From Oceanimonas sp. GK1 (lineage in GTDB: Bacteria; Pseudomonadota; Gammaproteobacteria; Enterobacterales; Aeromonadaceae), in assembly GCF_000243075.1 (NCBI RefSeq), contig NC_016745.1, forward strand, positions 3,427,001 through 3,491,000: a DNA stretch of 64,000 nucleotides, in the 5' to 3' direction. The notes beneath the pieces are model-generated. The model made no database searches and had not been told where the DNA came from. It saw only the letters and a list, made by a program, of their open reading frames with translations. This document shows, one piece after another, positions 1 through 64,000 of this stretch (position 1 is the stretch's first letter; each line of letters starts with the position of its first letter). The translations under genes were made by a program, and so were the position numbers.

Positions 1-1246
1 GCTCTGTACCCGAGAGGCGGGCAAGCTGCTGCAGGATGGCATTGACGAGGTGCGCGAGGCGGTGGACTTCTGCCGCTATTATGCCAACGAGGGCCGCCGG
101 CTGATGGGAGAGCCTGCCAAGCTGCCCGGCTACACCGGCGAGCTCAACCTGCTGCAGGCTCAGGGGCGCGGGCCTTTTGTGTGCATCAGCCCGTGGAACT
201 TTCCCCTGGCTATCTTTCTCGGCCAGGTCAGTGCGGCGCTCATCACCGGCAACACCGTGCTGGCCAAGCCCGCCGAGCAGACCAGCCTGATCGCCCACCT
301 GGCGGTAACCCTGGCCCACGAGGCCGGCATTCCCGGCGACGTGTTGCAACTGCTGCCCGGCGACGGCGCCATCACGGGGGCGGCACTCACCGGTGATCTA
401 CGCATTGCCGGGGTCTGCTTTACCGGCTCCACCGACACCGCCCGGCTGATCAACCAGACCCTGGCCCAACGCAGCGGTGCCATAGTGCCGCTGATCGCCG
501 AAACCGGTGGCCAGAATGCCATGATAGTGGACTCCACCGCCCTGCCCGAGCAGGTGGTGCGGGACGTGCTGCGCGCCGCCTTTCAGAGCGCCGGCCAGCG
601 CTGCTCGGCGTTACGGGTGCTGTACCTGCAGGACGATATCGCCGACCGGGTGCTGGAGATCCTTGAAGGGGCCATGCAGGAGCTGAGCGTGGCCGATCCG
701 GCGCTGTGGTCCACCGACGTGGGCCCGGTGATCGACGCCGACGCGCAGGCCGGGCTGCAGGCCCACCTGGATGCCATGAAGGCCGCCGGTCGCAAGGTGC
801 TTGCCGAGGCACCCATGAGCGAGGCCTGCGCCGGCGGCTTTTACCTTCGCCCGACCGCCATTGAAATTGGCAGCATCGGTGAGCTCGACAAGGAGCAATT
901 CGGCCCCATCCTGCATGTGGTACGGTTCAAGGCGAAAGACATCGACCTGGTCATCGACGACATCAATGCCACCGGCTACGGCCTGACCCTGGGCATTCAC
1001 AGCCGCAACGAGTCGTTCGCCGCCCAGGTGGCCAAGCGGGCCGAGGTGGGTAATATCTACATCAACCGGGATCAGATTGGCGCCATGGTGGGCGTCCAGC
1101 CCTTTGGCGGCCGGGGCCTGTCCGGCACCGGACCCAAGGCCGGCGGCCCCCACTACCTGACCCGCTTTATCACCGAGAAGACCGTTACCAACAACACCAC
1201 CGCCATCGGCGGCAACGCCACCTTGCTGTCGCTGGGAGAGGGGTAA
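1..1246 (+). CDS. putA: PutA, C-terminal part (delta-1-pyrroline-5-carboxylate dehydrogenase half), cut by window start
   Basis: The reading frame is open from base 2 and continues off the left edge, so only the aldehyde dehydrogenase half of what is probably the bifunctional proline utilisation protein is visible. This half oxidises glutamate semialdehyde to glutamate with NAD+. Visible signs are the REAVDFCRYYA motif that opens this domain in PutA, the NAD-binding PWNFPLAI and GST segments, the general-base ELGG-like AETGGQNA, the catalytic cysteine in SAGQRCSALR, and the characteristic PutA tail around TVTNNTTAIGGNATLL. A monofunctional PutC-like enzyme cannot be excluded because the N-terminal proline dehydrogenase part is outside the window. 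It ends 220 bp before cca, with a terminator in between. Confidence 0.93.
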   Translation, partial: LCTREAGKLLQDGIDEVREAVDFCRYYANEGRRLMGEPAKLPGYTGELNLLQAQGRGPFVCISPWNFPLAIFLGQVSAALITGNTVLAKPAEQTSLIAHLAVTLAHEAGIPGDVLQLLPGDGAITGAALTGDLRIAGVCFTGSTDTARLINQTLAQRSGAIVPLIAETGGQNAMIVDSTALPEQVVRDVLRAAFQSAGQRCSALRVLYLQDDIADRVLEILEGAMQELSVADPALWSTDVGPVIDADAQAGLQAHLDAMKAAGRKVLAEAPMSEACAGGFYLRPTAIEIGSIGELDKEQFGPILHVVRFKAKDIDLVIDDINATGYGLTLGIHSRNESFAAQVAKRAEVGNIYINRDQIGAMVGVQPFGGRGLSGTGPKAGGPHYLTRFITEKTVTNNTTAIGGNATLLSLGEG

Positions 1247-1327
1247 AAGCTGAACGCGGGAAGGAAACCGCGTCCCTCCGCCACAAGCCGGAGTCCATCG
1301 CAGGGTGCACCGGCGCCTGCTGAATGG

Positions 1328-1349
1328 ATTCCGGCTCGCGGGCCGGAAT
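1328..1349. repeat. short inverted repeat, ATTCCGGC/GCCGGAAT type
   Basis: ATTCCGGC (1328-1335) pairs with GCCGGAAT (1342-1349) and is followed by GAC. The same arms followed by GAC recur at 34606-34625, so this is a dispersed intergenic palindrome. It lies between putA and its terminator. Confidence 0.7.
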
Positions 1350-1399
1350 GACGACATGGAAGTGACACTTCGCACCGCAACACAATGAAAATGAGTATC

Positions 1400-1422
1400 A
1401 AAGGCGCCGAGGCGCCTTTTTT
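1400..1422 (+). terminator. intrinsic terminator between putA and cca
   Basis: AAAGGCGC and GCGCCTTT form an 8-bp stem around a CGAG loop, followed by a T run. It is placed to end putA transcription. Confidence 0.8.
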
Positions 1423-1469
1423 CATGTTCAGCCGTTATAATGGCCGTTTTGCATGCGGGGGAGCGGACA

Positions 1470-2699
1470 GTGAAAATCTATCTGGTGGGGGGCGCAGTCA
1501 GGGACAAACTGCTGGGCCTGACGGTCAAGGAGCGGGACTACCTGGTGGTGGGCGCCGCCCCGGCGCAGTTGCTGGAGCTTGGCTACACCCAGGTGGGCAA
1601 GGACTTTCCGGTGTTCCTGCACCCCCGCAGCAAAGAGGAATACGCCCTGGCCCGCACCGAACGCAAGGCCGGCAGCGGCTACACCGGCTTTATCTGCGAC
1701 TTCGGGCCGGGCGTCACCCTGGAAGAAGACCTGCGCCGGCGGGATCTCACCATCAACGCCATTGCCCAGGACGAGGCGGGCGCACTGATCGACCCCTATG
1801 GCGGCCAGGCCGACATAGAGGCGCGGGTATTGCGCCATGTGTCCGACGCCTTTGGCGAGGATCCGCTGCGGGTGCTGCGGGTGGCCCGCTTTGCCGCCCG
1901 CTTCCACCACCTGGGCTTTACCCTGGCCGGCGAGACTCAGGCCCTGATGGTGAATATGGCCGCCAGCGGCGAGCTGGCCACCCTGACCCCGGAGCGCGTG
2001 TGGCGAGAAACCGAAAAGGCATTGGCCAGCGATAATCCCCAGGTCTTTTTTGAGGTACTGCGCGACTGCGGCGCGCTGGCGGTACTGTTTCCGGAAGTGG
2101 ATGCGCTGTTCGGTGTGCCCGGCCCCAAAAACTGGCACCCGGAGATCGACACCGGCCTGCACACCATGATGGTGCTCAAGCGCGCCGCCGATCTGGGTGC
2201 CGGTCTGCCCTGCCGCTTTGCCGCCCTGTGCCACGATCTGGGCAAGGCCCTGACGCCGCCCGACCACTGGCCCAGCCACCACCACCACGGCGAGCTGGGA
2301 GTGCCCCCCATACGGGCGTTGAGCGAGCGACTGAAGGTACCCACCGAGCACAAGGAGCTGGCGGTACTGATGAGCCGCTGGCACATTTGCCTGCACCGGC
2401 TGGCCGAGCCGGCGCCGCAGCAGGCGCATACCGTGCTGGATCTGCTGGATCATACCGATGCCTGGCGCAAACCGGCGCGCTTTGCCGAGCTGCTGCTGTG
2501 TGCCCAGGCAGATCTGCAGGGCCGCACCGGCTTTGAACAGCGGCCCTATCCCCAGCGACAACGGTTATGGCAATGGCTGCAGGAACTAAAGCAAATTACC
2601 GCCCAACCCTTTGTGGCCCAGGGACTGAAAGGCCCCGCCATTGGCGAGGCCATACGTCAGGCAAGACTTGAGCGGCTGACTCAGCTGCTGGCGGAGTAA
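1470..2699 (+). CDS. cca: multifunctional CCA tRNA nucleotidyltransferase / HD-domain phosphohydrolase
   Basis: Adds or repairs the 3' CCA of tRNAs. The protein begins [15 protein letters not shown], the class II nucleotidyltransferase G-loop seen at the start of E. coli Cca, which supports the GTG start at 1470 behind a GGGGGAGCGG ribosome site rather than an in-frame ATG 30 bp upstream. RRDLTINA (about residue 90) and the [15 protein letters not shown] helix follow, and an HD motif (HDLGK, about residue 255) marks the long gammaproteobacterial form with phosphatase/phosphodiesterase activity. Length 409 residues matches E. coli (412). It converges on uppP. Confidence 0.97.
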
Positions 2700-2736
2700 C
2701 GTCAACCTCCCCGTGTTCGCGGGGACGACGCTGTAT

Positions 2737-3537
2737 TCAACCCTGACTCAGCACGCCGATCAGTACCGCCCCCAGCGCCAGCCGGTAGAGCACAAAGGGC
2801 AAGACCCCCACCCGGCTGAGCAGCTTAAGAAACAGGTGAATGCAGGCCAGGGCACTGGCGAAGGACACCAGCACTCCCAGGCTGACCGCCGGCCAGGACA
2901 TCACAGCGCCGCTGCCCACCAGACCGCTGGCCTGGTGGCTGCCCGCCAGCAGGATCACCGGAATCGACATCAGAAAGGAAAACCGCGCCGCCGCCTGCCG
3001 GGTGAGCCCCAGCATCAGGCCGGCGGTAAGGGTAATGCCACTGCGGGAGGTACCGGGGATCAGCGCCAGCGCCTGAGCACAGCCAAGCCAAAGGGCGCCG
3101 CGCCAGCCGGTTTGATATTCGTTTTTGCATTGCCGGGCGATGCGGTCCGCCCACCACAACAGCAAACCAAAGACAATGGTGGCGGCGGCAATCACCCAGC
3201 CAGAGCGCAGGTAGGCGCCAATCACCTCGTCCAGCAGCAGCCCCGCCACGCAGGCGGGCACCGTGGCCAGTATGATGCCCCAGGCCAGCCGCGACTCGGC
3301 ACTGTGGCCGCCGCCCCGCAGTGATGCCCACCAGCTCAGCGCCATGGTGTGCACCTCGCGCCGAAAGTAGTACAGCACCGCCAGCAGGCTGCCCAGGTGC
3401 ACCGCCACGTCAAAGGCCATGCCCTGATCGGGCCAGCCCAGCAGGACCGCCGGCAATATCAGGTGAGCAGAGCTCGAAACAGGTAAAAATTCGGTCAGCC
3501 CCTGGATCAGGGCCAGCAGAATGGCATGAACTTCCAT
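2737..3537 (-). CDS. uppP: undecaprenyl-diphosphatase UppP (BacA)
   Basis: Integral membrane enzyme that dephosphorylates undecaprenyl diphosphate to recycle the lipid carrier for peptidoglycan and other envelope polymers. The protein (266 aa) has the family signatures: the N-terminal [14 protein letters not shown] loop (E/Q-rich motif region) near residue 15 and [11 protein letters not shown] around residue 165, with about eight hydrophobic segments. Start ATG at 3537 gives [13 protein letters not shown], the usual N terminus. It lies upstream of nothing in its own operon visible here; folB is 64 bp upstream in the same direction and may be co-transcribed. Confidence 0.96.
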
Positions 3538-3601
3538 GAAGCCGTTCTCTGAAATAATGATGGCTTAGAGTATAACGGTTTGGAATGACAATACAGTGAC
3601 G

Positions 3602-3970
3602 CTAGCCCTGCAGATTGCGGCTGGCAAAACGTTCGATTTCCACCCCCACCCCGGCCGCATTGGGCACGGCGGCGGGTTTGGTCAGGCGCACCTTCACCGA
3701 CAGCACCGGGAACTCGGTCAGGATCAGTCGCGCAATGTGCTCGGCCATGGTTTCCACCAGCTCAACGTGGTTCTGCTCGGCATAGGCGGTCACCTTCTGG
3801 GACAGGGTCGCATAGTCGAGGGCGCAGCCGATGTCGTCACCCGCCGCCGCGGGTCGGTTGTCATACCCCATTTCCAGATCGAACCGGATCTTCTGGCGAA
3901 TGCCTTTCTCCCACTCGTAAACGCCTATGGTCGTCAGTACTTCCAGGCCTTGCACAAACACTTTATCCAT
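3602..3970 (-). CDS. folB: dihydroneopterin aldolase FolB
   Basis: Folate biosynthesis enzyme that cleaves 7,8-dihydroneopterin to 6-hydroxymethyl-dihydropterin and glycolaldehyde, and may also epimerise it. The 122-residue length and the N terminus MDKVFVQGLEVLTTIGVYEWEK, with the conserved E of the TIGVYEWE segment, are typical; LVETMAEHIARLIL and VRLTKPAAVPNA correspond to the later conserved blocks. It is divergent from plsY, an arrangement (folB/plsY/tsaD) common in gammaproteobacteria. Confidence 0.95.
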   Translation of the reverse strand: MDKVFVQGLEVLTTIGVYEWEKGIRQKIRFDLEMGYDNRPAAAGDDIGCALDYATLSQKVTAYAEQNHVELVETMAEHIARLILTEFPVLSVKVRLTKPAAVPNAAGVGVEIERFASRNLQG

Positions 3971-4073
3971 CGTCTTCGTCTTCTGTTAAGCTGTGGCTGT
4001 CTTTGGCGAGCAGGCCGTAAGGCCGGTTCAGCGCGCCATCATAACGGATTGAACCCGGGGTATAAACCGCGAG

Positions 4074-4673
4074 ATGACCGCCCTTACGTTGTTCATGATC
4101 ATACTGGCCTATCTGGGCGGCTCGGTGTCCAGCGCCGTGCTGATCTCCCGTCTCTATCGCCTGCCCGATCCCCGCACCCATGGCTCCGGTAATCCCGGCG
4201 CCACCAATGTGCTGCGCACCGGCAACCGCAGCGCGGCGGTGTGGGTGCTGCTGCTCGACCTGCTCAAAGGCACCCTGCCCGTCTACCTCGGCTGGTTTCT
4301 CGGCATCAGCCCGCTTTATCTGGCCTTTATCGCCATGGCCGCCTGCCTGGGGCACATGTTCCCGTTATTTTTTCACTTTCGCGGCGGCAAGGGCGTGGCC
4401 ACAGCGCTGGGCGCCCTGCTGCCGCTTGGCATGGACCTGGCCGGCCTGTTGCTGCTGACCTGGCTGGTCAGCCTGGGACTGTTTGGCTATTCGTCGCTGG
4501 CGTCGCTGATCACCGCCCTGTTCGCGCCCGTATTCGTGTACTTTATCAAGCCCGAATACACCCTGGCGGTGGCGCTGTTGTCCTGCCTGATTATTGTGCG
4601 TCATCATCGCAATATCAGCCGGCTTTACCATCATGAGGAAACGCCCATCCTCAACCGCTTCAAGCGCAGGTGA
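4074..4673 (+). CDS. plsY: glycerol-3-phosphate acyltransferase PlsY
   Basis: Inner-membrane enzyme that transfers an acyl group from acyl-phosphate to glycerol-3-phosphate, the first step of phospholipid synthesis. The 199-residue protein has five or so hydrophobic helices and the three cytoplasmic motifs of the family: [12 protein letters not shown] near residue 38, a [20 protein letters not shown] block near residue 95-115, and the basic RHHRNISRL near residue 175. It diverges from folB and converges on tsaD. Confidence 0.96.
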
Positions 4674-4692
4674 AGCGCGTGAGGAGTGAAGT

Positions 4693-4750
4693 GTGAGGGG
4701 TGAGGAGTTCACGCTCTGTGTCTCCTTACCCCTCACTCCTTACCCCTCAC
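4693..4750. repeat. inverted repeat between plsY and tsaD, overlapping the tsaD stop
   Basis: A left arm GTGAGGGGTGAGGAG (4693-4707) is complementary (14 of 15) to two back-to-back copies of CTCCTTACCCCTCAC (4722-4736 and 4736-4750). The last copy includes the tsaD stop codon and final codons. It could serve as a bidirectional transcription end for the convergent pair, although no clean T run follows. Confidence 0.55.
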
Positions 4751-5762
4751 CAACCGGCGACAGCTCATCCAGCGGCCAGCGCGGGCGGGCCTGCACCAGC
4801 AACGGTTCGGTCTGGCCGGCCTTGAGCCGCTGCAGCCCGGCAAAGGCGATCATGGCGCCGTTGTCGGTGCAGTATTCATTGCGCGGGTAAAACACCTCGC
4901 CCTTCAGCCCGGTCATCAAGGCGGCCAGTTGCTCCCGCAACGACACATTGGCACTGACGCCGCCCGCCACCACCAGCCGGTTGAGCCCGGTCTGCTTCAA
5001 TGCCCGTTCACATTTGATGGCCAGGGTGTCGACCACCGCCTGCTGAAAGGCGTGGGCAATGTCGGCCCGGGTCTGGTCGTCGTCGCCTTCGGCGGCAATG
5101 GTGGTGGCGGTGGCGGTCTTCAGCCCGGAGAAGCTGAAGTCCAGCCCGGGCCGGTCGGTCATGGGCCGGGGAAACTTAAAGCGGCCGGGCACGCCTTGCT
5201 CTGCCAGCTTCGCCAGGCGCGGACCGCCGGGATAATCAAGGCCCATCAGCTTGGCGGTCTTGTCAAAGGCCTCGCCGGCGGCATCGTCGATAGACTCGCC
5301 AAGGATCTGATAGCGGCCAATGCCGTCCACCCGTACCAGCAGGGTGTGACCACCGGACACCAGCAGCGCCACAAAGGGAAAGGCCGGCATCCGCTCTTCC
5401 AGCATGGGGGCCAGCAGGTGCCCTTCCATGTGGTGTACCGCCACCGCCGGCTTGCCCCAGGCAAAGGCCAGGCTGCGACCGATGGTGGCCCCCACCAGCA
5501 GCGCGCCCATCAGCCCCGGGCCGGCGGTATAGGCCACACCGTCGATGTCGTCCTGGCTGCAGCCGGCTTCCGCCAGCGCCGCCTCAATCAGCGGAATGGT
5601 CTTGCGAATGTGGTCGCGGCTGGCCAGCTCGGGCACCACACCGCCGTAATCGGCATGCAGTTTCACCTGGCTGTACAGCTGATGGGAGAGAATGCCGAGC
5701 TTGTCGTCATAGATGGCGATGCCGGTTTCGTCGCAGGAGGTTTCGATGCCTAGTACACGCAT
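4740..5762 (-). CDS. tsaD: tRNA N6-adenosine threonylcarbamoyltransferase TsaD
   Basis: Catalytic subunit for the final step of t6A37 formation in tRNAs that read ANN codons. The 340-residue protein starts [19 protein letters not shown], the ASKHA ATP-binding opening of the Kae1/TsaD family, and carries [12 protein letters not shown] near residue 110, the histidine pair that binds the metal. The SGLKTA and VAGGVSAN blocks are also present. It stands opposite rpsU, as in E. coli, with a shared divergent promoter region. Confidence 0.97.
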
Positions 5763-5844
5763 GGGAAAATGAATAACACTGTCGAAAAATAGGCAACCAT
5801 GTTACCCTGCCCGCGCTTTTTTAACCAGTAAAGGGGTGTCGGTC

Positions 5845-5874
5845 TTTACAGCCATACCCGGTTAAGAGTAGAAT
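5845..5874 (+). promoter_or_regulatory. sigma-70 promoter for the rpsU operon
   Basis: TTTACA (5845-5850) and TAGAAT (5869-5874) are separated by 18 bp, 61 bp before the rpsU start. Fair matches to -35 and -10; assigned by position. Confidence 0.6.
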
Positions 5875-5904
5875 TTCGCACCATTTTATTGTCATACTGG
5901 TTGA

Positions 5905-6150
<246 letters not shown>

Positions 6151-6165
6151 GGCGTTGTTGATCTC

Positions 6166-6609
6166 ATGTCTTTGAAAGACCAGCTGTCGGAACAGCAGAA
6201 AAATGCCATGCGCGCCAAAGACAAGGCTCGCCTGGGCACCCTGCGCATGCTGATGGCCGAGATCAAGCAAAAAGAGATCGACAGCCGCGAGACCCTGGAC
6301 GATGACGGCATCATCGCGGTGATCACCAAGATGGTGAAACAGCGCAAAGATGCCGCCAACCAGTTCGAGCAGGCCGGTCGTCAGGAACTGGCCGACAATG
6401 AGCGCCAGGAAATCGTGGTGCTGCAGGAGTTCCTGCCGCAACCCCTGACCGAAGACGAGCTGGACGCTTTGCTCACGCAGGCCATCGCCGACACCGGCGC
6501 CACTGGCATGCAGGACATGGGCAAGGTGATGGCGGTACTCAAACCGCAGATCCAGGGCCGTGCAGACATGGGCAAGGTCAGCGCCACCATCAAGGCCAAA
6601 CTGGCCTGA
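6166..6609 (+). CDS. yqeY: GatB/YqeY domain protein
   Basis: A 147-residue cytoplasmic protein with the YqeY fold, related to the tRNA-interacting tail of the GatB amidotransferase subunit; the precise function is not established. Visible signs are the MSLKDQLSEQQKNAMRAKDKARL start, the KQRKDAANQFEQAGRQELADNE segment, and the YLPQPL-like EFLPQPLTEDELDALL. Its position between rpsU and dnaG is conserved in many gammaproteobacteria. A terminator-like hairpin separates it from dnaG. Confidence 0.94.
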   Translation: MSLKDQLSEQQKNAMRAKDKARLGTLRMLMAEIKQKEIDSRETLDDDGIIAVITKMVKQRKDAANQFEQAGRQELADNERQEIVVLQEFLPQPLTEDELDALLTQAIADTGATGMQDMGKVMAVLKPQIQGRADMGKVSATIKAKLA

Positions 6610-6633
6610 TAATCGCCGCTGAACTGCCAACGG

Positions 6634-6668
6634 GCCGTGCTTCGAGAGAATGCACGGCTTTGTTTTTT
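6634..6668 (+). terminator. terminator or attenuator between yqeY and dnaG
   Basis: GCCGTGC (6634-6640) pairs with GCACGGC (6652-6658) and a T-rich run follows, 16 bp before the dnaG ATG. In E. coli an internal terminator in this operon keeps primase scarce relative to S21; this hairpin is placed to do the same. Confidence 0.75.
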
Positions 6669-6683
6669 GCTTTAGGGTGAATC

Positions 6684-8045
6684 ATGGCTGGCAGAATCCC
6701 GCAACAATTTATTGACGACCTCCTCGCCCGCACCGACATTGTCGATTTGATCGATCAGCGGGTACGACTCAAAAAAGCCGGCAAGAACTATCAGGCCTGC
6801 TGCCCCTTTCATAACGAAAAAAGCCCGTCCTTTACGGTTAGTCCCGACAAACAGTTCTATCACTGCTTCGGCTGTGGCGCCCACGGCACCGCCCTTGGCT
6901 TTTTGATGGAATATGACGGGCTGGAATTTCTCGACGCTATTGACGAAATGGCGGCCATGCACGGCCTCACCGTGCCCCGGGAAAGCACCGGCGGCAGCTC
7001 GCCCCAGCAACAGGCGGCGGCCCGGGCCGAACGTCAGGATCTCTACGGCCTGCTGAACGACATCAGTCAGTTTTACCAGCAGCAACTGCGCAGCGCATCG
7101 GCAGCCATTGACTACCTCAAGGGCCGGGGCCTGAGCGGCGAGGTGGTGAAACGCTTTGGCATTGGCTATGTGCCGGATCAGTGGGACAGCGTCAAACGCC
7201 GCTTTGGCAAAAACCGCGACACCGAACGCCAGCTGATCGACGGCGGCATGCTGCTGCAAAACGACAACGGCCGCGTTTACGACCGCTTTCGCGATCGCAT
7301 CATGTTCCCCATTCGGGACCGGCGCGGCCGCACCATCGGCTTTGGCGGCCGGGTGCTGGGCGACGGCACCCCCAAGTACCTGAACTCGCCGGAAACCCCG
7401 GTGTTTCACAAGGGGCGCGAGCTGTATGGCCTGTATGAAGTTCGCCAGGCCCACCGCAACCCGGAGCGCATTCTGGTGGTGGAAGGCTACATGGACGTGG
7501 TGGCCCTGGCCCAGTTCGGCATCGACTACGCGGTAGCCAGCCTGGGCACCTCCACCACCCCCGATCAGCTGCAGTTGCTGTACCGTACCACCCGCGAAGT
7601 GATCTGCTGCTACGATGGCGACCGCGCCGGTCGCGAAGCCGCCTGGCGGGCACTGGAAAACGCCCTGCCGCTGATGCAGGACGGCCGCAGCCTGCGCTTT
7701 GTGTTTTTGCCCGACGGCGAAGATCCCGACAGCCTGGTACGCACCCAGGGCCAGCAGGCCTTTGAACGGCTACTGGACAACGCCCAGGACTTTGGCGACT
7801 TTCTGTTTGAACGCCTGGCGCAAGACAGCATGGGCGGCGACGCCGGCCAGCACGAGCTGGCCCACAAGGCCGCCGAAGCCATTATGCGGGTGCCCGAGGG
7901 CTTTACCCGGGAAGGCCTGGTCACTCAGCTGTCGCGCCAGCTCAACTGGGGCGAGAACGAGCGCCGGATCAAGGAGCTGTTTGCGCGGCTGAAGCCCGCC
8001 GAGGGCGAAAAAAACCGCCGTCGCGCCCGCAAAAACTCAAGTTAA
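6684..8045 (+). CDS. dnaG: DNA primase DnaG, zero-frame product lacking the helicase-binding domain
   Basis: Synthesises RNA primers at the replication fork. The 453-residue zero-frame product has the CHC2 zinc ribbon (CCPFHN ... CFGCGAHG, residues 39-65), the TOPRIM catalytic core (VVEGYMDVVAL near 268, CCYDGDRAGREAA near 308) and the core C-terminal part. It then runs into a basic tail, KNRRRARKNSS, and a stop at 8043. E. coli DnaG has 581 residues; what is missing is exactly the DnaB-binding domain, which is found intact in the -1 frame (8015-8455). The frames meet at the heptamer A AAA AAC (8009-8015), with AAA and AAC in zero frame. Joined, the protein would have about 590 residues. Recoding, transcriptional slippage on the A7 run, a true mutation and a base-calling error are all possible. 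Confidence 0.93.
   Translation: MAGRIPQQFIDDLLARTDIVDLIDQRVRLKKAGKNYQACCPFHNEKSPSFTVSPDKQFYHCFGCGAHGTALGFLMEYDGLEFLDAIDEMAAMHGLTVPRESTGGSSPQQQAAARAERQDLYGLLNDISQFYQQQLRSASAAIDYLKGRGLSGEVVKRFGIGYVPDQWDSVKRRFGKNRDTERQLIDGGMLLQNDNGRVYDRFRDRIMFPIRDRRGRTIGFGGRVLGDGTPKYLNSPETPVFHKGRELYGLYEVRQAHRNPERILVVEGYMDVVALAQFGIDYAVASLGTSTTPDQLQLLYRTTREVICCYDGDRAGREAAWRALENALPLMQDGRSLRFVFLPDGEDPDSLVRTQGQQAFERLLDNAQDFGDFLFERLAQDSMGGDAGQHELAHKAAEAIMRVPEGFTREGLVTQLSRQLNWGENERRIKELFARLKPAEGEKNRRRARKNSS
8009..8015 (+). other. candidate -1 slippery heptamer A AAA AAC in dnaG
   Basis: The zero-frame codons are GAA AAA AAC; a one-base backward slip gives AAA AAA and continues CCG CCG TCG into the frame of the DnaB-binding domain. 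The seven-A run is also a site for transcriptional slippage. A purine-rich GAGGG lies only a few bases upstream (8001-8005), closer than the spacing of the dnaX Shine-Dalgarno-like stimulator. I see no obvious strong stem immediately downstream. Confidence 0.6.
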
Positions 8046-8455
8046 CCCCGCTTCGACGGGCCATTGCCCTTGTGCTACAATATCCGGCTGCCGCGGCCCG
8101 GCTGCCGGAAATGCCGGCGCTGGAAGAGCTGTCCGTTCCGGGCATGGAGCTGCTGCTGGCGCTGCTGGTGATGGTGCGCGAACAGCCCGGAATGAGTACC
8201 GCCCAGTTGCTGGAGCACTGGCGGGGGCATTCAGCGGAGCCTGCGCTGTCGCGCCTGGCCATGGCCGACAACGCCTTTGCCGGTGACCATATCGAGCAGG
8301 AACTGCAAGACATCTTCGTGGTGCTGATCAACGACTACCTGGCCCAACGCATTGAGCTGCTGCAACAAAAAAGCCGCAGCCGCGACGGGCTGACACCATC
8401 GGAAAAACAGGAATTACTGCTGCTGCTGACAGAAAGCAAGGGCGGCGCGGTCTGA
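8015..8455 (+). CDS. dnaG: DnaG C-terminal helicase-interaction domain in the -1 frame
   Basis: This frame has no stop from 8015 to 8452 and reads PPSRPQKLKLTPLRRAIALVL, then a QYPAAAARLP segment, then GMSTAQLLEHWRG and a helical end with ELLLLLTESKGG. These match, block for block, the DnaB-binding domain of E. coli DnaG (its TTMRILIGLLVQNPELATLVP and LTTGQLLEHYRG). There is no ribosome site for independent translation; the first possible start, a GTG at 8072, would already be inside the domain. It is therefore best read as the continuation of dnaG after a -1 shift, not a separate gene. Confidence 0.88.
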   Translation, partial: PPSRPQKLKLTPLRRAIALVLQYPAAAARLPEMPALEELSVPGMELLLALLVMVREQPGMSTAQLLEHWRGHSAEPALSRLAMADNAFAGDHIEQELQDIFVVLINDYLAQRIELLQQKSRSRDGLTPSEKQELLLLLTESKGGAV

Positions 8456-8599
8456 TAATTGAAAAACGGGCAAGATGCCCCAAGATTGTAGTAAAGGCCC
8501 GAACACGGGTAGAAGGTAAACCAGTGAACGCTGCAGCACGCTCGGCTCAAGGGCGAGGTGTTGGCAAGCTCGGACCAGTTAGCCAGACTGGTCAAATTT

Positions 8600-8608
8600 T
8601 GTTATAAT
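8600..8608 (+). promoter_or_regulatory. extended -10 promoter before rpoD
   Basis: TGTTATAAT fits the extended -10 pattern TGnTATAAT; no good -35 lies upstream. It would start transcription about 65 bp before the rpoD ATG, in the 220-bp gap after dnaG. Confidence 0.65.
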
Positions 8609-8679
8609 CGGCTACTTGCGCGCCAGAAATGAGTGCCTCTAGTACCCACCCTCTTGCAACATCTAACCGGACGAGTTCT

Positions 8680-10524
<1,845 letters not shown>

Positions 10525-10547
10525 GCACAACCGCACCACAAGGTTCA

Positions 10548-10570
10548 AAGGGCGCTCCGGCGCCCTTTTT
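10548..10570 (+). terminator. terminator of the rpsU-dnaG-rpoD operon
   Basis: GGGCGC (10550-10555), loop TCCG, GCGCCC (10560-10565), then five T. Confidence 0.88.
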
Positions 10571-10590
10571 CTTTGCCTACCGGTCAAGTC

Positions 10591-10690
10591 GGCAAAGGGC
10601 TACTTCACGACACGCTACGAGTACCTCCATGTAACGCTCGGCAAATGCCACCCATGGCATTTGATCGGTCGTGAAGCAGCTCCCTTTGCC
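10591..10690. repeat. 100-bp nested inverted-repeat element, copy A
   Basis: Outer arms 10591-10611 (GGCAAAGGG then CTACTTCACGAC) and 10668-10690 are inverted copies of each other with small gaps. A perfect inner palindrome CAAATGCCA/TGGCATTTG sits at 10642-10663. The core 10635-10670, read on the minus strand, recurs with a few changes at 35518-35552. It encodes nothing and looks like a small non-autonomous repeat of the MITE/REP type. Confidence 0.72.
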
Positions 10691-10778
10691 CTCCTGTCGA
10701 CCATTCACATTGTCTAAAGCGTCGTCTTTGGTATAGAGCCAACCGCTTAAAAATCAAACTCCTAAGCGCCGCCACGGC

Positions 10779-10808
10779 TGGACAGGCCCCCGCCCCTTCC
10801 CCTATAAT
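10779..10808 (+). promoter_or_regulatory. promoter of tRNA-Ile2
   Basis: TGGACA (10779-10784) and TATAAT (10803-10808) with 18 bp between, ending 12 bp before the tRNA. Confidence 0.72.
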
Positions 10809-10820
10809 CAGCCCACTTTT

Positions 10821-10897
10821 GGCCCCTTAGCTCAGTTGGTTAGAGCAGTCGACTCATAATCGATTGGTCGCCCGTTCAAGTCGGGCAGGGGCCACCA
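10821..10897 (+). tRNA. ileX: tRNA-Ile2 (CAU anticodon, lysidine type)
   Basis: A 77-nt cloverleaf beginning GGCCCCTTAGCTCAGTTGGT and ending GGGGCCACCA with encoded CCA. The acceptor stem GGCCCCT/AGGGGCC, the T stem around GTTCAAGTC, and the anticodon loop CTCATAA are all present. The sequence follows E. coli ileX closely (GGCCCCTTAGCTCAGT start, GGTCGC in the variable arm), so the CAU anticodon is read as the lysidine-modified AUA decoder rather than methionine. Confidence 0.95.
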
Positions 10898-10907
10898 TAC
10901 AGACACT

Positions 10908-10943
10908 GAAAAAGCCAGTTGCAGCAATGCACTGGCTTTTTTG
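10908..10943 (+). terminator. terminator after tRNA-Ile2
   Basis: AAAAGCCAGT and ACTGGCTTTT pair around an 11-nt loop, with further T following. Confidence 0.85.
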
Positions 10944-11428
10944 TGCCGCTGCGCACGCCTGAAAAGCTCCCGGGATACTCAGGAGATACCGCAGCTTCAT
11001 CAATCAGCCGCTCCAAGGTCCTCTACCCTGCCAAAGTTCCATTTGAATTCCGCCCCGCCACAGGCACAATAAGACCTCTATCGCAGCACGCAAAGCGGCC
11101 CGGTCGCCCACAAGATCCGGGCGGTAGCGTGACCACAGCCTAATAAGTGATGATTTGCACAGTGTATTGGCGTGCCTGCCGGCAGAGTGCTCACTATCAA
11201 CACGCCGTGCGCGTGTACAACAAATCAGGCTAAAAAATGCTCATGATATTAATAAGTTACGCCTGAGCCATGTAGATAGTGAGCAAGAAGCTGTAGATAC
11301 CGCGCATGCGCGTTTTCACTCATCACAAAACCCGACTGATGAGTGAAAATTAAATTATTATCAATAGCTTACAAGTTAAACACGAGCTGGCCCATGGTAG
11401 AAATATGAGCATGCTCACTATTAAAATG
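10944..11428. other. gene-free AT-rich gap with inverted repeats, upstream of the integron cassette
   Basis: No convincing gene. From about 11140 the composition becomes AT-rich, unlike the flanks. TGCTCACTATC (11188-11198) is inverted at 11275-11285 and its first ten bases recur directly at 11412-11421, just before the cassette boundary. A 13-bp perfect hairpin is at 11313-11349. I found no integrase fragment and no copy of the tRNA 3' end. Confidence 0.6.
11313..11349. repeat. 13-bp perfect inverted repeat
   Basis: TTTTCACTCATCA (11313-11325) and TGATGAGTGAAAA (11337-11349) with an 11-nt loop. Could be a terminator or protein site; nothing decides. Confidence 0.75.
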
Positions 11429-11447
11429 TTAGGCATCAAGGAAAAGA

Positions 11448-13298
11448 ATGAAAATTATTCGACGTGTTGATATAAAGTACTTCCGATCAATCTATACGAT
11501 AGCGCTTAAGCAATGTGGATCTCTCAATGTATTGTCGGGCCGTAATGATGTGGGGAAGTCGAATATTCTTCGCGCACTGAATCTATTCTTCAACGGTCAA
11601 ACAGATTGGAAAACACCGCTGGATTTTTCCCGGGATTTTTCGCTCGCCCGGTTGGAGCAAGTGCGTAAAGAGTCCGTTAAAGGCAAACAGTTCATTCAAG
11701 TATCGATTGAATTTGAAAGGCCGAGTAATTTTAAAGGGAGCCTTCCAGAGAGATTCGTTGTCAAGAGAAACTGGTATCGAGATCAAAACCAATATAGTCA
11801 AGCTGACAACCTTGTGGCACTAGATAAAGCTGGAAAGTGCCCGTCAACGCTTGCAACAGCTCAGAGAATGCTCCCTGTGTTTCTAAATCGAGTTCACTTT
11901 GAGTATGTTCCTGCAGTAAAAGATAGAGCGTTTTTTGAGCATGTTCTTTCGCGTTTACAGCATTCACTGTTAGGTGCATCGCTTGAGATTGACAACCCAA
12001 TATCTCAGCTTTCTGGTCAGCTAGCTGAACATATCGGGCAGCAAGTGGGGGATTTACGAACGGATTTTTCAAGAGCTACTAATTTAGATACAACCATCGA
12101 ACCACCAAGTCAGCTGTCAAGCCTTTTTCAAGCATTCCAGGTGTCAGTTCCTTCTGGTGAGAATCAAGTATCTCTAAATTTAAGAGGTGATGGTATGCAA
12201 GCTCGTTACATACCGTCGGTTCTTCACTATATCGCTTCAAAGAGCCCCTCTTTTTTTATATGGGGGTTTGAAGAGCCAGAGAATTCGCTAGAATTTGCCA
12301 GCGCTGATTCGCTCGCAGACGATCTTGAAACACGTTACTCGAATGACGCGCAAATTTTAATAACCAGTCATTCACCTGCAATGGTTTCTCGAACAGGCCC
12401 AGAAGTTTCATGCTACCGAGTATGGCAGCCGGATTCAAAAACAGAGGTTGAGCGTTTGGAATATCCACTGGAGAAAACAATTTCCGGAGCAAAACTGAAA
12501 GAAGAAATTGGATTACTAAGAATTCAGCAAGAAATTCATGGTGAGTACAAAAGTAAATTAAAGGAATTGGAAAAGTTATCTAAAAAGGTTTCTTCATTGG
12601 AAGAAGAAATAGAAGCTAAGCAACTTCCTCTTGTGCTAGTGGAAGGTGTGACTGATATCTCAATCATTGAGGCTGCTTGGAAAAAGCTCAATCCCAATGT
12701 TGAAATGCCATTCATGATTCGTTCCGCTGACCCTTCAGCAAATATTTCTGGTGGTGGAAGTGGAGGGGCAGGTTCATTGGCTAAAGCTATTGAAAGTATT
12801 CATCCCGCAGATGGTCGCCATGTTGTCGCTGTCTTCGATCATGATCAAGAAGGGATAAAGGCGTTTGATTCGCTAAGCAAGAACTTCAAGATTGTGAAGG
12901 CGCGATCACATGAAAAAAGGCATGCAAATGGATATGCGGTCGCTCTTACTCTTGCCGTAGCTGGCGATAACTTGCCAGTAGTCGAGGCAAAAAATCTATG
13001 TGTAGAATACCTATTCGACAGCGATGTACACCAACTTAAGGATGACGAGGGCCGAGGTCTTGAGTTTAAGGAGCAAGAGATAGTTGTAGCCGCAGCAGGT
13101 AAAAAGATCCCTCTTTCTCCAGAGCAACAGCAGCTATTTTCTGGCGCTTTAGGCGACTTATCAGCTTATCGTTTAGTTTCTGGTGATAAGAAGGCATTTT
13201 CTCAAAATATAGTGCCAAATTTAGAGGCTGATAAGTTTCATCGTTTCTCTGTTCTCTTTGATCGTATTTCGGTAGCACTACAGAACGATAATGCCTAA
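11448..13298 (+). CDS. OLD-family ATPase / TOPRIM nuclease
   Basis: A 616-residue protein with an ABC-type ATPase part and a TOPRIM nuclease part, the architecture of OLD (overcoming lysogenisation defect) proteins, several of which defend against phage. Walker A is SGRNDVGKSN near residue 35; the Walker B/signature region is GFEEPENSLEF near 275; ITSHSPAMV is the switch histidine region. A coiled stretch (about residues 350-395) leads to TOPRIM motifs LVLVEGVTD (about 395) and VAVFDHDQEG (about 463). There is no UvrD-like helicase partner, so it fits stand-alone (class 1) OLD rather than Gabija GajA. Codon use is AT-rich; the gene is carried on an integron-type cassette and has no promoter of its own that I can see. 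Confidence 0.9.
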   Translation: MKIIRRVDIKYFRSIYTIALKQCGSLNVLSGRNDVGKSNILRALNLFFNGQTDWKTPLDFSRDFSLARLEQVRKESVKGKQFIQVSIEFERPSNFKGSLPERFVVKRNWYRDQNQYSQADNLVALDKAGKCPSTLATAQRMLPVFLNRVHFEYVPAVKDRAFFEHVLSRLQHSLLGASLEIDNPISQLSGQLAEHIGQQVGDLRTDFSRATNLDTTIEPPSQLSSLFQAFQVSVPSGENQVSLNLRGDGMQARYIPSVLHYIASKSPSFFIWGFEEPENSLEFASADSLADDLETRYSNDAQILITSHSPAMVSRTGPEVSCYRVWQPDSKTEVERLEYPLEKTISGAKLKEEIGLLRIQQEIHGEYKSKLKELEKLSKKVSSLEEEIEAKQLPLVLVEGVTDISIIEAAWKKLNPNVEMPFMIRSADPSANISGGGSGGAGSLAKAIESIHPADGRHVVAVFDHDQEGIKAFDSLSKNFKIVKARSHEKRHANGYAVALTLAVAGDNLPVVEAKNLCVEYLFDSDVHQLKDDEGRGLEFKEQEIVVAAAGKKIPLSPEQQQLFSGALGDLSAYRLVSGDKKAFSQNIVPNLEADKFHRFSVLFDRISVALQNDNA

Positions 13299-13361
13299 CA
13301 AATCAATTAACTACGCGCCTTCGGCGCCGGACGCAGCAAAGCTGCGCCGGTTATTGAAGCG
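13293..13361 (+). other. attC recombination site
   Basis: R'' GCCTAAC (13293-13299), L'' TCAATTAAC (13303-13311), L' GTTATTGA (13350-13357), then GC and the GTT crossover triplet starting at 13361. L'' pairs with L' except for one unpaired T, the extrahelical base typical of attC. The centre has GC-rich stems with AAA and TTC loops. The GAAGCGTTA ending resembles the aadA cassette sites. Confidence 0.8.
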
Positions 13362-13463
13362 TTAATTTAGTCATCCAATTGATATAGAGGTTATTGAAAA
13401 ATCAGATCACGTAAAGCCATTAGAAATCTGGCAGGTGACGGAGCATATTACAGGAGCCAAGAG

Positions 13464-14351
13464 ATGTTTAATGGTCTAAGCGCATTTCCCCTTACCCCCA
13501 TGAATATGAAAGGACCGAACGAAACATCCTTTGTTCGCCTGATCGAACGCCTTACTGAGGCGGAAGTGGATTCTATCGGGGCACTGGGATCCACCGGCAG
13601 CTATGCCTATCTGAACCGGGCCGAACGGGCCCAAATTATTCAGCTGGCGGTGCAACATGCCGGGCCGATACCGGTCATGGCAGGAATAGGAGCGACGAGC
13701 ACCAGAGAAGTGCTGCACCTGGCCGAAGATGCCCAACAGGCCGGTGCTAGCGCACTGTTGCTGGCACCTGTGTCATACCAGCCGCTGACCAGTGAGGAAG
13801 TCTACGAGCTTTACCGAAGCGTCAGCGCTGAAATTTCGGTGCCCCTGTGTGTATACGATAATCCGCGCACGACCCGTTTTGAATTTACTGACGAGCTGCA
13901 TGGCCGTATCGCTCAGTTGCCCAACATCGCTTCGATAAAAATTCCGGGTGTTCCTGCCGACCCGCAAGCTGCAAAAGAGCGGATATCCCGTCTGCGCAAG
14001 CTGATTCCTTCTCATGTATCCATTGGTATCAGCGGAGATCCCTTGGCTGCAACCGGGCTGAACGCCGGCTGTGAGCTGTGGTATTCGGTGCTGGGTGGGC
14101 TTTTTCCAGAAATGGCCCTGGCACTGACCCGGGCCGCGCAAAGCGGTAACGCTGCACTGGCGGAACAGCTCTCAATGCGCCTGTCCCCGCTCTGGGCATT
14201 GTTTAATCAGCACGGCAGCGTCCGGGTGGTGGCAGCGGCGGCAGAATTGCTGGGGCATGCCAGCGCTCCTTGTCTGCCGGCGCCACTGCAGGCATTGAAT
14301 GCTGCCGAGCGGGCAGCGCTCGCCACGCTGTTGGATGAACTCGCTCTGTAG
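13464..14351 (+). CDS. dihydrodipicolinate synthase / N-acetylneuraminate lyase family protein
   Basis: A class I aldolase of the DapA superfamily, 295 residues. The Schiff-base lysine lies in SIKIPGV near residue 159 and the catalytic tyrosine in CVYDNPRT near residue 131. The pyruvate-binding GSTGS loop (ALGSTGSYAYL, near 42) replaces the usual GTTGE, which argues against ordinary DapA; substrate unknown. A CAGGAG site precedes the ATG. Composition is back to that of the host chromosome. Neighbours (a sirtuin and a GFA protein) give no pathway hint. Confidence 0.85.
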   Translation: MFNGLSAFPLTPMNMKGPNETSFVRLIERLTEAEVDSIGALGSTGSYAYLNRAERAQIIQLAVQHAGPIPVMAGIGATSTREVLHLAEDAQQAGASALLLAPVSYQPLTSEEVYELYRSVSAEISVPLCVYDNPRTTRFEFTDELHGRIAQLPNIASIKIPGVPADPQAAKERISRLRKLIPSHVSIGISGDPLAATGLNAGCELWYSVLGGLFPEMALALTRAAQSGNAALAEQLSMRLSPLWALFNQHGSVRVVAAAAELLGHASAPCLPAPLQALNAAERAALATLLDELAL

Positions 14352-14352
14352 C

Positions 14353-14377
14353 GTTATTTTTCACGCCTAAAATAACA
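14353..14377. repeat. inverted repeat after the dapA-like gene
   Basis: GTTATTTT and AAAATAAC flank a short centre just behind the stop codon; a weak terminator candidate. Confidence 0.45.
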
Positions 14378-14511
14378 GCCCGGTGTAGGCATTTACCCCA
14401 TGGCGGAGGAATATGCCGCCATCACCGACTGCTGGTGAAATTCCTTCTCCCCTGGCCGGCTCTCTGAATATATTGAATACTGTTGACGCTACTGCTCCGG
14501 GAGCCCACGCC

Positions 14512-15339
14512 ATGACCGACGCCACCACCGCGCTGCTTGAGTTTATTCACCAGCACCCTCGCCTGCTGGTGCTGACCGGCGCCGGCATCAGCACCGACTC
14601 CGGCATTCCCGACTACCGGGATCAGCTAGGCCAGTGGAAGCGCCCGCAGCCGGTGCAGCATCCGGATTTTATGGGCTGTGAGCACACCCGTAAGCGGTAC
14701 TGGGGCCGCAGCCTGGTGGGCTGGCCGGTCATGCGGGATGCGCGCCCCAATCCGGCCCACAGTGCGCTGGCCACCCTTGAGCGGCTGGGTCATGTGAGTT
14801 TGCTGGTTACCCAGAACGTGGACGGCCTGCACCAGCGGGCCGGCAGCGAAAAGGTAGTGGACCTGCATGGCCGCTCCGATCAGGTGGTGTGCATGCGCTG
14901 CGACTATCGCTACAGCCGGGATGACACCCACCAACGCAGTGCCGAGCTGAACCCGGAGTTTATTCACTATACCGCCGCCACGGCACCGGATGGCGATGCG
15001 GATCTGGAAGTGGATTTCAGCCGCTTTCACGTGCCCGAGTGCGACCGGTGCGGCGGCATTCTCAAGCCCGATGTGGTGTTCTTTGGCGACAATGTGCCCA
15101 GGCAACGCGTGGCAGATTCACTGAATGCCCTTGAAGCGGCCGACGGCCTGCTGGTGATTGGCTCGTCGCTAATGGTGTATTCCGGCTTTCGCTTCTGCCG
15201 CAAGGCCCAGGAGTGGAACAAGCCCATCGCCGCCCTTACCCTGGGCAAAACCCGGGCCGATGAGCTGCTCAGCCTCAAGCTGAATGCGCCCATCACTCCG
15301 TTGTTGCAGGGAGTACTGAACGGGCTGGCAGCCGAATAA
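14512..15339 (+). CDS. Sir2-family NAD-dependent protein deacylase
   Basis: Removes acyl groups from lysine using NAD+. At 275 residues it carries LTGAGISTDSGIPDYRD (NAD-binding GAG and phosphate loop, about residue 20), TQNVDGLHQRAGS (about 105), the catalytic DLHGR histidine, and two zinc-binding Cys pairs, CMRC and CDRCGG, with the second followed by ILKPDVVFFGD. The arrangement resembles class II (SIRT4-like) bacterial sirtuins rather than CobB. The start at 14512 is preferred over an in-frame ATG 99 bp upstream because it follows GGGAG and matches the usual N terminus. GFA protein follows 24 bp behind. Confidence 0.93.
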   Translation: MTDATTALLEFIHQHPRLLVLTGAGISTDSGIPDYRDQLGQWKRPQPVQHPDFMGCEHTRKRYWGRSLVGWPVMRDARPNPAHSALATLERLGHVSLLVTQNVDGLHQRAGSEKVVDLHGRSDQVVCMRCDYRYSRDDTHQRSAELNPEFIHYTAATAPDGDADLEVDFSRFHVPECDRCGGILKPDVVFFGDNVPRQRVADSLNALEAADGLLVIGSSLMVYSGFRFCRKAQEWNKPIAALTLGKTRADELLSLKLNAPITPLLQGVLNGLAAE

Positions 15340-15363
15340 GCATTTAAAAACCAGGAGGTTTTC

Positions 15364-15780
15364 GTGGCGACTCAATACACAGGATCATGCCTCTGCGGTG
15401 GTGTGAACTATACGCTTGCGGGGGAGTTTCGGTCTTTTTACCTGTGCTACTGCCATCGCTGCCAAAAAGGCACGGGCTCTGCCCATGCCGCCAATCTGTT
15501 TGCGCCGTCTGCGGTGTTAACCTGGACTCGGGGCGAAGAGGATGTCAAAACCTACCGGCATGCAAACACGCTGCATGCCAGAAGCTTTTGCCGGCACTGC
15601 GGTTCGGCCCTGCCGGTGGTGGCGGAACACATTGATTGTGTGGTGGTGCCTGCCGGCAGTCTCGACAGCCCGGTGCCCATTGCGCCTACAGCCAGAATTT
15701 TTTTGGGCAGCGGGGCCCCTTGGGCAATCAAGCTGACGGACATTCCGGCTTATCAACACTTGCCGGAATGTCCGTCATGA
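15364..15780 (+). CDS. GFA (glutathione-dependent formaldehyde-activating enzyme/CENP-V) domain protein
   Basis: A 138-residue zinc protein with the cysteine pattern of the GFA fold: GSCLCGGVNY, CYCHRCQKGTGS and FCRHCGSALP. Members range from glutathione-formaldehyde adduct handling to uncharacterised roles, and this one sits with no formaldehyde dehydrogenase, so the substrate is open. The start is a GTG with AGGAGG seven bases upstream. It shares the direction and close spacing of the sirtuin gene and converges on a chemoreceptor gene. Confidence 0.88.
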   Translation: MATQYTGSCLCGGVNYTLAGEFRSFYLCYCHRCQKGTGSAHAANLFAPSAVLTWTRGEEDVKTYRHANTLHARSFCRHCGSALPVVAEHIDCVVVPAGSLDSPVPIAPTARIFLGSGAPWAIKLTDIPAYQHLPECPS

Positions 15781-15799
15781 CCGGTGCCGTTCGCCGGCG

Positions 15800-17710
15800 T
15801 TACACGCGAAAGCGCCCTACCAGCGCCTGCAACTGAGTAGCAAGCCGCGCCAGCTCTGCACTGGCCTGGGCGGTCTGACCCACGGAATGACCGCTTTGCT
15901 CGGCAATGTCGTTGATAAGACTCATGCTGCGGTTTACGTCTTCCGCCACGGCGGACTGCTCTTCCACGGCCGCAGCCACCTGGGTGTTCATGTCGTGAAT
16001 GGCATCCACGGCGGTTTTAATGTCACTCAGCCGGCTGGCCACCGTGTTGGCCTCGTCCACGGCGGTTTCGGTTTTTTGTCGGTTCTGCTCCATCACCGCC
16101 ACCACATTGTGGGTGCTTTGCTGAATGCGGGTCACCAGCTGTTCAATTTCGCCGGTGCTTTGCTGGGTACGCTGGGCCAGGCTGCGCACTTCATCGGCCA
16201 CCACCGAGAAGCCCTTGCCGGCGTCGCCGGCCCGGGCCGCTTCAATGGCGGCATTGAGCGCCAGCAGGTTGGTCTGGTCGGCAATGGTGTGGATCACGTC
16301 CAGCATTTTGCCAATGTCGCCGCTCTGGCGGGCCAGCTCCTGGATCATGGCCGACGCCTGCCCCGCCTCGCCGGCCAGCTCGTGCATGCTCTGCACGCTG
16401 CGGCCCACGGCGTCGCGGCCATGTTCGGTGGTGGCGGTAGTCTGCCGGGCGGTATCGGCGGCATTGCCGGTGTTGCCGGCAATTTCCTGAATCGACATGG
16501 TCATCTGATGCATGGCGGTCACCACCTGGGTGGTCTGATCCCGCTGGCTGTCTACGCCCCGACGGGTTTCCCCGGCCACCTGAGACAACTCCTCGGTGGC
16601 GGCGGCCATCTGGCCGGTGGCGTCCGACACCCGTCGTACCAGCTCCTGCACCTTGGTCACGAAGCGGTTATAGGCCCGGGCCAGCTCGCTCAGCTCGTCA
16701 CGGCCGGCCTCATCCAGGCGCCAGGTCAAATCCCCGTCGCCGTCGGCAATGTCCTGCAGGTTCATTACCGTTGCCCGCAGCGGCTGCACTATGCTGCGCG
16801 CCAGCACCAGGGCCACCAGCACCGCCACCAGCAGGGCAACCGTGGCCAGACTGCCCACAAACAGCCGGGTGGCGGCCAGATTATCGGCGTAGAAGCTGCG
16901 ATCCATGGCAATTTCCACCACCGCAATGGGGTTGCCGGCATAGTCGCTCAGGGTGCGGGCCAGGGTGGCGTAGTGCGTATCTTTTTGCTCTTCACGGCCC
17001 AGCACGGTTTCTCCCCGCCAGGCGGCCAGCAATTGCTCCGCCGTGTTCAGGCTGCCGCCGGCAATGGTGGAGGCCAACTGCTCCGGGCGGTTGCTGTTAA
17101 TGGCATGAATGGCAATGCCGGCACCAAATTCCTGACTGAAATGTTCCGCAAAGGACTGGGCCAGGTTAAGCCCGAACTCCACCGAGCCCAGGTGCCGGCC
17201 CGCCTGGCCGATGGGCGACAGGCCGCGAATGCCAATGCCGGCCACCCCGCCGTCCAGCCCCCGCACCGGCGCCCGGCTCTGGTTGGTGGCCACTATGGTG
17301 GGCCGCAGGGCGCTCAGATCATCACCGTATTTTTCCGGCCGGTGCAGCCGCAGAAAAGAGGTGGCGGGCGCGGTGTGAAACTGAAACTGGGCCACGCCAT
17401 AGTGTTGTTCAAGACGCTTGAACACCGGCAGAAACTGGCCGGCAAGCCGCTCCCGCTCGCCATTGGCAAAGGCACTTTGCACGCCGGGCTGGGCCGCCAC
17501 CATGGCGCTCATGGCCTCGGCAAACAGCGCCTGGGTATCAATCTGGGCACGCACGGCGCCATACAGGCCTTGCAGCTCGCGCTTTTCCGCCTGGGCGATC
17601 AGCCGGTTGGCATTGGCCAGATAAAAGAAGGACATGGCGAGCACGGTGATCGCCACCAGGCCACCCACGCCGGCGGCCAGGCGAGTGCCGATATTAACGT
17701 TTCTGAACAA
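15800..17710 (-). CDS. methyl-accepting chemotaxis protein with large Cache-type periplasmic domain
   Basis: Inner-membrane chemoreceptor. After a short cytoplasmic start there is a membrane helix ([20 protein letters not shown]), a periplasmic domain of about 270 residues resembling dCache_3 ([32 protein letters not shown]), a second helix, a HAMP linker ([22 protein letters not shown]) and the MCP signalling hairpin with tip [15 protein letters not shown]. The TTG start at 17710 follows AAGGA and puts [10 protein letters not shown] at the N terminus; an ATG 141 bp further upstream is possible but lacks a clear ribosome site. No C-terminal CheR-binding pentapeptide. Ligand unknown. Confidence 0.93.
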
Positions 17711-17943
17711 CGGAATTTCCTTGCTGGTTTGGTGTTGAAACAGGGTTTTGGTCGACTGGATGGATCGGCCGGAGCCAGCCAATACTTGAGTGTTTAACCA
17801 GGTTTTTAAGTTATATGTTCCCGCTATTTTCAGATAATCGATTATAAGCAATGAGAATAGGTTCCACCTGAACCTTGCTGGCGGTTCACTCCCGCAGGCT
17901 ATGATAACATCAGCCCCCTGCCTTCCCGCTTCAAGGAGCCGCC

Positions 17944-19620
17944 ATGTCGCTGGTGCTGCTGCTCACTCAGCAGATGTCGCTGTATCTGGTCATTGTGTAC
18001 CTGGTCAGCCGCACGCCGCTGTTCCGGCTGTTAACCGAAGCGGCCACCCGGCTGCCCCACAAGGTATTTATTTACCTGGTGTTTTCCGGCTTTTGCATCA
18101 TGGCCACCTACTTTGGCGAGCAAACCCATGGCGCCATTGCCAACACCCGGGCCATGGGCGCGGTGCTGGGCGGCCTGCTCGGCGGCCCGGTTACCGGCAC
18201 CCTGGTGGGCCTCACCGGCGGACTGCACCGCTACAGCCTGGGGGGCTTTACCGATCTGGCCTGCGCCGTGTCCACCACCCTGGAAGGGCTCTCCGCCGGC
18301 CTGGTCAGCCTGTATTTGCGGCGCACCGGCAGAAGCGAGCTGATCTTCAACCCGCTGCGGGTCTGCCTGCTGACGCTCGCGGCCGAGCTGATGCAGATGG
18401 CCATTATTCTGCTGCTGGCCCGGCCCTTTGATCAGGCCCTGGCGCTGGTGCTGCAAATCGCGCCGTCCATGCTGCTGGTGAATTCGGTGGGTGCGGCGCT
18501 GTTCATGAGCATGATTCGGGATCAGAAAGCCATGTTCGACAAGCAGTCTTCCGCCTTTTCCACCAAGGCACTGAAAATCGCCGAGCGCAGCGTGGGCCTG
18601 CTCAGCAAGGGCTTTAACCAGGAAACCAGCACCCAGGTGGCGCGCATCTTAATAGAAGAAACCAAGGTCGGCGCCGTGGCCATCACCGACCGGGAAAAAC
18701 TGCTGGCCTTTATCGGCATCGGTGCCGACCACCACCTGCCCGGCGCCCCCATTTCCTCGCAAATGACCCTGGACGCCATTCGCCACAATAAAGTGATGTT
18801 TGCCGACGGGGTGAACGTTCCCTACGCCTGCTCCATGTCGCCTCACTGCCGGCTTGGGTCCAGCCTGGTGATCCCGCTGCGCAGCGACAACGAAGTGGTG
18901 GGCACCATCAAGCTGTACGAGCCCAAGAACAAGCTGTTTCTTAATATCAACCGCACCCTGGGGGAAGGCATTGCCCGGCTGCTGTCGAACCAGATCCTGT
19001 TTGGCCGTTTTGTGGAGCAGCAAAGCCTGCTGACCCAGGCGGAGCTGAAACTGCTGCAAGCCCAGGTCAATCCGCACTTTCTGTTCAATGCATTAAGCAC
19101 CATAGGCGCCATTACCCGGCAGGATCCCGGCAAGGCGCGGCAGCTGTTACAGCAGCTCAGCCAGTTTCTGCGCATCAACCTCAAGCGCACCACCGGCCTG
19201 GTCACCCTGGGCGACGAGCTGGAGCACATTCACGCCTACCTCACCATCGAAAAGGCCCGCTTTATCGACAAGCTGCAAGTGGACATCGACATTCCCGCCT
19301 CGCTGCACGACATTCGCGTGCCGGCCTTCACCCTGCAGCCCATTATCGAAAATGCGGTCAAGCACGGCACCTCACACCTGCTGGACACCGGCCATATTCA
19401 AGTGACGGCGACCATCCAGAGCGGTGTATTATGGCTGGCGGTGACCGACAATGCCGGCCTGTATCAGCCCCAAAAAGACTCGGACGGCCTGGGCATGAAC
19501 CTGGTGCACAAACGCATTCAGAACCTGTTCGGCCCCGACTACGGCCTGACCGTGGTCTGTGAGCCCGGCGAATTTACCCGGGTGGACATTCACCTGCCCG
19601 TGACGGAGCCTGCATCATGA
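17944..19620 (+). CDS. btsS: LytS/BtsS-type sensor histidine kinase
   Basis: Membrane sensor kinase of 558 residues. The N-terminal part holds five to six helices of the 5TM-LYT type ([29 protein letters not shown] with conserved G-rich loops). A GAF-like part covers about 225-355, then the LytS kinase box [19 protein letters not shown] near 375 and an HATPase end ([26 protein letters not shown]). It resembles E. coli BtsS (YehU), which senses extracellular pyruvate. The stop overlaps the start of the regulator gene by four bases, and a CstA-type transporter follows, which supports the Bts assignment. Confidence 0.92.
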
Positions 19621-20327
19621 TCACCTGCCTGATTGTTGACGACGAGCCCTTTGCCCGGGAGGAGCTGGCCGCCCAGCTCGCCGAGGCCGACGACATCGAG
19701 ATTGTGGGCCAGTGCGGCAACGCCATTGAGGCCATGCAGGCCATCAGCCGGCTGCAGCCCGATCTGGTGTTTCTGGATATTCAAATGCCCCGCATCAGCG
19801 GCATGGAGCTGATCGCCATGCTGGATCCGGCCACCATGCCCCGGGTGGTGTTCGTTACCGCCTTTGACGAGTTTGCGGTGCAGGCCTTTGACCGCCATGC
19901 CTTTGACTATTTGCTCAAACCGGTGGATGAACGGCGGCTGCAGCAGACCCTGGAGAAGGTACGCCGGGATCGGCGCCCCCAGGCCCTGGAAACACTGGCG
20001 CCCGACCGGCTGGAGCACCTGCCCTGCTACAGCGGCCAGAAGCTGAAAGTGGTGCCGGTGGCGGAGGTGGAATACGTGTTCAGTGATCTCTCCGGCGTGC
20101 ACGTGGCCACCCCCCGCGAGCAGGTACACACCCATATGACCCTCAAGGTAATTGAGGAAAAAACCCCCTTGGTGCGCTGCCACCGGCAATATCTGGTGGC
20201 CCCCGGCGCCATTGCCGAGATCGAGATGCGGGAGGCGGGCGCCGAGCTCACCACCCGCGCCGGCGCCAAGGTGCCGGTGTCGCGCCGCTACCTCAAGCCC
20301 CTTAAGCAGCTGTTCGGCTTTCACTAG
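19617..20327 (+). CDS. btsR: LytTR-family response regulator, BtsR type
   Basis: A 236-residue regulator with a receiver domain (TCLIVDDEPFAREEL with the acidic pair, phospho-acceptor D in LVFLDIQMPRISG near residue 54, K in FDYLLKPVDE near 102) and a LytTR DNA-binding domain (VVPVAEVEYVFSDLSGVHV ... RCHRQYLVAPGAI). It would be phosphorylated by the overlapping kinase. Its target is probably the transporter gene 134 bp downstream, where three 21-bp-spaced imperfect direct repeats lie. Confidence 0.94.
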   Translation: MITCLIVDDEPFAREELAAQLAEADDIEIVGQCGNAIEAMQAISRLQPDLVFLDIQMPRISGMELIAMLDPATMPRVVFVTAFDEFAVQAFDRHAFDYLLKPVDERRLQQTLEKVRRDRRPQALETLAPDRLEHLPCYSGQKLKVVPVAEVEYVFSDLSGVHVATPREQVHTHMTLKVIEEKTPLVRCHRQYLVAPGAIAEIEMREAGAELTTRAGAKVPVSRRYLKPLKQLFGFH

Positions 20328-20340
20328 CTCGCAATCTGAG

Positions 20341-20395
20341 CGATCGTTCAGCCCGGCTGCCGACCGCTTACCCCCTTGATTCGACCGCTCACCCA
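20341..20395 (+). promoter_or_regulatory. probable LytTR (BtsR) operator upstream of btsT
   Basis: CGACCGCTTACCCC (20361-20374) and CGACCGCTCACCCA (20382-20395) are direct repeats 21 bp apart; a weaker one, CGATCGTTCAGCCC, begins at 20341. LytTR regulators bind pairs of direct repeats spaced about two helical turns. A possible -10 (TACACT, 20426-20431) sits just downstream, so the repeats would be next to the -35. Confidence 0.62.
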
Positions 20396-20461
20396 AGTCC
20401 CCCTTTTCCCGCCTTTATGCCGGCCTACACTGGCGGCCATCTATACAAGAGGGATGATGTG

Positions 20462-21898
20462 ATGACCTGGTTTCTGCTCTGCGTCGGCCTGCTGATCGGC
20501 GGTTATTTCATTTACGGCACCTTGGTGGAAAAGGTGTTTGGTATCAAGCCTCAGCGCCAGACGCCGGCGTTCGCTCAGGGCGACGGCGTGGACTATGTGC
20601 CCATGTCCAAGGGCAAGGTCTATCTCATTCAACTGCTCAATATCGCCGGCGTCGGCCCCATCTTCGGCCCCATTCTGGGCGCCCTCTATGGCCCCGCCGC
20701 CATGCTGTGGATAGTGCTGGGCTGCATTTTTGCCGGCGGTGTGCACGACTACTTCTCCGGCATGCTGTCGGTGCGCAACGGCGGCCAGTCGGTGCCCAAC
20801 CTGGCGGGCAAATACCTGGGCCGGGGCGCGAAAAACTTCATGAACGTGTTCGCCATCGTGCTGCTGCTGCTGGTGGGCGTGGTGTTCATCTCCGCTCCCG
20901 CCGGCCTGCTGGCCAAGATCACCGGCGTGAGCGTGTCGGTGTTTGTAGGCGTGATTTTCGTGTATTACCTGCTGGCCACCATAGTGCCGGTAGACAAGAT
21001 CATCGGTCGCCTGTACCCCTTCTTCGGCGCCCTGCTGATCTTCATGTCGGTGGGGCTGACCGTGGCGCTGGTTTTCTCCAGCCAGCACAGCATGTTGCCG
21101 GGCTTTGAGGTGGGGGATTTCTTCCAGAACCTGAACCCCAACGACATGCCGCTGTGGCCGGCGCTGTTTATCACCATCGCCTGCGGCGCCGTGTCCGGCT
21201 TTCATGCCACCCAGTCGCCGCTGATGGCCCGCTGCGTAGAAAACGAAAGCAATGGCCGTTTCGTGTTCTACGGCGCCATGATCGGGGAAGGCATTATCGC
21301 GCTGATCTGGTGCGCCATCGCCCTGTCGTTCTTCGGTGGCGTGGAAGGCCTGAACAGCGGCATGGCCGGCAACCCGGCCAACGTGGTGTATGAGGCCTCC
21401 ACCGGCCTGCTGGGCGCCGTGGGCGGCTTTATGGCGGTGCTGGGCGTGATTGTGCTGCCCATTACCTCCGGCGACACCGCCTTCCGCTCCGCCCGGCTGA
21501 TCCTGGCCGAGTACTTCAACCTGCCGCAAACCCGCCTGCCCAAGCGCCTGCTGCTGGCCATTCCGCTGTTCGTGATTGGCGCCGTGCTGACCCAGGTAGA
21601 CTTCGGCATTATCTGGCGCTACTTCGGGGTCGCCAACCAGGCCACCGCCGTGATGATGCTGTGGACCGCCTCGGCCTACCTGCTGCGTCACAACAAGCTG
21701 CACTGGATTGCCACCCTGCCGGCCATGTTCATGACCACGGTAGTCATCAGCTTCCTGCTGAACTCCGCCACCCTGGGCGCCGGCCTGCCGATGGCCCTGT
21801 CCACCGTGACCGGCATGGTGCTGACCCTGGTGATCACCGCCCTGCTCATTACCCGTATCAAGGGCCGCAACGAAAACATGCTGGCCGACGAAGCCTGA
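20462..21898 (+). CDS. btsT: CstA-family pyruvate/peptide transporter, BtsT type
   Basis: Polytopic inner-membrane carrier of 478 residues with many hydrophobic helices and the CstA motifs IAGVGPIFGPILGALYGP, FAGGVHDYFSGMLS and VSGFHATQSPLMARC, plus TSGDTAFRSARL. It belongs to the short (about 490 residue) group of the family. E. coli BtsT is a pyruvate/H+ symporter induced by BtsSR; the adjacent kinase-regulator pair points to the same role here. The ATG at 20462 follows AGAGGG. A strong terminator comes 15 bp after the stop. Confidence 0.92.
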   Translation: MTWFLLCVGLLIGGYFIYGTLVEKVFGIKPQRQTPAFAQGDGVDYVPMSKGKVYLIQLLNIAGVGPIFGPILGALYGPAAMLWIVLGCIFAGGVHDYFSGMLSVRNGGQSVPNLAGKYLGRGAKNFMNVFAIVLLLLVGVVFISAPAGLLAKITGVSVSVFVGVIFVYYLLATIVPVDKIIGRLYPFFGALLIFMSVGLTVALVFSSQHSMLPGFEVGDFFQNLNPNDMPLWPALFITIACGAVSGFHATQSPLMARCVENESNGRFVFYGAMIGEGIIALIWCAIALSFFGGVEGLNSGMAGNPANVVYEASTGLLGAVGGFMAVLGVIVLPITSGDTAFRSARLILAEYFNLPQTRLPKRLLLAIPLFVIGAVLTQVDFGIIWRYFGVANQATAVMMLWTASAYLLRHNKLHWIATLPAMFMTTVVISFLLNSATLGAGLPMALSTVTGMVLTLVITALLITRIKGRNENMLADEA

Positions 21899-21913
21899 CA
21901 GCTTCGCGCCATG

Positions 21914-21951
21914 CCATGAAAAAGCCGGCCCAAGGGCCGGCTTTTTCATGG
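21914..21951. terminator. bidirectional terminator between btsT and the HAD gene
   Basis: CCATGAAAAAGCCGGCCC pairs perfectly over 18 bp with its complement across a two-base AA centre; T runs lie on both strands. Confidence 0.92.
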
Positions 21952-21970
21952 GTGATATCGAAGGGAATAC

Positions 21971-22600
21971 TTACCCTTTTGCCCCTTCATCGCCTTGGCG
22001 CCAGGCGTCGATAAAACGGTGATAACAGGCCACCAGCACGTCCGCCTCATGGGCATAATCGGGAACCGCATCCGGAAAATACAGCGCACAGCGGCTGCCG
22101 GCATTTTGTGCGGTCTGCAAGTCAAACAGATAATCCCCCACATAGAGAATGTCGGCGGGCGCCAGCTGCCATTGCCGGCAAATAAGCTGTATCCCCTCAG
22201 GGTGGGGCTTGGGCCTGGCATGGTGGCGGGTTAAAACCAGATCGATGTCGATGCCCAGTTTGTTGATGGTGAGCTGAGCCGCCTCGGGAATGTTGCGGGT
22301 TAAAATCGCCAGCGGCAGCGACCTGGCGCGTAAAAACGCGATCAGCTCCTGCGCCCCGTCCACCCAGCTTGAGGTATGCGATGCCCGGCATTCGTACTCG
22401 TGAATGATGGCCAGCGCCTTTTCCCGTGCCGAGGCATCGCTCAAGCTGTCGACGTGAGCCAGCACATCGGCGCCCGGGCTCACTCCCAGCTCACGGCGCA
22501 GGCCGGGAAAGTCAGGATTGGAATGGGCCAGGGTGCCGTCGAGATCGAAGATAACCCCTCGAATCTCATCAAATTTAAAGCCACTGCCGCGAGTAACCAC
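21971..22600 (-). CDS. HAD-superfamily hydrolase (phosphoglycolate phosphatase-like)
   Basis: A 209-residue haloacid dehalogenase phosphatase. Motif I is GVIFDLDGTLAHS, motif II the T of LAILTRNIPEAA, motif III around RHHARPKPHPEGI and motif IV GDYLFDLQTAQNAG. The helical cap fits subfamily IA (Gph/PGP-like); the actual substrate cannot be read. The GTG at 22600 follows AAAGGAG, which overlaps the stop of the upstream DUF2797 gene, so the two are probably translated together. Confidence 0.86.
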   Translation of the reverse strand: MVTRGSGFKFDEIRGVIFDLDGTLAHSNPDFPGLRRELGVSPGADVLAHVDSLSDASAREKALAIIHEYECRASHTSSWVDGAQELIAFLRARSLPLAILTRNIPEAAQLTINKLGIDIDLVLTRHHARPKPHPEGIQLICRQWQLAPADILYVGDYLFDLQTAQNAGSRCALYFPDAVPDYAHEADVLVACYHRFIDAWRQGDEGAKG

Positions 22601-22613
22601 TGCCTTATCTCCT

Positions 22614-23459
22614 TTAAAAACCCGCCTCACCCGGCGCCGTTCCGTCCAGGGTCACTTCATAGCCGGTAAACTTGCGCAGGTTAATCACCCCGGTGTCGAG
22701 GATCAGGTACTGGCCCTTGATGCCGAGCAGGGTGCCGGCCACCTCGGGGTGCTTGTCGAAGTTGTGGCTGGTGATTTTGGTCGGGTATTCCAGCACCGGA
22801 TAACTGAGCTCAACCACCGGCTCGTCGAGCACGCTGATGGCGTCTTCACCGTATTTGAGGGTAAGCTCGGCCAGTTTTTCCGTTATTTCCGGCAGCAGGC
22901 GTTCGGCTTGCGCCTTCAGATCCAGCGGCGCTTCGTCGCCCTTGAGCATGGCGCGCCAGTTGGTCTTGTCCGCCACCATGTCCGCCAGGGCCACTTCCAC
23001 AAAGCCGGACAGCTGACGGGTGGCCACGCTCAGTATGGGCAGCGCCTGGGTGGCGCCCTGGTCAATCCAACGGGTCGGCACCTGGGTAGCACGGGTAATG
23101 CCCACCTTCAGCCCGGAGGTGTTGGCCAGGTAGACGATGTGCTCCACCATGCAGTGGCGGTCGCCCCACTCCGGCTCGCGGCAGGTGCCTTCGAAGTAGT
23201 GGCAGGTTTCCGGTTTCATCACGCACATGTCGCAGCGGGCCAGCTTTTTCATACAGGGAAAACAATGCCCCTGGGAATAACTCTTGCTGGTTTTTCGGCC
23301 ACAGGCGTCGCAGTAAATATTGCCGGTAAAGGTCAGCTTGATGGGCTGGCCCAGGCGGGCATTCAGGTCAAGGCGGTGCTCGCCCAGGGCCAGCTGGTAG
23401 GCCACGGGAGCGGCCAGGGTGGCCGGCATTTTGATCAGGGTTCCGGTGAAGTTGCTCAT
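22614..23459 (-). CDS. DUF2797 zinc-ribbon protein
   Basis: A 281-residue protein recognised by its cysteine-rich block, CDACGRKTSKSYSQGHCFPC and then CDMCVMKPETCHYFEGTCREPEWG, followed by VYLANTSGLKVGITR, a GIY-YIG-like signature. Function unknown; members are common in gammaproteobacteria. The start MSNFTG at 23459 is preferred over an in-frame ATG 51 bp upstream on family N termini, though the ribosome site is weak. Probably in an operon with the HAD gene. Confidence 0.85.
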   Translation of the reverse strand: MSNFTGTLIKMPATLAAPVAYQLALGEHRLDLNARLGQPIKLTFTGNIYCDACGRKTSKSYSQGHCFPCMKKLARCDMCVMKPETCHYFEGTCREPEWGDRHCMVEHIVYLANTSGLKVGITRATQVPTRWIDQGATQALPILSVATRQLSGFVEVALADMVADKTNWRAMLKGDEAPLDLKAQAERLLPEITEKLAELTLKYGEDAISVLDEPVVELSYPVLEYPTKITSHNFDKHPEVAGTLLGIKGQYLILDTGVINLRKFTGYEVTLDGTAPGEAGF

Positions 23460-23587
23460 GCTTGCTTCGTGTCGTGATGTTATGAGCACCATTCTACCAG
23501 CCACCGGCACGGGCGTCCCGGTGCCTGGCCAGGCCTGCTTGCGGCAACCATACTTCGCACACCGCCCTCACCCGCCAGGAAGGTATC

Positions 23588-24040
23588 ATGACCGACACCC
23601 ACTATCCCCGCCTGACCCACCTCGCCCTGCATGTGCGGGATCTCGATGCCTGCCTGCGCTTTTATGCCGACTTTTGTGGCCTGCAAGAAACCCACCGGCG
23701 GGAAAGCGGCCCCCAGACCATTGTCTGGCTGGCGGAGCCGGGCCGGGAGCAGGATCTGGTGTTTGTGCTGATGAACGGCGGCGAGGATCTGCACCTGGGC
23801 AGCCGGGACTACCGTCACTTCGGCTTTGCCCTGCCCAGCCGCAAGGCGGTGGATGCCCTGGCCGAGCGGGCCCGGCAGGCGGGCTGCCTGCTGTGGCCGC
23901 CCCGGGACGAGCCCTGGCCGGTGGGCTATTACTTCGGGGTGAAGGATCCCAACGGCAATCAGGTGGAATTCAGCTTCGGTCAGCCTCTTGGCCCGGCTGC
24001 CGCGCCAGCACTGGGGCCGGCTGGCTCTCGGGCTCGATAA
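23588..24040 (+). CDS. VOC-family (glyoxalase/dioxygenase-like) protein
   Basis: A single-domain vicinal oxygen chelate protein of 150 residues. Metal ligands of the fold are visible as H in LTHLALHVRDLDACLRFY, H in HFGFALPS, and E in DPNGNQVEFSFG. It may be a glyoxalase I-like enzyme or a ring-cleavage or resistance relative. An AGGAAGG-like site precedes the ATG. Its last 71 bases overlap the 3' end of the opposite phosphatase gene, and the final 20 residues (poly-Ala/Pro) look like read-through tail rather than fold. Confidence 0.85.
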   Translation: MTDTHYPRLTHLALHVRDLDACLRFYADFCGLQETHRRESGPQTIVWLAEPGREQDLVFVLMNGGEDLHLGSRDYRHFGFALPSRKAVDALAERARQAGCLLWPPRDEPWPVGYYFGVKDPNGNQVEFSFGQPLGPAAAPALGPAGSRAR

Positions 24041-25898
24041 AGTCCACCACGCCGTTCTGGGTGATCTGCTGCACGCACACCGGCTCGCCCTGCTCGTTGA
24101 AGCGCACATAACCAATGCCGGCCCGGTTCAGCAACCGCTCCCCCCTTGACGCCCCCACCGGGGAGTGAGGGGTAATGCGCAGCCGGCGGCGGCGGGTAAA
24201 CCAGTTCAGGGGCGAGCGGGGGGCATAGAGCCAGCGGTTCAACCGGTCGAGCACGTCCAGCAGGCGGCGGGGAAATTCGTTCTTGATGCCGCTGCTGGTG
24301 ATCTGCCAGATATGGGGTTCACCGCCCCGGTGGCGCAGGCGAATGTCGTACATAAAGGAGTAATGCACGTCACCGGAGAGGATCACGTAGTTGGCCGGGG
24401 TGCGGGCATGACGAAAGATATTGAGGATCACGTTGGCGGTGCCCTTGTGGGCCATCCAGTTTTCCGCATCCACCAGCAGCGGTTTGCCCAGCCAGGTAAA
24501 GATCTTCTGGATCACCTCGATCAGTTTCACCCCGAACACCGGAGTGGGCGACACCACCACCACCGATTCCTGATGCAGCATCTCCCCCTGCAACTCGGTC
24601 AGTGCCTCCCAGTCCATCAGCCCCGAGGGCCGGTTCAGGCTCGACTCGGAACGCCAGCGCCGGGTGCGGGTGTCGAGCACCAGCAGCCGGGGCTTGGTGT
24701 CGAGCTGATATTGCCAGCCGTCAAATTTCAGCAGGCAGTCGATCAGCCGGTCCTGATGGGCGCCGCTGGGCTGCTCGCACCAGGCCTGCAACCGTTCCAC
24801 CGGGGCACCGGCAAAGGCGTCGGGATCATTGCCCCAGCCCTGACAGATGAAATACCCCACCAGGGCATTACCGATGATCCGTTTGGAAAAGGGGTGGCCG
24901 TAGGCGCTTTCCTCCCAGCCCGCGGTCAGGTTCCAGTCGTCGGTCACATCGTGATCGTCAAAGATCATCAGGGTGGGCAGATGGGCCAGCAGCCGGCGCA
25001 CCGCCGGCAGGCCGTCCACAAAGGCCGCCAGCCGGCCCCGCTCCCGTTCATAACGTTCGGCCAGCTCTCCTTCCAGCGGCGGTCGCTCCTCCGGCAACAG
25101 CCGCCAGGGCGCCGGCGACCACACCAGCAGATACATGGCCAGCACCTCGGCCAGGGTGATCAGGTGGTTGGCGGCGCTGCTGGTGGTAAAGATGGGCTTG
25201 CGCGCCCCTTCAAAAAAGCGCTTTTGCAGCGGCACGTTGGCCTGGGTGTCGGGCAACAGCTGTTCGCGCCGGTAATAATTGAACGGGCTGGCAAACAGCT
25301 CGTCGCTGTCGGCCACCAGGGCGCCTTCGAGCTGCTCACCGTAGAGCCCCAGCTCCTGGATCAGCTGATGAATGGCGGTGAGCATGGGGCCGGCCACGTC
25401 GTCGGCATAGATCTGATCTCCGCTCAGCATCAGCACCGCCGGACGCTGGGCCGGCTGACTGTGGCGCTCACTCAACCAGTCGTCCGCCGCCACCAGGCCA
25501 TCGGGAGCGGCATGATGGGGCTTGCGGCAGGAGCCGTGCAGCATGGCATCAAGCCGCTCCCGCAACACCAGGCTGGGCAGCTCTTCGCCGTCGTAACACA
25601 GCTCTCCGCCCCACTCGGCCATGCCGTGCCAGTGAGACTCTCCCGGCCGGCGCCACTGCAGATCGTAGGGCAGCCGGGTATCGGTGGGCAGGGGCTCGTC
25701 GAGGGTCAGATCCAGCAACTGAATAAAACATGACTCTCCCACCCGCAGTTGCCGATGCGCCTTATCGGAAAACGCCAAGGGTTCACGACCGGGGAGGCAC
25801 AGGCGAAAGCCCAGGGCCTCGCGGCTGGCCAGCCAGAACACCAGGCGATGGGTTTCGGCCCGGCGAAGCAGGGGGCCGGCGAGAATGGTGGAGTCCAT
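23970..25898 (-). CDS. PhoD-like metallophosphatase
   Basis: A 642-residue enzyme with the PhoD phosphodiesterase/alkaline phosphatase metal-binding motifs: LSGDQIYADDVAGP near residue 155, IFDDHDVTDDWNLT near 313 and YVILSGDVHYSFMYD near 507. No signal peptide or Tat motif is seen at MDSTILAGPLLRRAE, so unlike classical PhoD it is probably cytoplasmic. The C-terminal 24 residues overlap the VOC gene on the other strand. Start ATG at 25898; no partner genes. Confidence 0.88.
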   Translation of the reverse strand: MDSTILAGPLLRRAETHRLVFWLASREALGFRLCLPGREPLAFSDKAHRQLRVGESCFIQLLDLTLDEPLPTDTRLPYDLQWRRPGESHWHGMAEWGGELCYDGEELPSLVLRERLDAMLHGSCRKPHHAAPDGLVAADDWLSERHSQPAQRPAVLMLSGDQIYADDVAGPMLTAIHQLIQELGLYGEQLEGALVADSDELFASPFNYYRREQLLPDTQANVPLQKRFFEGARKPIFTTSSAANHLITLAEVLAMYLLVWSPAPWRLLPEERPPLEGELAERYERERGRLAAFVDGLPAVRRLLAHLPTLMIFDDHDVTDDWNLTAGWEESAYGHPFSKRIIGNALVGYFICQGWGNDPDAFAGAPVERLQAWCEQPSGAHQDRLIDCLLKFDGWQYQLDTKPRLLVLDTRTRRWRSESSLNRPSGLMDWEALTELQGEMLHQESVVVVSPTPVFGVKLIEVIQKIFTWLGKPLLVDAENWMAHKGTANVILNIFRHARTPANYVILSGDVHYSFMYDIRLRHRGGEPHIWQITSSGIKNEFPRRLLDVLDRLNRWLYAPRSPLNWFTRRRRLRITPHSPVGASRGERLLNRAGIGYVRFNEQGEPVCVQQITQNGVVDFIEPESQPAPVLARQPGQEADRS

Positions 25899-26101
25899 GA
25901 AAAATCCGTTGATGCAGCAGTGGGCCCATCATAACCACTGGTTTGCGGCCTTGAAAGCACCCCCGGCTCAAGCCAGGACGATTCCTGCCGTTAACCCTGT
26001 ACCGACTGCGCACTGGCCGAGCCGTATTTTGTATTAGTCGGAATGACATTCAGAAAACAAAATGATACAAAGATGTAAACAAAACTAGGGTGAGATCAAG
26101 G

Positions 26102-27772
26102 ATGAAGCGACTTTCCATCAGACAAAAAATTCTGTTGCTGGCATTGCTGCCGCTGCTGCTGCTGGCCGCCGTCAGTACCTGGGTCAATGTATCCCAGTCG
26201 CTGCGGCTCAAGGAGCTCAGCGGTCAGAGCCTGCATCAATCCCTGTTTGAGTCTCGCAAGCAACAGCTGTCCAACTACATGGAGCTGGCCATCACCAGCA
26301 TTCAGCCGCTGCTGGCCCGGGGCGACACCGACATTGCCAAGGAGCAGCTGCGCCGGCTGCGCTTCGACAACGGCACCGGTTACTTCTTTGTCTACGACCA
26401 CGACGGTGTGCAGGTGGTCAGCGCCGACAACCCGGCCCGGGAAGGCAACAACTACTATGACTCCACCAGCCCCGATGGCCGCCACCTGGTGCGGGAGTAT
26501 ATTCAGCTTGGCCGCAATGGCGGCGGCTATGTGGAATACAGCTGGCCCAAGCCCGATGCCCGGGAAGGCTCTCCCAAGCTGGCCCACATCATGCCGGTGC
26601 CCGGCACCGACTGGCTGCTGGGCACCGGCTTTTACATCGACGATCTGCTCGCCACCGTGGCTCAGCTGGAAACTGAGCTGTCGGCCTCGGTACGCCAGGG
26701 CCTGATCAACTCGGCGCTGTCCGCTTCCCTGCTGCTGGCCTTGATCGCCGCCGTGGGCCTGGTCATTGCCCGGGGTATTCACACCCCCATTCGTCAGGCG
26801 GTGCACACCATGGAAAACATCGCCCAGGGGGAAGGGGATCTGACCCGCCGGCTCGACGCCGATCAGCAAAACGAGCTGGGCACCCTGGCCCGCTCCTTTA
26901 ACCAGTTCGCCGGCCAGATCAGCGAGCTGGTGCAGAACACCCGCCATTCCGCCGACACCCTGCAGCAGGCCAGCCAGGAGCTGCAGCGGTTTATGGAAGA
27001 AACCGAGGTCGGCATCGGCCGCCAGCATCACGAGAGTGACCAGCTGGCCACCGCCATGAACCAGATGTCGGCCACCGCCCAGGAAGTGGCCAGCAGCGCC
27101 GCCAACGCCGCCGAGGCCGCCGAGCAGGCCGAGCGCCTGGTCAACAATGCCCAGCAGCAGTTGCAGGGCGCCATTGCGGTGATCGACGGGCTGGAGAACC
27201 AGGTGGCCGCCGGGGTGGACATCATTCAGCGGCTGGGGCAGGAGTCGGAGCAGATTGGCACCGTACTTGATGTGATCCGCGGCGTGGCCGAGCAGACCAA
27301 CCTGCTGGCACTCAACGCCGCCATTGAGGCGGCCCGGGCCGGCGAGCAGGGCCGCGGCTTTGCGGTGGTGGCCGACGAGGTACGCACCCTGGCCGGCCGC
27401 ACCCAGACCAGCACCGAAGAAATTCACACCATGATCACCCGGCTGCAGCAGGGGGCCAAGGAGGCGGTGCAGGCCATCGAGACCATTCGCGACGGCAGCA
27501 GTCACACCGTGACCGAAGCCCGCCGCATCGACGAGGCCCTGCTCGACATCGGCACCGCGGTCAATACCATCAACCTGATGAACGCCCAGATCGCCAGTGC
27601 CGCGGAAGAGCAGACCCAGGTATCGGAAAGCATCAACACCAACGTGCATCAGATTGTGGCCATCGCCGAGCAGACCAATGCCGGCTCCAAGGCGGCGACC
27701 CAAACCAGCCGCCAGCTGGGCGATCTGGCTGGCCGGCTGCAACAGCTGGTGGGCCGCTACCGTACCAGCTAA
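26102..27772 (+). CDS. methyl-accepting chemotaxis protein with single Cache domain
   Basis: Chemoreceptor of 556 residues. An N-terminal helix ([20 protein letters not shown]), a periplasmic sCache_2-like domain of about 150 residues ([35 protein letters not shown]), a second helix ([17 protein letters not shown]), HAMP ([14 protein letters not shown]) and the signalling domain with [20 protein letters not shown]. sCache_2 sensors often bind small carboxylates. The ATG at 26102 is preferred over the in-frame GTG twelve bases upstream. No CheR-binding tail. Confidence 0.94.
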
Positions 27773-27870
27773 ACCCGAGGCCGGCCCCGGCCGCCGGCCT
27801 CAGCATTCACTGGCCACTTCAGTGCCCCTTCTTTACACTGGGGATCCGTTTGCTTCGGATCCCTGACGTT

Positions 27871-28965
27871 ATGCGTGAAAAACTGGAACGCCGCTCTTTT
27901 CTGTTTACCCTGCTGCTGGTCAGCCTGTTGTTCGGGCTGGTGCTCAAGCCCTTCTGGGGAGCCATTTTCTGGGCCTGCGCCATCAGCGTGATCTTTTACC
28001 CGCTGCAAAACGCCATCATCGCGCGCATCGGCCCCAAGCCCAACCGGGCGGCGCTGCTGACCCTGACCATTTGCGTGGTCATCGTGGTGCTGCCGGTGCT
28101 GTTTATCGCCGCCTCCTTTGCCCAGGAGGGGCTGCTGCTGTACCAGCGCCTCGACCAGGGTGAAATCAGCCCCGGCAATCTGCTGGAGCAGATCCGCACC
28201 GCCTTTCCGCTGCTGCCCGATCTGCTGGCGCGGTTGGGCATCGATCTGGACAGTATGCGCGAGAAACTGTCGGAAGCCGCGGTGGCGGCCAGCAAGCTGC
28301 TGGCGGGCAAGGCCCTCACCGCCGGCCAGAGTACCTTTACCTTTGTGGTGGACGTGGCGCTGATGCTGTACCTGGCCTTTTTTCTGCTGCGCGACGGCCA
28401 TCAGCTCACCGAGCTGCTGGTACGGGCCCTGCCCCTGGGCGATGCCCGGGAGCGCACCCTGTTTGCCAAGTTTTCGGAAGTCACCCGGGCCACGGTCAAG
28501 GGCAACATACTGGTGGCTATGGTCCAGGGCGCCCTGGGCGGCTTTATTTTCTGGGTGCTGGGCATTCCCGGCCCGCTGCTGTGGGGGGTGGTGATGGCGT
28601 TCCTGTCACTGATCCCGGCCATTGGCGCGGCCCTGGTATGGCTGCCGGTGGCCATTTACCTGTTCGCTACCGGGGCCTGGGTGTCGGGCAGCATACTGGT
28701 AGCATTTGGCGCCCTGGTGATCGGCCTGGCCGACAACGTGCTGCGCCCGCTGCTGGTGGGCCGCGACACCAAGCTGCCCGACTACCTGGTGCTGTTTTCC
28801 ACCCTGGGCGGCATCAGCCTGATGGGCGTGAACGGCTTTGTTATCGGCCCACTGGTGGCCGCGCTGTTTCTGGTGTTCTGGGACATTTTCATGCGCGAGT
28901 TCAACGGCCGGGAGCGGGAAGAGCAAGGCCACCCCGGGCCGCAGGCTCAGTCCGGCAAGGATTGA
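27871..28965 (+). CDS. AI-2E family transporter (PerM/YdiK type)
   Basis: A 364-residue inner membrane protein with about eight helices and the family pattern: paired N-terminal helices ([19 protein letters not shown]), an amphipathic middle ([17 protein letters not shown]), [10 protein letters not shown], and the conserved [20 protein letters not shown] and [20 protein letters not shown] segments. Substrates of this family range from autoinducer-2 to Na+/H+ exchange and remain unsettled. Its last 19 bases overlap the opposite chemoreceptor gene. A GC-rich hairpin (27777-27801) lies between it and the preceding MCP gene. Confidence 0.9.
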
Positions 28966-30197
28966 CGGCGGCGAATGCGCGCCATATTGCCGGTCAGCCC
29001 CTCGGCAATGGTGCGGATTTGCCGCCCTTCCCGCTCCAGGTTGTCGAGCAGGGGCTGGGAGCTTTCGGCCTGCTGCCACAGTCGCGCCAGATAGGCGTCC
29101 AGCTCGTTCATGGCCGCCTCCTGGGCCGAAATGGCCTCGGCAATGTCGCCGTTCATTTTGCTCAGCCCCGCCGAACGCTGCTGAATACCTTCCAGCGCCG
29201 CCAGCCCGGAACGCACCTTTTCTGCCGCCTCCCCGCTGACCTGGGCATTGGCGGCCATCAGGCCGGCACTGCGCTCTACCCGCTCACTCAGGGCATCAAT
29301 CATCTGCTGAATGTCCTGGGTGGCATCCTGAGTGCGCCGGGCCAGGGTGCGCACCTCGTCGGCCACCACCGCAAAGCCCCGCCCCTGTTCACCGGCCCGG
29401 GCCGCCTCGATGGCGGCGTTGAGCGCCAGCAGGTTGGTCTGCTCCGAAATGCTTTTAATGGTGTCTACGACCGTGGCCACCCGGGTCAGGGTATCGCCCA
29501 GCAAGGCCGCTTCCTGCAATGTGGTGGCGCTGTCCGCCTCCAGCCGGCTGATGCCGTCCATGGCTTCCTGCATGTACTGGCCGGTGGTCGCGGCTTCGGC
29601 ATGGCTCTGGCCGGTCCATTCACTGGCCTGCCGGCAGTGCACCGCGACCTGCTGCAGACTCTGGTGCTGCCCGGCCACCGCCGTGCGGCAGGCGGCAATT
29701 TGACGATGCTGCTCTCCCACCGCCTGGCCGGTATGTTCCACCGTTTCGCCAATGGCGCCCACGGCGCCATGCAGACCGCCCACCGCCTGCTCCACCAGCG
29801 TCAGGGTGCCCGAGAGGTGATCCAGGGTGGCATCAATGGCCGAGCCGATCACCCCGAACTCGTCTTCTCCGGAAAACCCGACCCGGCGCTCCAGGCCGCC
29901 CGACGCCACGGAGCTCATCACCCCTTCAATGTGCGCCAGCAGTGGCAGCAGGTTGGCACTCACGGCGCGGGCCACCAGCCACAGCAACACCAGGCCGCCA
30001 GCACTGGCGGCAAGCAGCCATGCCGGATCGGGCAGCCTCAGGGGTAACGCGGCGGGCTGGCGCCAGGTCAGCCAGAGCACATAAAGGGAAGGCGCCAGCA
30101 ATAACACGCCGGCCAGGTAGCAGGTCAGCATCAGCTTGTGCTTCAGCGGCAGGTTCATCAGCAGGCGGTCGCGCCAGCCAATTGTGACGGCATCCAT
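28947..30197 (-). CDS. methyl-accepting chemotaxis protein without periplasmic sensor domain
   Basis: A 416-residue receptor with two close membrane helices ([21 protein letters not shown] and [17 protein letters not shown]) and almost nothing between them, so stimulus sensing cannot be extracytoplasmic through its own domain. A HAMP-like linker and a signalling hairpin ([20 protein letters not shown]) follow. Comparable receptors report on membrane or redox state or pair with other proteins. Start at 30197 follows TGGAG. It is upstream of nothing on its strand but reads toward the PerM gene. Confidence 0.9.
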
Positions 30198-30283
30198 GCA
30201 GTATCTCCATATGATATTTCTTTATATAGAAATAACACATGGCAAACAACGGCTCAACAACCTCTTTTCATCCCGCTTGAATA

Positions 30284-30320
30284 ACAAAACCCCGTATCGT
30301 GTTCACGATACGGGGTTTGA
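30284..30320 (-). terminator. terminator of the puuE-uraD-allA operon
   Basis: AAACCCCGTATCGTG and CACGATACGGGGTTT form a perfect 15-bp stem with a two-base loop; on the minus strand it continues TTTTGTTAT. It lies 27 bp after the allA stop. Confidence 0.9.
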
Positions 30321-30346
30321 TGGCATGACCGGCGTCAGGGACGCTG

Positions 30347-30856
30347 TCAGTCGAGCTCAACGGTCAGCTGCACCGACTCGTCAAAGAAGAACTCGTCACA
30401 GTTGTTGCCCGGGCCGCTGCGATCCACCACCAGGAACTCGTCGTTGTCGCGCAGCGCCATGATCGGATGGTGCCATACGCCCCTGTGGTAGTTCACGCCC
30501 TGGCGACCGCTGGCGCGGAAGGCGCGCACGGTGGCCGGGTCGATGTTCATGCTGCCGTCGCCCACCGGGGCAACCACCAGCAGGAAGTCGTGGCCGAACA
30601 GCGGAATAAAAGACTGGGAGCCGAACGGATGGCGCTCCAGCATTTTGATCTGCAGCGGGTATTCCAGGGTCTCGGCACGGAAGATGCTGATGATGCCCTG
30701 GCCCTGCTCGTCCAGCTGTACTTCACCCAGCTTGTGGTAACGCTGAGTGGAGCCGTTGTTGATCATGAAATAGTCACGACCTTCGGATTCGATGACGTCG
30801 CCAAAGGGAGCGAAGGCTTCCTTGGTCAGCGGCTCGATCTTGAGAGTTTTGATCAT
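30347..30856 (-). CDS. allA: ureidoglycolate lyase AllA
   Basis: Splits ureidoglycolate into glyoxylate and urea, the last carbon-releasing step of allantoin use. The 169-residue protein begins IKTLKIEPLTKEAFAPFGDVIE and has the cupin core (ERHPFGSQSFIPL, YHRGVWHHPIMAL) of the AllA family. The ATG at 30856 has GGAGG eight bases upstream. It is the distal gene after puuE and uraD, 55 bp behind uraD. Allantoicase, which would supply its substrate, is not in the window. Confidence 0.95.
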   Translation of the reverse strand: MIKTLKIEPLTKEAFAPFGDVIESEGRDYFMINNGSTQRYHKLGEVQLDEQGQGIISIFRAETLEYPLQIKMLERHPFGSQSFIPLFGHDFLLVVAPVGDGSMNIDPATVRAFRASGRQGVNYHRGVWHHPIMALRDNDEFLVVDRSGPGNNCDEFFFDESVQLTVELD

Positions 30857-30911
30857 TGCTGCCTCCTGCAGAGAAGAAAGAAGGCAGGGCCTGCCGGCCC
30901 CGCCGGCCGTG

Positions 30912-31427
30912 TTACATGTCGCTCAGACGGAACAGGGCAATCTTGTTGATCTCTTTCACGGCGCGATCGAACTCGGTGTCGTAGTCGTTGTGAATACGCT
31001 CTTCAAAGGCCGCCAGGATCTGGTGACGGTTGGAGCCCTTGACCGCCATGATGAAAGGAAAGGCGAACTTTTCCTTGTAAGCGTTGTTCAGGTAAGTGAA
31101 GCGCTCGAACTCTTCGGCGGTGCACTCGCTGATGCCGGCACCGGCCTGCTCGTTGGTGGAGGCTTCGGTCAGCTCGCCGCGCTGGGCAGCCTTGCCGGCC
31201 AGATCCGGGTGAGCGTTGATCAGGTCGAGCTGAGCTTGTTTGTCGGCATTCAGCAGCACAGTGCACATACGGGCGTGCAGTTGCTCAATCTCGTTGTCGG
31301 CCTCGGTCAGGCCCTGGTCAAAGGTCTGCTCGGCCACCCAGGGAGAGTGCTCGTAAATGTCGGCGAAGATCTTGACGAACTCGTCGCGGCCCATGGTGCT
31401 GGGCTTGCAGGTCTTGAACAGGCTCAT
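30912..31427 (-). CDS. uraD: OHCU decarboxylase
   Basis: Converts 2-oxo-4-hydroxy-4-carboxy-5-ureidoimidazoline to S-allantoin, the third step of urate breakdown. The 171-residue helical protein has the family signature INAHPDLAGKAA with its catalytic histidine near residue 70, plus NEQAGAGI and FPFIMAVKG. Its start codon overlaps the puuE stop (TAATG), so translation of the two is coupled. Confidence 0.95.
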   Translation of the reverse strand: MSLFKTCKPSTMGRDEFVKIFADIYEHSPWVAEQTFDQGLTEADNEIEQLHARMCTVLLNADKQAQLDLINAHPDLAGKAAQRGELTEASTNEQAGAGISECTAEEFERFTYLNNAYKEKFAFPFIMAVKGSNRHQILAAFEERIHNDYDTEFDRAVKEINKIALFRLSDM

Positions 31428-32347
31428 TACTTGTTTCCTTTGTAGGGATGGTGCTCATGCCAGTGCTTGGCAATGTCGATGCGGCGGGTAAACCACACCT
31501 TGTCATGGCTGCGGGCGTACTTGATAAAACGCTCCAGACCGGCCATACGGCCCGGGCGGCCCAGCAGGCGGCAGTGCATGCCGATGGACAGCATCTTGGG
31601 TGCTTCGGCGCCTTCTTCATAGAGCACGTCGAAGGCATCCTTCAGGTACTGGTAAAACTCTTCGCCGGTGTTGTAGCAACCCTGGCCAAAGCGCATGTCG
31701 TTGGTGTCCATCACGTAGGGGATCACCAGGTGGCCCTTGCCGTTGTTGTCTACCCAGTACGGCAGGTCGTCGCCGTAGGAGTCGGAGTCATACAGGAAAC
31801 CGCCCTCTTCCATCACCAGCTTGCGGGTGTTGGGGCTGTCGCGACCGGTGTACCAGCCCAGCGGACGTTCGCCACAGACGCGCTCGAAGATTTCCAGCGC
31901 CTTATACAGGTGCTCGCGCTCTTCCTCTTCGCTCATGAACTGGTAGGTGATCCACTTGTAGGCGTGGGAGCAGATCTCGTGACCTTCGTCCATGAACGCC
32001 TTGGCGATTTCCGGGTAACGCTCAATGGCGGTGGCCACGGCGAAGATGGTCAGCGGAATGTCGTAGCGCTTGAACAGGCGCAGCAGGCGCCAGACACCGG
32101 CACGGCTGCCATACTCATAGATGGACTCCATGCTCATGTGACGCGCGTCCGGGAAAGACACGGCTGCCGGCATTTCCGACAGGAAGGCTTCAGATTCACC
32201 GTCACCGTGCAGCACACAGCGCTCACCGCCTTCTTCGTAGTTCAGAACAAAGTTGATGGCGATACGCGCATCACCGGGCCACTGCGGGTGAGGAGGGTTG
32301 GCACCATACCCGACGAGATCGCGGGGATAGTCTTTGTTTTGGCTCAT
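31427..32347 (-). CDS. puuE: allantoinase of the polysaccharide-deacetylase type (PuuE)
   Basis: Hydrolyses allantoin to allantoate. The 306-residue protein belongs to the polysaccharide deacetylase-like PuuE family, not the amidohydrolase AllB family: it starts DYPRDLVGYGANPPHPQWPG and contains NYEEGGE, EICSHAYKW and GWYTGRDSPNTR. An AGGAG site precedes the ATG. It is the first gene of the puuE-uraD-allA operon and diverges from uraH across a 362-bp regulatory gap. Confidence 0.95.
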   Translation of the reverse strand: MSQNKDYPRDLVGYGANPPHPQWPGDARIAINFVLNYEEGGERCVLHGDGESEAFLSEMPAAVSFPDARHMSMESIYEYGSRAGVWRLLRLFKRYDIPLTIFAVATAIERYPEIAKAFMDEGHEICSHAYKWITYQFMSEEEEREHLYKALEIFERVCGERPLGWYTGRDSPNTRKLVMEEGGFLYDSDSYGDDLPYWVDNNGKGHLVIPYVMDTNDMRFGQGCYNTGEEFYQYLKDAFDVLYEEGAEAPKMLSIGMHCRLLGRPGRMAGLERFIKYARSHDKVWFTRRIDIAKHWHEHHPYKGNK

Positions 32348-32433
32348 CTGAAAACTCCTAAAAAAACAAAGGATTACATGCCGGCCAAATACAGCCGGGA
32401 AAAGAGAGTTTGACGGTCGTCACAATCTTCCCA

Positions 32434-32445
32434 TTGTATACAATA
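32434..32445. promoter_or_regulatory. GntR-type palindromic operator ATTGTATACAAT
   Basis: Perfect 12-bp palindrome overlapping the predicted puuE -10. The left ten bases, ATTGTATAC plus a purine, recur in front of the FCD-GntR gene (56689-56698). TNGTATACNA-like sites are usual for FadR/FCD regulators. Confidence 0.62.
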
Positions 32446-32463
32446 AAATCAACTTATGTAAAT
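32436..32463 (-). promoter_or_regulatory. puuE operon promoter
   Basis: On the minus strand TTTACA (32463-32458) and TATACA (32441-32436) are 16 bp apart. The -10 lies inside the palindromic operator, so binding there would repress. Confidence 0.6.
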
Positions 32464-32709
32464 AACAGGTTTAGTTTTTGTATCGGAAGCCCGCCGCATT
32501 CTTGCTTTGCGACCACAAAGCAAAGACAATCGGCAACGGATCAAGATTCCCGCATTGAAAAATGTGACGCAGTGCTCAAAAAAACATGTCTCGATGTTAA
32601 GATAATGTAGACGCGCTGTTTATCTTGATGTAAAAATACTTCTGCCGGCGTTACCCGTCGGCAGTACCTTGGACTTTGAAGACGCAGTAATGCGCAAGGT
32701 AACTTGAAA

Positions 32710-33063
32710 ATGGGAAGACTGACTACTCACGTACTCGATACTGCCAAGGGCCTGCCCGGCTCCGACATCAAGGTTGAGCTGTACAAGGTTGACGGCGAGC
32801 AAACCACGCTGATCAACACCGTTTACACCAACCACGACGGCCGTACCGATGCCCCCATCCTGGAAGGTGCTGACTATGTTGCCGGCAAATACCAGCTGGT
32901 ATTCCACACCTCTCCTTATTTCAAGAAACAAGGTATTGAACTGCTTGAGCCGGCATTCCTGGATGACGTTGTTATCCGTTTCGGTATTGCCGAAGGCGAA
33001 GAGCACTATCACGTACCCCTGCTGATCTCGCCCTACAGCTACTCCACCTATCGCGGTAGCTAA
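32710..33063 (+). CDS. uraH: 5-hydroxyisourate hydrolase
   Basis: Transthyretin-like enzyme that hydrolyses 5-hydroxyisourate to OHCU, the second step of urate breakdown. The 117-residue protein has the N-terminal signature GRLTTHVLDTAKGLPG and the C-terminal YSTYRGS tetrapeptide of the family. The ATG at 32710 is favoured over an in-frame TTG two codons earlier. The purine permease follows 91 bp downstream. Confidence 0.96.
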   Translation: MGRLTTHVLDTAKGLPGSDIKVELYKVDGEQTTLINTVYTNHDGRTDAPILEGADYVAGKYQLVFHTSPYFKKQGIELLEPAFLDDVVIRFGIAEGEEHYHVPLLISPYSYSTYRGS

Positions 33064-33154
33064 AGGGTCGCAGACGGCTCCTGCTCATGCCGCCGGCCCA
33101 AGGAAGACTGGCGGCATGGGCAGTCTGCAAAATTACCCACGAGGACTTCCGGTT

Positions 33155-34498
33155 ATGGAACACGCCAAGCACGAGCCAACCTCTCAAACACTCCCGGCTT
33201 CCGGGGGGCTGCTGGACAAGCTGTTCAAACTGAGCGCCCATGGCACCACCGTCAAAACCGAGCTGGTAGCCGGTCTGACGACCTTTATCACCATGGCGTA
33301 CATCATTTTCGTCAACCCCAATATTATGTCTGCCTCCGGCATGGATGCGGGAGCGGTCTTCGTGGCCACCTGTATTGGCGCCGCCATTGCCACCCTGTTT
33401 ATGGGGCTCTACGCCAACTGGCCGGTGGGCCTGGCGCCGGGTATGGGCCTGAATGCCTTCTTTGCCTTCACCGTGGTCGGTGAAATGGGCTACAGCTGGG
33501 AAGTGGCGCTGGGCGCCGTATTCTGGTCCGGCATCATCTTTACCGCCATGAGCTTCTGGAAGATTCGTGAATGGGTGCTCGACGCCATTCCCGAGTCACT
33601 GCGCTATGCCATGACCGCGGGTGTGGGCCTGTTTCTGGGCTTTATCGGCCTGAAAACCGCCGGCATCATTGCCGACAGCCCGGCCACCCTGCTGACCACC
33701 GGCGACCTGACCCAGCCTCAGGCCTGGCTGGCCGTCCTCTGTTTCCTGATCATCTCCGTGCTGGCTCACCGCAAGGTATTCGGCGCCGTGCTGATCGGCG
33801 TGCTCGGCACCACCCTGATTGGTCTGGGCATGGGACTGGTGGAATACAACGGCATCTTTGCCGCGCCGCCCAGCCTGGCCCCGACCCTGTTCAAGCTAGA
33901 CATCATGGGCGCCCTGGACGTGGGCATGATCACCGTGATCCTGGCGTTTTTGTTTGTGAACATGTTCGACACCGCCGGCACCCTGATGGGCGTGGCCGAA
34001 CGCGCTCACCTGCGTCGCCCCGACGGCACCATTGAAGGCCTGAAAAAATCCCTCAAGGCCGACAGCGCCTCGTCGGTTATCGGCACCTTTGTCGGCTGTC
34101 CACCGGTTACCAGCTATGTGGAAAGCTCCGCCGGCGTGGCCGCCGGTGGCCGTACCGGCCTCACCGCCGTGACCATTGCGGCCCTGTTCCTGCTGTCCAT
34201 CTTCCTGGCGCCCCTGGCCGGCATGGTGCCCGCCTACGCCACCGCCGGAGCCCTGATCTACGTGGCCTTCCTGATGACCAGCAGCCTGGCCAGCATCGAG
34301 TGGCACGACTACACCGAAATGGCCCCGGCCGCCATCACCGCCCTGATGATGCCGCTGACCTTCTCCATCGCCAACGGCATTGCCATGGGCTTCATCTCCT
34401 ACACGGTGCTGAAAGTGGCCACCGGCCAGGCGAGCAAGGTGTCGGTGGGCGTGTATGTGTTGAGCGCCATCTTCGTCGCCAAGTTTATCTTTATGTAA
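33155..34498 (+). CDS. AzgA-type (NCS2) guanine/hypoxanthine/adenine permease
   Basis: Proton-driven purine base importer of 447 residues with about 12-14 helices. Family signatures are TELVAGLTTFITMAYIIFVNP, GLAPGMGLNAFFAFTVV, FLFVNMFDTAGTLMGVAER and the TSYVESSAGVAAGGRTGL block, which assign it to the AzgA branch rather than the UraA/XanQ branch. Choice among guanine, hypoxanthine and adenine cannot be made by eye. The start at 33155 has GAGGA ten bases upstream. Co-directional with uraH and closed by a strong terminator. Confidence 0.94.
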   Translation: MEHAKHEPTSQTLPASGGLLDKLFKLSAHGTTVKTELVAGLTTFITMAYIIFVNPNIMSASGMDAGAVFVATCIGAAIATLFMGLYANWPVGLAPGMGLNAFFAFTVVGEMGYSWEVALGAVFWSGIIFTAMSFWKIREWVLDAIPESLRYAMTAGVGLFLGFIGLKTAGIIADSPATLLTTGDLTQPQAWLAVLCFLIISVLAHRKVFGAVLIGVLGTTLIGLGMGLVEYNGIFAAPPSLAPTLFKLDIMGALDVGMITVILAFLFVNMFDTAGTLMGVAERAHLRRPDGTIEGLKKSLKADSASSVIGTFVGCPPVTSYVESSAGVAAGGRTGLTAVTIAALFLLSIFLAPLAGMVPAYATAGALIYVAFLMTSSLASIEWHDYTEMAPAAITALMMPLTFSIANGIAMGFISYTVLKVATGQASKVSVGVYVLSAIFVAKFIFM

Positions 34499-34516
34499 GC
34501 ACTTGTCACTGAAAGC

Positions 34517-34547
34517 AAAAAGCCACCGCATTGCGGTGGCTTTTTTG
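34517..34547 (+). terminator. terminator of uraH-permease unit
   Basis: AAAAAGCCACCGC pairs with GCGGTGGCTTTTT around ATT, with further T. Confidence 0.9.
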
Positions 34548-34605
34548 TTGGCTGTGTCCCGTCATGCCGGGCTTGACCCGGTATCTTGCTGCCTGCCTTG
34601 AAAAA

Positions 34606-34625
34606 ATTCCGGCTTTCGCCGGAAT
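34606..34625. repeat. short inverted repeat, ATTCCGGC/GCCGGAAT type (second copy)
   Basis: ATTCCGGC, loop TTTC, GCCGGAAT, followed by GAC as at 1328-1349. Upstream 34561-34585 carries a further short inverted repeat (CCGGGCTTGACCCGG), making a compound intergenic palindromic unit. Confidence 0.7.
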
Positions 34626-34641
34626 GACCGAGAGGGTCAGT

Positions 34642-34980
34642 TCACCCCGCCAACCGGCTCATGCGCCGGCGCAGCTCGGCCATCTTGTCGTTCATCACCC
34701 GCTCAAAACGCCCCAGCTCCAGCAGCAGCCGCTCCCGGGAGCTTTCCCGGCCCAGCAACTGCTCCAGCTCTTCAATGGCGCTGTCCAGGGTCTGGGCCAC
34801 TTCCCGGTTGATAACCCGGGGAAAATGAAACTTGAGGCTGGCGGGCAGGCAGGAGTCCGGGCCGCGTTCGAACCAGATCTTGAGCACCTTGTGGGTGTCG
34901 CTCTCACCCAGGCGAAAACGGCTGATGGCACCGGTGTCTTCAATGCCCATGGCGGCGAGCGTGGGGTAAGCCTGACTCAT
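34642..34980 (-). CDS. DUF3461 family protein
   Basis: A 112-residue cytoplasmic protein starting SQAYPTLAAMGIEDTGAISRFRL. It is a diverged paralogue of the protein at 35619-36023, sharing the YPTLAxMGI start, the HKVLKIWFERG/DVLKIYYHRP block and the ERVMxDKxxELRR end with a C-terminal coiled coil. Function unknown. It ends near the permease terminator and has a GGTTGTTATG-type start context. Confidence 0.78.
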   Translation of the reverse strand: MSQAYPTLAAMGIEDTGAISRFRLGESDTHKVLKIWFERGPDSCLPASLKFHFPRVINREVAQTLDSAIEELEQLLGRESSRERLLLELGRFERVMNDKMAELRRRMSRLAG

Positions 34981-35188
34981 AACAACCTCCGTTTACAAAA
35001 CAAACCCTTTACATTTTATTAACCCAAAGGCTAGCCGCTGGCGCCGGTTCCCATTAGAGCCAGTTACCGCGCAAGCTTAAGACCAGCTGGTCCCATGGAA
35101 CAAGGCCGGCTGGTGCTAATGCCGGCACACGGGCCCTTCTAGAGTGGGGCCACTACCTGTGAACATTACAACAAGACAAGGAGCCGTC

Positions 35189-35437
35189 ATGGCAGCACAA
35201 ACCCTTACCCTGACACTGAGCCCGGAACTTGCCACCCTGTTTGAACAATATGAAGCCCTGACCCGCGTCAGCGCTGAGCAGTATGTGCAACAACTGGTGG
35301 AAAAGACGCAGCCCACTCTGGAAGCCATGGTGGCGGCCCTGCAGGAAGCCGGCGACGACGAAGCCGCGGTGATGGAGCTGTTTGGCAGGAAAATGGCCGA
35401 GTCCATGCTGCGCCAGCAGCAGGCGGTCCAGGCGTAA
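35189..35437 (+). CDS. small hypothetical protein
   Basis: An 82-residue protein with AAGGAG seven bases before its ATG. The N-terminal strand TLTLTLSPELATLF followed by two helices (ALTRVSAEQYVQQLVEKTQ) resembles ribbon-helix-helix proteins, but I do not recognise the family. It lies alone between the two DUF3461 paralogues on the opposite strand, behind a perfect palindrome GACCAGCTGGTC (35081-35092). Confidence 0.62.
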   Translation: MAAQTLTLTLSPELATLFEQYEALTRVSAEQYVQQLVEKTQPTLEAMVAALQEAGDDEAAVMELFGRKMAESMLRQQQAVQA

Positions 35438-35485
35438 CAAACAACAAGGCCACTGTGCTCTGCATCATACAGACAACGCAGATGT

Positions 35486-35606
35486 GACACGAAGCAGCAG
35501 TGGGGATTGCCGTAGCCGACCGTCAAATGTCAGGGATGCCATTTGCCGAGCGGCCCAGGGATGGGCTTGTAGCATGTCGGCGGAGCGCAACCGCACTGTT
35601 GCTTCG
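35486..35606. repeat. nested inverted-repeat element, copy B
   Basis: Outer arms CGAAGCAGCAGTG (35490-35502) and CACTGTTGCTTCG (35594-35606) are complementary at 12 of 13 positions. The core 35518-35552 matches copy A at 10635-10670 in the opposite orientation, including TCAAATG and CATTTGCCGAGCG. Same plan of outer and inner palindromes, so one family of elements. Confidence 0.68.
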
Positions 35607-35618
35607 CACTCCTCCCGA

Positions 35619-36023
35619 TTACTTCAGCGCTTCTATCTGACGGCGCAGTTCGTCCAGCTTGTCCTGCATCACCCGCTCCATGTGCTCCAGATCCGCCAGC
35701 AACTGCTGTTTGGTGTCGGCGGTGGCCTCATCTGTTTTCACCTCACTGCCCAGTAACCAGTGCAGCTCCAGCAAGGCCTGGCGCAGGACCGGGCTGGTGT
35801 CTTCCAGACTGTGCCACTGCTCGGTTTTCTGAAACTCCACCGGTCCCAACGACCCCGGGCGGGCAAAGGTGAATTTCTTGCTGCGCGACAGCAGCGAGCC
35901 CTTTGGCCTGTGGTAATAAATCTTGAGCACGTCCGCCCGGCCCTCACGCCTGAGCTGGTAACGGCTGATGTTGTCAAAGGAGGTAATACCCATCTGGGCA
36001 AGGGTCGGATAGAGTTGGCTCAT
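35619..36023 (-). CDS. DUF3461 family protein
   Basis: A 134-residue protein: SQLYPTLAQMGITSFDNISRYQLRREGR..., then DVLKIYYHRPKGSLLSRSKKFTFARPG, the closest match to the family I recall, and a C-terminal coiled coil LADLEHMERVMQDKLDELRRQIE. It retains the SLLxRSKKFxF block better than its neighbour at 34642, which looks like the derived copy. Function unknown. Confidence 0.82.
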   Translation of the reverse strand: MSQLYPTLAQMGITSFDNISRYQLRREGRADVLKIYYHRPKGSLLSRSKKFTFARPGSLGPVEFQKTEQWHSLEDTSPVLRQALLELHWLLGSEVKTDEATADTKQQLLADLEHMERVMQDKLDELRRQIEALK

Positions 36024-36230
36024 TGCTGCTCGCTCGGAAGTTCGTCATTCAACACACTCCGCTCACTGGCGGAGAACACTGTTGCTGCAAGCCTTCTTCC
36101 TTGAGCAGCCCCGGCGGCGACCGGGTCGAGCAACAGGCCGGCAAGTCTAGCCCGGCCCACCAACAACCAACAGGGCCAGTTCACTTTTCATACTGGTACC
36201 AGTTGATCAGACCGGGTCGGCCAGACCGGG

Positions 36231-37556
36231 TCAGACCGATACCAGCACCGTCTTGCCCCGGCAGAATTCCTTCAGCGCCGGACGCCGGGCCGGGTCTGCA
36301 TCGGGCGGCCAGTGCCGACCGTGATAAGGATCCGGATTGACCCGGCACAGGTCAAAGGGCAGCGCCCGGGCCAGCCGCTCGCCCCGGCTTCGGTCCTGCG
36401 TCCAGATAGCTGCCATGCCGTCGGCAGACAGCTGCCGGCACAGCGCCAACATGGCCGCCTCATCCGGTACCCGCAGCACGCCGCAAAACGGGCCGGCGGG
36501 CCAGGCGGGAAACAGCGTCATGGCGGGGTCCGTGCCTTCAATCAGCGTCGGCGGATAATGCCAGCCCTCCTCGTCGGGCAGGTAACCGCCACAGCGAATG
36601 CGCCCGCCCCGGCGTTCGGCCTCGCGCAACTGGCGCTCCAGCCACTCCCGCTGACCGCTCTTGGCCAGCGGCCCCAGCGCCACTCCCGGCTCGTCGGGCC
36701 GGCCGGTGCGCAGCCCCGTCAACCGGGCGGTCAGCCGTTCCAGAAAGGCGTCTGCCAGGGCGGGAGTGATCAGCACGCCGCCTTCGCTCTGGCGCCAGCT
36801 GGCCCGATAGCGAAAACAGCTGTTGAGCACCGACTCCACCGCCGGCTCCAGCTCGGCATCATCCAGCACCAGTTGCACATCCGCCCGGGCCAGCTCCAGC
36901 CGCACCGGCTTGAGCTGGGCTCCCGCCAGGGCCGCCATGGCCGCCCCGCCCTTGCGCTCGCCGCTGTAGGCCAGCCCCGCAATACGCGGATCCGCCACCA
37001 GGCCGGCCACCTGCTCCTTGCTAATGCGCAGCGGCGTCACCAGCCCTTCCGGCACCTCGGCCCGGGCCAGCAGCCGCGCCAGCACATCCACCAAACGGGA
37101 CAAATGCTCCGCCGGCTTCAGCAGCAGGCCATTGCCGGCCATCAGTGCCGGCACCAGCAAGCGAAAGCATTGCCACAGGGGCGCCGGGCCGGCGGTGAGC
37201 GCCAGCATCAGCCCCAGCGGCAACTGGCCATGCTGGCTGCGCGCCGAGGGCAGCATGGCCTGACCATGGGCGGCAAAATAGGCGCATTCCTCGGCGCAGC
37301 GTTCCACCTCCTGCAGGCAATCGGCCAGCAGGGAGCCGGTCTCCAGGCAGAGCTCCCGGGCCAGGCGGTCGCGCTCGGCGGACAGCGTCGAGGCCAGCCG
37401 GAACAGCAGGGCCGCGCGCTCAGCGGGGGCCACCTGCTGCCACTCCTGGGTCGCCTCATGGGCCAGGGCCAGACTCTGCTCCAGCCGGGTTGCGCTCATA
37501 CCGGCATGGTGGGCCAGTACCCGACCGGTACCGGGATCAAAGGAAACAAAGGTCAT
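36231..37556 (-). CDS. aldehyde dehydrogenase-like protein lacking the catalytic cysteine
   Basis: A 441-residue member of the ALDH superfamily by overall pattern: LALMLALTAGPAPLWQ in place of the usual PWNFP loop, LVPALMAGNGLLLKPAEHLS, LAYSGERKGG for the cofactor loop, and VRLELARADVQLVLDDAELE, which keeps the general-base glutamate. The site of the nucleophile reads NSCFRYRASWRQSEGG; the GQxC motif is gone and the expected cysteine position is arginine by my alignment. The end lacks the usual PFGG motif as well. It may be a pseudoenzyme or use another chemistry. Compared with AstD/GabD types it is about 40 residues short. The ATG at 37556 follows AAGGAG. Confidence 0.75.
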   Translation of the reverse strand: MTFVSFDPGTGRVLAHHAGMSATRLEQSLALAHEATQEWQQVAPAERAALLFRLASTLSAERDRLARELCLETGSLLADCLQEVERCAEECAYFAAHGQAMLPSARSQHGQLPLGLMLALTAGPAPLWQCFRLLVPALMAGNGLLLKPAEHLSRLVDVLARLLARAEVPEGLVTPLRISKEQVAGLVADPRIAGLAYSGERKGGAAMAALAGAQLKPVRLELARADVQLVLDDAELEPAVESVLNSCFRYRASWRQSEGGVLITPALADAFLERLTARLTGLRTGRPDEPGVALGPLAKSGQREWLERQLREAERRGGRIRCGGYLPDEEGWHYPPTLIEGTDPAMTLFPAWPAGPFCGVLRVPDEAAMLALCRQLSADGMAAIWTQDRSRGERLARALPFDLCRVNPDPYHGRHWPPDADPARRPALKEFCRGKTVLVSV

Positions 37557-37719
37557 CACAGGGCTCCTTGTGCAGGGCTTGCCACGCCCTCAGCCACGAC
37601 ATCGGCTGGTATACTGAATGCGGTGGCACTCGGCACCACGTTTTCACCGACGTTAATAAAGGGTTAACCGGGCCACAAAGGCCAGTTACCCCCGATGAAT
37701 GGAACCAGGGAGGAGTCTC

Positions 37720-39504
37720 ATGCCCGAGCCGACGGCCGGCTATTGTTCACGCTGGCAGCGCCTGCTGCCCTTTCTCGGCTGGTGGCCCCTGGTCAACCCG
37801 GCCAGCCTGCGGGCCGACGCCCAGTCCGGCCTGACCAACGCCATCGTGGTGCTGCCCCAGGGGGTGGCCTATGCCCTGATCGCCGGCCTGCCGCCGGAAT
37901 ACGGCCTTTACGCCGCCATTGTGCCCGCCATTATTGCGGCCCTGTTCGGCTCTTCCTGGCACCTGATTTCCGGCCCCACCGCCGCCATGTCGGTGGTGGT
38001 GTTTACTTCGGTCAGCCCGCTGGCCGAGCCCGGCACCGCCACCTTTATTGCCCTGGCGCTGACCCTGACCCTGATGAAGGGGGTATTCCAGCTGGTGCTG
38101 GCCTTTGCCCGGCTCGGGGTGCTGGTGAACTTCGTGTCCCAGTCGGTGGTGATCGGCTTTACCGCCGGTGCCGCCGTGGTGATCGCCTCCAGCCAGCTGC
38201 CCACCCTGCTCGGCATTACGGTAGACGGTAATGGCAGCGTCACCGGCACCTGGTGGCAACTGCTGCATCACTTAACGGAAGTGGATTACTACAGCCTGTC
38301 GGTGGCGCTGTTTACCGTGGCGGCCTGTGTGGGCATCAAACGCTGGCGGCCACGCTGGCCCAATATGCTGATCGCCCTGGCCCTGGCCAGCGGCCTGGCG
38401 CTGTTGATTGATCCCGATCATGAACACATTGCCCTGGTGGGCGCCATTCCCGCCGGCCTGCCGCCCTTAAGCCTGCCGGACTTCAGCCTGGCCAGCATCA
38501 GTGCCCTGGCGCCGGGGGCACTGGCCATCAGCCTGCTGGGGCTGGTGGAAGCCGCTGCCATCTCCCGGGCCATTGCCAGCCGCTCCCACCAGCGCCTGGA
38601 CGACAACCAGGAGTTCATTGGCCAGGGGCTGTCGAATCTGGTGGGCGCCTTCTTCTCCTGCTACGCCTCGTCGGGCTCCTTTACCCGCACCGGCATCAAC
38701 TACACCTCGGGCGCCCGCACCCCCATGGCGGCCATCTTCGCCTCCGGCTTTTTGTTGCTGATCCTGCTGCTGATCCCGGGCATCACCACCTGGCTGCCCC
38801 TGCCGGCCATGGCCGGCCTGCTGCTGGTGGTGGCCTGGAATCTGATCGACGTTCACCATATCGGGCTGATTATTCGCGGCTCCCGCTCCGAGACCACGGT
38901 GCTCACCGCGACCTTTGCCGCTACCCTGCTGGTGGAGCTGGAATTCGCCATTTACACCGGGGTGATCCTGTCGCTGGTGTTCTACCTCAAACGCACCTCC
39001 ACTCCTCGGGTGGTGTCGATTTTGCCCGATCCCGACAGCAAGCATCCCTTTTTCGTCAACGCCGAACGCCGTCGCCTGCCCTACTGCCCCCAGCTGCGTA
39101 TTGTGCGCATTGAAGGTTCGCTGTTCTTTGGCGCGGTCAACCACGTGCAGGAATACCTGCAGGCCATTCGCGAGCCCCGACTGCTGATCGTGGGCAACGG
39201 CATCAACTTTGTGGACATGGTGGGCGCCGACATGCTGGTGCAGGAAGCCGAACGCCGGCGCGAGCTGGGCGGCGACCTTTACCTGTGCAACCTGCGGGAA
39301 GGAGTGCTGCGTTTTCTGTTGCGCAACAACCGGCTCGACGACATTCGCCGGGATCATGTGTTTATCAACAAGGGCCAGGCCATTCACCGCATCTACGATC
39401 AGCTCGACGCCGAGGTATGCCGCACCTGCACCGCTCGCATCTTTCGGGAATGCCATCTTCGGCCACCGGGGCAACCGGCGGAAAAAGCAAAAGCAGAAGG
39501 CTAA
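37720..39504 (+). CDS. SulP-family anion transporter with STAS domain
   Basis: Inner-membrane carrier of 594 residues for sulfate, bicarbonate or another anion. The sulfate transporter motif region (GLTNAIVVLPQGVAYALIAGLPPEYGLYAAIVP), about 10-12 helices, and a cytosolic STAS domain (RIVRIEGSLFFGAVNHVQEYL) are seen, with a Cys-rich tail CRTCTARIFREC. The start at 37720 sits behind GGGAGGAG, better than an in-frame ATG 21 bases earlier. The nearby taurine locus generates sulfite/sulfate, but a link is only suggestive; CobS follows by 112 bp. Confidence 0.93.
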   Translation: MPEPTAGYCSRWQRLLPFLGWWPLVNPASLRADAQSGLTNAIVVLPQGVAYALIAGLPPEYGLYAAIVPAIIAALFGSSWHLISGPTAAMSVVVFTSVSPLAEPGTATFIALALTLTLMKGVFQLVLAFARLGVLVNFVSQSVVIGFTAGAAVVIASSQLPTLLGITVDGNGSVTGTWWQLLHHLTEVDYYSLSVALFTVAACVGIKRWRPRWPNMLIALALASGLALLIDPDHEHIALVGAIPAGLPPLSLPDFSLASISALAPGALAISLLGLVEAAAISRAIASRSHQRLDDNQEFIGQGLSNLVGAFFSCYASSGSFTRTGINYTSGARTPMAAIFASGFLLLILLLIPGITTWLPLPAMAGLLLVVAWNLIDVHHIGLIIRGSRSETTVLTATFAATLLVELEFAIYTGVILSLVFYLKRTSTPRVVSILPDPDSKHPFFVNAERRRLPYCPQLRIVRIEGSLFFGAVNHVQEYLQAIREPRLLIVGNGINFVDMVGADMLVQEAERRRELGGDLYLCNLREGVLRFLLRNNRLDDIRRDHVFINKGQAIHRIYDQLDAEVCRTCTARIFRECHLRPPGQPAEKAKAEG

Positions 39505-39616
39505 CGGCGCGCTGGCCATATGGTCGGCGCGCAACTGGCCCTGTTCAGGGCCGTGGCGGGGGGTAGAGTGTGTTAACACCTTGTTACCTTTAGCCGCCGC
39601 CAGTGAGGCCAGTGCC

Positions 39617-40597
39617 ATGACCGATCTTCTTCACGACCATCCCAGCCGGCTGCGCCCGGTGCGCGACCTGTTCAACCTCGACGTGGACATGCAGGTGCCG
39701 GTGTTCGAGCACCAGGACGAGCACGTGCCCGACATCGATCCCAGCTACTGTTTCAACCCGGACGTCACCCTGGCCATTCTGGCCGGCTTTACCCGCAACC
39801 GCCGGGTGCTGCTGCAGGGGCTGCACGGCACCGGCAAGTCCACCCACATCGAGCAGGTGGCCGCCCGTCTCAACTGGCCCTGTGTGCGGGTCAATCTCGA
39901 CGGCCATATCAGCCGCCTGGATCTGGTGGGCAAGGACACCATAGTGCTGGAGGAAGGCAAGCAGATCACCCGCTTTCAGGAAGGCATAGTGCCCTGGGCG
40001 CTGCGCCGGCCGGTGGCGCTGATCTTTGACGAGTTCGACGCCGGCCGGCCCGACGTGATGTTCGTCATTCAGCGCATTCTGGAGCAGGACGGCAAGTTTA
40101 CCCTGCTTGACCAGAACCAGGTGATCACCCCCCACCCCCACTTTCGGCTGTTCGCCACCGCCAATACCGTGGGGCTGGGCAACGTCACCGGCCTCTACCA
40201 CGGCACCCAGCAGATCAACCAGGCCCAGATGGATCGCTGGAACATTGTCGCCAAGCTCGACTACCTGCCCCGGGAAGACGAAATTCGCATCGTGCAGGGC
40301 AAGGTGCCCCGCTACAACGATGCCCGTGGCCATGAGCTGATAAGCCAAATGGTGGCGGTGGCCGAACTCACCCGGGCCGGCTTTGCCGCCGGGGATCTGT
40401 CCACCCTGATGTCGCCCCGCACCCTGATCGCCTGGGCCGAAAACACCGAGATTTTCGGTGATACCGCGCTGGCGTTCCGGCTGTCGTTTCTCAACAAGTG
40501 CGACGAGGCCGAACGCCCCTTGGTGGCCGAATACTACCAGCGCTGCTTTGATGAAGAGCTGCGCGAGCCCCAGGCTCTGCAACTGACGGCTATCTGA
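39617..40597 (+). CDS. cobS: CobS-type AAA+ ATPase (cobaltochelatase subunit-like)
   Basis: A 326-residue MoxR-type AAA+ protein matching CobS along its length: VPDIDPSYCFNPDVTLAILAGF, Walker A GLHGTGKSTHIEQVAARLNWPCVRVNLDGHISRLDLVG, Walker B ALIFDEFDAGRPDVMF, and sensor FRLFATANTVGLGN. In aerobic B12 synthesis CobS and CobT power cobalt insertion by CobN. No CobN or other cobalamin gene is in the window. The start at 39617 matches known CobS N termini. Three bases separate it from cobT. Confidence 0.93.
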   Translation: MTDLLHDHPSRLRPVRDLFNLDVDMQVPVFEHQDEHVPDIDPSYCFNPDVTLAILAGFTRNRRVLLQGLHGTGKSTHIEQVAARLNWPCVRVNLDGHISRLDLVGKDTIVLEEGKQITRFQEGIVPWALRRPVALIFDEFDAGRPDVMFVIQRILEQDGKFTLLDQNQVITPHPHFRLFATANTVGLGNVTGLYHGTQQINQAQMDRWNIVAKLDYLPREDEIRIVQGKVPRYNDARGHELISQMVAVAELTRAGFAAGDLSTLMSPRTLIAWAENTEIFGDTALAFRLSFLNKCDEAERPLVAEYYQRCFDEELREPQALQLTAI

Positions 40598-40600
40598 ACC

Positions 40601-42340
40601 ATGGCCGCCTCCCTTCCCCCTTCGAATCCGGCCGCCGAAGCGCGCCGCCAGCAACGGCTGGAAGAGCTGTGCGCGGCGCTGATCCGCGCCCAATCGGCCC
40701 AACGCGAGGTGCGCTACCGGGGCCACCGGCTGGAATGGCGCGGCAGGGCCTACCCGCTGCGCGCCCCGCATCTGCAACTGAATGCGCAACAGGACGACTG
40801 GGGCTCCTGCCGGGGTGTGGCCGACGCCATTGCCCTGCGCCTGCGCCATCACGATCCCGAACTGCACCGGCACTGGCTGCCCGCGCCGCCGGTGGCCCGG
40901 CTGGTGTTCGAATTGCTGGAGCAGCTCAGGGTGGAGTCTCTGGTGCCGGCCCATCACCCCGGCAGCCGGCGCAACCTGCATTACCGCTTCAGCGCCTGGA
41001 GCAATCGTTTTCTGGCCTCGGGCCAGACCGAAAGCCACCTGGGGCTGCTGCTGTTTACCCTGTCGATGATGAGCTGGGTACAACTGGGCGGCGGCCCCAT
41101 CGACGAGAGCACCGAGCACCTGATCGAGTCGACGCGCATGTTTCTGCTGCGGGAGATCGGCCAGCCCTTTGGCCGCATTCGCCGCTGCCGCGAAGATCAG
41201 GCCGCCTACGGCGAGCAGGCACTGGCCATTGCCCTGACCGTGAACGGGCTGATCGAGGAGCTGCAAAAGCAGCTGACCGGCGACGAACAGGACAATGACG
41301 CACTGGAAGAGGTCGGCAACGGCTTTGGCCTGCTGCTGGATCTCGACGGCGACGGCGAGCAGGGCGCCAGCCTGGCCGGCGGCGCCTCCACCCGCGACGG
41401 CGACGGTGAGGCCAGTTACCGCATCTTTACCGGCCAGTACGACAAGGAGTGGCGGGCCGACCGCAAGGTGCGCCCCGAGCTGCTGGCAACGCTGCGCCAG
41501 CAGCTGGATAGCCGCATTCGCGAGCAGGGCCTTAACCTCAACGGCCTGACCAAAAAACTGCGCCGGCTACTGGCCCGCCCCCACGACGACGGCTGGCGCT
41601 TTGGCGAGGAAGAAGGCCGGCTCGACGGCCGCCGGCTGTCCACCCTGGTCACCAGCCATGCCGACCGCCGGGTGTTCAAGCAGTCCCGGCAGGAATGGCA
41701 CGCCAACGCCGCGGTCACCCTACTGGTGGACAATTCCGGCTCCATGCGCCCCCACATGACGCACATCGCCATGCTTGTCGACCTGCTGGTGCAGGGGCTG
41801 GAACGCACCGGCGCCCGCACCGAAGTGCTCGGCTTTACCACCGGCCACTGGAACGGCGGCCAGCCCCTGAAGGACTGGCAACGCCGGGGCCGGCCCGCCA
41901 ATCCGGGCCGGCTCAATGAACGCTGCCACCTGGTGTACAAAGGCGCCGACACCCCCTGGCGCCGGGCCCGGCAGAGCCTCGCGGCCCTGCTCAAGGGCGA
42001 CCTGTTCCGGGAAGGCCTCGACGGCGAGGCCCTGCTGTGGGCCGAGCAACGGCTGCTGGCCGAAGACGTCAATGAGCGCCTGCTGCTGGTGATCTCCGAC
42101 GGCTGCCCCATGGACACCGCCACCCGCCAGGCCAACGCGCAGGACCTGCTCGACAGCCACCTGATGGCGGTGGCGGATCGCATCGATCGGGATCCGCGCA
42201 TTCGCCTGTGTGCCCTGGGGGTGGGCCTCGATCTGAGCCGCTATTACCGCCACAACCAGCTGCTGGATCTGGAGCACAGTCCCGACAACCGGATTTTCGA
42301 TGAAATTCTGGCGCTGCTGGGGCGGACCATGCACGGCTGA
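40601..42340 (+). CDS. cobT: CobT-type VWA protein (cobaltochelatase subunit-like)
   Basis: A 579-residue partner of CobS. The C-terminal von Willebrand A domain carries the metal site TLLVDNSGSMRPHMTH near residue 375 and LLVISDGCPMDTATR near 495, and the acidic linker DLDGDGEQG lies in the middle. The sequence follows CobT (RVFKQSRQEWHANAAVTLLVD). CobST rings act with CobN, or for other MoxR/VWA pairs with other targets; here the client is unknown. Confidence 0.92.
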   Translation: MAASLPPSNPAAEARRQQRLEELCAALIRAQSAQREVRYRGHRLEWRGRAYPLRAPHLQLNAQQDDWGSCRGVADAIALRLRHHDPELHRHWLPAPPVARLVFELLEQLRVESLVPAHHPGSRRNLHYRFSAWSNRFLASGQTESHLGLLLFTLSMMSWVQLGGGPIDESTEHLIESTRMFLLREIGQPFGRIRRCREDQAAYGEQALAIALTVNGLIEELQKQLTGDEQDNDALEEVGNGFGLLLDLDGDGEQGASLAGGASTRDGDGEASYRIFTGQYDKEWRADRKVRPELLATLRQQLDSRIREQGLNLNGLTKKLRRLLARPHDDGWRFGEEEGRLDGRRLSTLVTSHADRRVFKQSRQEWHANAAVTLLVDNSGSMRPHMTHIAMLVDLLVQGLERTGARTEVLGFTTGHWNGGQPLKDWQRRGRPANPGRLNERCHLVYKGADTPWRRARQSLAALLKGDLFREGLDGEALLWAEQRLLAEDVNERLLLVISDGCPMDTATRQANAQDLLDSHLMAVADRIDRDPRIRLCALGVGLDLSRYYRHNQLLDLEHSPDNRIFDEILALLGRTMHG

Positions 42341-42659
42341 ACGCCAGTTGACAAGTCGCGTCCCAGGCCGGAGAATTAACAACTTTTTTACAAAAATCAA
42401 CCATAACAAATTGAAAATAAAGAAGTTTTATTCTGGCCCCAGCTTGAGAACACAAGTGGTCCTAACCAATTTCACGCCCTCATTCAAAGATATTGTCAGG
42501 CTTTGAACGAAAGCCGGACACGACAGCCCGCCGTCCTGGCAGTCCCGTTTCGGGCAGCACGGCAACCATTGAGCCAGTCTCACGGAGTGTTCGCACTCCG
42601 GTTATCACGGAAGGTACACACCCGGTCTCATCCGGGCCACACAACTGGAGCAAGAAACC
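42341..42659 (+). other. long leader and control region of the TRAP transporter operon
   Basis: No gene. AT-rich at 42375-42430, then the candidate TauR repeats, then 190 bp of leader with a UUCG-loop hairpin (CGGAGTG/CACTCCG, 42583-42600) about 60 bp before the dctP ATG. Confidence 0.6.
42434..42466 (+). promoter_or_regulatory. candidate TauR operator, dctP promoter
   Basis: CTGGCCCCAG (42434) and GTGGTCCTAA (42457) are direct repeats offset by 23 bp. The same offset and pattern occur before xsc and tauX. The half-site resembles the CTGGACYTAA box reported for TauR of Rhodobacter. Confidence 0.62.
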
Positions 42660-43673
42660 ATGATATTCAAGCAACGTTTTGTGAAATCCCTGTCCCTCGC
42701 CCTTTGCCTTGGCGCCGCCATGGCCAGCCCCCAACTGCTGGCCAACACCTTTCGGGTGGCGGTGGGCGACGGTGCCGGCGGCACCCAGCATGAACTCGGC
42801 AAGGCCTTTTCCGAAGAGCTGAAGGCACGCACCGAAGGCAAGCACGACACTCAGTTGTTCCTCAACGGCCAGCTGGGCGACGAACAGGCCACCGTCAACG
42901 ACGCTTCCATGGGGCTGCTCGACTTCTCCATTCTGGCCATCAACAACGTCACCCCCTTCTCGCCTTCCGTGGGCGTGCTGACCCTGCCCTACATGGTGCA
43001 GAGTCTGGATGACGCCGTGGCCCTGACCCAGGGCGAAGTGGGCCAGGAGCTGGTCAACAACACCATTCGCGATGCCGGTGTGCGCATTGTGGGCTGGGCC
43101 TATTCCGGTTTCCGGGTGCTGACCAACTCCAAGCAGCCGGTGTCCAGCCTGGCTGATCTCAATGGCCTCAAGATCCGGGTGCCCAACAACGAGATCATGA
43201 TCGACACCTACCGCGCCTGGGGCATCAACCCCACCCCCATGGCCTGGTCCGAAACCTTTACCGGCCTGCAGATGGGCGTGGTGGACGGCCAGGACAACCC
43301 CTACATTACCGTCTCCGCCATGAAGTTCGACGAGGTACAGAAGTACATCACCAACATTCGTTACCTGTTCTCCATTGAACCGCTGATCATGTCGGAAGCG
43401 GTGTTCCAGTCGCAGCCAGAAGACGTGCAGCAGGCCATTCTGGCCGCCGGCAAGGCCGCCACCGAGCACAGCGCCCAATGGCTGGTGGCTCAGGAAGACC
43501 GCATCAAGGCCGAGCTGGTGAAAAACGGCATGCAAATCAGCGAGCCCGCCAACGGCGAGCAGGAATGGATGGAAAAGGCCGTGAGCCAGGTCTGGCCCAA
43601 GTATTACGACGCCGTGGGAGGCAAGGACAAACTGAACCAGATCCTGCAATCCCTGGGCCGTGACACCATTTAA
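42660..43673 (+). CDS. TRAP transporter substrate-binding protein (taurine candidate, DctP/TauK type)
   Basis: Periplasmic binding protein of 337 residues with a signal peptide (KSLSLALCLGAAMASPQLLA, cut before NTF). DctP-fold signs are LFLNGQLGDEQATVNDASMGLLDF, the arginine-bearing LADLNGLKIRVPNN that clamps a carboxylate or sulfonate, and FTGLQMGVVDGQDNP. Placed first in a dctPQM operon at a locus with xsc, pta and tauXY, so taurine is the likely ligand, as for TauKLM of Rhodobacter; other sulfonates or acids remain possible. Confidence 0.88.
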   Translation: MIFKQRFVKSLSLALCLGAAMASPQLLANTFRVAVGDGAGGTQHELGKAFSEELKARTEGKHDTQLFLNGQLGDEQATVNDASMGLLDFSILAINNVTPFSPSVGVLTLPYMVQSLDDAVALTQGEVGQELVNNTIRDAGVRIVGWAYSGFRVLTNSKQPVSSLADLNGLKIRVPNNEIMIDTYRAWGINPTPMAWSETFTGLQMGVVDGQDNPYITVSAMKFDEVQKYITNIRYLFSIEPLIMSEAVFQSQPEDVQQAILAAGKAATEHSAQWLVAQEDRIKAELVKNGMQISEPANGEQEWMEKAVSQVWPKYYDAVGGKDKLNQILQSLGRDTI

Positions 43674-43739
43674 TCACCCCGCTCGACCCGTCTGCCCCCG
43701 GTTGCGTCGGGGGCAGTGTGCATCAGGGAGGAACCGGCC

Positions 43740-44360
43740 ATGTCCATTGGCACCATCATCTACCGGCTTATCGACAACATCGAACGCGTGATCTGCAGCA
43801 CCCTGCTTGCCACCTTTGTGGTGATCCTGTTCGTACAGATTATTTCACGGCAGCTGTTCAATCACTCCATTGCCTGGAGCGAGGAGCTGTCCACCTACAT
43901 GTTTGTGTGGTTTGTGTACTTCGGTGCCAGCTACGCCACCAAACTGGCGGCCCACAACCGGGTCACCTTTCAGTTCAAGCTGTTCCCACCTAGGGTGGCG
44001 GTGTGGAGCGAAGCCCTGGCCGATCTGATCTGGGTGGGCTTCAACAGCTACTTTGTCTGGCTCAGCTATGACTTCGTGTTCAACAAGATGAACCTGTTCT
44101 GGAAGTCCCAGACGCTGGGGTTCCCGATGAAATACGTGTACATGATCCTGCCCATCGCCTTTGCACTGATGACCTTTCGCATTCTGCAGGTGAACTACTA
44201 CAAGCTGGTCAAGGGCATCGACATTCGCGATCCCGAGTCACTGGAAGTGGAAAAGCTCATGGACTCGGCCCAGCAACCGAAGTCATCAACATCCACACAG
44301 CAGGACGAGCCTCAGCCCCCCATTCAAGGCCGAGTCAAGGCGGGAGCCCACCATGGTTGA
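43740..44360 (+). CDS. TRAP transporter small membrane subunit (DctQ type)
   Basis: A 206-residue four-helix membrane protein; SIAWSEELSTYMFVWFVYFGASYA is the DctQ signature near residue 45-70. The C-terminal 40 residues (DSAQQPKSSTSTQQDEPQPPIQ) are a polar, Gln/Pro/Ser-rich tail that looks disordered and is longer than usual. The ATG at 43740 follows GGGAGGA. The stop overlaps the DctM start by eight bases. Confidence 0.92.
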   Translation: MSIGTIIYRLIDNIERVICSTLLATFVVILFVQIISRQLFNHSIAWSEELSTYMFVWFVYFGASYATKLAAHNRVTFQFKLFPPRVAVWSEALADLIWVGFNSYFVWLSYDFVFNKMNLFWKSQTLGFPMKYVYMILPIAFALMTFRILQVNYYKLVKGIDIRDPESLEVEKLMDSAQQPKSSTSTQQDEPQPPIQGRVKAGAHHG

Positions 44361-45696
44361 ATCATCCGTAGTCATGATCCTGTTCGGCAGCTTTCTGGCG
44401 CTGCTGCTGCTGGGCGCGCCCATCAGCGTGTCGCTGGGGGTGTCGGCACTGGCCTCCTTTCTGTATCTGGGGGAAAACCCCATCAAGTTCGTGCAGATCG
44501 CCTTTACCTCGGTGGGCTCCTTTCCGCTGATGGCGCTGCCCGCCTTTATTCTGGCCGGCGCCCTGATGGAGGCCGCGGGCATTTCCAAACGGCTGGTGGA
44601 CCTGGCGGAAAGCTTTGCCGGGCCCTTTACCGGCGGTATGTCGGCCGCCACCGTCATGGCCTGCATGTTCTTTGGCGCCATTTCCGGCTCCGGCCCCGCC
44701 ACCACCGCCGCCGTGGGCATGCTGATGATCCCCGCCATGATCGAGCGGGGCTACGGCAAGGGCTATGCGTCGGCCATTACCGCGTCTTCCGGCGGTCTGG
44801 GCGTGGTCATTCCGCCGTCCATTCCCATGGTGATTTTCGGTATTTCCGCCATCGGCCTGATGCCGCCCCCCGAGGCGGTGGCCGCGCACGGCCAGTTCCA
44901 GTCGGTGTCCATTCCCAAGCTGTTTATCGCCGGCTTTCTGCCCGGACTGGTGCTGTCCTGCGGTCTGCTGACCATGAACTACTTCCTGTGCAAAAAGCAG
45001 AACTATACCGGCACCACCGAGGGCTGGTCCGGTGCCAACATTCTGACCATGCTGCGCAAGGGCACCTGGTCGGTACTGGCCCCCATCGTGATCCTCGGGG
45101 GCATTTACAGCGGCCTGTTCACCCCCACCGAATCGGCCATCGTCGCCATCTTCTACACCCTGTTCATCGGCTTTTTCGTGCACCGAGAGCTGAAGCTGAA
45201 AGACGTACTGCGCTCCCTGGAAACCACCACCTGGCTCACCGGCCGCGTGCTGCTGATCCTGTTTACCGCCACCGTGTTCGGACGCCTGCTGGTGGAAAAC
45301 CAGATCCCGGCCATCGTCGCCTCGTCGATGCTGGAGATGACCAGCAACATCTATCTGATCTGGGCGCTGATCATCTTCTTCCTGCTGTTCGTGGGCATGT
45401 TCATGGAGACCCTGGCGGCCATACTGATCCTCACCCCGGTATTGCTGCCGGTGGCCTACAGCCTGGGGATAGACCCGGTTCACTTCGGCATTGTGGTGGT
45501 GTGCTGTCTGTCCATCGGCTTCCAGACTCCGCCCCTGGGCGAAAACCTGTTTATCGCCTCTGGGGTATCGGGCACCTCCATTGAAGAGATCTCGGTACGG
45601 GCCCTGCCCTTTGCCCTCACCTCGGTGATCGCCGTGTTCATTATCGCCTTTGTACCGGAAATCACCCTGTTCCTGCCCGAGCTGCTCGGGTACTAG
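44353..45696 (+). CDS. TRAP transporter large membrane subunit (DctM type)
   Basis: The 447-residue transport channel, with about 12 helices. DctM signs include LLGAPISVSLGVSALA, GAISGSGPATTAAVGMLMIPAM and GGLGVVIPPSIPMVIFG, plus NPLxxxTPTESA-like GLFTPTESAIVAIFY. Translationally coupled to DctQ. A GC-rich hairpin separates it from the universal stress gene. Confidence 0.95.
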   Translation: MVESSVVMILFGSFLALLLLGAPISVSLGVSALASFLYLGENPIKFVQIAFTSVGSFPLMALPAFILAGALMEAAGISKRLVDLAESFAGPFTGGMSAATVMACMFFGAISGSGPATTAAVGMLMIPAMIERGYGKGYASAITASSGGLGVVIPPSIPMVIFGISAIGLMPPPEAVAAHGQFQSVSIPKLFIAGFLPGLVLSCGLLTMNYFLCKKQNYTGTTEGWSGANILTMLRKGTWSVLAPIVILGGIYSGLFTPTESAIVAIFYTLFIGFFVHRELKLKDVLRSLETTTWLTGRVLLILFTATVFGRLLVENQIPAIVASSMLEMTSNIYLIWALIIFFLLFVGMFMETLAAILILTPVLLPVAYSLGIDPVHFGIVVVCCLSIGFQTPPLGENLFIASGVSGTSIEEISVRALPFALTSVIAVFIIAFVPEITLFLPELLGY

Positions 45697-45720
45697 AACA
45701 CCGGCGCCAGCCACCACCAC

Positions 45721-45763
45721 GCCGCCGGCGTGATCAGGGTCAAGGCCCGTTCACGCCGGCGGC
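45721..45763. repeat. 13-bp perfect inverted repeat after dctM
   Basis: GCCGCCGGCGTGA (45721-45733) and TCACGCCGGCGGC (45751-45763) with a 17-nt loop and no T run. It may protect the upstream mRNA or reduce transcription into the usp gene. Confidence 0.7.
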
Positions 45764-45842
45764 ATCATCATGATGTCACCGATCGGCGCTATGCTGAACA
45801 TTGCAAGAACGCCATTCCAGCCAACCAACAAGGGAGTGTCCC

Positions 45843-46343
45843 ATGCTGCCGCAAGTCAACCGGATCCTGTACTGTACCGATCTGTCCAAGAACGCCTCCT
45901 ATGCCTTTCAGTATGCCGTTTACCTGGCCAGGCAGACCGGGGCCGACATTCACATTCTCAAGGTGGTGGAGCAGCTGTCCGGCGACGAAAAGCTCACCCT
46001 GCAGTCCTACATTCTCAATCAGAGCAGCCGGGAAGAGTTTCTGCACCAGCGCCTCAATCATGCCAAAAGCCTGCTGCAGGAGCGGCTGGATTACTTCTGG
46101 AACGAGATAGCCCCCGAAGAGAAAGCCCTGCGCAGCAAAATCGTCGGGTGCGAGGTGGTGGAAGGCTACCCGGAGCAGACCATACTGAAACGCTCCAAAG
46201 AGCTGCAGTGTGACCTCATTATCATGGGCGCCCACGAAAAGGGCTGGTTTCATACCCTGCTGGGCAGCGTGGCCAAGAACGTGCTGCGGGAGTCACGCAT
46301 TCCCACCCTGATCGTGCCCCGCCCGGCAAAGAAAACGGTCTGA
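45843..46343 (+). CDS. universal stress protein UspA family, TRAP-associated
   Basis: A 166-residue Usp-fold protein: RILYCTDLSKNASYAFQYAVYLA at the start and the ATP-binding loop MGAHEKGWFHTLLGSVAKNVL (G-2x-G-9x-GS type) near the end. In Halomonas the ectoine TRAP transporter TeaABC has a Usp partner, TeaD, that adjusts uptake in response to ATP; the placement after dctPQM suggests the same here. The ATG at 45843 has AGGGAG eight bases upstream. A common intergenic palindrome follows. Confidence 0.9.
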   Translation: MLPQVNRILYCTDLSKNASYAFQYAVYLARQTGADIHILKVVEQLSGDEKLTLQSYILNQSSREEFLHQRLNHAKSLLQERLDYFWNEIAPEEKALRSKIVGCEVVEGYPEQTILKRSKELQCDLIIMGAHEKGWFHTLLGSVAKNVLRESRIPTLIVPRPAKKTV

Positions 46344-46368
46344 TGTAACTCCCCCCACCTTCACCTCG

Positions 46369-46389
46369 TTCCCACGCTTTGCGTGGGAA
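46369..46389. repeat. intergenic palindrome TTCCCACGC/GCGTGGGAA
   Basis: Nine-base arms around TTT. Of the CGTTCCCACGC...GCGTGGGAATGC type scattered in many gammaproteobacterial genomes; only one copy is in this window. Confidence 0.65.
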
Positions 46390-46477
46390 TGCAGACCCTG
46401 TCCGGCAGGACAACCCCAACAGGCAGATATACACACCACGCTGGCGCGTGGAAGCGAGAAAAGCCCCCAGTCCCCAA

Positions 46478-46505
46478 ACAAAAAAAAACCGGGCTGTCGC
46501 CCGGT
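46478..46505 (-). terminator. terminator of the xsc-pta operon
   Basis: On the minus strand ACCGGGC/GCCCGGT with a four-base loop is followed by a run of eight or more T. Confidence 0.85.
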
Positions 46506-46530
46506 AAAATGGAGTGAAGTAAAAAATGGG

Positions 46531-46824
46531 TCAGGCCCACTGAATCCTGTCCTGATCCTCCGGGCGATGCACCGCCCGGCCCAAGGGCACATGATCGTTG
46601 ATCGCGGCGCGGATCGCCGCTTCTTCCTCGGCGGTAAAACCGCCGCACAGTTCAATCAGCTCAATGCGGCGGGTGAGCATTTCCTGGGCGGCCATGATGG
46701 CTTCCTCCAGGGTGCTGACGCCGGACACCGCCAGATCAAAGCCTTCGCTCTTGATGCGGCCATGGTGTTTGAACAGCTCCAGAACCGGGGCTTTTACAAT
46801 AAATCCGTAACGACTCAGGCTCAT
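46531..46824 (-). CDS. small DUF6506-like protein in the xsc-pta operon
   Basis: A 97-residue protein of the pattern MSLSRYGFIVKAP ... GVSTLEEAIMAAQEMLTRRIELIELCGGFTAEEEAAIRAAI ... VPLGRAVH. The IELIELCGGF block and following helix fit the DUF6506 family as I recall it; no function is known. It starts 16 bp behind pta with a GGAGATAACC site, and the operon terminator follows it, so it belongs to the acetyl-phosphate end of taurine use. A role in Pta or Xsc regulation is guesswork. Confidence 0.7.
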   Translation of the reverse strand: MSLSRYGFIVKAPVLELFKHHGRIKSEGFDLAVSGVSTLEEAIMAAQEMLTRRIELIELCGGFTAEEEAAIRAAINDHVPLGRAVHRPEDQDRIQWA

Positions 46825-46839
46825 CGGTTATCTCCTTGT

Positions 46840-47793
46840 TCAGGCGCTGGCACGGGCGGGGGCCGCCGCGGTCTGCCGGCTGTGATGCACAATACTGGCC
46901 AGGGCACAGGACGCCAGCCTTGCCTCGGGCGGATCGGCCCGGGAAGTGAGGATGATCGGCACCCGGGCGCCCAACACCAGGCCGGCGGCGGTGGCGCCCA
47001 TAAAGTACACCATCTGCTTGAACAGAAAGTTGCCCGACTCCAGGTTGGGCACCAGCAAAATATCGGCGTTACCGGGCACCTTGCCGGAAATGCCCTTGAT
47101 CTCGGCGGCTTCCCGGGACACCGCATTGTCGAACGCCAGCGGCCCTTCCACCACGGCCCCGGGCAGGGCGCCCATGGCCGCCAGCTTAACCAGCTCGGCG
47201 GCGTCCTGGCTCGAGGGCATGGCCTTGCTCACCTCCTCGGTGCCCGACAGCAGCGCCACCCTGGGCTCGTCACAGCCTAGGGCGTGCAGCAGCTCGATGG
47301 CGTTGCGGGCAATATGCAGCTTGTCGAGCACCGTCGGCTGCACATTGATCACCGCATCGGTAATGCACAGTGCCCGGCAGCTGCCCGGCACCGTCATGTG
47401 AAACACATGGCTCAGGCGGCTGTCGGTGCGCAGCCCGGCGCCGCGGTTGAGCACCGCCCGCAACAGCACATCGGTATGCACATGGCCCTTCATGATGGCG
47501 TCGGCCTCGCCCCGGCTGACCAGGGCCACGCCCGCCTGGGCGGCGCCGGCCTCGTCGGCGGCATCCACCAGCCGCACGCCGGCCAGATCCCAGCCCAGCG
47601 CCTCGGCTTCATGACGAATACGGGCTTCATTGCCCACCAGAATCGGCGTGATCAGCCCTTCCTGTTGTGCCATGCGCGCGCTGAGCAGCGACACCTGGTT
47701 TACCGGATTGATCACCACGGTTGCCACGGCCGCATATTGCCGGGCCTGCGCCAGCAGGTGGGCGGGGCATTCCTTCGGATTGGTATTGAGCAT
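46840..47793 (-). CDS. pta: phosphate acetyltransferase (Pta of sulfonate degradation)
   Basis: Converts the acetyl phosphate made by Xsc into acetyl-CoA. The 317-residue single-domain protein lacks the N-terminal DRTGG part of E. coli Pta and is of the short Pta/Ptb type: RLSHVFHMTVPGSCRALCITDAVINVQPT, VALLSGTEEVSKAMPSS, GPLAFDNAVS, ADILLVPNLESGNFLFKQM and a C-terminal GARVPIILTSRAD. Phosphate butyryltransferase is a formal alternative; the neighbouring xsc decides for acetyl. Start ATG at 47793 follows AAGGGA. Two hairpins with T runs separate it from xsc. Confidence 0.9.
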   Translation of the reverse strand: MLNTNPKECPAHLLAQARQYAAVATVVINPVNQVSLLSARMAQQEGLITPILVGNEARIRHEAEALGWDLAGVRLVDAADEAGAAQAGVALVSRGEADAIMKGHVHTDVLLRAVLNRGAGLRTDSRLSHVFHMTVPGSCRALCITDAVINVQPTVLDKLHIARNAIELLHALGCDEPRVALLSGTEEVSKAMPSSQDAAELVKLAAMGALPGAVVEGPLAFDNAVSREAAEIKGISGKVPGNADILLVPNLESGNFLFKQMVYFMGATAAGLVLGARVPIILTSRADPPEARLASCALASIVHHSRQTAAAPARASA

Positions 47794-47865
47794 CACTGAA
47801 TTCCCTTTGACGTGATCAGTAGACAACCGAATACCGCTCGGCAAACGGGATCGGGTTGTCCTCCT

Positions 47866-47918
47866 GAAAAAACCCGGCCTTGGCGGCCGGGTAAAAAGGC
47901 TGCCCTGACCGGGCAGCC
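47866..47918 (-). terminator. tandem terminator-like hairpins between xsc and pta
   Basis: Reading on the minus strand: GGCTGCCC/GGGCAGCC then five T, followed by ACCCGGCC/GGCCGGGT then six T. Both lie between the xsc stop and the pta start, so they would limit transcription reaching pta or imply a separate pta promoter. Confidence 0.78.
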
Positions 47919-47925
47919 GTACCTG

Positions 47926-49689
47926 TCAGCAATAGTCTTTGTACTTGTCCAGGTGGCGTACCGGCTTGGACAGGGCGTCACGACGGAAGGGGTCGCCCAG
48001 CTCGCGGGTACACATGATTTCGATGACGGTGGTCTTGCCTTCTTCCATCTGGCGCGCAATGGCGGCCTTCAGGGCCGGGCCCACGTCTTCCAGCTTGTCG
48101 ACGGTCACCCCTTCGGCGCCCATGGCGCGGGCGATATCGGCAAAGCTCGGGTTTTCCAGGTCACCGGCCACAAAGCGGCGGTTGTAGAAGTCGACCTGGT
48201 TCTTCTTCTCGGCGCCCCACTGGCGGTTGTGGAACACGATGGAGGTCACCGGAATGTGCTCGCGCACACAGGTCATGATTTCCATCATCGACATGCCCCA
48301 GGCACCGTCACCGGCGTAGGACACGGCCGGACGGTGCGGCGCGGCGGTCTTGGCACCGATGATGGTCGGCAGGGCGTAACCGCAGTTGCCGAAGCTCATG
48401 GCGGCGAAGAAGGAGCGCGGCTTTTCAAAGCGCAGGTAGCTGTTGGCCACGGAGTTGATGTTGCCGATGTCGGTGGACACCATCACATCCTCGGGCATGG
48501 CCTTTTCCAGCTCGCGCAGCACCTGACGCGGGTGCAGGTAGCTGCCTTCTTCTTCCGACTGCTCGGCGATCATGTCGAGGGAGTAATCGTCCTTCTCGTG
48601 GATCCACTGATCCAGCTCGGCTTCCCAGGCCGCCTTCTCGGCGGCAATTTCGGTGGCGCGGGCGCCCTTGTTTTCCAGGCAGGCGACGTTGAGGTTCTGC
48701 AGCCGATCCAGCATGGTCACGGCGGCGGCCTTGGCATCGCCACACACGCCCACGGAGATCTTCTTCACCAGGCCCAGCATCTTGGCGTCGCAGTCCACCT
48801 GAATGATCTTGGCCTGCTTCGGCCAGTAGTCCAGGCCATGCTGCGGCAGGGTACCGAACGGCCCCAGACGGGTGCCCAGCGCCAGCACCACGTCGGCGCG
48901 GGACAGCAGTTTCATGCCGGCCTTGGAGCCCTGGTAGCCCAGGGGACCGCACCACAGCGGATGGCTGGCGGGGAAGGAGTCGTTGTGCAGGTAGCTGTTC
49001 ACCACCGGGGCGCCCAGGTACTCGGCCAGGGCCTTGCATTCTTCCACCGCGTCGGCCATGACCACGCCGCCCCCGGAAATGATCACCGGGAACTGGGCCT
49101 CGGCCAGCAGGGCCGCGGCCTGCTGCAGGCTCTGCTCGCCGCCGGCACCGCGCTCGATGCGGATCGGCTGAGGAATTTCCACGTTGATGTCGCCGTAGAA
49201 GAAGTCCCGGGGAATGTTGAGCTGGGTCGGGCCGTTCTCCAGCATGGCGCGGTCAAAGCAGCGGGCGGTAAACTCGGCCATCCGCGCCGGGTTGGCCACG
49301 TGGCCCTGATACTTGGTGATGGTTTCAAAGAAGGGCAGCTGCTGCGCTTCCTGGAAGCCGCCCAGCCCCTGGGTCATGGAGCCGGTTTCCGGGGTGATGC
49401 ACACCACCGGGCTGTGGGCCCAGTAGGCGGCGGCAATGGCGGTGACGAAGTTGGTGATGCCGGGGCCGTTCTGGGCGATACAAACGCCGTGGCGGCCGCT
49501 GACCCGAGCATAGCCGTCGGCCATGTGGCCGGCGCCCTGCTCATGCACCGTGGGGATCAGGCGAATGCCGGCCGGGGCGAAAATATCCATGGCATCCATA
49601 AAGGCGGAGCCCATGATACCGAAGACGTCGGTAACACCGTTGGCCGCCAGGGTTTCGACCAAAGCTTCACTGGGAGTCATACGTGGCAT
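47926..49689 (-). CDS. xsc: sulfoacetaldehyde acetyltransferase
   Basis: Thiamine diphosphate enzyme that converts sulfoacetaldehyde and phosphate to acetyl phosphate and sulfite, the desulfonation step. The 587-residue protein has the Xsc opening GVTDVFGIMGSAFMDAMDIFAPAG, HEQGAGHMADGYARVSGR, the active-site glutamate in this region, QNGPGITNFVTAIAAAYW and GGFQEAQQLPFF. The ThDP-binding end carries GDGAWGMSMMEIMTCVREHIPV followed by N. The ATG at 49689 has AAGGAAGAC upstream; an in-frame ATG 132 bp further out would add a basic, unconserved tail. Confidence 0.95.
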   Translation of the reverse strand: MPRMTPSEALVETLAANGVTDVFGIMGSAFMDAMDIFAPAGIRLIPTVHEQGAGHMADGYARVSGRHGVCIAQNGPGITNFVTAIAAAYWAHSPVVCITPETGSMTQGLGGFQEAQQLPFFETITKYQGHVANPARMAEFTARCFDRAMLENGPTQLNIPRDFFYGDINVEIPQPIRIERGAGGEQSLQQAAALLAEAQFPVIISGGGVVMADAVEECKALAEYLGAPVVNSYLHNDSFPASHPLWCGPLGYQGSKAGMKLLSRADVVLALGTRLGPFGTLPQHGLDYWPKQAKIIQVDCDAKMLGLVKKISVGVCGDAKAAAVTMLDRLQNLNVACLENKGARATEIAAEKAAWEAELDQWIHEKDDYSLDMIAEQSEEEGSYLHPRQVLRELEKAMPEDVMVSTDIGNINSVANSYLRFEKPRSFFAAMSFGNCGYALPTIIGAKTAAPHRPAVSYAGDGAWGMSMMEIMTCVREHIPVTSIVFHNRQWGAEKKNQVDFYNRRFVAGDLENPSFADIARAMGAEGVTVDKLEDVGPALKAAIARQMEEGKTTVIEIMCTRELGDPFRRDALSKPVRHLDKYKDYC

Positions 49690-50022
49690 AGCTGTCTTCC
49701 TTTTGCTGTTTCCCGTCGGTGGCGGCCTTAAGCCATCCTCCTCGGTGGGGTTGAGTTCAATGTTCCGTTTTCTGTTTGGGCAACTGGTTCGTTTGCGTTT
49801 GTTATGACGAGCAAGCCGCAAAGCAATACAGGGTCTTGGGTGGCTCGCTTGGGGAACAGCTTAGGAAGGGGGGGGATGGGAACATAGGGCCAGTTTTGCC
49901 ACCCATGTTACGCCAGCGTTAAAAAATGGTGTTTTGGAGTTGGTTGGTGAGCCGGCGTTGGGTCAAGTAAAGGGGACATCGGCTCCACCTGGATCAGCCG
50001 TGATGCCGGCTCAGGGCCGGCA
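49690..50022 (-). other. control region and leader of xsc
   Basis: No gene. Contains the candidate TauR repeats 195 bp upstream of the xsc ATG, a poly-G run (49870-49880), and the 3' flank of the LysR gene. A clear -35/-10 pair could not be assigned. Confidence 0.55.
49884..49916 (-). promoter_or_regulatory. candidate TauR operator, xsc promoter
   Basis: On the minus strand CTGGCGTAAC (49916-49907) and CTGGCCCTAT (49893-49884) are direct repeats offset by 23 bp, oriented toward xsc. Confidence 0.62.
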
Positions 50023-50925
50023 TCACGCCATCTGGTCTGCAAGCTGGCGGCTTTGCTGCCAGAAGTGCTCGGCCAGTTCCGAGCGGGCTTCGCCCAGCCG
50101 GCACAGCTCGATATTGAGCGCCAGCGGGCGCACGCCGTCCAGGGCCACCACCCGGCGGTTGGCGAGCTCGTCCCGTACCAGGCTTTCGGGCAGAAAGGCC
50201 ACGCCCTCGCCCAGCAGCAACTGGGCCTTGAGCCCTTCGCCCAGGGCATTTTCACAGGCCGGCAGCCAGGGCCGTTCGCCCAGGGCCGGCAGGCATTCCC
50301 GCTGTACCAGGGCGCCGAGAAAGGCATCTTTCGGGTACAGCAGCAGCGGCAGGGGTTGCTCCCCTTCAAGGGGAAAGCGGGGCCGGCCCCCTTCATCGCA
50401 GGCGGAAAACAGCACCAGCCGGTCCTGGCCCACCCGCAGCCGTTCCACGTTCAGCCGCTGCAAGGTGTCGGCGCTGCCCGCGTCAGCAAAGCACAGCAAA
50501 AAGTCCACCGCTCCCGCCACAAACTGCTCCATGGCCTCGTGGTAGTGACCGGTATTCAGCCGCACCAGGCCCTCGCCCAGGGCGGGCCGCAGCCGGTGCA
50601 GCCAGGCCGGAAAAAAGGTCACCGCCAGCGCCGGCTGGGTGATCAGACTCAGGCCCGGGGTCTGCTGCTGGCTCAGCCGCAGCTGGCTGCGCAGGCCGTA
50701 GATCTGGGCCAGTAGCTGGCGGGCCTGCTCCAGAAAGGCCTCGCCGGCGGGCGTCAGCTCCAGCGGGTAGCGATGTCGGCACACCAGTGCCACCCCCAGC
50801 CAGTTTTCCAGGGAGCGAATGCGCCGGCTGAACGCCGGCTGGGTCACAAAGCGGCTTTCCGCCGCCCGGGAAAAACTGCCCTGCTCGCTGAGCGCGATAA
50901 AATCATGCAGCCATTTGGTTTCCAT
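50023..50925 (-). CDS. LysR-type transcriptional regulator (HypT/YjiE-like)
   Basis: A 300-residue LysR protein: winged helix at the start (METKWLHDFIALSEQGSFSRAAESRFVTQPAFSRRIRSLENWLG) and a periplasmic-binding-like effector domain. The METKWL opening and PAFSRRIRALE-type helix resemble E. coli HypT. It is divergent from the YeiH-type exporter gene, a usual layout for LysR control of the neighbour, so it may respond to sulfite, sulfur or oxidative conditions. The effector cannot be read. Confidence 0.9.
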   Translation of the reverse strand: METKWLHDFIALSEQGSFSRAAESRFVTQPAFSRRIRSLENWLGVALVCRHRYPLELTPAGEAFLEQARQLLAQIYGLRSQLRLSQQQTPGLSLITQPALAVTFFPAWLHRLRPALGEGLVRLNTGHYHEAMEQFVAGAVDFLLCFADAGSADTLQRLNVERLRVGQDRLVLFSACDEGGRPRFPLEGEQPLPLLLYPKDAFLGALVQRECLPALGERPWLPACENALGEGLKAQLLLGEGVAFLPESLVRDELANRRVVALDGVRPLALNIELCRLGEARSELAEHFWQQSRQLADQMA

Positions 50926-51065
50926 CAATGGGTCCTTGTCTGTGAAAATAGCGCCTATGCAAAAAAGTAACCGCCATGGCCGAAAACGGCATTGGCTCGC
51001 TTGTCGCCATCATCAATAACATAACAGCAACATTCATTTGTCTTGCTTCTTCGGAGGAATTCACC

Positions 51066-52106
51066 ATGGCTGCCGACACCCACTCTCCGGTAATGGGCCT
51101 GCTGCACCGCCTGGACGACACCCGCAAACGCTATTTTCCCGGCATTTGCGTGGCCGCCACCATCGGCATTGCCGCCAGCTTTCTGTCCCAGCATTACGGT
51201 GCCCCCGCCATGCTGATGGCCCTGCTGCTGGGGCTGGCCTTCAACTTTCTCAGCCAGGAACCCCAGTGCGCGCCGGGCCTGGAGCTGTCGGCCAAAACCG
51301 TGCTGCGCCTGGGGGTGGCCCTGCTGGGCCTGCGCATTACCTTTGGCGACGTGCTCACCCTGGGCTGGCAGCCCATGCTGATGGTGTGCTCCGCCGTGGT
51401 GCTGACCATCTGCTTTGGCGTGGTCATGGCCCGCTGGCTGGGTTTCTCCAAAGAGTTCGGCACCCTCACCGGCGGCTCTGTGGCCATTTGCGGCGCCTCG
51501 GCGGCCATGGCCATCAGCAGCGTGCTGCCTCAGAGCGAGCAGGCCAAGCGCGACACCCTGTTTACCGTGATCAGCGTCACCACCCTCAGCACCCTGGCGA
51601 TGATTTTCTATCCCATGATCAGCGAAGCGCTCGGGCTGACAGACCAGGAAGCCGGCCTCTTTATCGGCGCCACCATTCACGATGTGGCCCAGGTGGTCGG
51701 CGCCGGTTACAGCATGTCGGCGGAAGTGGGTGATCTCAGTACCTTTGTGAAACTGCTGCGGGTGGCCATGCTGGTGCCCATCGTGATGACCATCGGCATT
51801 CTGATCCGGCGCGCCGCAAGCCAAAAGGGCGACAGCGGTAGCGGCAGCCGAGTGGCCATTCCCGGTTTTCTTATCGGCTTTGTGGTGCTGTTCGTGCTCA
51901 ACAGCCTAAGCTGGATCCCCCAGGACATCGCCCAGCCCCTGGCCGGCAGCTCCTCCTGGCTGCTGCTCACCGCCATCGCCGCCCTGGGCGTGCGCACCCA
52001 GCTCAAGGACATTCTGTCGGTGGGCTGGAAGCCGGTCCTGCTGGTGGTGCTGGAAACCGCCTTTATCGCCCTGCTGGTGATCGCCTACCTGCTGCTGATG
52101 GGCTGA
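51066..52106 (+). CDS. YeiH/UPF0324 family putative sulfite/sulfate exporter
   Basis: A 346-residue membrane protein with about 10 helices and UPF0324 signatures: KTVLRLGVALLGLRITFGDVL, GGSVAICGASAAMAISSVLP, GLFIGATIHDVAQVVGAGYSMS and GVRTQLKDILSVGWKPVLLV. Related proteins in sulfonate clusters are proposed to export sulfite or sulfate freed by Xsc; direct proof is scarce. The ATG at 51066 follows CGGAGGAATTC; an in-frame ATG 90 bp earlier has no such site. A strong terminator ends the gene. Confidence 0.9.
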   Translation: MAADTHSPVMGLLHRLDDTRKRYFPGICVAATIGIAASFLSQHYGAPAMLMALLLGLAFNFLSQEPQCAPGLELSAKTVLRLGVALLGLRITFGDVLTLGWQPMLMVCSAVVLTICFGVVMARWLGFSKEFGTLTGGSVAICGASAAMAISSVLPQSEQAKRDTLFTVISVTTLSTLAMIFYPMISEALGLTDQEAGLFIGATIHDVAQVVGAGYSMSAEVGDLSTFVKLLRVAMLVPIVMTIGILIRRAASQKGDSGSGSRVAIPGFLIGFVVLFVLNSLSWIPQDIAQPLAGSSSWLLLTAIAALGVRTQLKDILSVGWKPVLLVVLETAFIALLVIAYLLLMG

Positions 52107-52137
52107 TATGCCTGCTTTTATTACCCTTGCACCTTTT

Positions 52138-52163
52138 AGCCCCGCTCACGCGGGGCTTTTTTT
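52138..52163. terminator. terminator between yeiH-type gene and tauR
   Basis: AGCCCCGC/GCGGGGCT with loop TCAC, followed by six to seven T on the plus strand. Confidence 0.9.
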
Positions 52164-52165
52164 GT

Positions 52166-53632
52166 TCAGGTCATGTCCTTGATCAGCGCCACCAGCGCCT
52201 CGATGCCCGGACGAATGCGCTCCGCGGGAATGGAGGAATAACCCAGCCGGAAGTAGTTGAGCGGCACCTCATCACCAAAAAAGTGAATATCGCCGGGCTC
52301 GATCAATATGCCCCTGTCCGCCGCCTCCTTGCGCAGAATGCGGCTGTCGAGCCCTTCCGGTCCGCGCACCCAGTAGCAGGAGCCACCAAAGCCCGGCTGG
52401 CGGCTGGAGCAGGGCATAAATTCATCCAGCGCCGCGCCCATTTCCCGCCAGCGCGCCTCGTAGGCCTTGGCCAGGTTCATGATCAGGGCGTCGTGATAAC
52501 CCCGCTCCAGAAACAGCGCCACCGAACGCTGGTTGTTGGCCGCCGGGTGGCGCAGCATCAGCCGGCGCAGGGCCCGGGCCTCGCGTATCAGCTCCGCCGG
52601 CCCCACCAGATAACCCAACCGAAGCCCGGGCGCCAGGGTCTTGGACAGGCTGCCCACGTACAGCACCCGGTCGTTGTTATCGAGGCTCTTCAGCGCTGGG
52701 GTGGGATTGGCCTTGAAGTTGGTTTCACTCTCGTAGTCGTCTTCGATGATCAGAAAGTCCTGCTTGCTGGCCTGCTCCAGCAACGCATAGCGCCGCTCCA
52801 GGGGCATGGTCACCGTGGTCGGACACTGGTGGCTGGGGGTGGTGTACACCAGGTCACAGCCGGCCAGCTGGTCGTCGATGACCAGGCCCTGCTCGTCCAC
52901 CGGCAGCGGACGCACCTTGGCCGGGTTCATGGTGGCGATATTGCGAATATCGACGTAACCCGGATCCTCAATGCCGATGGTGCTGTCTTTATCCAGCAGC
53001 AACCGCGCCAACAGATACAGCGCCTGCTGGGCCCCCACCGTCACCAGGATCTGATCCGCCGAGGCCCAGACGCCACGCCGGGGCAGCAGCCGGGTGCGGA
53101 TCTGCTCGATCAAGAGGGGATCGTCGTTGTCAAAGCTGTCGGACGCCCAGTCGCGAATGGCGGGAATGCTCACCGCATCGCGGCAGCACTCGCGCCAGTT
53201 GTTGCTGGGAAACAGGGTGGGGTCGAACTGGCCGTAAATAAAGGAATAAGGGTATTTCTGCCAGTCTCTGGGCTTGCTGATATTCTGCTGGCCACTGGGA
53301 TGGATCTTGAGCTTGCGGCCCCAGTCCGGTGGCGTGCCCTCGCTGGCTGGCGCGGTTTCTGCGGGCAGTTCGGGCTGGCGGGACAGGATCTCCGGATTGA
53401 CGAAATAGCCGCTGCGCTCCCGGGCGATGAGATAACCGTCATCCAGCAGGTGCTCGTAGGCCAGCACCACGGTGTTACGGGCAATGCTGAGCTGCTTGGC
53501 CAGCTTGCGGCTGGACGGCAGCGGGGTGTCGACGGGAATGTTGCCGTTAATAATGGCGGCGGCAATCTGCTCCCGCAGCTGTTGCTGCAGGCTGGTGTTT
53601 TTTTCGGTGGAAAGATGGAACAACTGGAACAT
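52166..53632 (-). CDS. tauR: TauR-type MocR/GntR regulator with aminotransferase-like domain
   Basis: A 488-residue regulator with an N-terminal GntR winged helix (LREQIAAAIINGNIPVDTPLPSSRKLAKQLSIARNTVVLAYEHL) and a fold-type I aminotransferase domain with the PLP-lysine in VGSLSKTLAPGLRLGYL near residue 320, and IGIEDPGY. Such MocR proteins named TauR activate taurine genes in alphaproteobacteria. It is next to tauY, on the same strand, and 23-bp direct-repeat pairs resembling TauR boxes lie before dctP, xsc and tauX. GabR-like roles remain possible. Confidence 0.85.
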   Translation of the reverse strand: MFQLFHLSTEKNTSLQQQLREQIAAAIINGNIPVDTPLPSSRKLAKQLSIARNTVVLAYEHLLDDGYLIARERSGYFVNPEILSRQPELPAETAPASEGTPPDWGRKLKIHPSGQQNISKPRDWQKYPYSFIYGQFDPTLFPSNNWRECCRDAVSIPAIRDWASDSFDNDDPLLIEQIRTRLLPRRGVWASADQILVTVGAQQALYLLARLLLDKDSTIGIEDPGYVDIRNIATMNPAKVRPLPVDEQGLVIDDQLAGCDLVYTTPSHQCPTTVTMPLERRYALLEQASKQDFLIIEDDYESETNFKANPTPALKSLDNNDRVLYVGSLSKTLAPGLRLGYLVGPAELIREARALRRLMLRHPAANNQRSVALFLERGYHDALIMNLAKAYEARWREMGAALDEFMPCSSRQPGFGGSCYWVRGPEGLDSRILRKEAADRGILIEPGDIHFFGDEVPLNYFRLGYSSIPAERIRPGIEALVALIKDMT

Positions 53633-53685
53633 GAAAAGACTTTCCTGTCAGCGAGTTGGATTCGTCTGGCGGGAACACGCAGTCC

Positions 53686-53718
53686 GCCCTCTGTGCTGAT
53701 TGTTTTAACTCAGAGGGC
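53686..53718. repeat. inverted repeat between tauY and tauR
   Basis: GCCCTCTG (53686-53693) and CAGAGGGC (53711-53718) with 17 bases between. No T run on either strand, so it is not a clear terminator; it may modulate reading from tauY into tauR. Confidence 0.5.
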
Positions 53719-53754
53719 GAAAAAGTAAAAGCATTGTTAACAATTTAATGCACT

Positions 53755-55179
53755 TTACAGCACTTCATCACGCAAATGGTACCAGTGATAGAGCATGCGC
53801 TGGCCCAGACGACGGAAGGGCGCGAACAGGTGGCCCGGCAGCGGCGAGTTGTAGATGGGCAGCTCAAACCCTTCCCGAATGCCGGCAATGCGCTGGGCCA
53901 TGCGCCGGCCGGCATGGGCCGAGAACATGACCCCGTTGCCGCCGTAACCCAGGGCATAGAAGATCTGCTCCCTGTCGTCGGGCTGGTAGATGCGCGGCAT
54001 CATGTCGTGGCTCACATCCACCCAGCCCCACCAGGAATAGTCGATCTGAATGCCCTTGAGCGGCGGAAACTTGCGGTGCAGGCCGTCGATCAACAGTTGC
54101 AGGTGCCGGGGGTTGCTGGCATCGGCCCCGGTGATGGAGCTGCGGCTGCCGATCTGCACCCGGTTGTCGGGCAGCTTGCGGTAGTAATAACGCAGGGTCC
54201 GGGTGTCGGTGATCACCTCATTGGTCTTGAAGTTGCACGCCGCGATTTCCTGCTCGGTCAGCGGCCGGGTGACCAGTGAATTCGACAGTATCGGCATGAT
54301 CTTGCTGTTCAGGCTGGTGTGCAGCCCCTGGGAGGTATAGCCGCCGGTGGCCACCCCCACCGCCCGGGCCCGCACCGTGCCGCCCGGGGTCTTGATGTGG
54401 TGCACGCCGTTGATGGTTTCCCAGCCCAGCACCGGACTGGACGGATGTATGGTGGCCCCCAGCTCCCGGGCCATGCGGTGGTAACCGTGGGCCAGCTTGA
54501 GCGGATGCACGCCGATGCCTTCCGGCTCGTGCATGGCGCCCACCGCCTCGGCCTCGTTGACGTAGTCGCGGCTCAGGGTGGTCTTGTCGAGCAGTTGGGT
54601 TTCATAGCCAAACTGCTCGCGCAGCACCCTGGACTCGGCCTCCAGCTTGCGCATGGCCTTGTCGCGGTGGGCAATGTAGAGATGACCGCCGGTCTGGGGA
54701 TCACAATCGATGTTGCCGTCCCGGATCAGGCCCTTGAAGGTGTCAAAGCCTTCCTGCACTTCTTCATGCATTTTGCGGGCGGTACTCAGACCCCAGCGCT
54801 TGACCCACTGGGAGCGGGTCAGCCGGCCCGAGGCGTTCTGGGCCTGACCGCCGTTGCGGCTGGTGCAGCCCCAGCTGACCTGGTTGGCTTCCAGCACGGT
54901 CGCCCTGATGCCGTGATCCCTGGCCAGATGCAGGGCGGCGGACAGGCCGGTGAAGCCGCTGCCGATGATCACCACGTCGACATCCATGTCACCGGTTACG
55001 GGGCCATCATCCTCCGGCGGCGCGCCGGCAGTATCAACCCAGTAGGTGGGCGCGTACTGCTGCCCCCGGCCGGGCGTGGCCGCCACCAGGGGATCATAGC
55101 CGGGATCGTAACGATCCAGCACGGTGTCGGCCTGAGCCGTCTGGCGGAAGCCCGCCCGAGTGTTGTTGACCATATCCAT
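53755..55179 (-). CDS. tauY: FAD-dependent oxidoreductase, taurine dehydrogenase large subunit candidate (TauY)
   Basis: A 474-residue DAO-family flavoprotein. The dinucleotide fold is VVIIGSGFTGLSAALHLARDHGIRATVLEANQ near residue 70, then GCTSRNGGQAQNASGR, and the C-terminal GYGGNGVMFSAHAGRRMA. TauXY oxidises taurine to sulfoacetaldehyde and ammonia with a cytochrome-type acceptor. The upstream 131-residue SnoaL-like partner and the xsc locus support TauY over general amine oxidases such as PuuB, which it also resembles. No taurine:pyruvate aminotransferase gene is present. Confidence 0.8.
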   Translation of the reverse strand: MDMVNNTRAGFRQTAQADTVLDRYDPGYDPLVAATPGRGQQYAPTYWVDTAGAPPEDDGPVTGDMDVDVVIIGSGFTGLSAALHLARDHGIRATVLEANQVSWGCTSRNGGQAQNASGRLTRSQWVKRWGLSTARKMHEEVQEGFDTFKGLIRDGNIDCDPQTGGHLYIAHRDKAMRKLEAESRVLREQFGYETQLLDKTTLSRDYVNEAEAVGAMHEPEGIGVHPLKLAHGYHRMARELGATIHPSSPVLGWETINGVHHIKTPGGTVRARAVGVATGGYTSQGLHTSLNSKIMPILSNSLVTRPLTEQEIAACNFKTNEVITDTRTLRYYYRKLPDNRVQIGSRSSITGADASNPRHLQLLIDGLHRKFPPLKGIQIDYSWWGWVDVSHDMMPRIYQPDDREQIFYALGYGGNGVMFSAHAGRRMAQRIAGIREGFELPIYNSPLPGHLFAPFRRLGQRMLYHWYHLRDEVL

Positions 55180-55217
55180 ATTTGTGATTCCCGTTAACAG
55201 AGTGGAACTGCCGTGAA

Positions 55218-55613
55218 TTACTTGGGGTCCAGCAGCGGACGGTCCTTGCGGAAGGCCTGCTTGAGCGCTAGCTTGCCGCCCTTGAGGGTGAACAGATCCA
55301 CCCCGTCGGCTTCAATGCGGCGGCCGTCCGGGGTGGTGGCGCAGAAGGTCCACTGGGACACGCCCCGATCGCCGGCGGCAAAGTGGCTGGTGTTGTTCCA
55401 CTGCACGTCCGGCATGGTGGTCCACACATTGATAAAGGCGGCGGCCACGGCATCGGCGCCCTCAAAGCGGTTGCCGTGGGCCTCGGGGCCGGCGGCGCCC
55501 TCAAACACCACATCGTCGGTCATGCAGGCCATCACGCCTTCCACATCGTGACGGTTAAAGGCGGCAAACAGCTGCTCCAGCAGCGCGATGGTTTTCTGGT
55601 TTTCAGCGGACAT
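55218..55613 (-). CDS. tauX: SnoaL/NTF2-like protein, taurine dehydrogenase small subunit candidate (TauX)
   Basis: A 131-residue nuclear-transport-factor-2-like protein: NQKTIALLEQLFAAFNRHDVEGVMACMTDDVVFEGAAGP, then FEGADAVAAAFINVWTTMPDVQW, of the ketosteroid isomerase/SnoaL fold. The small TauX subunit of taurine dehydrogenase has this size and type as I recall it. It precedes tauY by 38 bp in the same direction. Of two nearby ATGs the one at 55613 is chosen because it lies eight bases behind AAGGGAG; the other, two codons earlier, is too close. Confidence 0.75.
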   Translation of the reverse strand: MSAENQKTIALLEQLFAAFNRHDVEGVMACMTDDVVFEGAAGPEAHGNRFEGADAVAAAFINVWTTMPDVQWNNTSHFAAGDRGVSQWTFCATTPDGRRIEADGVDLFTLKGGKLALKQAFRKDRPLLDPK

Positions 55614-55711
55614 ATCCATTCTCCCTTGGCCACCCAGTGGCAATGAACCCTGGCCCGGCGCACCGGGCCGTTTACATGCTCATAACATTAGGGGGAAAGG
55701 GGCAAGGCACG

Positions 55712-55744
55712 GTAGCGCCAGTTGCATGGATTGGCTTGGACCAC
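55712..55744 (-). promoter_or_regulatory. candidate TauR operator, tauX promoter
   Basis: On the minus strand GTGGTCCAAG (55744-55735) and CTGGCGCTAC (55721-55712) are direct repeats offset by 23 bp. The first continues CCAAT, as does the second dctP repeat at 42457. Confidence 0.65.
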
Positions 55745-55860
55745 CACCACAACATGCCGCCAGGCTGAAACAGGAAGGAAGGGAAACAACGGGCACGGCA
55801 ACGCCGGGGCGGAGAGACCCGCCCCGAAAAACACTACGTCAAAAGAAGTACGTCAGGAAC

Positions 55861-56601
55861 TCAGCGAGCGCGGCCGGGGCGCTTTTTGGTGACGCCGGAA
55901 AACACCACGTGCAGATCGGTGGAGGCGGTGTCGCCGTCCAAGTTGAGCTTGGCCTCAATATGGTCCAGGTGCTCGGTCATCTTCTGCAGTGCCACGTCTT
56001 TGTCGCCACTTTCGATGGCGTTGAGCAGGATCTCGTGCTCGTTAAAGGAGCAATGGGCCTGATGGCCGACTTCGTACTGGGCGATGATAAGAGAGGTCTG
56101 GGACACCACGCTGCGCTGGAAATTCAGCAAGGGCGTGTTGTTGGCCATGTGGGCAAGCTCCAGGTGAAACTCACCCGACAGCCGAATGCCACTGCCCCGA
56201 TCGCCCCGGGCAAAGGCGTCCTGCTCTTCCTTCACCATGGCGCGCATGCGGGCCAGGCTTTCGGGGGTGGCGTGCTTGACCGCCAGCTCGGTGACCGCCA
56301 GCTCCACCACCCGGCGGGCGGCAAAGATCTGCCGGGCTTCTTCCACGCTGGGCGCGGCCACCACGGCGCCCCGGTTGGGACGAATGATCACCACCTGCTC
56401 GTGAGACAGGCGCAGCAGGGCGCGGCGAATAATGGTGCGGCTGACGCCGAAGATCTCGCCCAGGGCTTCCTCACTGAGCTTGGTGCCCGGCGCCAGCCGT
56501 TGCTCCAGAATGGCGTCGAAAATGTGTTCGTAGACGATATCGTCCTGGGTGTTTGAGCTCGACTTGACAGGTCTTGGCTCCAGTTGACTGAGTGAACTCA
56601 T
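55861..56601 (-). CDS. GntR-family regulator, FCD type, probable purine catabolism regulator
   Basis: A 246-residue regulator with a winged helix (YEHIFDAILEQRLAPGTKLSEEALGEIFGVSRTIIRRALLRLSHEQVV) and an all-helical FCD ligand domain with metal-binding histidines (LSGEFHLELAHM, CSFNEHEILLNAIE). The start MSSLSQLEPRP at 56601 fits the family better than longer in-frame starts. It lies between tauX and guaD, so context alone does not assign it. Its own promoter and that of puuE share TTGTATAC, which argues for purine genes. Confidence 0.85.
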   Translation of the reverse strand: MSSLSQLEPRPVKSSSNTQDDIVYEHIFDAILEQRLAPGTKLSEEALGEIFGVSRTIIRRALLRLSHEQVVIIRPNRGAVVAAPSVEEARQIFAARRVVELAVTELAVKHATPESLARMRAMVKEEQDAFARGDRGSGIRLSGEFHLELAHMANNTPLLNFQRSVVSQTSLIIAQYEVGHQAHCSFNEHEILLNAIESGDKDVALQKMTEHLDHIEAKLNLDGDTASTDLHVVFSGVTKKRPGRAR

Positions 56602-56688
56602 GTTTTGATTTCCAGTTGCGGCCCTGGCGGCGGCGACCGAGTCACCGCCATGTTTGCCATTGCCAGTTAAAAAATTGTTACAAATCAC

Positions 56689-56698
56689 GTATACAATC
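56689..56698. promoter_or_regulatory. half-palindromic GntR site before the FCD regulator
   Basis: ATTGTATACG on the minus strand, matching nine of the ten left-hand bases of the puuE operator palindrome. It lies about 90 bp before the regulator ATG, consistent with autoregulation. Confidence 0.52.
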
Positions 56699-56754
56699 TA
56701 ACGCGCTTTTTGCCGATGTGACAGCCACAATGTCCAAGTCTGTGACTGAACACA

Positions 56755-56778
56755 AAAAACGCCCTATTCGGGCGTTTT
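56755..56778 (-). terminator. terminator of the xdhABC-guaD operon
   Basis: AAAACGCCC/GGGCGTTTT with loop TATTC; on the minus strand six T follow. It lies just behind the guaD stop. Confidence 0.88.
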
Positions 56779-56804
56779 GGCTGCGCGAACGACCCTTGCC
56801 GCTG

Positions 56805-58115
56805 TTATGCCGCGTCACGCCGGTGCCGGCACTCGCCATACACATAGGTTTCGGCAATGGCTCTGTCGTCTCCCAGCATCATCAGCACGAAGAGTTTTTC
56901 GTACAAACTGTGTGCGTTTTGTATTCTCGCCTTCATCAATGGCGTCGCATGCAGGTCCAGCACCACAAAGTCGGCCTCCTTACCGGGCAACAGGTTGCCC
57001 AGTTTGTCATCCAGGCACAGCGCTTCGGCGCCGCCCAGGGTGGCCAGATAAAAGGCCTTGAGCGGGTGCAGCTTGTGCTGCCGCAGCTGCTGGATTTTGT
57101 AGGCCTCATTGATGGTCTGCAGCATGGAGAAGCTGGTGCCGGCGCCGACGTCGGTACCCAGGCCCACCCGGATTTGGTGCTGCTCGGCCGACGGCAGGTC
57201 GAACAGGCCGGATCCCAGAAACAGGTTGGAGGTAGGGCAATGGGAGATCACCGAATCGGTCACCCCCATGCGCTCGCTTTCTTCCTGCTCCAGGTGCACC
57301 GCATGAGCGAACACCGAGCGCTCGCCAAGCAGGCCAAAGTGGTCATATACGTCCAGGTAACCCTTCTGCTCGGGGAACAGCGCCTTGACCCACTCGATTT
57401 CCTGCTGGTTTTCCGACAAATGAGTCTGCATGTACAGATCGTCATACTCGCTCATCAGGCGGCCAGCCACCGCCAGTTGCTCGGCGGTGCTGGTGGGCGC
57501 GAAACGCGGGGTCACCGCGTACAACTGACGGCCGTTGTTGTGCCAGCGCTCGATCAGCTCCCGGCTGTCTGCGTAGGACGACTCGGGGGTATCCAGCAGA
57601 AACTCGGGCGCGTTCCGGTCCATCATCACCTTGCCGGCAATCATGCGGGTATTGCGCCGGGCCGACTCGGTAAAAAAGGCGTCCACCGCCTGCTTGTGCA
57701 CGGTACCGAACACCATGGCGGTGGTGGTGCCGTTGCGCAGCAGTTCATCCAGAAACAGCCTGGCCACCCGGGCCGCATGGGCCGGCTCGGCGAACTTGCG
57801 CTCTTCCGGAAAGGTGTAGTTGTTCAGCCAGTCGAGCAACTGGTCGCCGTAGGAAGCGATCATCTCGGTCTGGGGAAAGTGAACATGGGTGTCGATAAAG
57901 CCCGGCATGATCAGCCGGTTTTCCAGCGTGATCACTTGCGTGCCGGCGGGCAGCCTGTCCAGCACCTCGGGGGCCGGACCCACATCCTGAACATGGCCAT
58001 CGGCCACCACCAGTACACCGTCTTCATGCCAGGCAAAGGACTGTTCGAGGCCGACTTTGGCCGGATCCCCCAGGCTGTAAAGTATGGCGGCGCGATAGGC
58101 TACGGGTTGCGTCAT
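56805..58115 (-). CDS. guaD: guanine deaminase
   Basis: Zinc amidohydrolase that deaminates guanine to xanthine. The 436-residue protein has the metal-site motif MPGFIDTHVHFPQTEM near residue 70, the HKQAVDAFF region, MQTHLSENQQEIEWV, FAHAVHLEQEE, SHCPTSNLFLGSG and GLGTDVGAGTSFSML, the standard GuaD pattern. The ATG at 58115 follows AAGGAG at about ten bases. Last gene of the xdhA-xdhB-xdhC-guaD operon. Confidence 0.96.
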   Translation of the reverse strand: MTQPVAYRAAILYSLGDPAKVGLEQSFAWHEDGVLVVADGHVQDVGPAPEVLDRLPAGTQVITLENRLIMPGFIDTHVHFPQTEMIASYGDQLLDWLNNYTFPEERKFAEPAHAARVARLFLDELLRNGTTTAMVFGTVHKQAVDAFFTESARRNTRMIAGKVMMDRNAPEFLLDTPESSYADSRELIERWHNNGRQLYAVTPRFAPTSTAEQLAVAGRLMSEYDDLYMQTHLSENQQEIEWVKALFPEQKGYLDVYDHFGLLGERSVFAHAVHLEQEESERMGVTDSVISHCPTSNLFLGSGLFDLPSAEQHQIRVGLGTDVGAGTSFSMLQTINEAYKIQQLRQHKLHPLKAFYLATLGGAEALCLDDKLGNLLPGKEADFVVLDLHATPLMKARIQNAHSLYEKLFVLMMLGDDRAIAETYVYGECRHRRDAA

Positions 58116-58144
58116 CTCTGCGCGTCTCCTTGAAATCAATAAAA

Positions 58145-58969
58145 TCAGGCGTGCTCGGCCTGGATGGCGGAAGCCGCCGTGTCCGCCCCGAGGGCGGCTT
58201 CGCCCTGGTAGGCGGCAATCAGCTGGCCGGCCACCGATACCGCGATCTCCGCCGGATGCTTGCCGGCCACCTCGGGCAGGCCGATGGGGCAGATCATGGA
58301 CGCCAGGGCGGCCTCGTCAAAGCCCCGCTCCCTCAGCCGGTAGTCAAAGCGCTTGCGCTTGGTACGCGAACCAATCACGCCGAAATAGCGGGCATCGCCC
58401 CGTTTGAGAATACGGGCGCACAGTTCAAGATCGAGCTGGTGGTTGTGGGTCATCACCAGGTAGTAACTGCCCGGGGGTTGATCATCCACCTCGTCCACCG
58501 GCTCCTCACTGACCAGGGCGGTAACGCCCTCGGGCAGGGTAGCGGGAAACTCCTCGGGCCGGGAGTCCACCCAGGTGATGCGAAACGGCAGCGTCGCCAG
58601 CACCTGCACCAGGGCCTTGGCCACGTGACCGGCACCAAACAGCACCAGATGATGACGCGGCCGAACCACCGGCTCCAGCATGATGGTGGCCATGCCGCCA
58701 CAGCACTGACCCAGGTTGGCCCCCAGGTTAAAACGCTCGATGCGCAACTGCTGCTCGCCACTGGCCAGCATGGCCCGCGCCAGCTCCAGCGCCTTGTATT
58801 CCAGGTGGCCGCCGCCAATGGTGGCATGGCAGCCGTGCTCGGTCACCAGCATTTTGGTGCCGCTGTCCCGCGGGGTGGAGCCCTTGTGCTCCACCACGGT
58901 CACCATGACACAGGGCTCTCCCCGCTGCTCCAGCTCCGCCAGAATTTGGATCCAGTTATCCTTGAACAT
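58145..58969 (-). CDS. xdhC: xanthine dehydrogenase accessory protein XdhC
   Basis: Chaperone that prepares and inserts the sulfurated molybdenum cofactor into XdhB. The 274-residue protein has MVTVVEHKGSTPRDSGTKMLV at the start, GGGHLEYKALELAR, the Rossmann LVLFGAGHVAKAL and the GVIGSRTKRKRFDYRLRERG and ICPIGLP blocks of the family. It follows xdhB by 39 bp and precedes guaD by 29 bp. Confidence 0.95.
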   Translation of the reverse strand: MFKDNWIQILAELEQRGEPCVMVTVVEHKGSTPRDSGTKMLVTEHGCHATIGGGHLEYKALELARAMLASGEQQLRIERFNLGANLGQCCGGMATIMLEPVVRPRHHLVLFGAGHVAKALVQVLATLPFRITWVDSRPEEFPATLPEGVTALVSEEPVDEVDDQPPGSYYLVMTHNHQLDLELCARILKRGDARYFGVIGSRTKRKRFDYRLRERGFDEAALASMICPIGLPEVAGKHPAEIAVSVAGQLIAAYQGEAALGADTAASAIQAEHA

Positions 58970-59008
58970 GTGTTGCTCCCGGGGCGGCGTGCCGCCCCTG
59001 TTCGCCGA

Positions 59009-61403
59009 TTATTTGGCGGTCACCGCTTCGCTGGCAACGGCTTGCTGCTGTTGCTCCCGCAATTCACGCATCTGCTCCACCGCCCACAACACCCGCTCGG
59101 GGGTCGCCGGCGCGTCGATGTGCGGGTAGCGCAGGTAACCAGACACGCTGGCCACGGCGTCTTTCAGCGCACACCATACCGCCATGCCCAGCATGAAGGG
59201 CGGCTCGCCCACGGCCTTGGAGTGGAATACCGTGTCTTCCGGGTTCTTGCGGTTTTCCACCAGCTTCACCCTGAAATCTACCGGCATGTCGGCCACCGCC
59301 GGAATCTTGTAGCTGGCCGGCCCCGAGGTCATCAGCCGGCCCTTGTCGTTCCACACCAGCTCCTCGGTGGTGAGCCAGCCGGCGCCCTGCAAAAAGGCCC
59401 CTTCCACCTGGCCGATGTCGATGGCCGGGTTCAGGGAGTCGCCCACATCGTGCAGAATGTCGGTGCGCAGCAGCTTGTATTCGCCGGTCAGGGTATCCAC
59501 CACCACCTCGGCACAGGCGGCGCCGTAGGCAAAGTAGTAGAACGGACGGCCCGAGCCGGTGGCGTGGTCGTAGTAGATCTTCGGCGTCTTGTAGAAGCCG
59601 GTGCTGGAGAGCGACACCTGGTTGAAGTAGGCCAGCTGCACGAACTCCGGGAACGACATCAGGGTGTGGCGGATCTGCACGAAGTTGTTCTTGAACACCA
59701 CCTCTTCCGGGCTGACCTGGAAATGGCCCGCTGCCCAGTCGATCAACCGCTGCTTGATGGTGCGAGCCGCATTCTGGGCCGCCTTGCCGTTCAGATCGGT
59801 ACCGCTTGAGGCTGCCGTGGGCGAGGTGTTGGGCACCTTGTCGGTGTTGGTGGCGGTGATCTGAATACGATCGATGTCCACCTGGAATTCTTCCGCCACC
59901 ACCTGGGCCACCTTGATGTTCAGCCCCTGGCCCATTTCGGTGCCGCCATGGTTGAGGTGAATGCTGCCATCGGTATAGACGTGGATCAGCGCCCCGGCCT
60001 GGTTGAGGAAGGTGGCGGTAAAGGAGATACCGAACTTCACCGGGGTGATGGCAATCCCTTTTTTCAGAATCGGACTTTTGGCGTTGAAGGCCCGAATCTC
60101 TTCCCGGCGTTTGGCGTATTCCGACGACAGCTCCAGATCGTTAACCAGCTCGTGAATGATGTTGTGCTCCACCGGCTGATGGTAGTGGGTGACGTTGCGC
60201 TCGGCCTTGCCATAGAAGTTAATCTTGCGGATCTCGAGGGGATCCTTACCCAGATGCGAGGCGATCTCATCGATCACATGCTCGATGGTCATCATCCCTT
60301 GAGGGCCGCCAAAGCCGCGGTAAGCGGTGTTGGAGGCGGTGTGGGTCTTGCAGCGGTGGCCGATGACGGTGGCGTCGCCCAGGTAATAGGCATTGTCCGA
60401 GTGGAACATGGCCCGGTCGACGATGGACGAAGACAAGTCCGGCGAATAACCGCAGTTGCCGGCCACGATGATTTCTGCGGCCTGAATACGGCCATTGTCG
60501 TCGAAACCGATCTTGTACTGGTTATAGAAGGGATGACGCTTGCCGGTCATCATCATGTCTTCCATTCGCGGCAGCCGCATCTTGGCCGGACGGCCGGTCA
60601 GGCGGGCCACCACTGCGGCCATGCAGGCGGGGCCGGCGGCCTGGGTTTCCTTGCCGCCAAAACCGCCGCCCATGCGCCGCATGTCGATGACTACCTTGTT
60701 CATCGGCACGCCCAAGACGCTGGCCACCAGCTTCTGTACTTCGGTGGGGTTCTGGCTTGAGGTGAACACCAGCATGCCGCCGTCTTCGGTGGGCACCACA
60801 GAGCTGACCTGGGTTTCCAGATAGAAGTGCTCCTGGCCGCCGATATGCAGGCTGCCTTCAATCACATGCTTTGACTTTTTCAGGCCGGCGGCGGAGTCGC
60901 CCCGCTGCTGCTTGTGGCTTTCGGTCACAAACAGCTCTTTTTCCAGCGCCTCTTCCACCGACAGCACCGCCGGCAGCTCTTCGTATTCAACGATGGCGGC
61001 CATGGCCGCCTTGCGGGCGGTGTCCATGTCGCTGGCGGCCACCGCCAGCACCGGCTGGCCGTAGTATTCCACCTTGCCGTCTGCCAGCAGGGGATCCCCC
61101 GCCAGCACCGGGCCGATGTCCAGCTCGCCGGGCACGTCCTCGGCGGTGATGGCAATAGCCACCCCGGGAAAGTCGTAACAGGGGCTCACATCCAGCTTGG
61201 TGATGCGGGCATGGGCCTTGTCGGACAATCGGGCATAAACATGCAACTGGTTGGGAAACTCCAGCCGGTCGTCGATGTACTGGGCTTCGCCGGAGACCTG
61301 CCGGGCGGCGCTGTCGTGGGGCACGCTCTTGCCCACTCCGGTTTGCAGTTCCTGTTTCATTTTCGCCATCATTTCGTCGATGGTGAGCGTGTTCTGAGGT
61401 TTG

Positions 61404-61411
<8 letters not shown>
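59009..61411 (-). CDS. xdhB: xanthine dehydrogenase molybdenum-binding subunit XdhB
   Basis: Catalytic subunit oxidising hypoxanthine and xanthine to urate. The 800-residue protein has the molybdopterin-binding MGGGFGGKETQA near residue 250, TAYRGFGGPQGM, MGQGLNIKVAQV and the catalytic glutamate in KAVGEPPFMLG near 740. The first eight bases overlap the end of xdhA, so the subunits are translationally coupled. Confidence 0.97.
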
Positions 61412-62849
<1,438 letters not shown>

Positions 62850-62915
62850 GGCTTGCCTCCTTCAGGGGTTACAGCGCCTGGCCGAACAAATGAGTTGTTA
62901 ATATCTTCACATCTA

Positions 62916-62944
62916 ATTAAATTAAAATCTGACCCTGCGGTCAA
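62916..62944 (-). promoter_or_regulatory. xdhABC-guaD promoter
   Basis: On the minus strand TTGACC (62944-62939) and TTTAAT (62921-62916) are exactly 17 bp apart, 67 bp before the xdhA ATG. The area is AT-rich. No TTGTATAC site is seen here. Confidence 0.65.
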
Positions 62945-63072
62945 CAAAAATTTTACACCCGGGTTGCGGCTGCCGCCGAGTTCATAGTTAACTGCCTGCT
63001 GCAAAAACGGTTTTCAGGCACTCTGCAAGCCGGCCGGCCTTTTTATTAAAGTGTAGTGGGAGCATTTTTATC

Positions 63073-64000
63073 ATGTCCGAAACCATTCAGGACCGGCAAA
63101 GCCGGCAGGCGCACCGAGTGTTTGCCGGGGTGGCGCTGGCCATCATGCTGGGGGCACTGGAGATCACCCTGCTGATGCCCGCCATTTCCCGGCTGGGGCA
63201 GATTTTTGACTCGCCCGCCCTGGCGCCGCTGCTGGTGAGCAGCTATCTGTTCGCCATGACCCTGACCATGCCGGTGTACGGCCGGCTGAGCGATCGCTTT
63301 GGCCGCACGCCCTGCCTGGCCGCGGCCCTGGGCTTCTTTACCCTGGGTTCCCTGGCAAGCGCCCTGACCGACAGCCTGCCGCTGCTGCTGGCCACCCGGC
63401 TGCTGACCGGCCTCGGCGGCGGCGGCCTGATCGCGCTGTCTTTTGCGGTGATTGCCGATGTGATCCCGCCCCGCCAGGTAGGCCGCTACCAGGGGCTGAT
63501 CTCCACCCTGTTTGCGGTCTCCAGCGTAGCGGGGCCGCTGCTGGGTGCCTTTATGGTGGCTCGCTTCGACTGGCGCTGGCTGTTCCTGTTCAAGCTGCCC
63601 CTGGGACTGCTGGCCATGGCGGTCAGTTACTGGGCGTTGAAGGGGCTGGGCCACAAGGGCGCCCACAGCACGCCGGATCACTGGGGTATCGGGTTGCTGT
63701 TGCTGGCCGGTACCGGCTGGGGCCTGTCCACCAACACCGCCGAGCTGCTGCCGGCGCTGGCCCCGTTTCAGCCGGCGCTGCTGGCCGGCGCTGCCCTGCT
63801 CAGTCTGGTGTTGCTGATCCAGCAATGGCGCCACCCTCATCCGGTGCTGCCGCTGCGCCTGCTCGGTGGCCGGCTGATGGCCATTGCGGTGCTGTTGCTG
63901 GCGCTGTCCGAAGGCGTGCGCCTGGGGCTGCTGGTATACCTGCCGCTGGCGCTGGAGCAGCAGCAGGGGCTGAGCCCGGATGACACCAGCCGCGTGTTGT
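63073..64000 (+). CDS. MFS transporter, DHA2-like exporter, cut by window end
   Basis: The frame is open from the ATG at 63073 to the window edge (309 residues seen). It has the MFS pattern: first helix AGVALAIMLGALEITLLMPAI with the DHA2-like alternation, loop motif GRLSDRFGRTPCLAA after helix 2, RLLTGLGGGGLIALSFAVIADVIPP (the helix 4-5 region) and a QWR/HPxPVLPLRLL loop typical of 14-helix drug exporters. A GGGAG site lies about ten bases upstream. It diverges from xdhA; the substrate is unknown. Confidence 0.87.
   Translation, partial: MSETIQDRQSRQAHRVFAGVALAIMLGALEITLLMPAISRLGQIFDSPALAPLLVSSYLFAMTLTMPVYGRLSDRFGRTPCLAAALGFFTLGSLASALTDSLPLLLATRLLTGLGGGGLIALSFAVIADVIPPRQVGRYQGLISTLFAVSSVAGPLLGAFMVARFDWRWLFLFKLPLGLLAMAVSYWALKGLGHKGAHSTPDHWGIGLLLLAGTGWGLSTNTAELLPALAPFQPALLAGAALLSLVLLIQQWRHPHPVLPLRLLGGRLMAIAVLLLALSEGVRLGLLVYLPLALEQQQGLSPDDTSRVL

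Follow-up and report, generated by a model that had tools for sequence, protein, structure and literature searches.

A frame break at a slippery heptamer in dnaG of Oceanimonas sp. GK1 probably reflects a base lost from the deposited sequence

The bacterial heptamers that support efficient -1 frameshifting are those whose A-site codon re-pairs cognately in the -1 frame, and without stimulators shifting amounts to only about 0.3% even at the three best of the heptamers that end in A_AAG (PMC4066793). The heptamer A_AAA_AAC is reported to be an inefficient slip site in E. coli, where re-pairing of AAC as AAA is less well tolerated than in eukaryotes (PMC4066793; PMC5009743). A proven case of frameshifting with this heptamer is a cluster of insertion sequences (IS) that has no established stimulator (PMC4066793). 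For stimulators of the Shine-Dalgarno (SD) type, the reported spacing is 9-14 nt for -1 shifts and 3 for +1 shifts (PMC5009743). As to dnaG, neither this name nor the word primase occurs in PMC4066793 or in the first 300,000 of 475,107 characters of PMC5009743. The dnaX gene of GK1 itself (L168, contig 1 of the assembly, about 2509072-2510121, minus strand) served as a positive control: its open frame of 773 codons carries A_AAA_AAG near codon 390, a stem of -17.5 kcal/mol starts 5 bases past the heptamer, and a shift into the -1 frame meets a stop one codon later.

We analysed a window of 64,000 nucleotides, positions 3427001-3491000 of contig 1 in the assembly of this marine bacterium (three contigs of 3514537, 8462 and 4245 bases), and give window positions below; dnaG and the features within it are on the plus strand. 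The zero frame of dnaG (6684-8045) opens with ATG 6684 and closes with TAA 8043-8045, forming a 453-codon ORF without the domain that lies beyond the core and the start of the C-terminal region. When the two pieces of the gene were searched apart, the 453-residue piece matched PF01807, PF08275 and PF13155 (Zn_ribbon_DnaG, DNAG_N and Toprim families), with a weak match to PF10410 (DnaB_bind) at residues 372-424, and scored 483 bits against TIGR01391; the zinc ribbon, catalytic core and Toprim of bacterial DnaG are present in it. The C-terminal helicase (DnaB)-binding domain (DnaG_DnaB_bind, PF08278, E 5.5e-30) sits in the -1 frame and not in that of the core, as a piece of 146 codons followed by the stop TGA 8453-8455 (8015-8455). 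Open from 7811 up to this stop, the -1 frame overlaps the zero frame over 235 bases (7811-8045). At or beside the frame change is a run of seven A's (8008-8014, between G8007 and C8015), and A_AAA_AAC at 8009-8015, with codons GAA AAA AAC, has the zero-frame X_XXY_YYZ phase that -1 frameshifting requires. Neither the overlap nor the rest of the 453-codon ORF holds another heptamer of this kind. Direct reading and Pfam thus bore out the anatomy given in a preliminary description of this DNA, namely a zero-frame primase that ends at 8045 just past the catalytic core, a binding domain without a stop in the -1 frame (the end point given there, 8452, is the last sense base) and A AAA AAC at 8009-8015 with AAA and AAC in the zero frame.

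The gene is accordingly classed as a frame-broken dnaG rather than as an intact one. The frame break in the sequence is real and falls in a conserved gene: amino-acid identity to the genome G013 is 95% on one side of it and 89% on the other, that of the binding domain. The lost base was placed by eye at about 8001-8030, by eye because the linker is too variable to be aligned between species. A search of the GK1 genome for a second dnaG copy returned none, and the gene is single copy. At the far end of the binding domain, the C-terminus reads GGAV (8440-8455), one residue short of the GGAVL or GGTVL seen in five of seven close relatives that were aligned.

The next gene downstream is rpoD (ORF 8629-10524, plus strand; NF004208, 921 bits), which is open throughout and whose true start may be ATG 8680. 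A tRNA-Met (CAT; 10821-10897) lies downstream of rpoD, with no other tRNA found in the window, and is followed by a 616-aa ORF (11448-13298) that by eye resembles an OLD-family ATPase/nuclease. Outside the window, at about 16000-17200 of locus L131 (contig 1, 3403023-3404200), there is a transposase-like ORF pair, IS3-like by eye, with an in-frame A_AAA_AAG in the first ORF; the second is interrupted by an in-frame TGA at a codon that is Trp in two G013 copies.

All 22 other genomes of the genus that were searched have dnaG as one unbroken frame of 590-594 residues. The linker between the core and the binding domain varies among them, and in none of the 22 does it hold A7 followed by C or a frame break kept together with a slippery site; one (L017) has an A7 run in frame within an intact dnaG. 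The comparison of this tract across relatives, which the preliminary description had proposed, therefore comes close to refuting the two primases proposed there. Across the family, dnaG was matched in 74 of 75 genomes, with listed open frames of 591-615 in 70 of them, the four left out being GK1, G060 (split) and the contig-start pieces of G061 and G069.

We also scanned 102 homologous loci, the 22 genus loci together with the 80 best of 593 candidates (some possibly the same species twice). Counted from the start, 101 of them reach 540 codons or more, the exception, L102, meeting its locus end at 535. A_AAA_AAC was found at codons 416-489 in none of these 101 homologues, and with the heptamer absent from the relatives' linkers its conservation was rejected as a sign of recoding. 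The related A_AAA_AAG occurs in frame in the linker (codons 439-452) of 3 of the 101 (L017 and L022, both of the genus, and L086), all with unbroken genes, perhaps as a feature of lysine-rich linkers only. A -1 slip there would add 61 codons and then a stop in L022 and 48 codons in L086, giving a primase without the normal binding domain, and would meet no stop before the gene end in L017.

Selection on the binding domain was assessed by dN/dS, which is 0.07-0.15 between GK1 and each of six relatives (L003-L008) and 0.05-0.17 among those six. Judged from these substitution patterns, which are like those of the relatives, the domain is translated now, or was until very recently; decay of the domain was considered and rejected, as no decay is seen. 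The dnaG gene is essential. Its single copy in GK1 and the role of the C-terminal domain in docking primase on DnaB (PMC5872134) mean that a truly broken dnaG should be costly.

The reading that we consider probable, with good but not full confidence, is that the frame break is an error in the deposited GK1 sequence, one base having been lost at the A run of the variable dnaG linker. The real gene would then code for a single ordinary primase, full-length at about 590 residues, of the kind found in the 22 other genomes of the genus. The break is most likely no real feature, the fault most likely lying in the reads or the assembly rather than in the cell and the lost base most likely within the A run. 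The preliminary description had named the loss of one A from a run of eight as its dull alternative; an error is indeed what we favour, the position in the A run is one that we infer, and no relative has such a run.

Loss of one A from GAA AAA AAA C, an eight-A run in this phase, leaves exactly A_AAA_AAC. Since a lost base can leave the heptamer behind, the heptamer alone is no proof of recoding, and the same caution applies to other perfect slippery heptamers at frame breaks, which may be the residue of one base lost from an in-phase A run. In a null model, 18 of 1491 single-base losses in the linkers of the 22 relatives left a heptamer in the zero frame at the break; for the 139 losses that fell in runs of five or more, the count was 0. 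As random losses rarely leave a heptamer, its presence points either to a longer in-phase A run in GK1 or to a site selected for slipping. The heptamer is thus weak evidence for recoding, and it does not separate an error from a real mutation.

Two points count against an error: GK1 looks clean in the part compared, and an in-phase eight-A run, which no relative shows, has to be supposed. On the first point, frame breaks with coding sequence on both sides were found in 1 of 290 GK1 genes compared with G013, the one being dnaG itself, and in 0 of 309 in the reverse direction, so that neither a general excess of frame breaks, which would favour an error but is not needed for one, nor a general problem of the GK1 assembly was seen in this part. 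Both segments had to show an amino-acid identity above the base identity, by which 9 joins in GK1 and 5 in the reverse direction were set aside; in-frame stops remain in 2 GK1 queries (344826_346193 and 235742_237361) and in 3 G013 queries. An earlier version with the criterion on the best segment only covered 268 genes and gave five frame joins and four stops, dnaG alone having coding sequence on both sides. With 1044 kb sampled in place of 644 kb and an identity cut-off of 70 in place of 75, the gene count rose no further than from 268 to 290, presumably for want of further collinearity with G013. The first censuses had given multi-frame matches for 26 of 219 GK1 queries (16 of 216 in reverse) and a frame change or stop in 37 of 204 matches (23 of 203 in reverse), breaks that by eye were mostly antisense ORFs or upstream extensions.

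Long runs elsewhere in GK1 are likewise read in frame. Among 460 intact ORFs (464 kb), a set chosen for intactness that may hold antisense ORFs, the long homopolymer runs are all in frame, 36 of them seven bases in length and 9 of them eight, one place being counted twice in overlapping ORFs. GK1 shows no depletion of A/T runs of eight or more, with 13 in 324 kb (60.5% GC) versus 5 in 320 kb of G013. One lost base against about 45 long runs read in frame amounts to about 2%, a figure that a single sequencing error can easily supply.

Broken dnaG genes occur in at least 3 of 435 distinct genomes in the family and order searches, among the matches listed; for the order search these were the best matches, the lower rows of which were judged from E-values and match numbers. 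Seven genomes were picked by eye for a close look, G060 from the family search and six from the order search: three have a break inside a contig, G336 and G395 have pieces at contig starts, and G088 and G131 have core and domain in one frame. In the more distant genomes G060, G304 and G239 (one or two contigs each; loci L178, L179 and L180/L194), dnaG is broken at five places in the core or the domain, four of which adjoin, by eye, runs of 4-5 C or G. Recoding being implausible inside the core or the domain, these breaks are likely assembly errors, and a broken dnaG in an assembly is therefore not very rare.

Next in standing, at a level that we still regard as unlikely, is a real and recent loss of one base from the A run in GK1, with occasional ribosomal or transcriptional slippage, unprogrammed, supplying enough full-length primase. 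The weights that we attach to this account and to an error are judgements and were not computed. The otherwise clean assembly in the part compared, the right phase of the heptamer and the continuing constraint on the binding domain speak for such a loss, as does a precedent from insect endosymbionts, in which slippage of transcription at long A runs corrects the frame (PMC5009743). Against it, that slippage is described for runs of 9 A or T, longer than A7 (PMC5009743), and ribosomal slipping would have to use a heptamer that is inefficient in E. coli, where the best A_AAG heptamers yield so little when unstimulated (PMC4066793; PMC5009743). Such a low level in an essential gene should meet strong counter-selection.

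We give little credence to the broader proposition that the sequence is right, that docking primase is made only via A7-C slippage and that most primase lacks the DnaB-binding domain, in a dnaX-like dnaG of a single lineage. The ratio of the two primase forms would in that event be set by the ribosome or RNA polymerase. Were it real, a replication gene would have a recoding-dependent helicase contact, a test of how little docked primase a fork needs.

More improbable again is programmed -1 frameshifting, in which a 453-residue core form and a full-length helicase-docking form would be made on purpose. The heptamer is in the exact phase, is the sole one in the overlap and stands between the core and the binding domain; random base losses seldom leave one (the 18 of 1491 above). 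The classical signal is present in dnaX of GK1, a few bacteria have a dnaX whose longer product seems to be made by the shift (PMC5009743), and the IS cluster mentioned above lends a proven A_AAA_AAC precedent. These points are opposed by the unbroken frame of all 22 relatives and by the weakness of the heptamer, whose AAC, read from the bases, would have to re-pair as AAA and not cognately in the -1 frame. Moreover, the minor product would be the form that the cell needs.

The site also looks poorly programmed in its surroundings, and beyond the heptamer we found no recoding signal. Folding of the 80 bases downstream is poorer than that of shuffled sequences (z +1.74; 196 of 200 shuffles did as well or better), a result that covers ordinary secondary structure, the folding method predicting no pseudoknots; for a 60 nt fold, the dnaX control gave -18.7 against -10.6 kcal/mol. 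A compact hairpin at 8000-8030 (z -1.34) holds the A run in its loop. The strongest SD-like stretch upstream (7999-8006, plus strand; CCGAGGG and CGAGGGC, -6.4 kcal/mol each) ends 3 and 2 bases before the heptamer, which is the wrong spacing for a -1 stimulator, and at 9-14 nt upstream nothing better than -0.2 kcal/mol was found. An Rfam search over 5500-9000 gave no match at E up to 1. The preliminary description was right about the arrangement, with the core in frame 0, the domain in frame -1 and the heptamer in phase. Its step from there to two primases made by programmed slippage is not supported, given the unbroken relatives, the searches that found no stimulator and the reported inefficiency of the heptamer in bacteria.

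Least probable of all is a split primase, with core and binding domain as two proteins, translation of the second restarting at GTG 8072 or at some other start within the gene. In its favour, the domain is constrained, and a 127-codon ORF, the longest listed that covers the domain by itself, begins 26 bases past the TAA (8072-8455, plus strand). Against it, the ribosome-binding site of this ORF is weak (-2.6 kcal/mol, versus -4.5 at the dnaG start and -3.2 at the rpoD ATG 8680), 19 codons would be lost from the front of the -1 piece by the restart, and no linker-split form occurs in the genus or in the 70 family members with whole frames.

Returning to the probable error, we compared the locus with four known situations. 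Like dnaX of the E. coli type (A_AAA_AAG with an upstream SD and a downstream stem-loop), GK1 dnaG is a replication gene with an in-phase poly-A heptamer and a frame change between domains; unlike it, dnaG has A_AAA_AAC, no stable stem that we could find, an SD-like stretch that is too close and a site that is not conserved, and its long form is the one that would need the shift. Transposases of the IS1 and IS3 families include A_AAA_AAC among their heptamers and make a two-frame fusion at low efficiency (PMC4066793), but a low product is useful to a mobile element, whereas dnaG has a housekeeping role and its relatives keep it unbroken. The slippage-rescued poly-A frameshifts of insect endosymbionts share a change of frame at an A run in a conserved gene, but occur in AT-rich genomes with long runs (PMC5009743), and GK1, with the GC content given above, has a run of seven. 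The assembly indels in dnaG of G060, G239 and G304 differ in lying in the core or the domain, where GK1 has a single break in the linker, and resemble the GK1 case in that the frame is lost, mostly beside homopolymers, while the relatives are intact.
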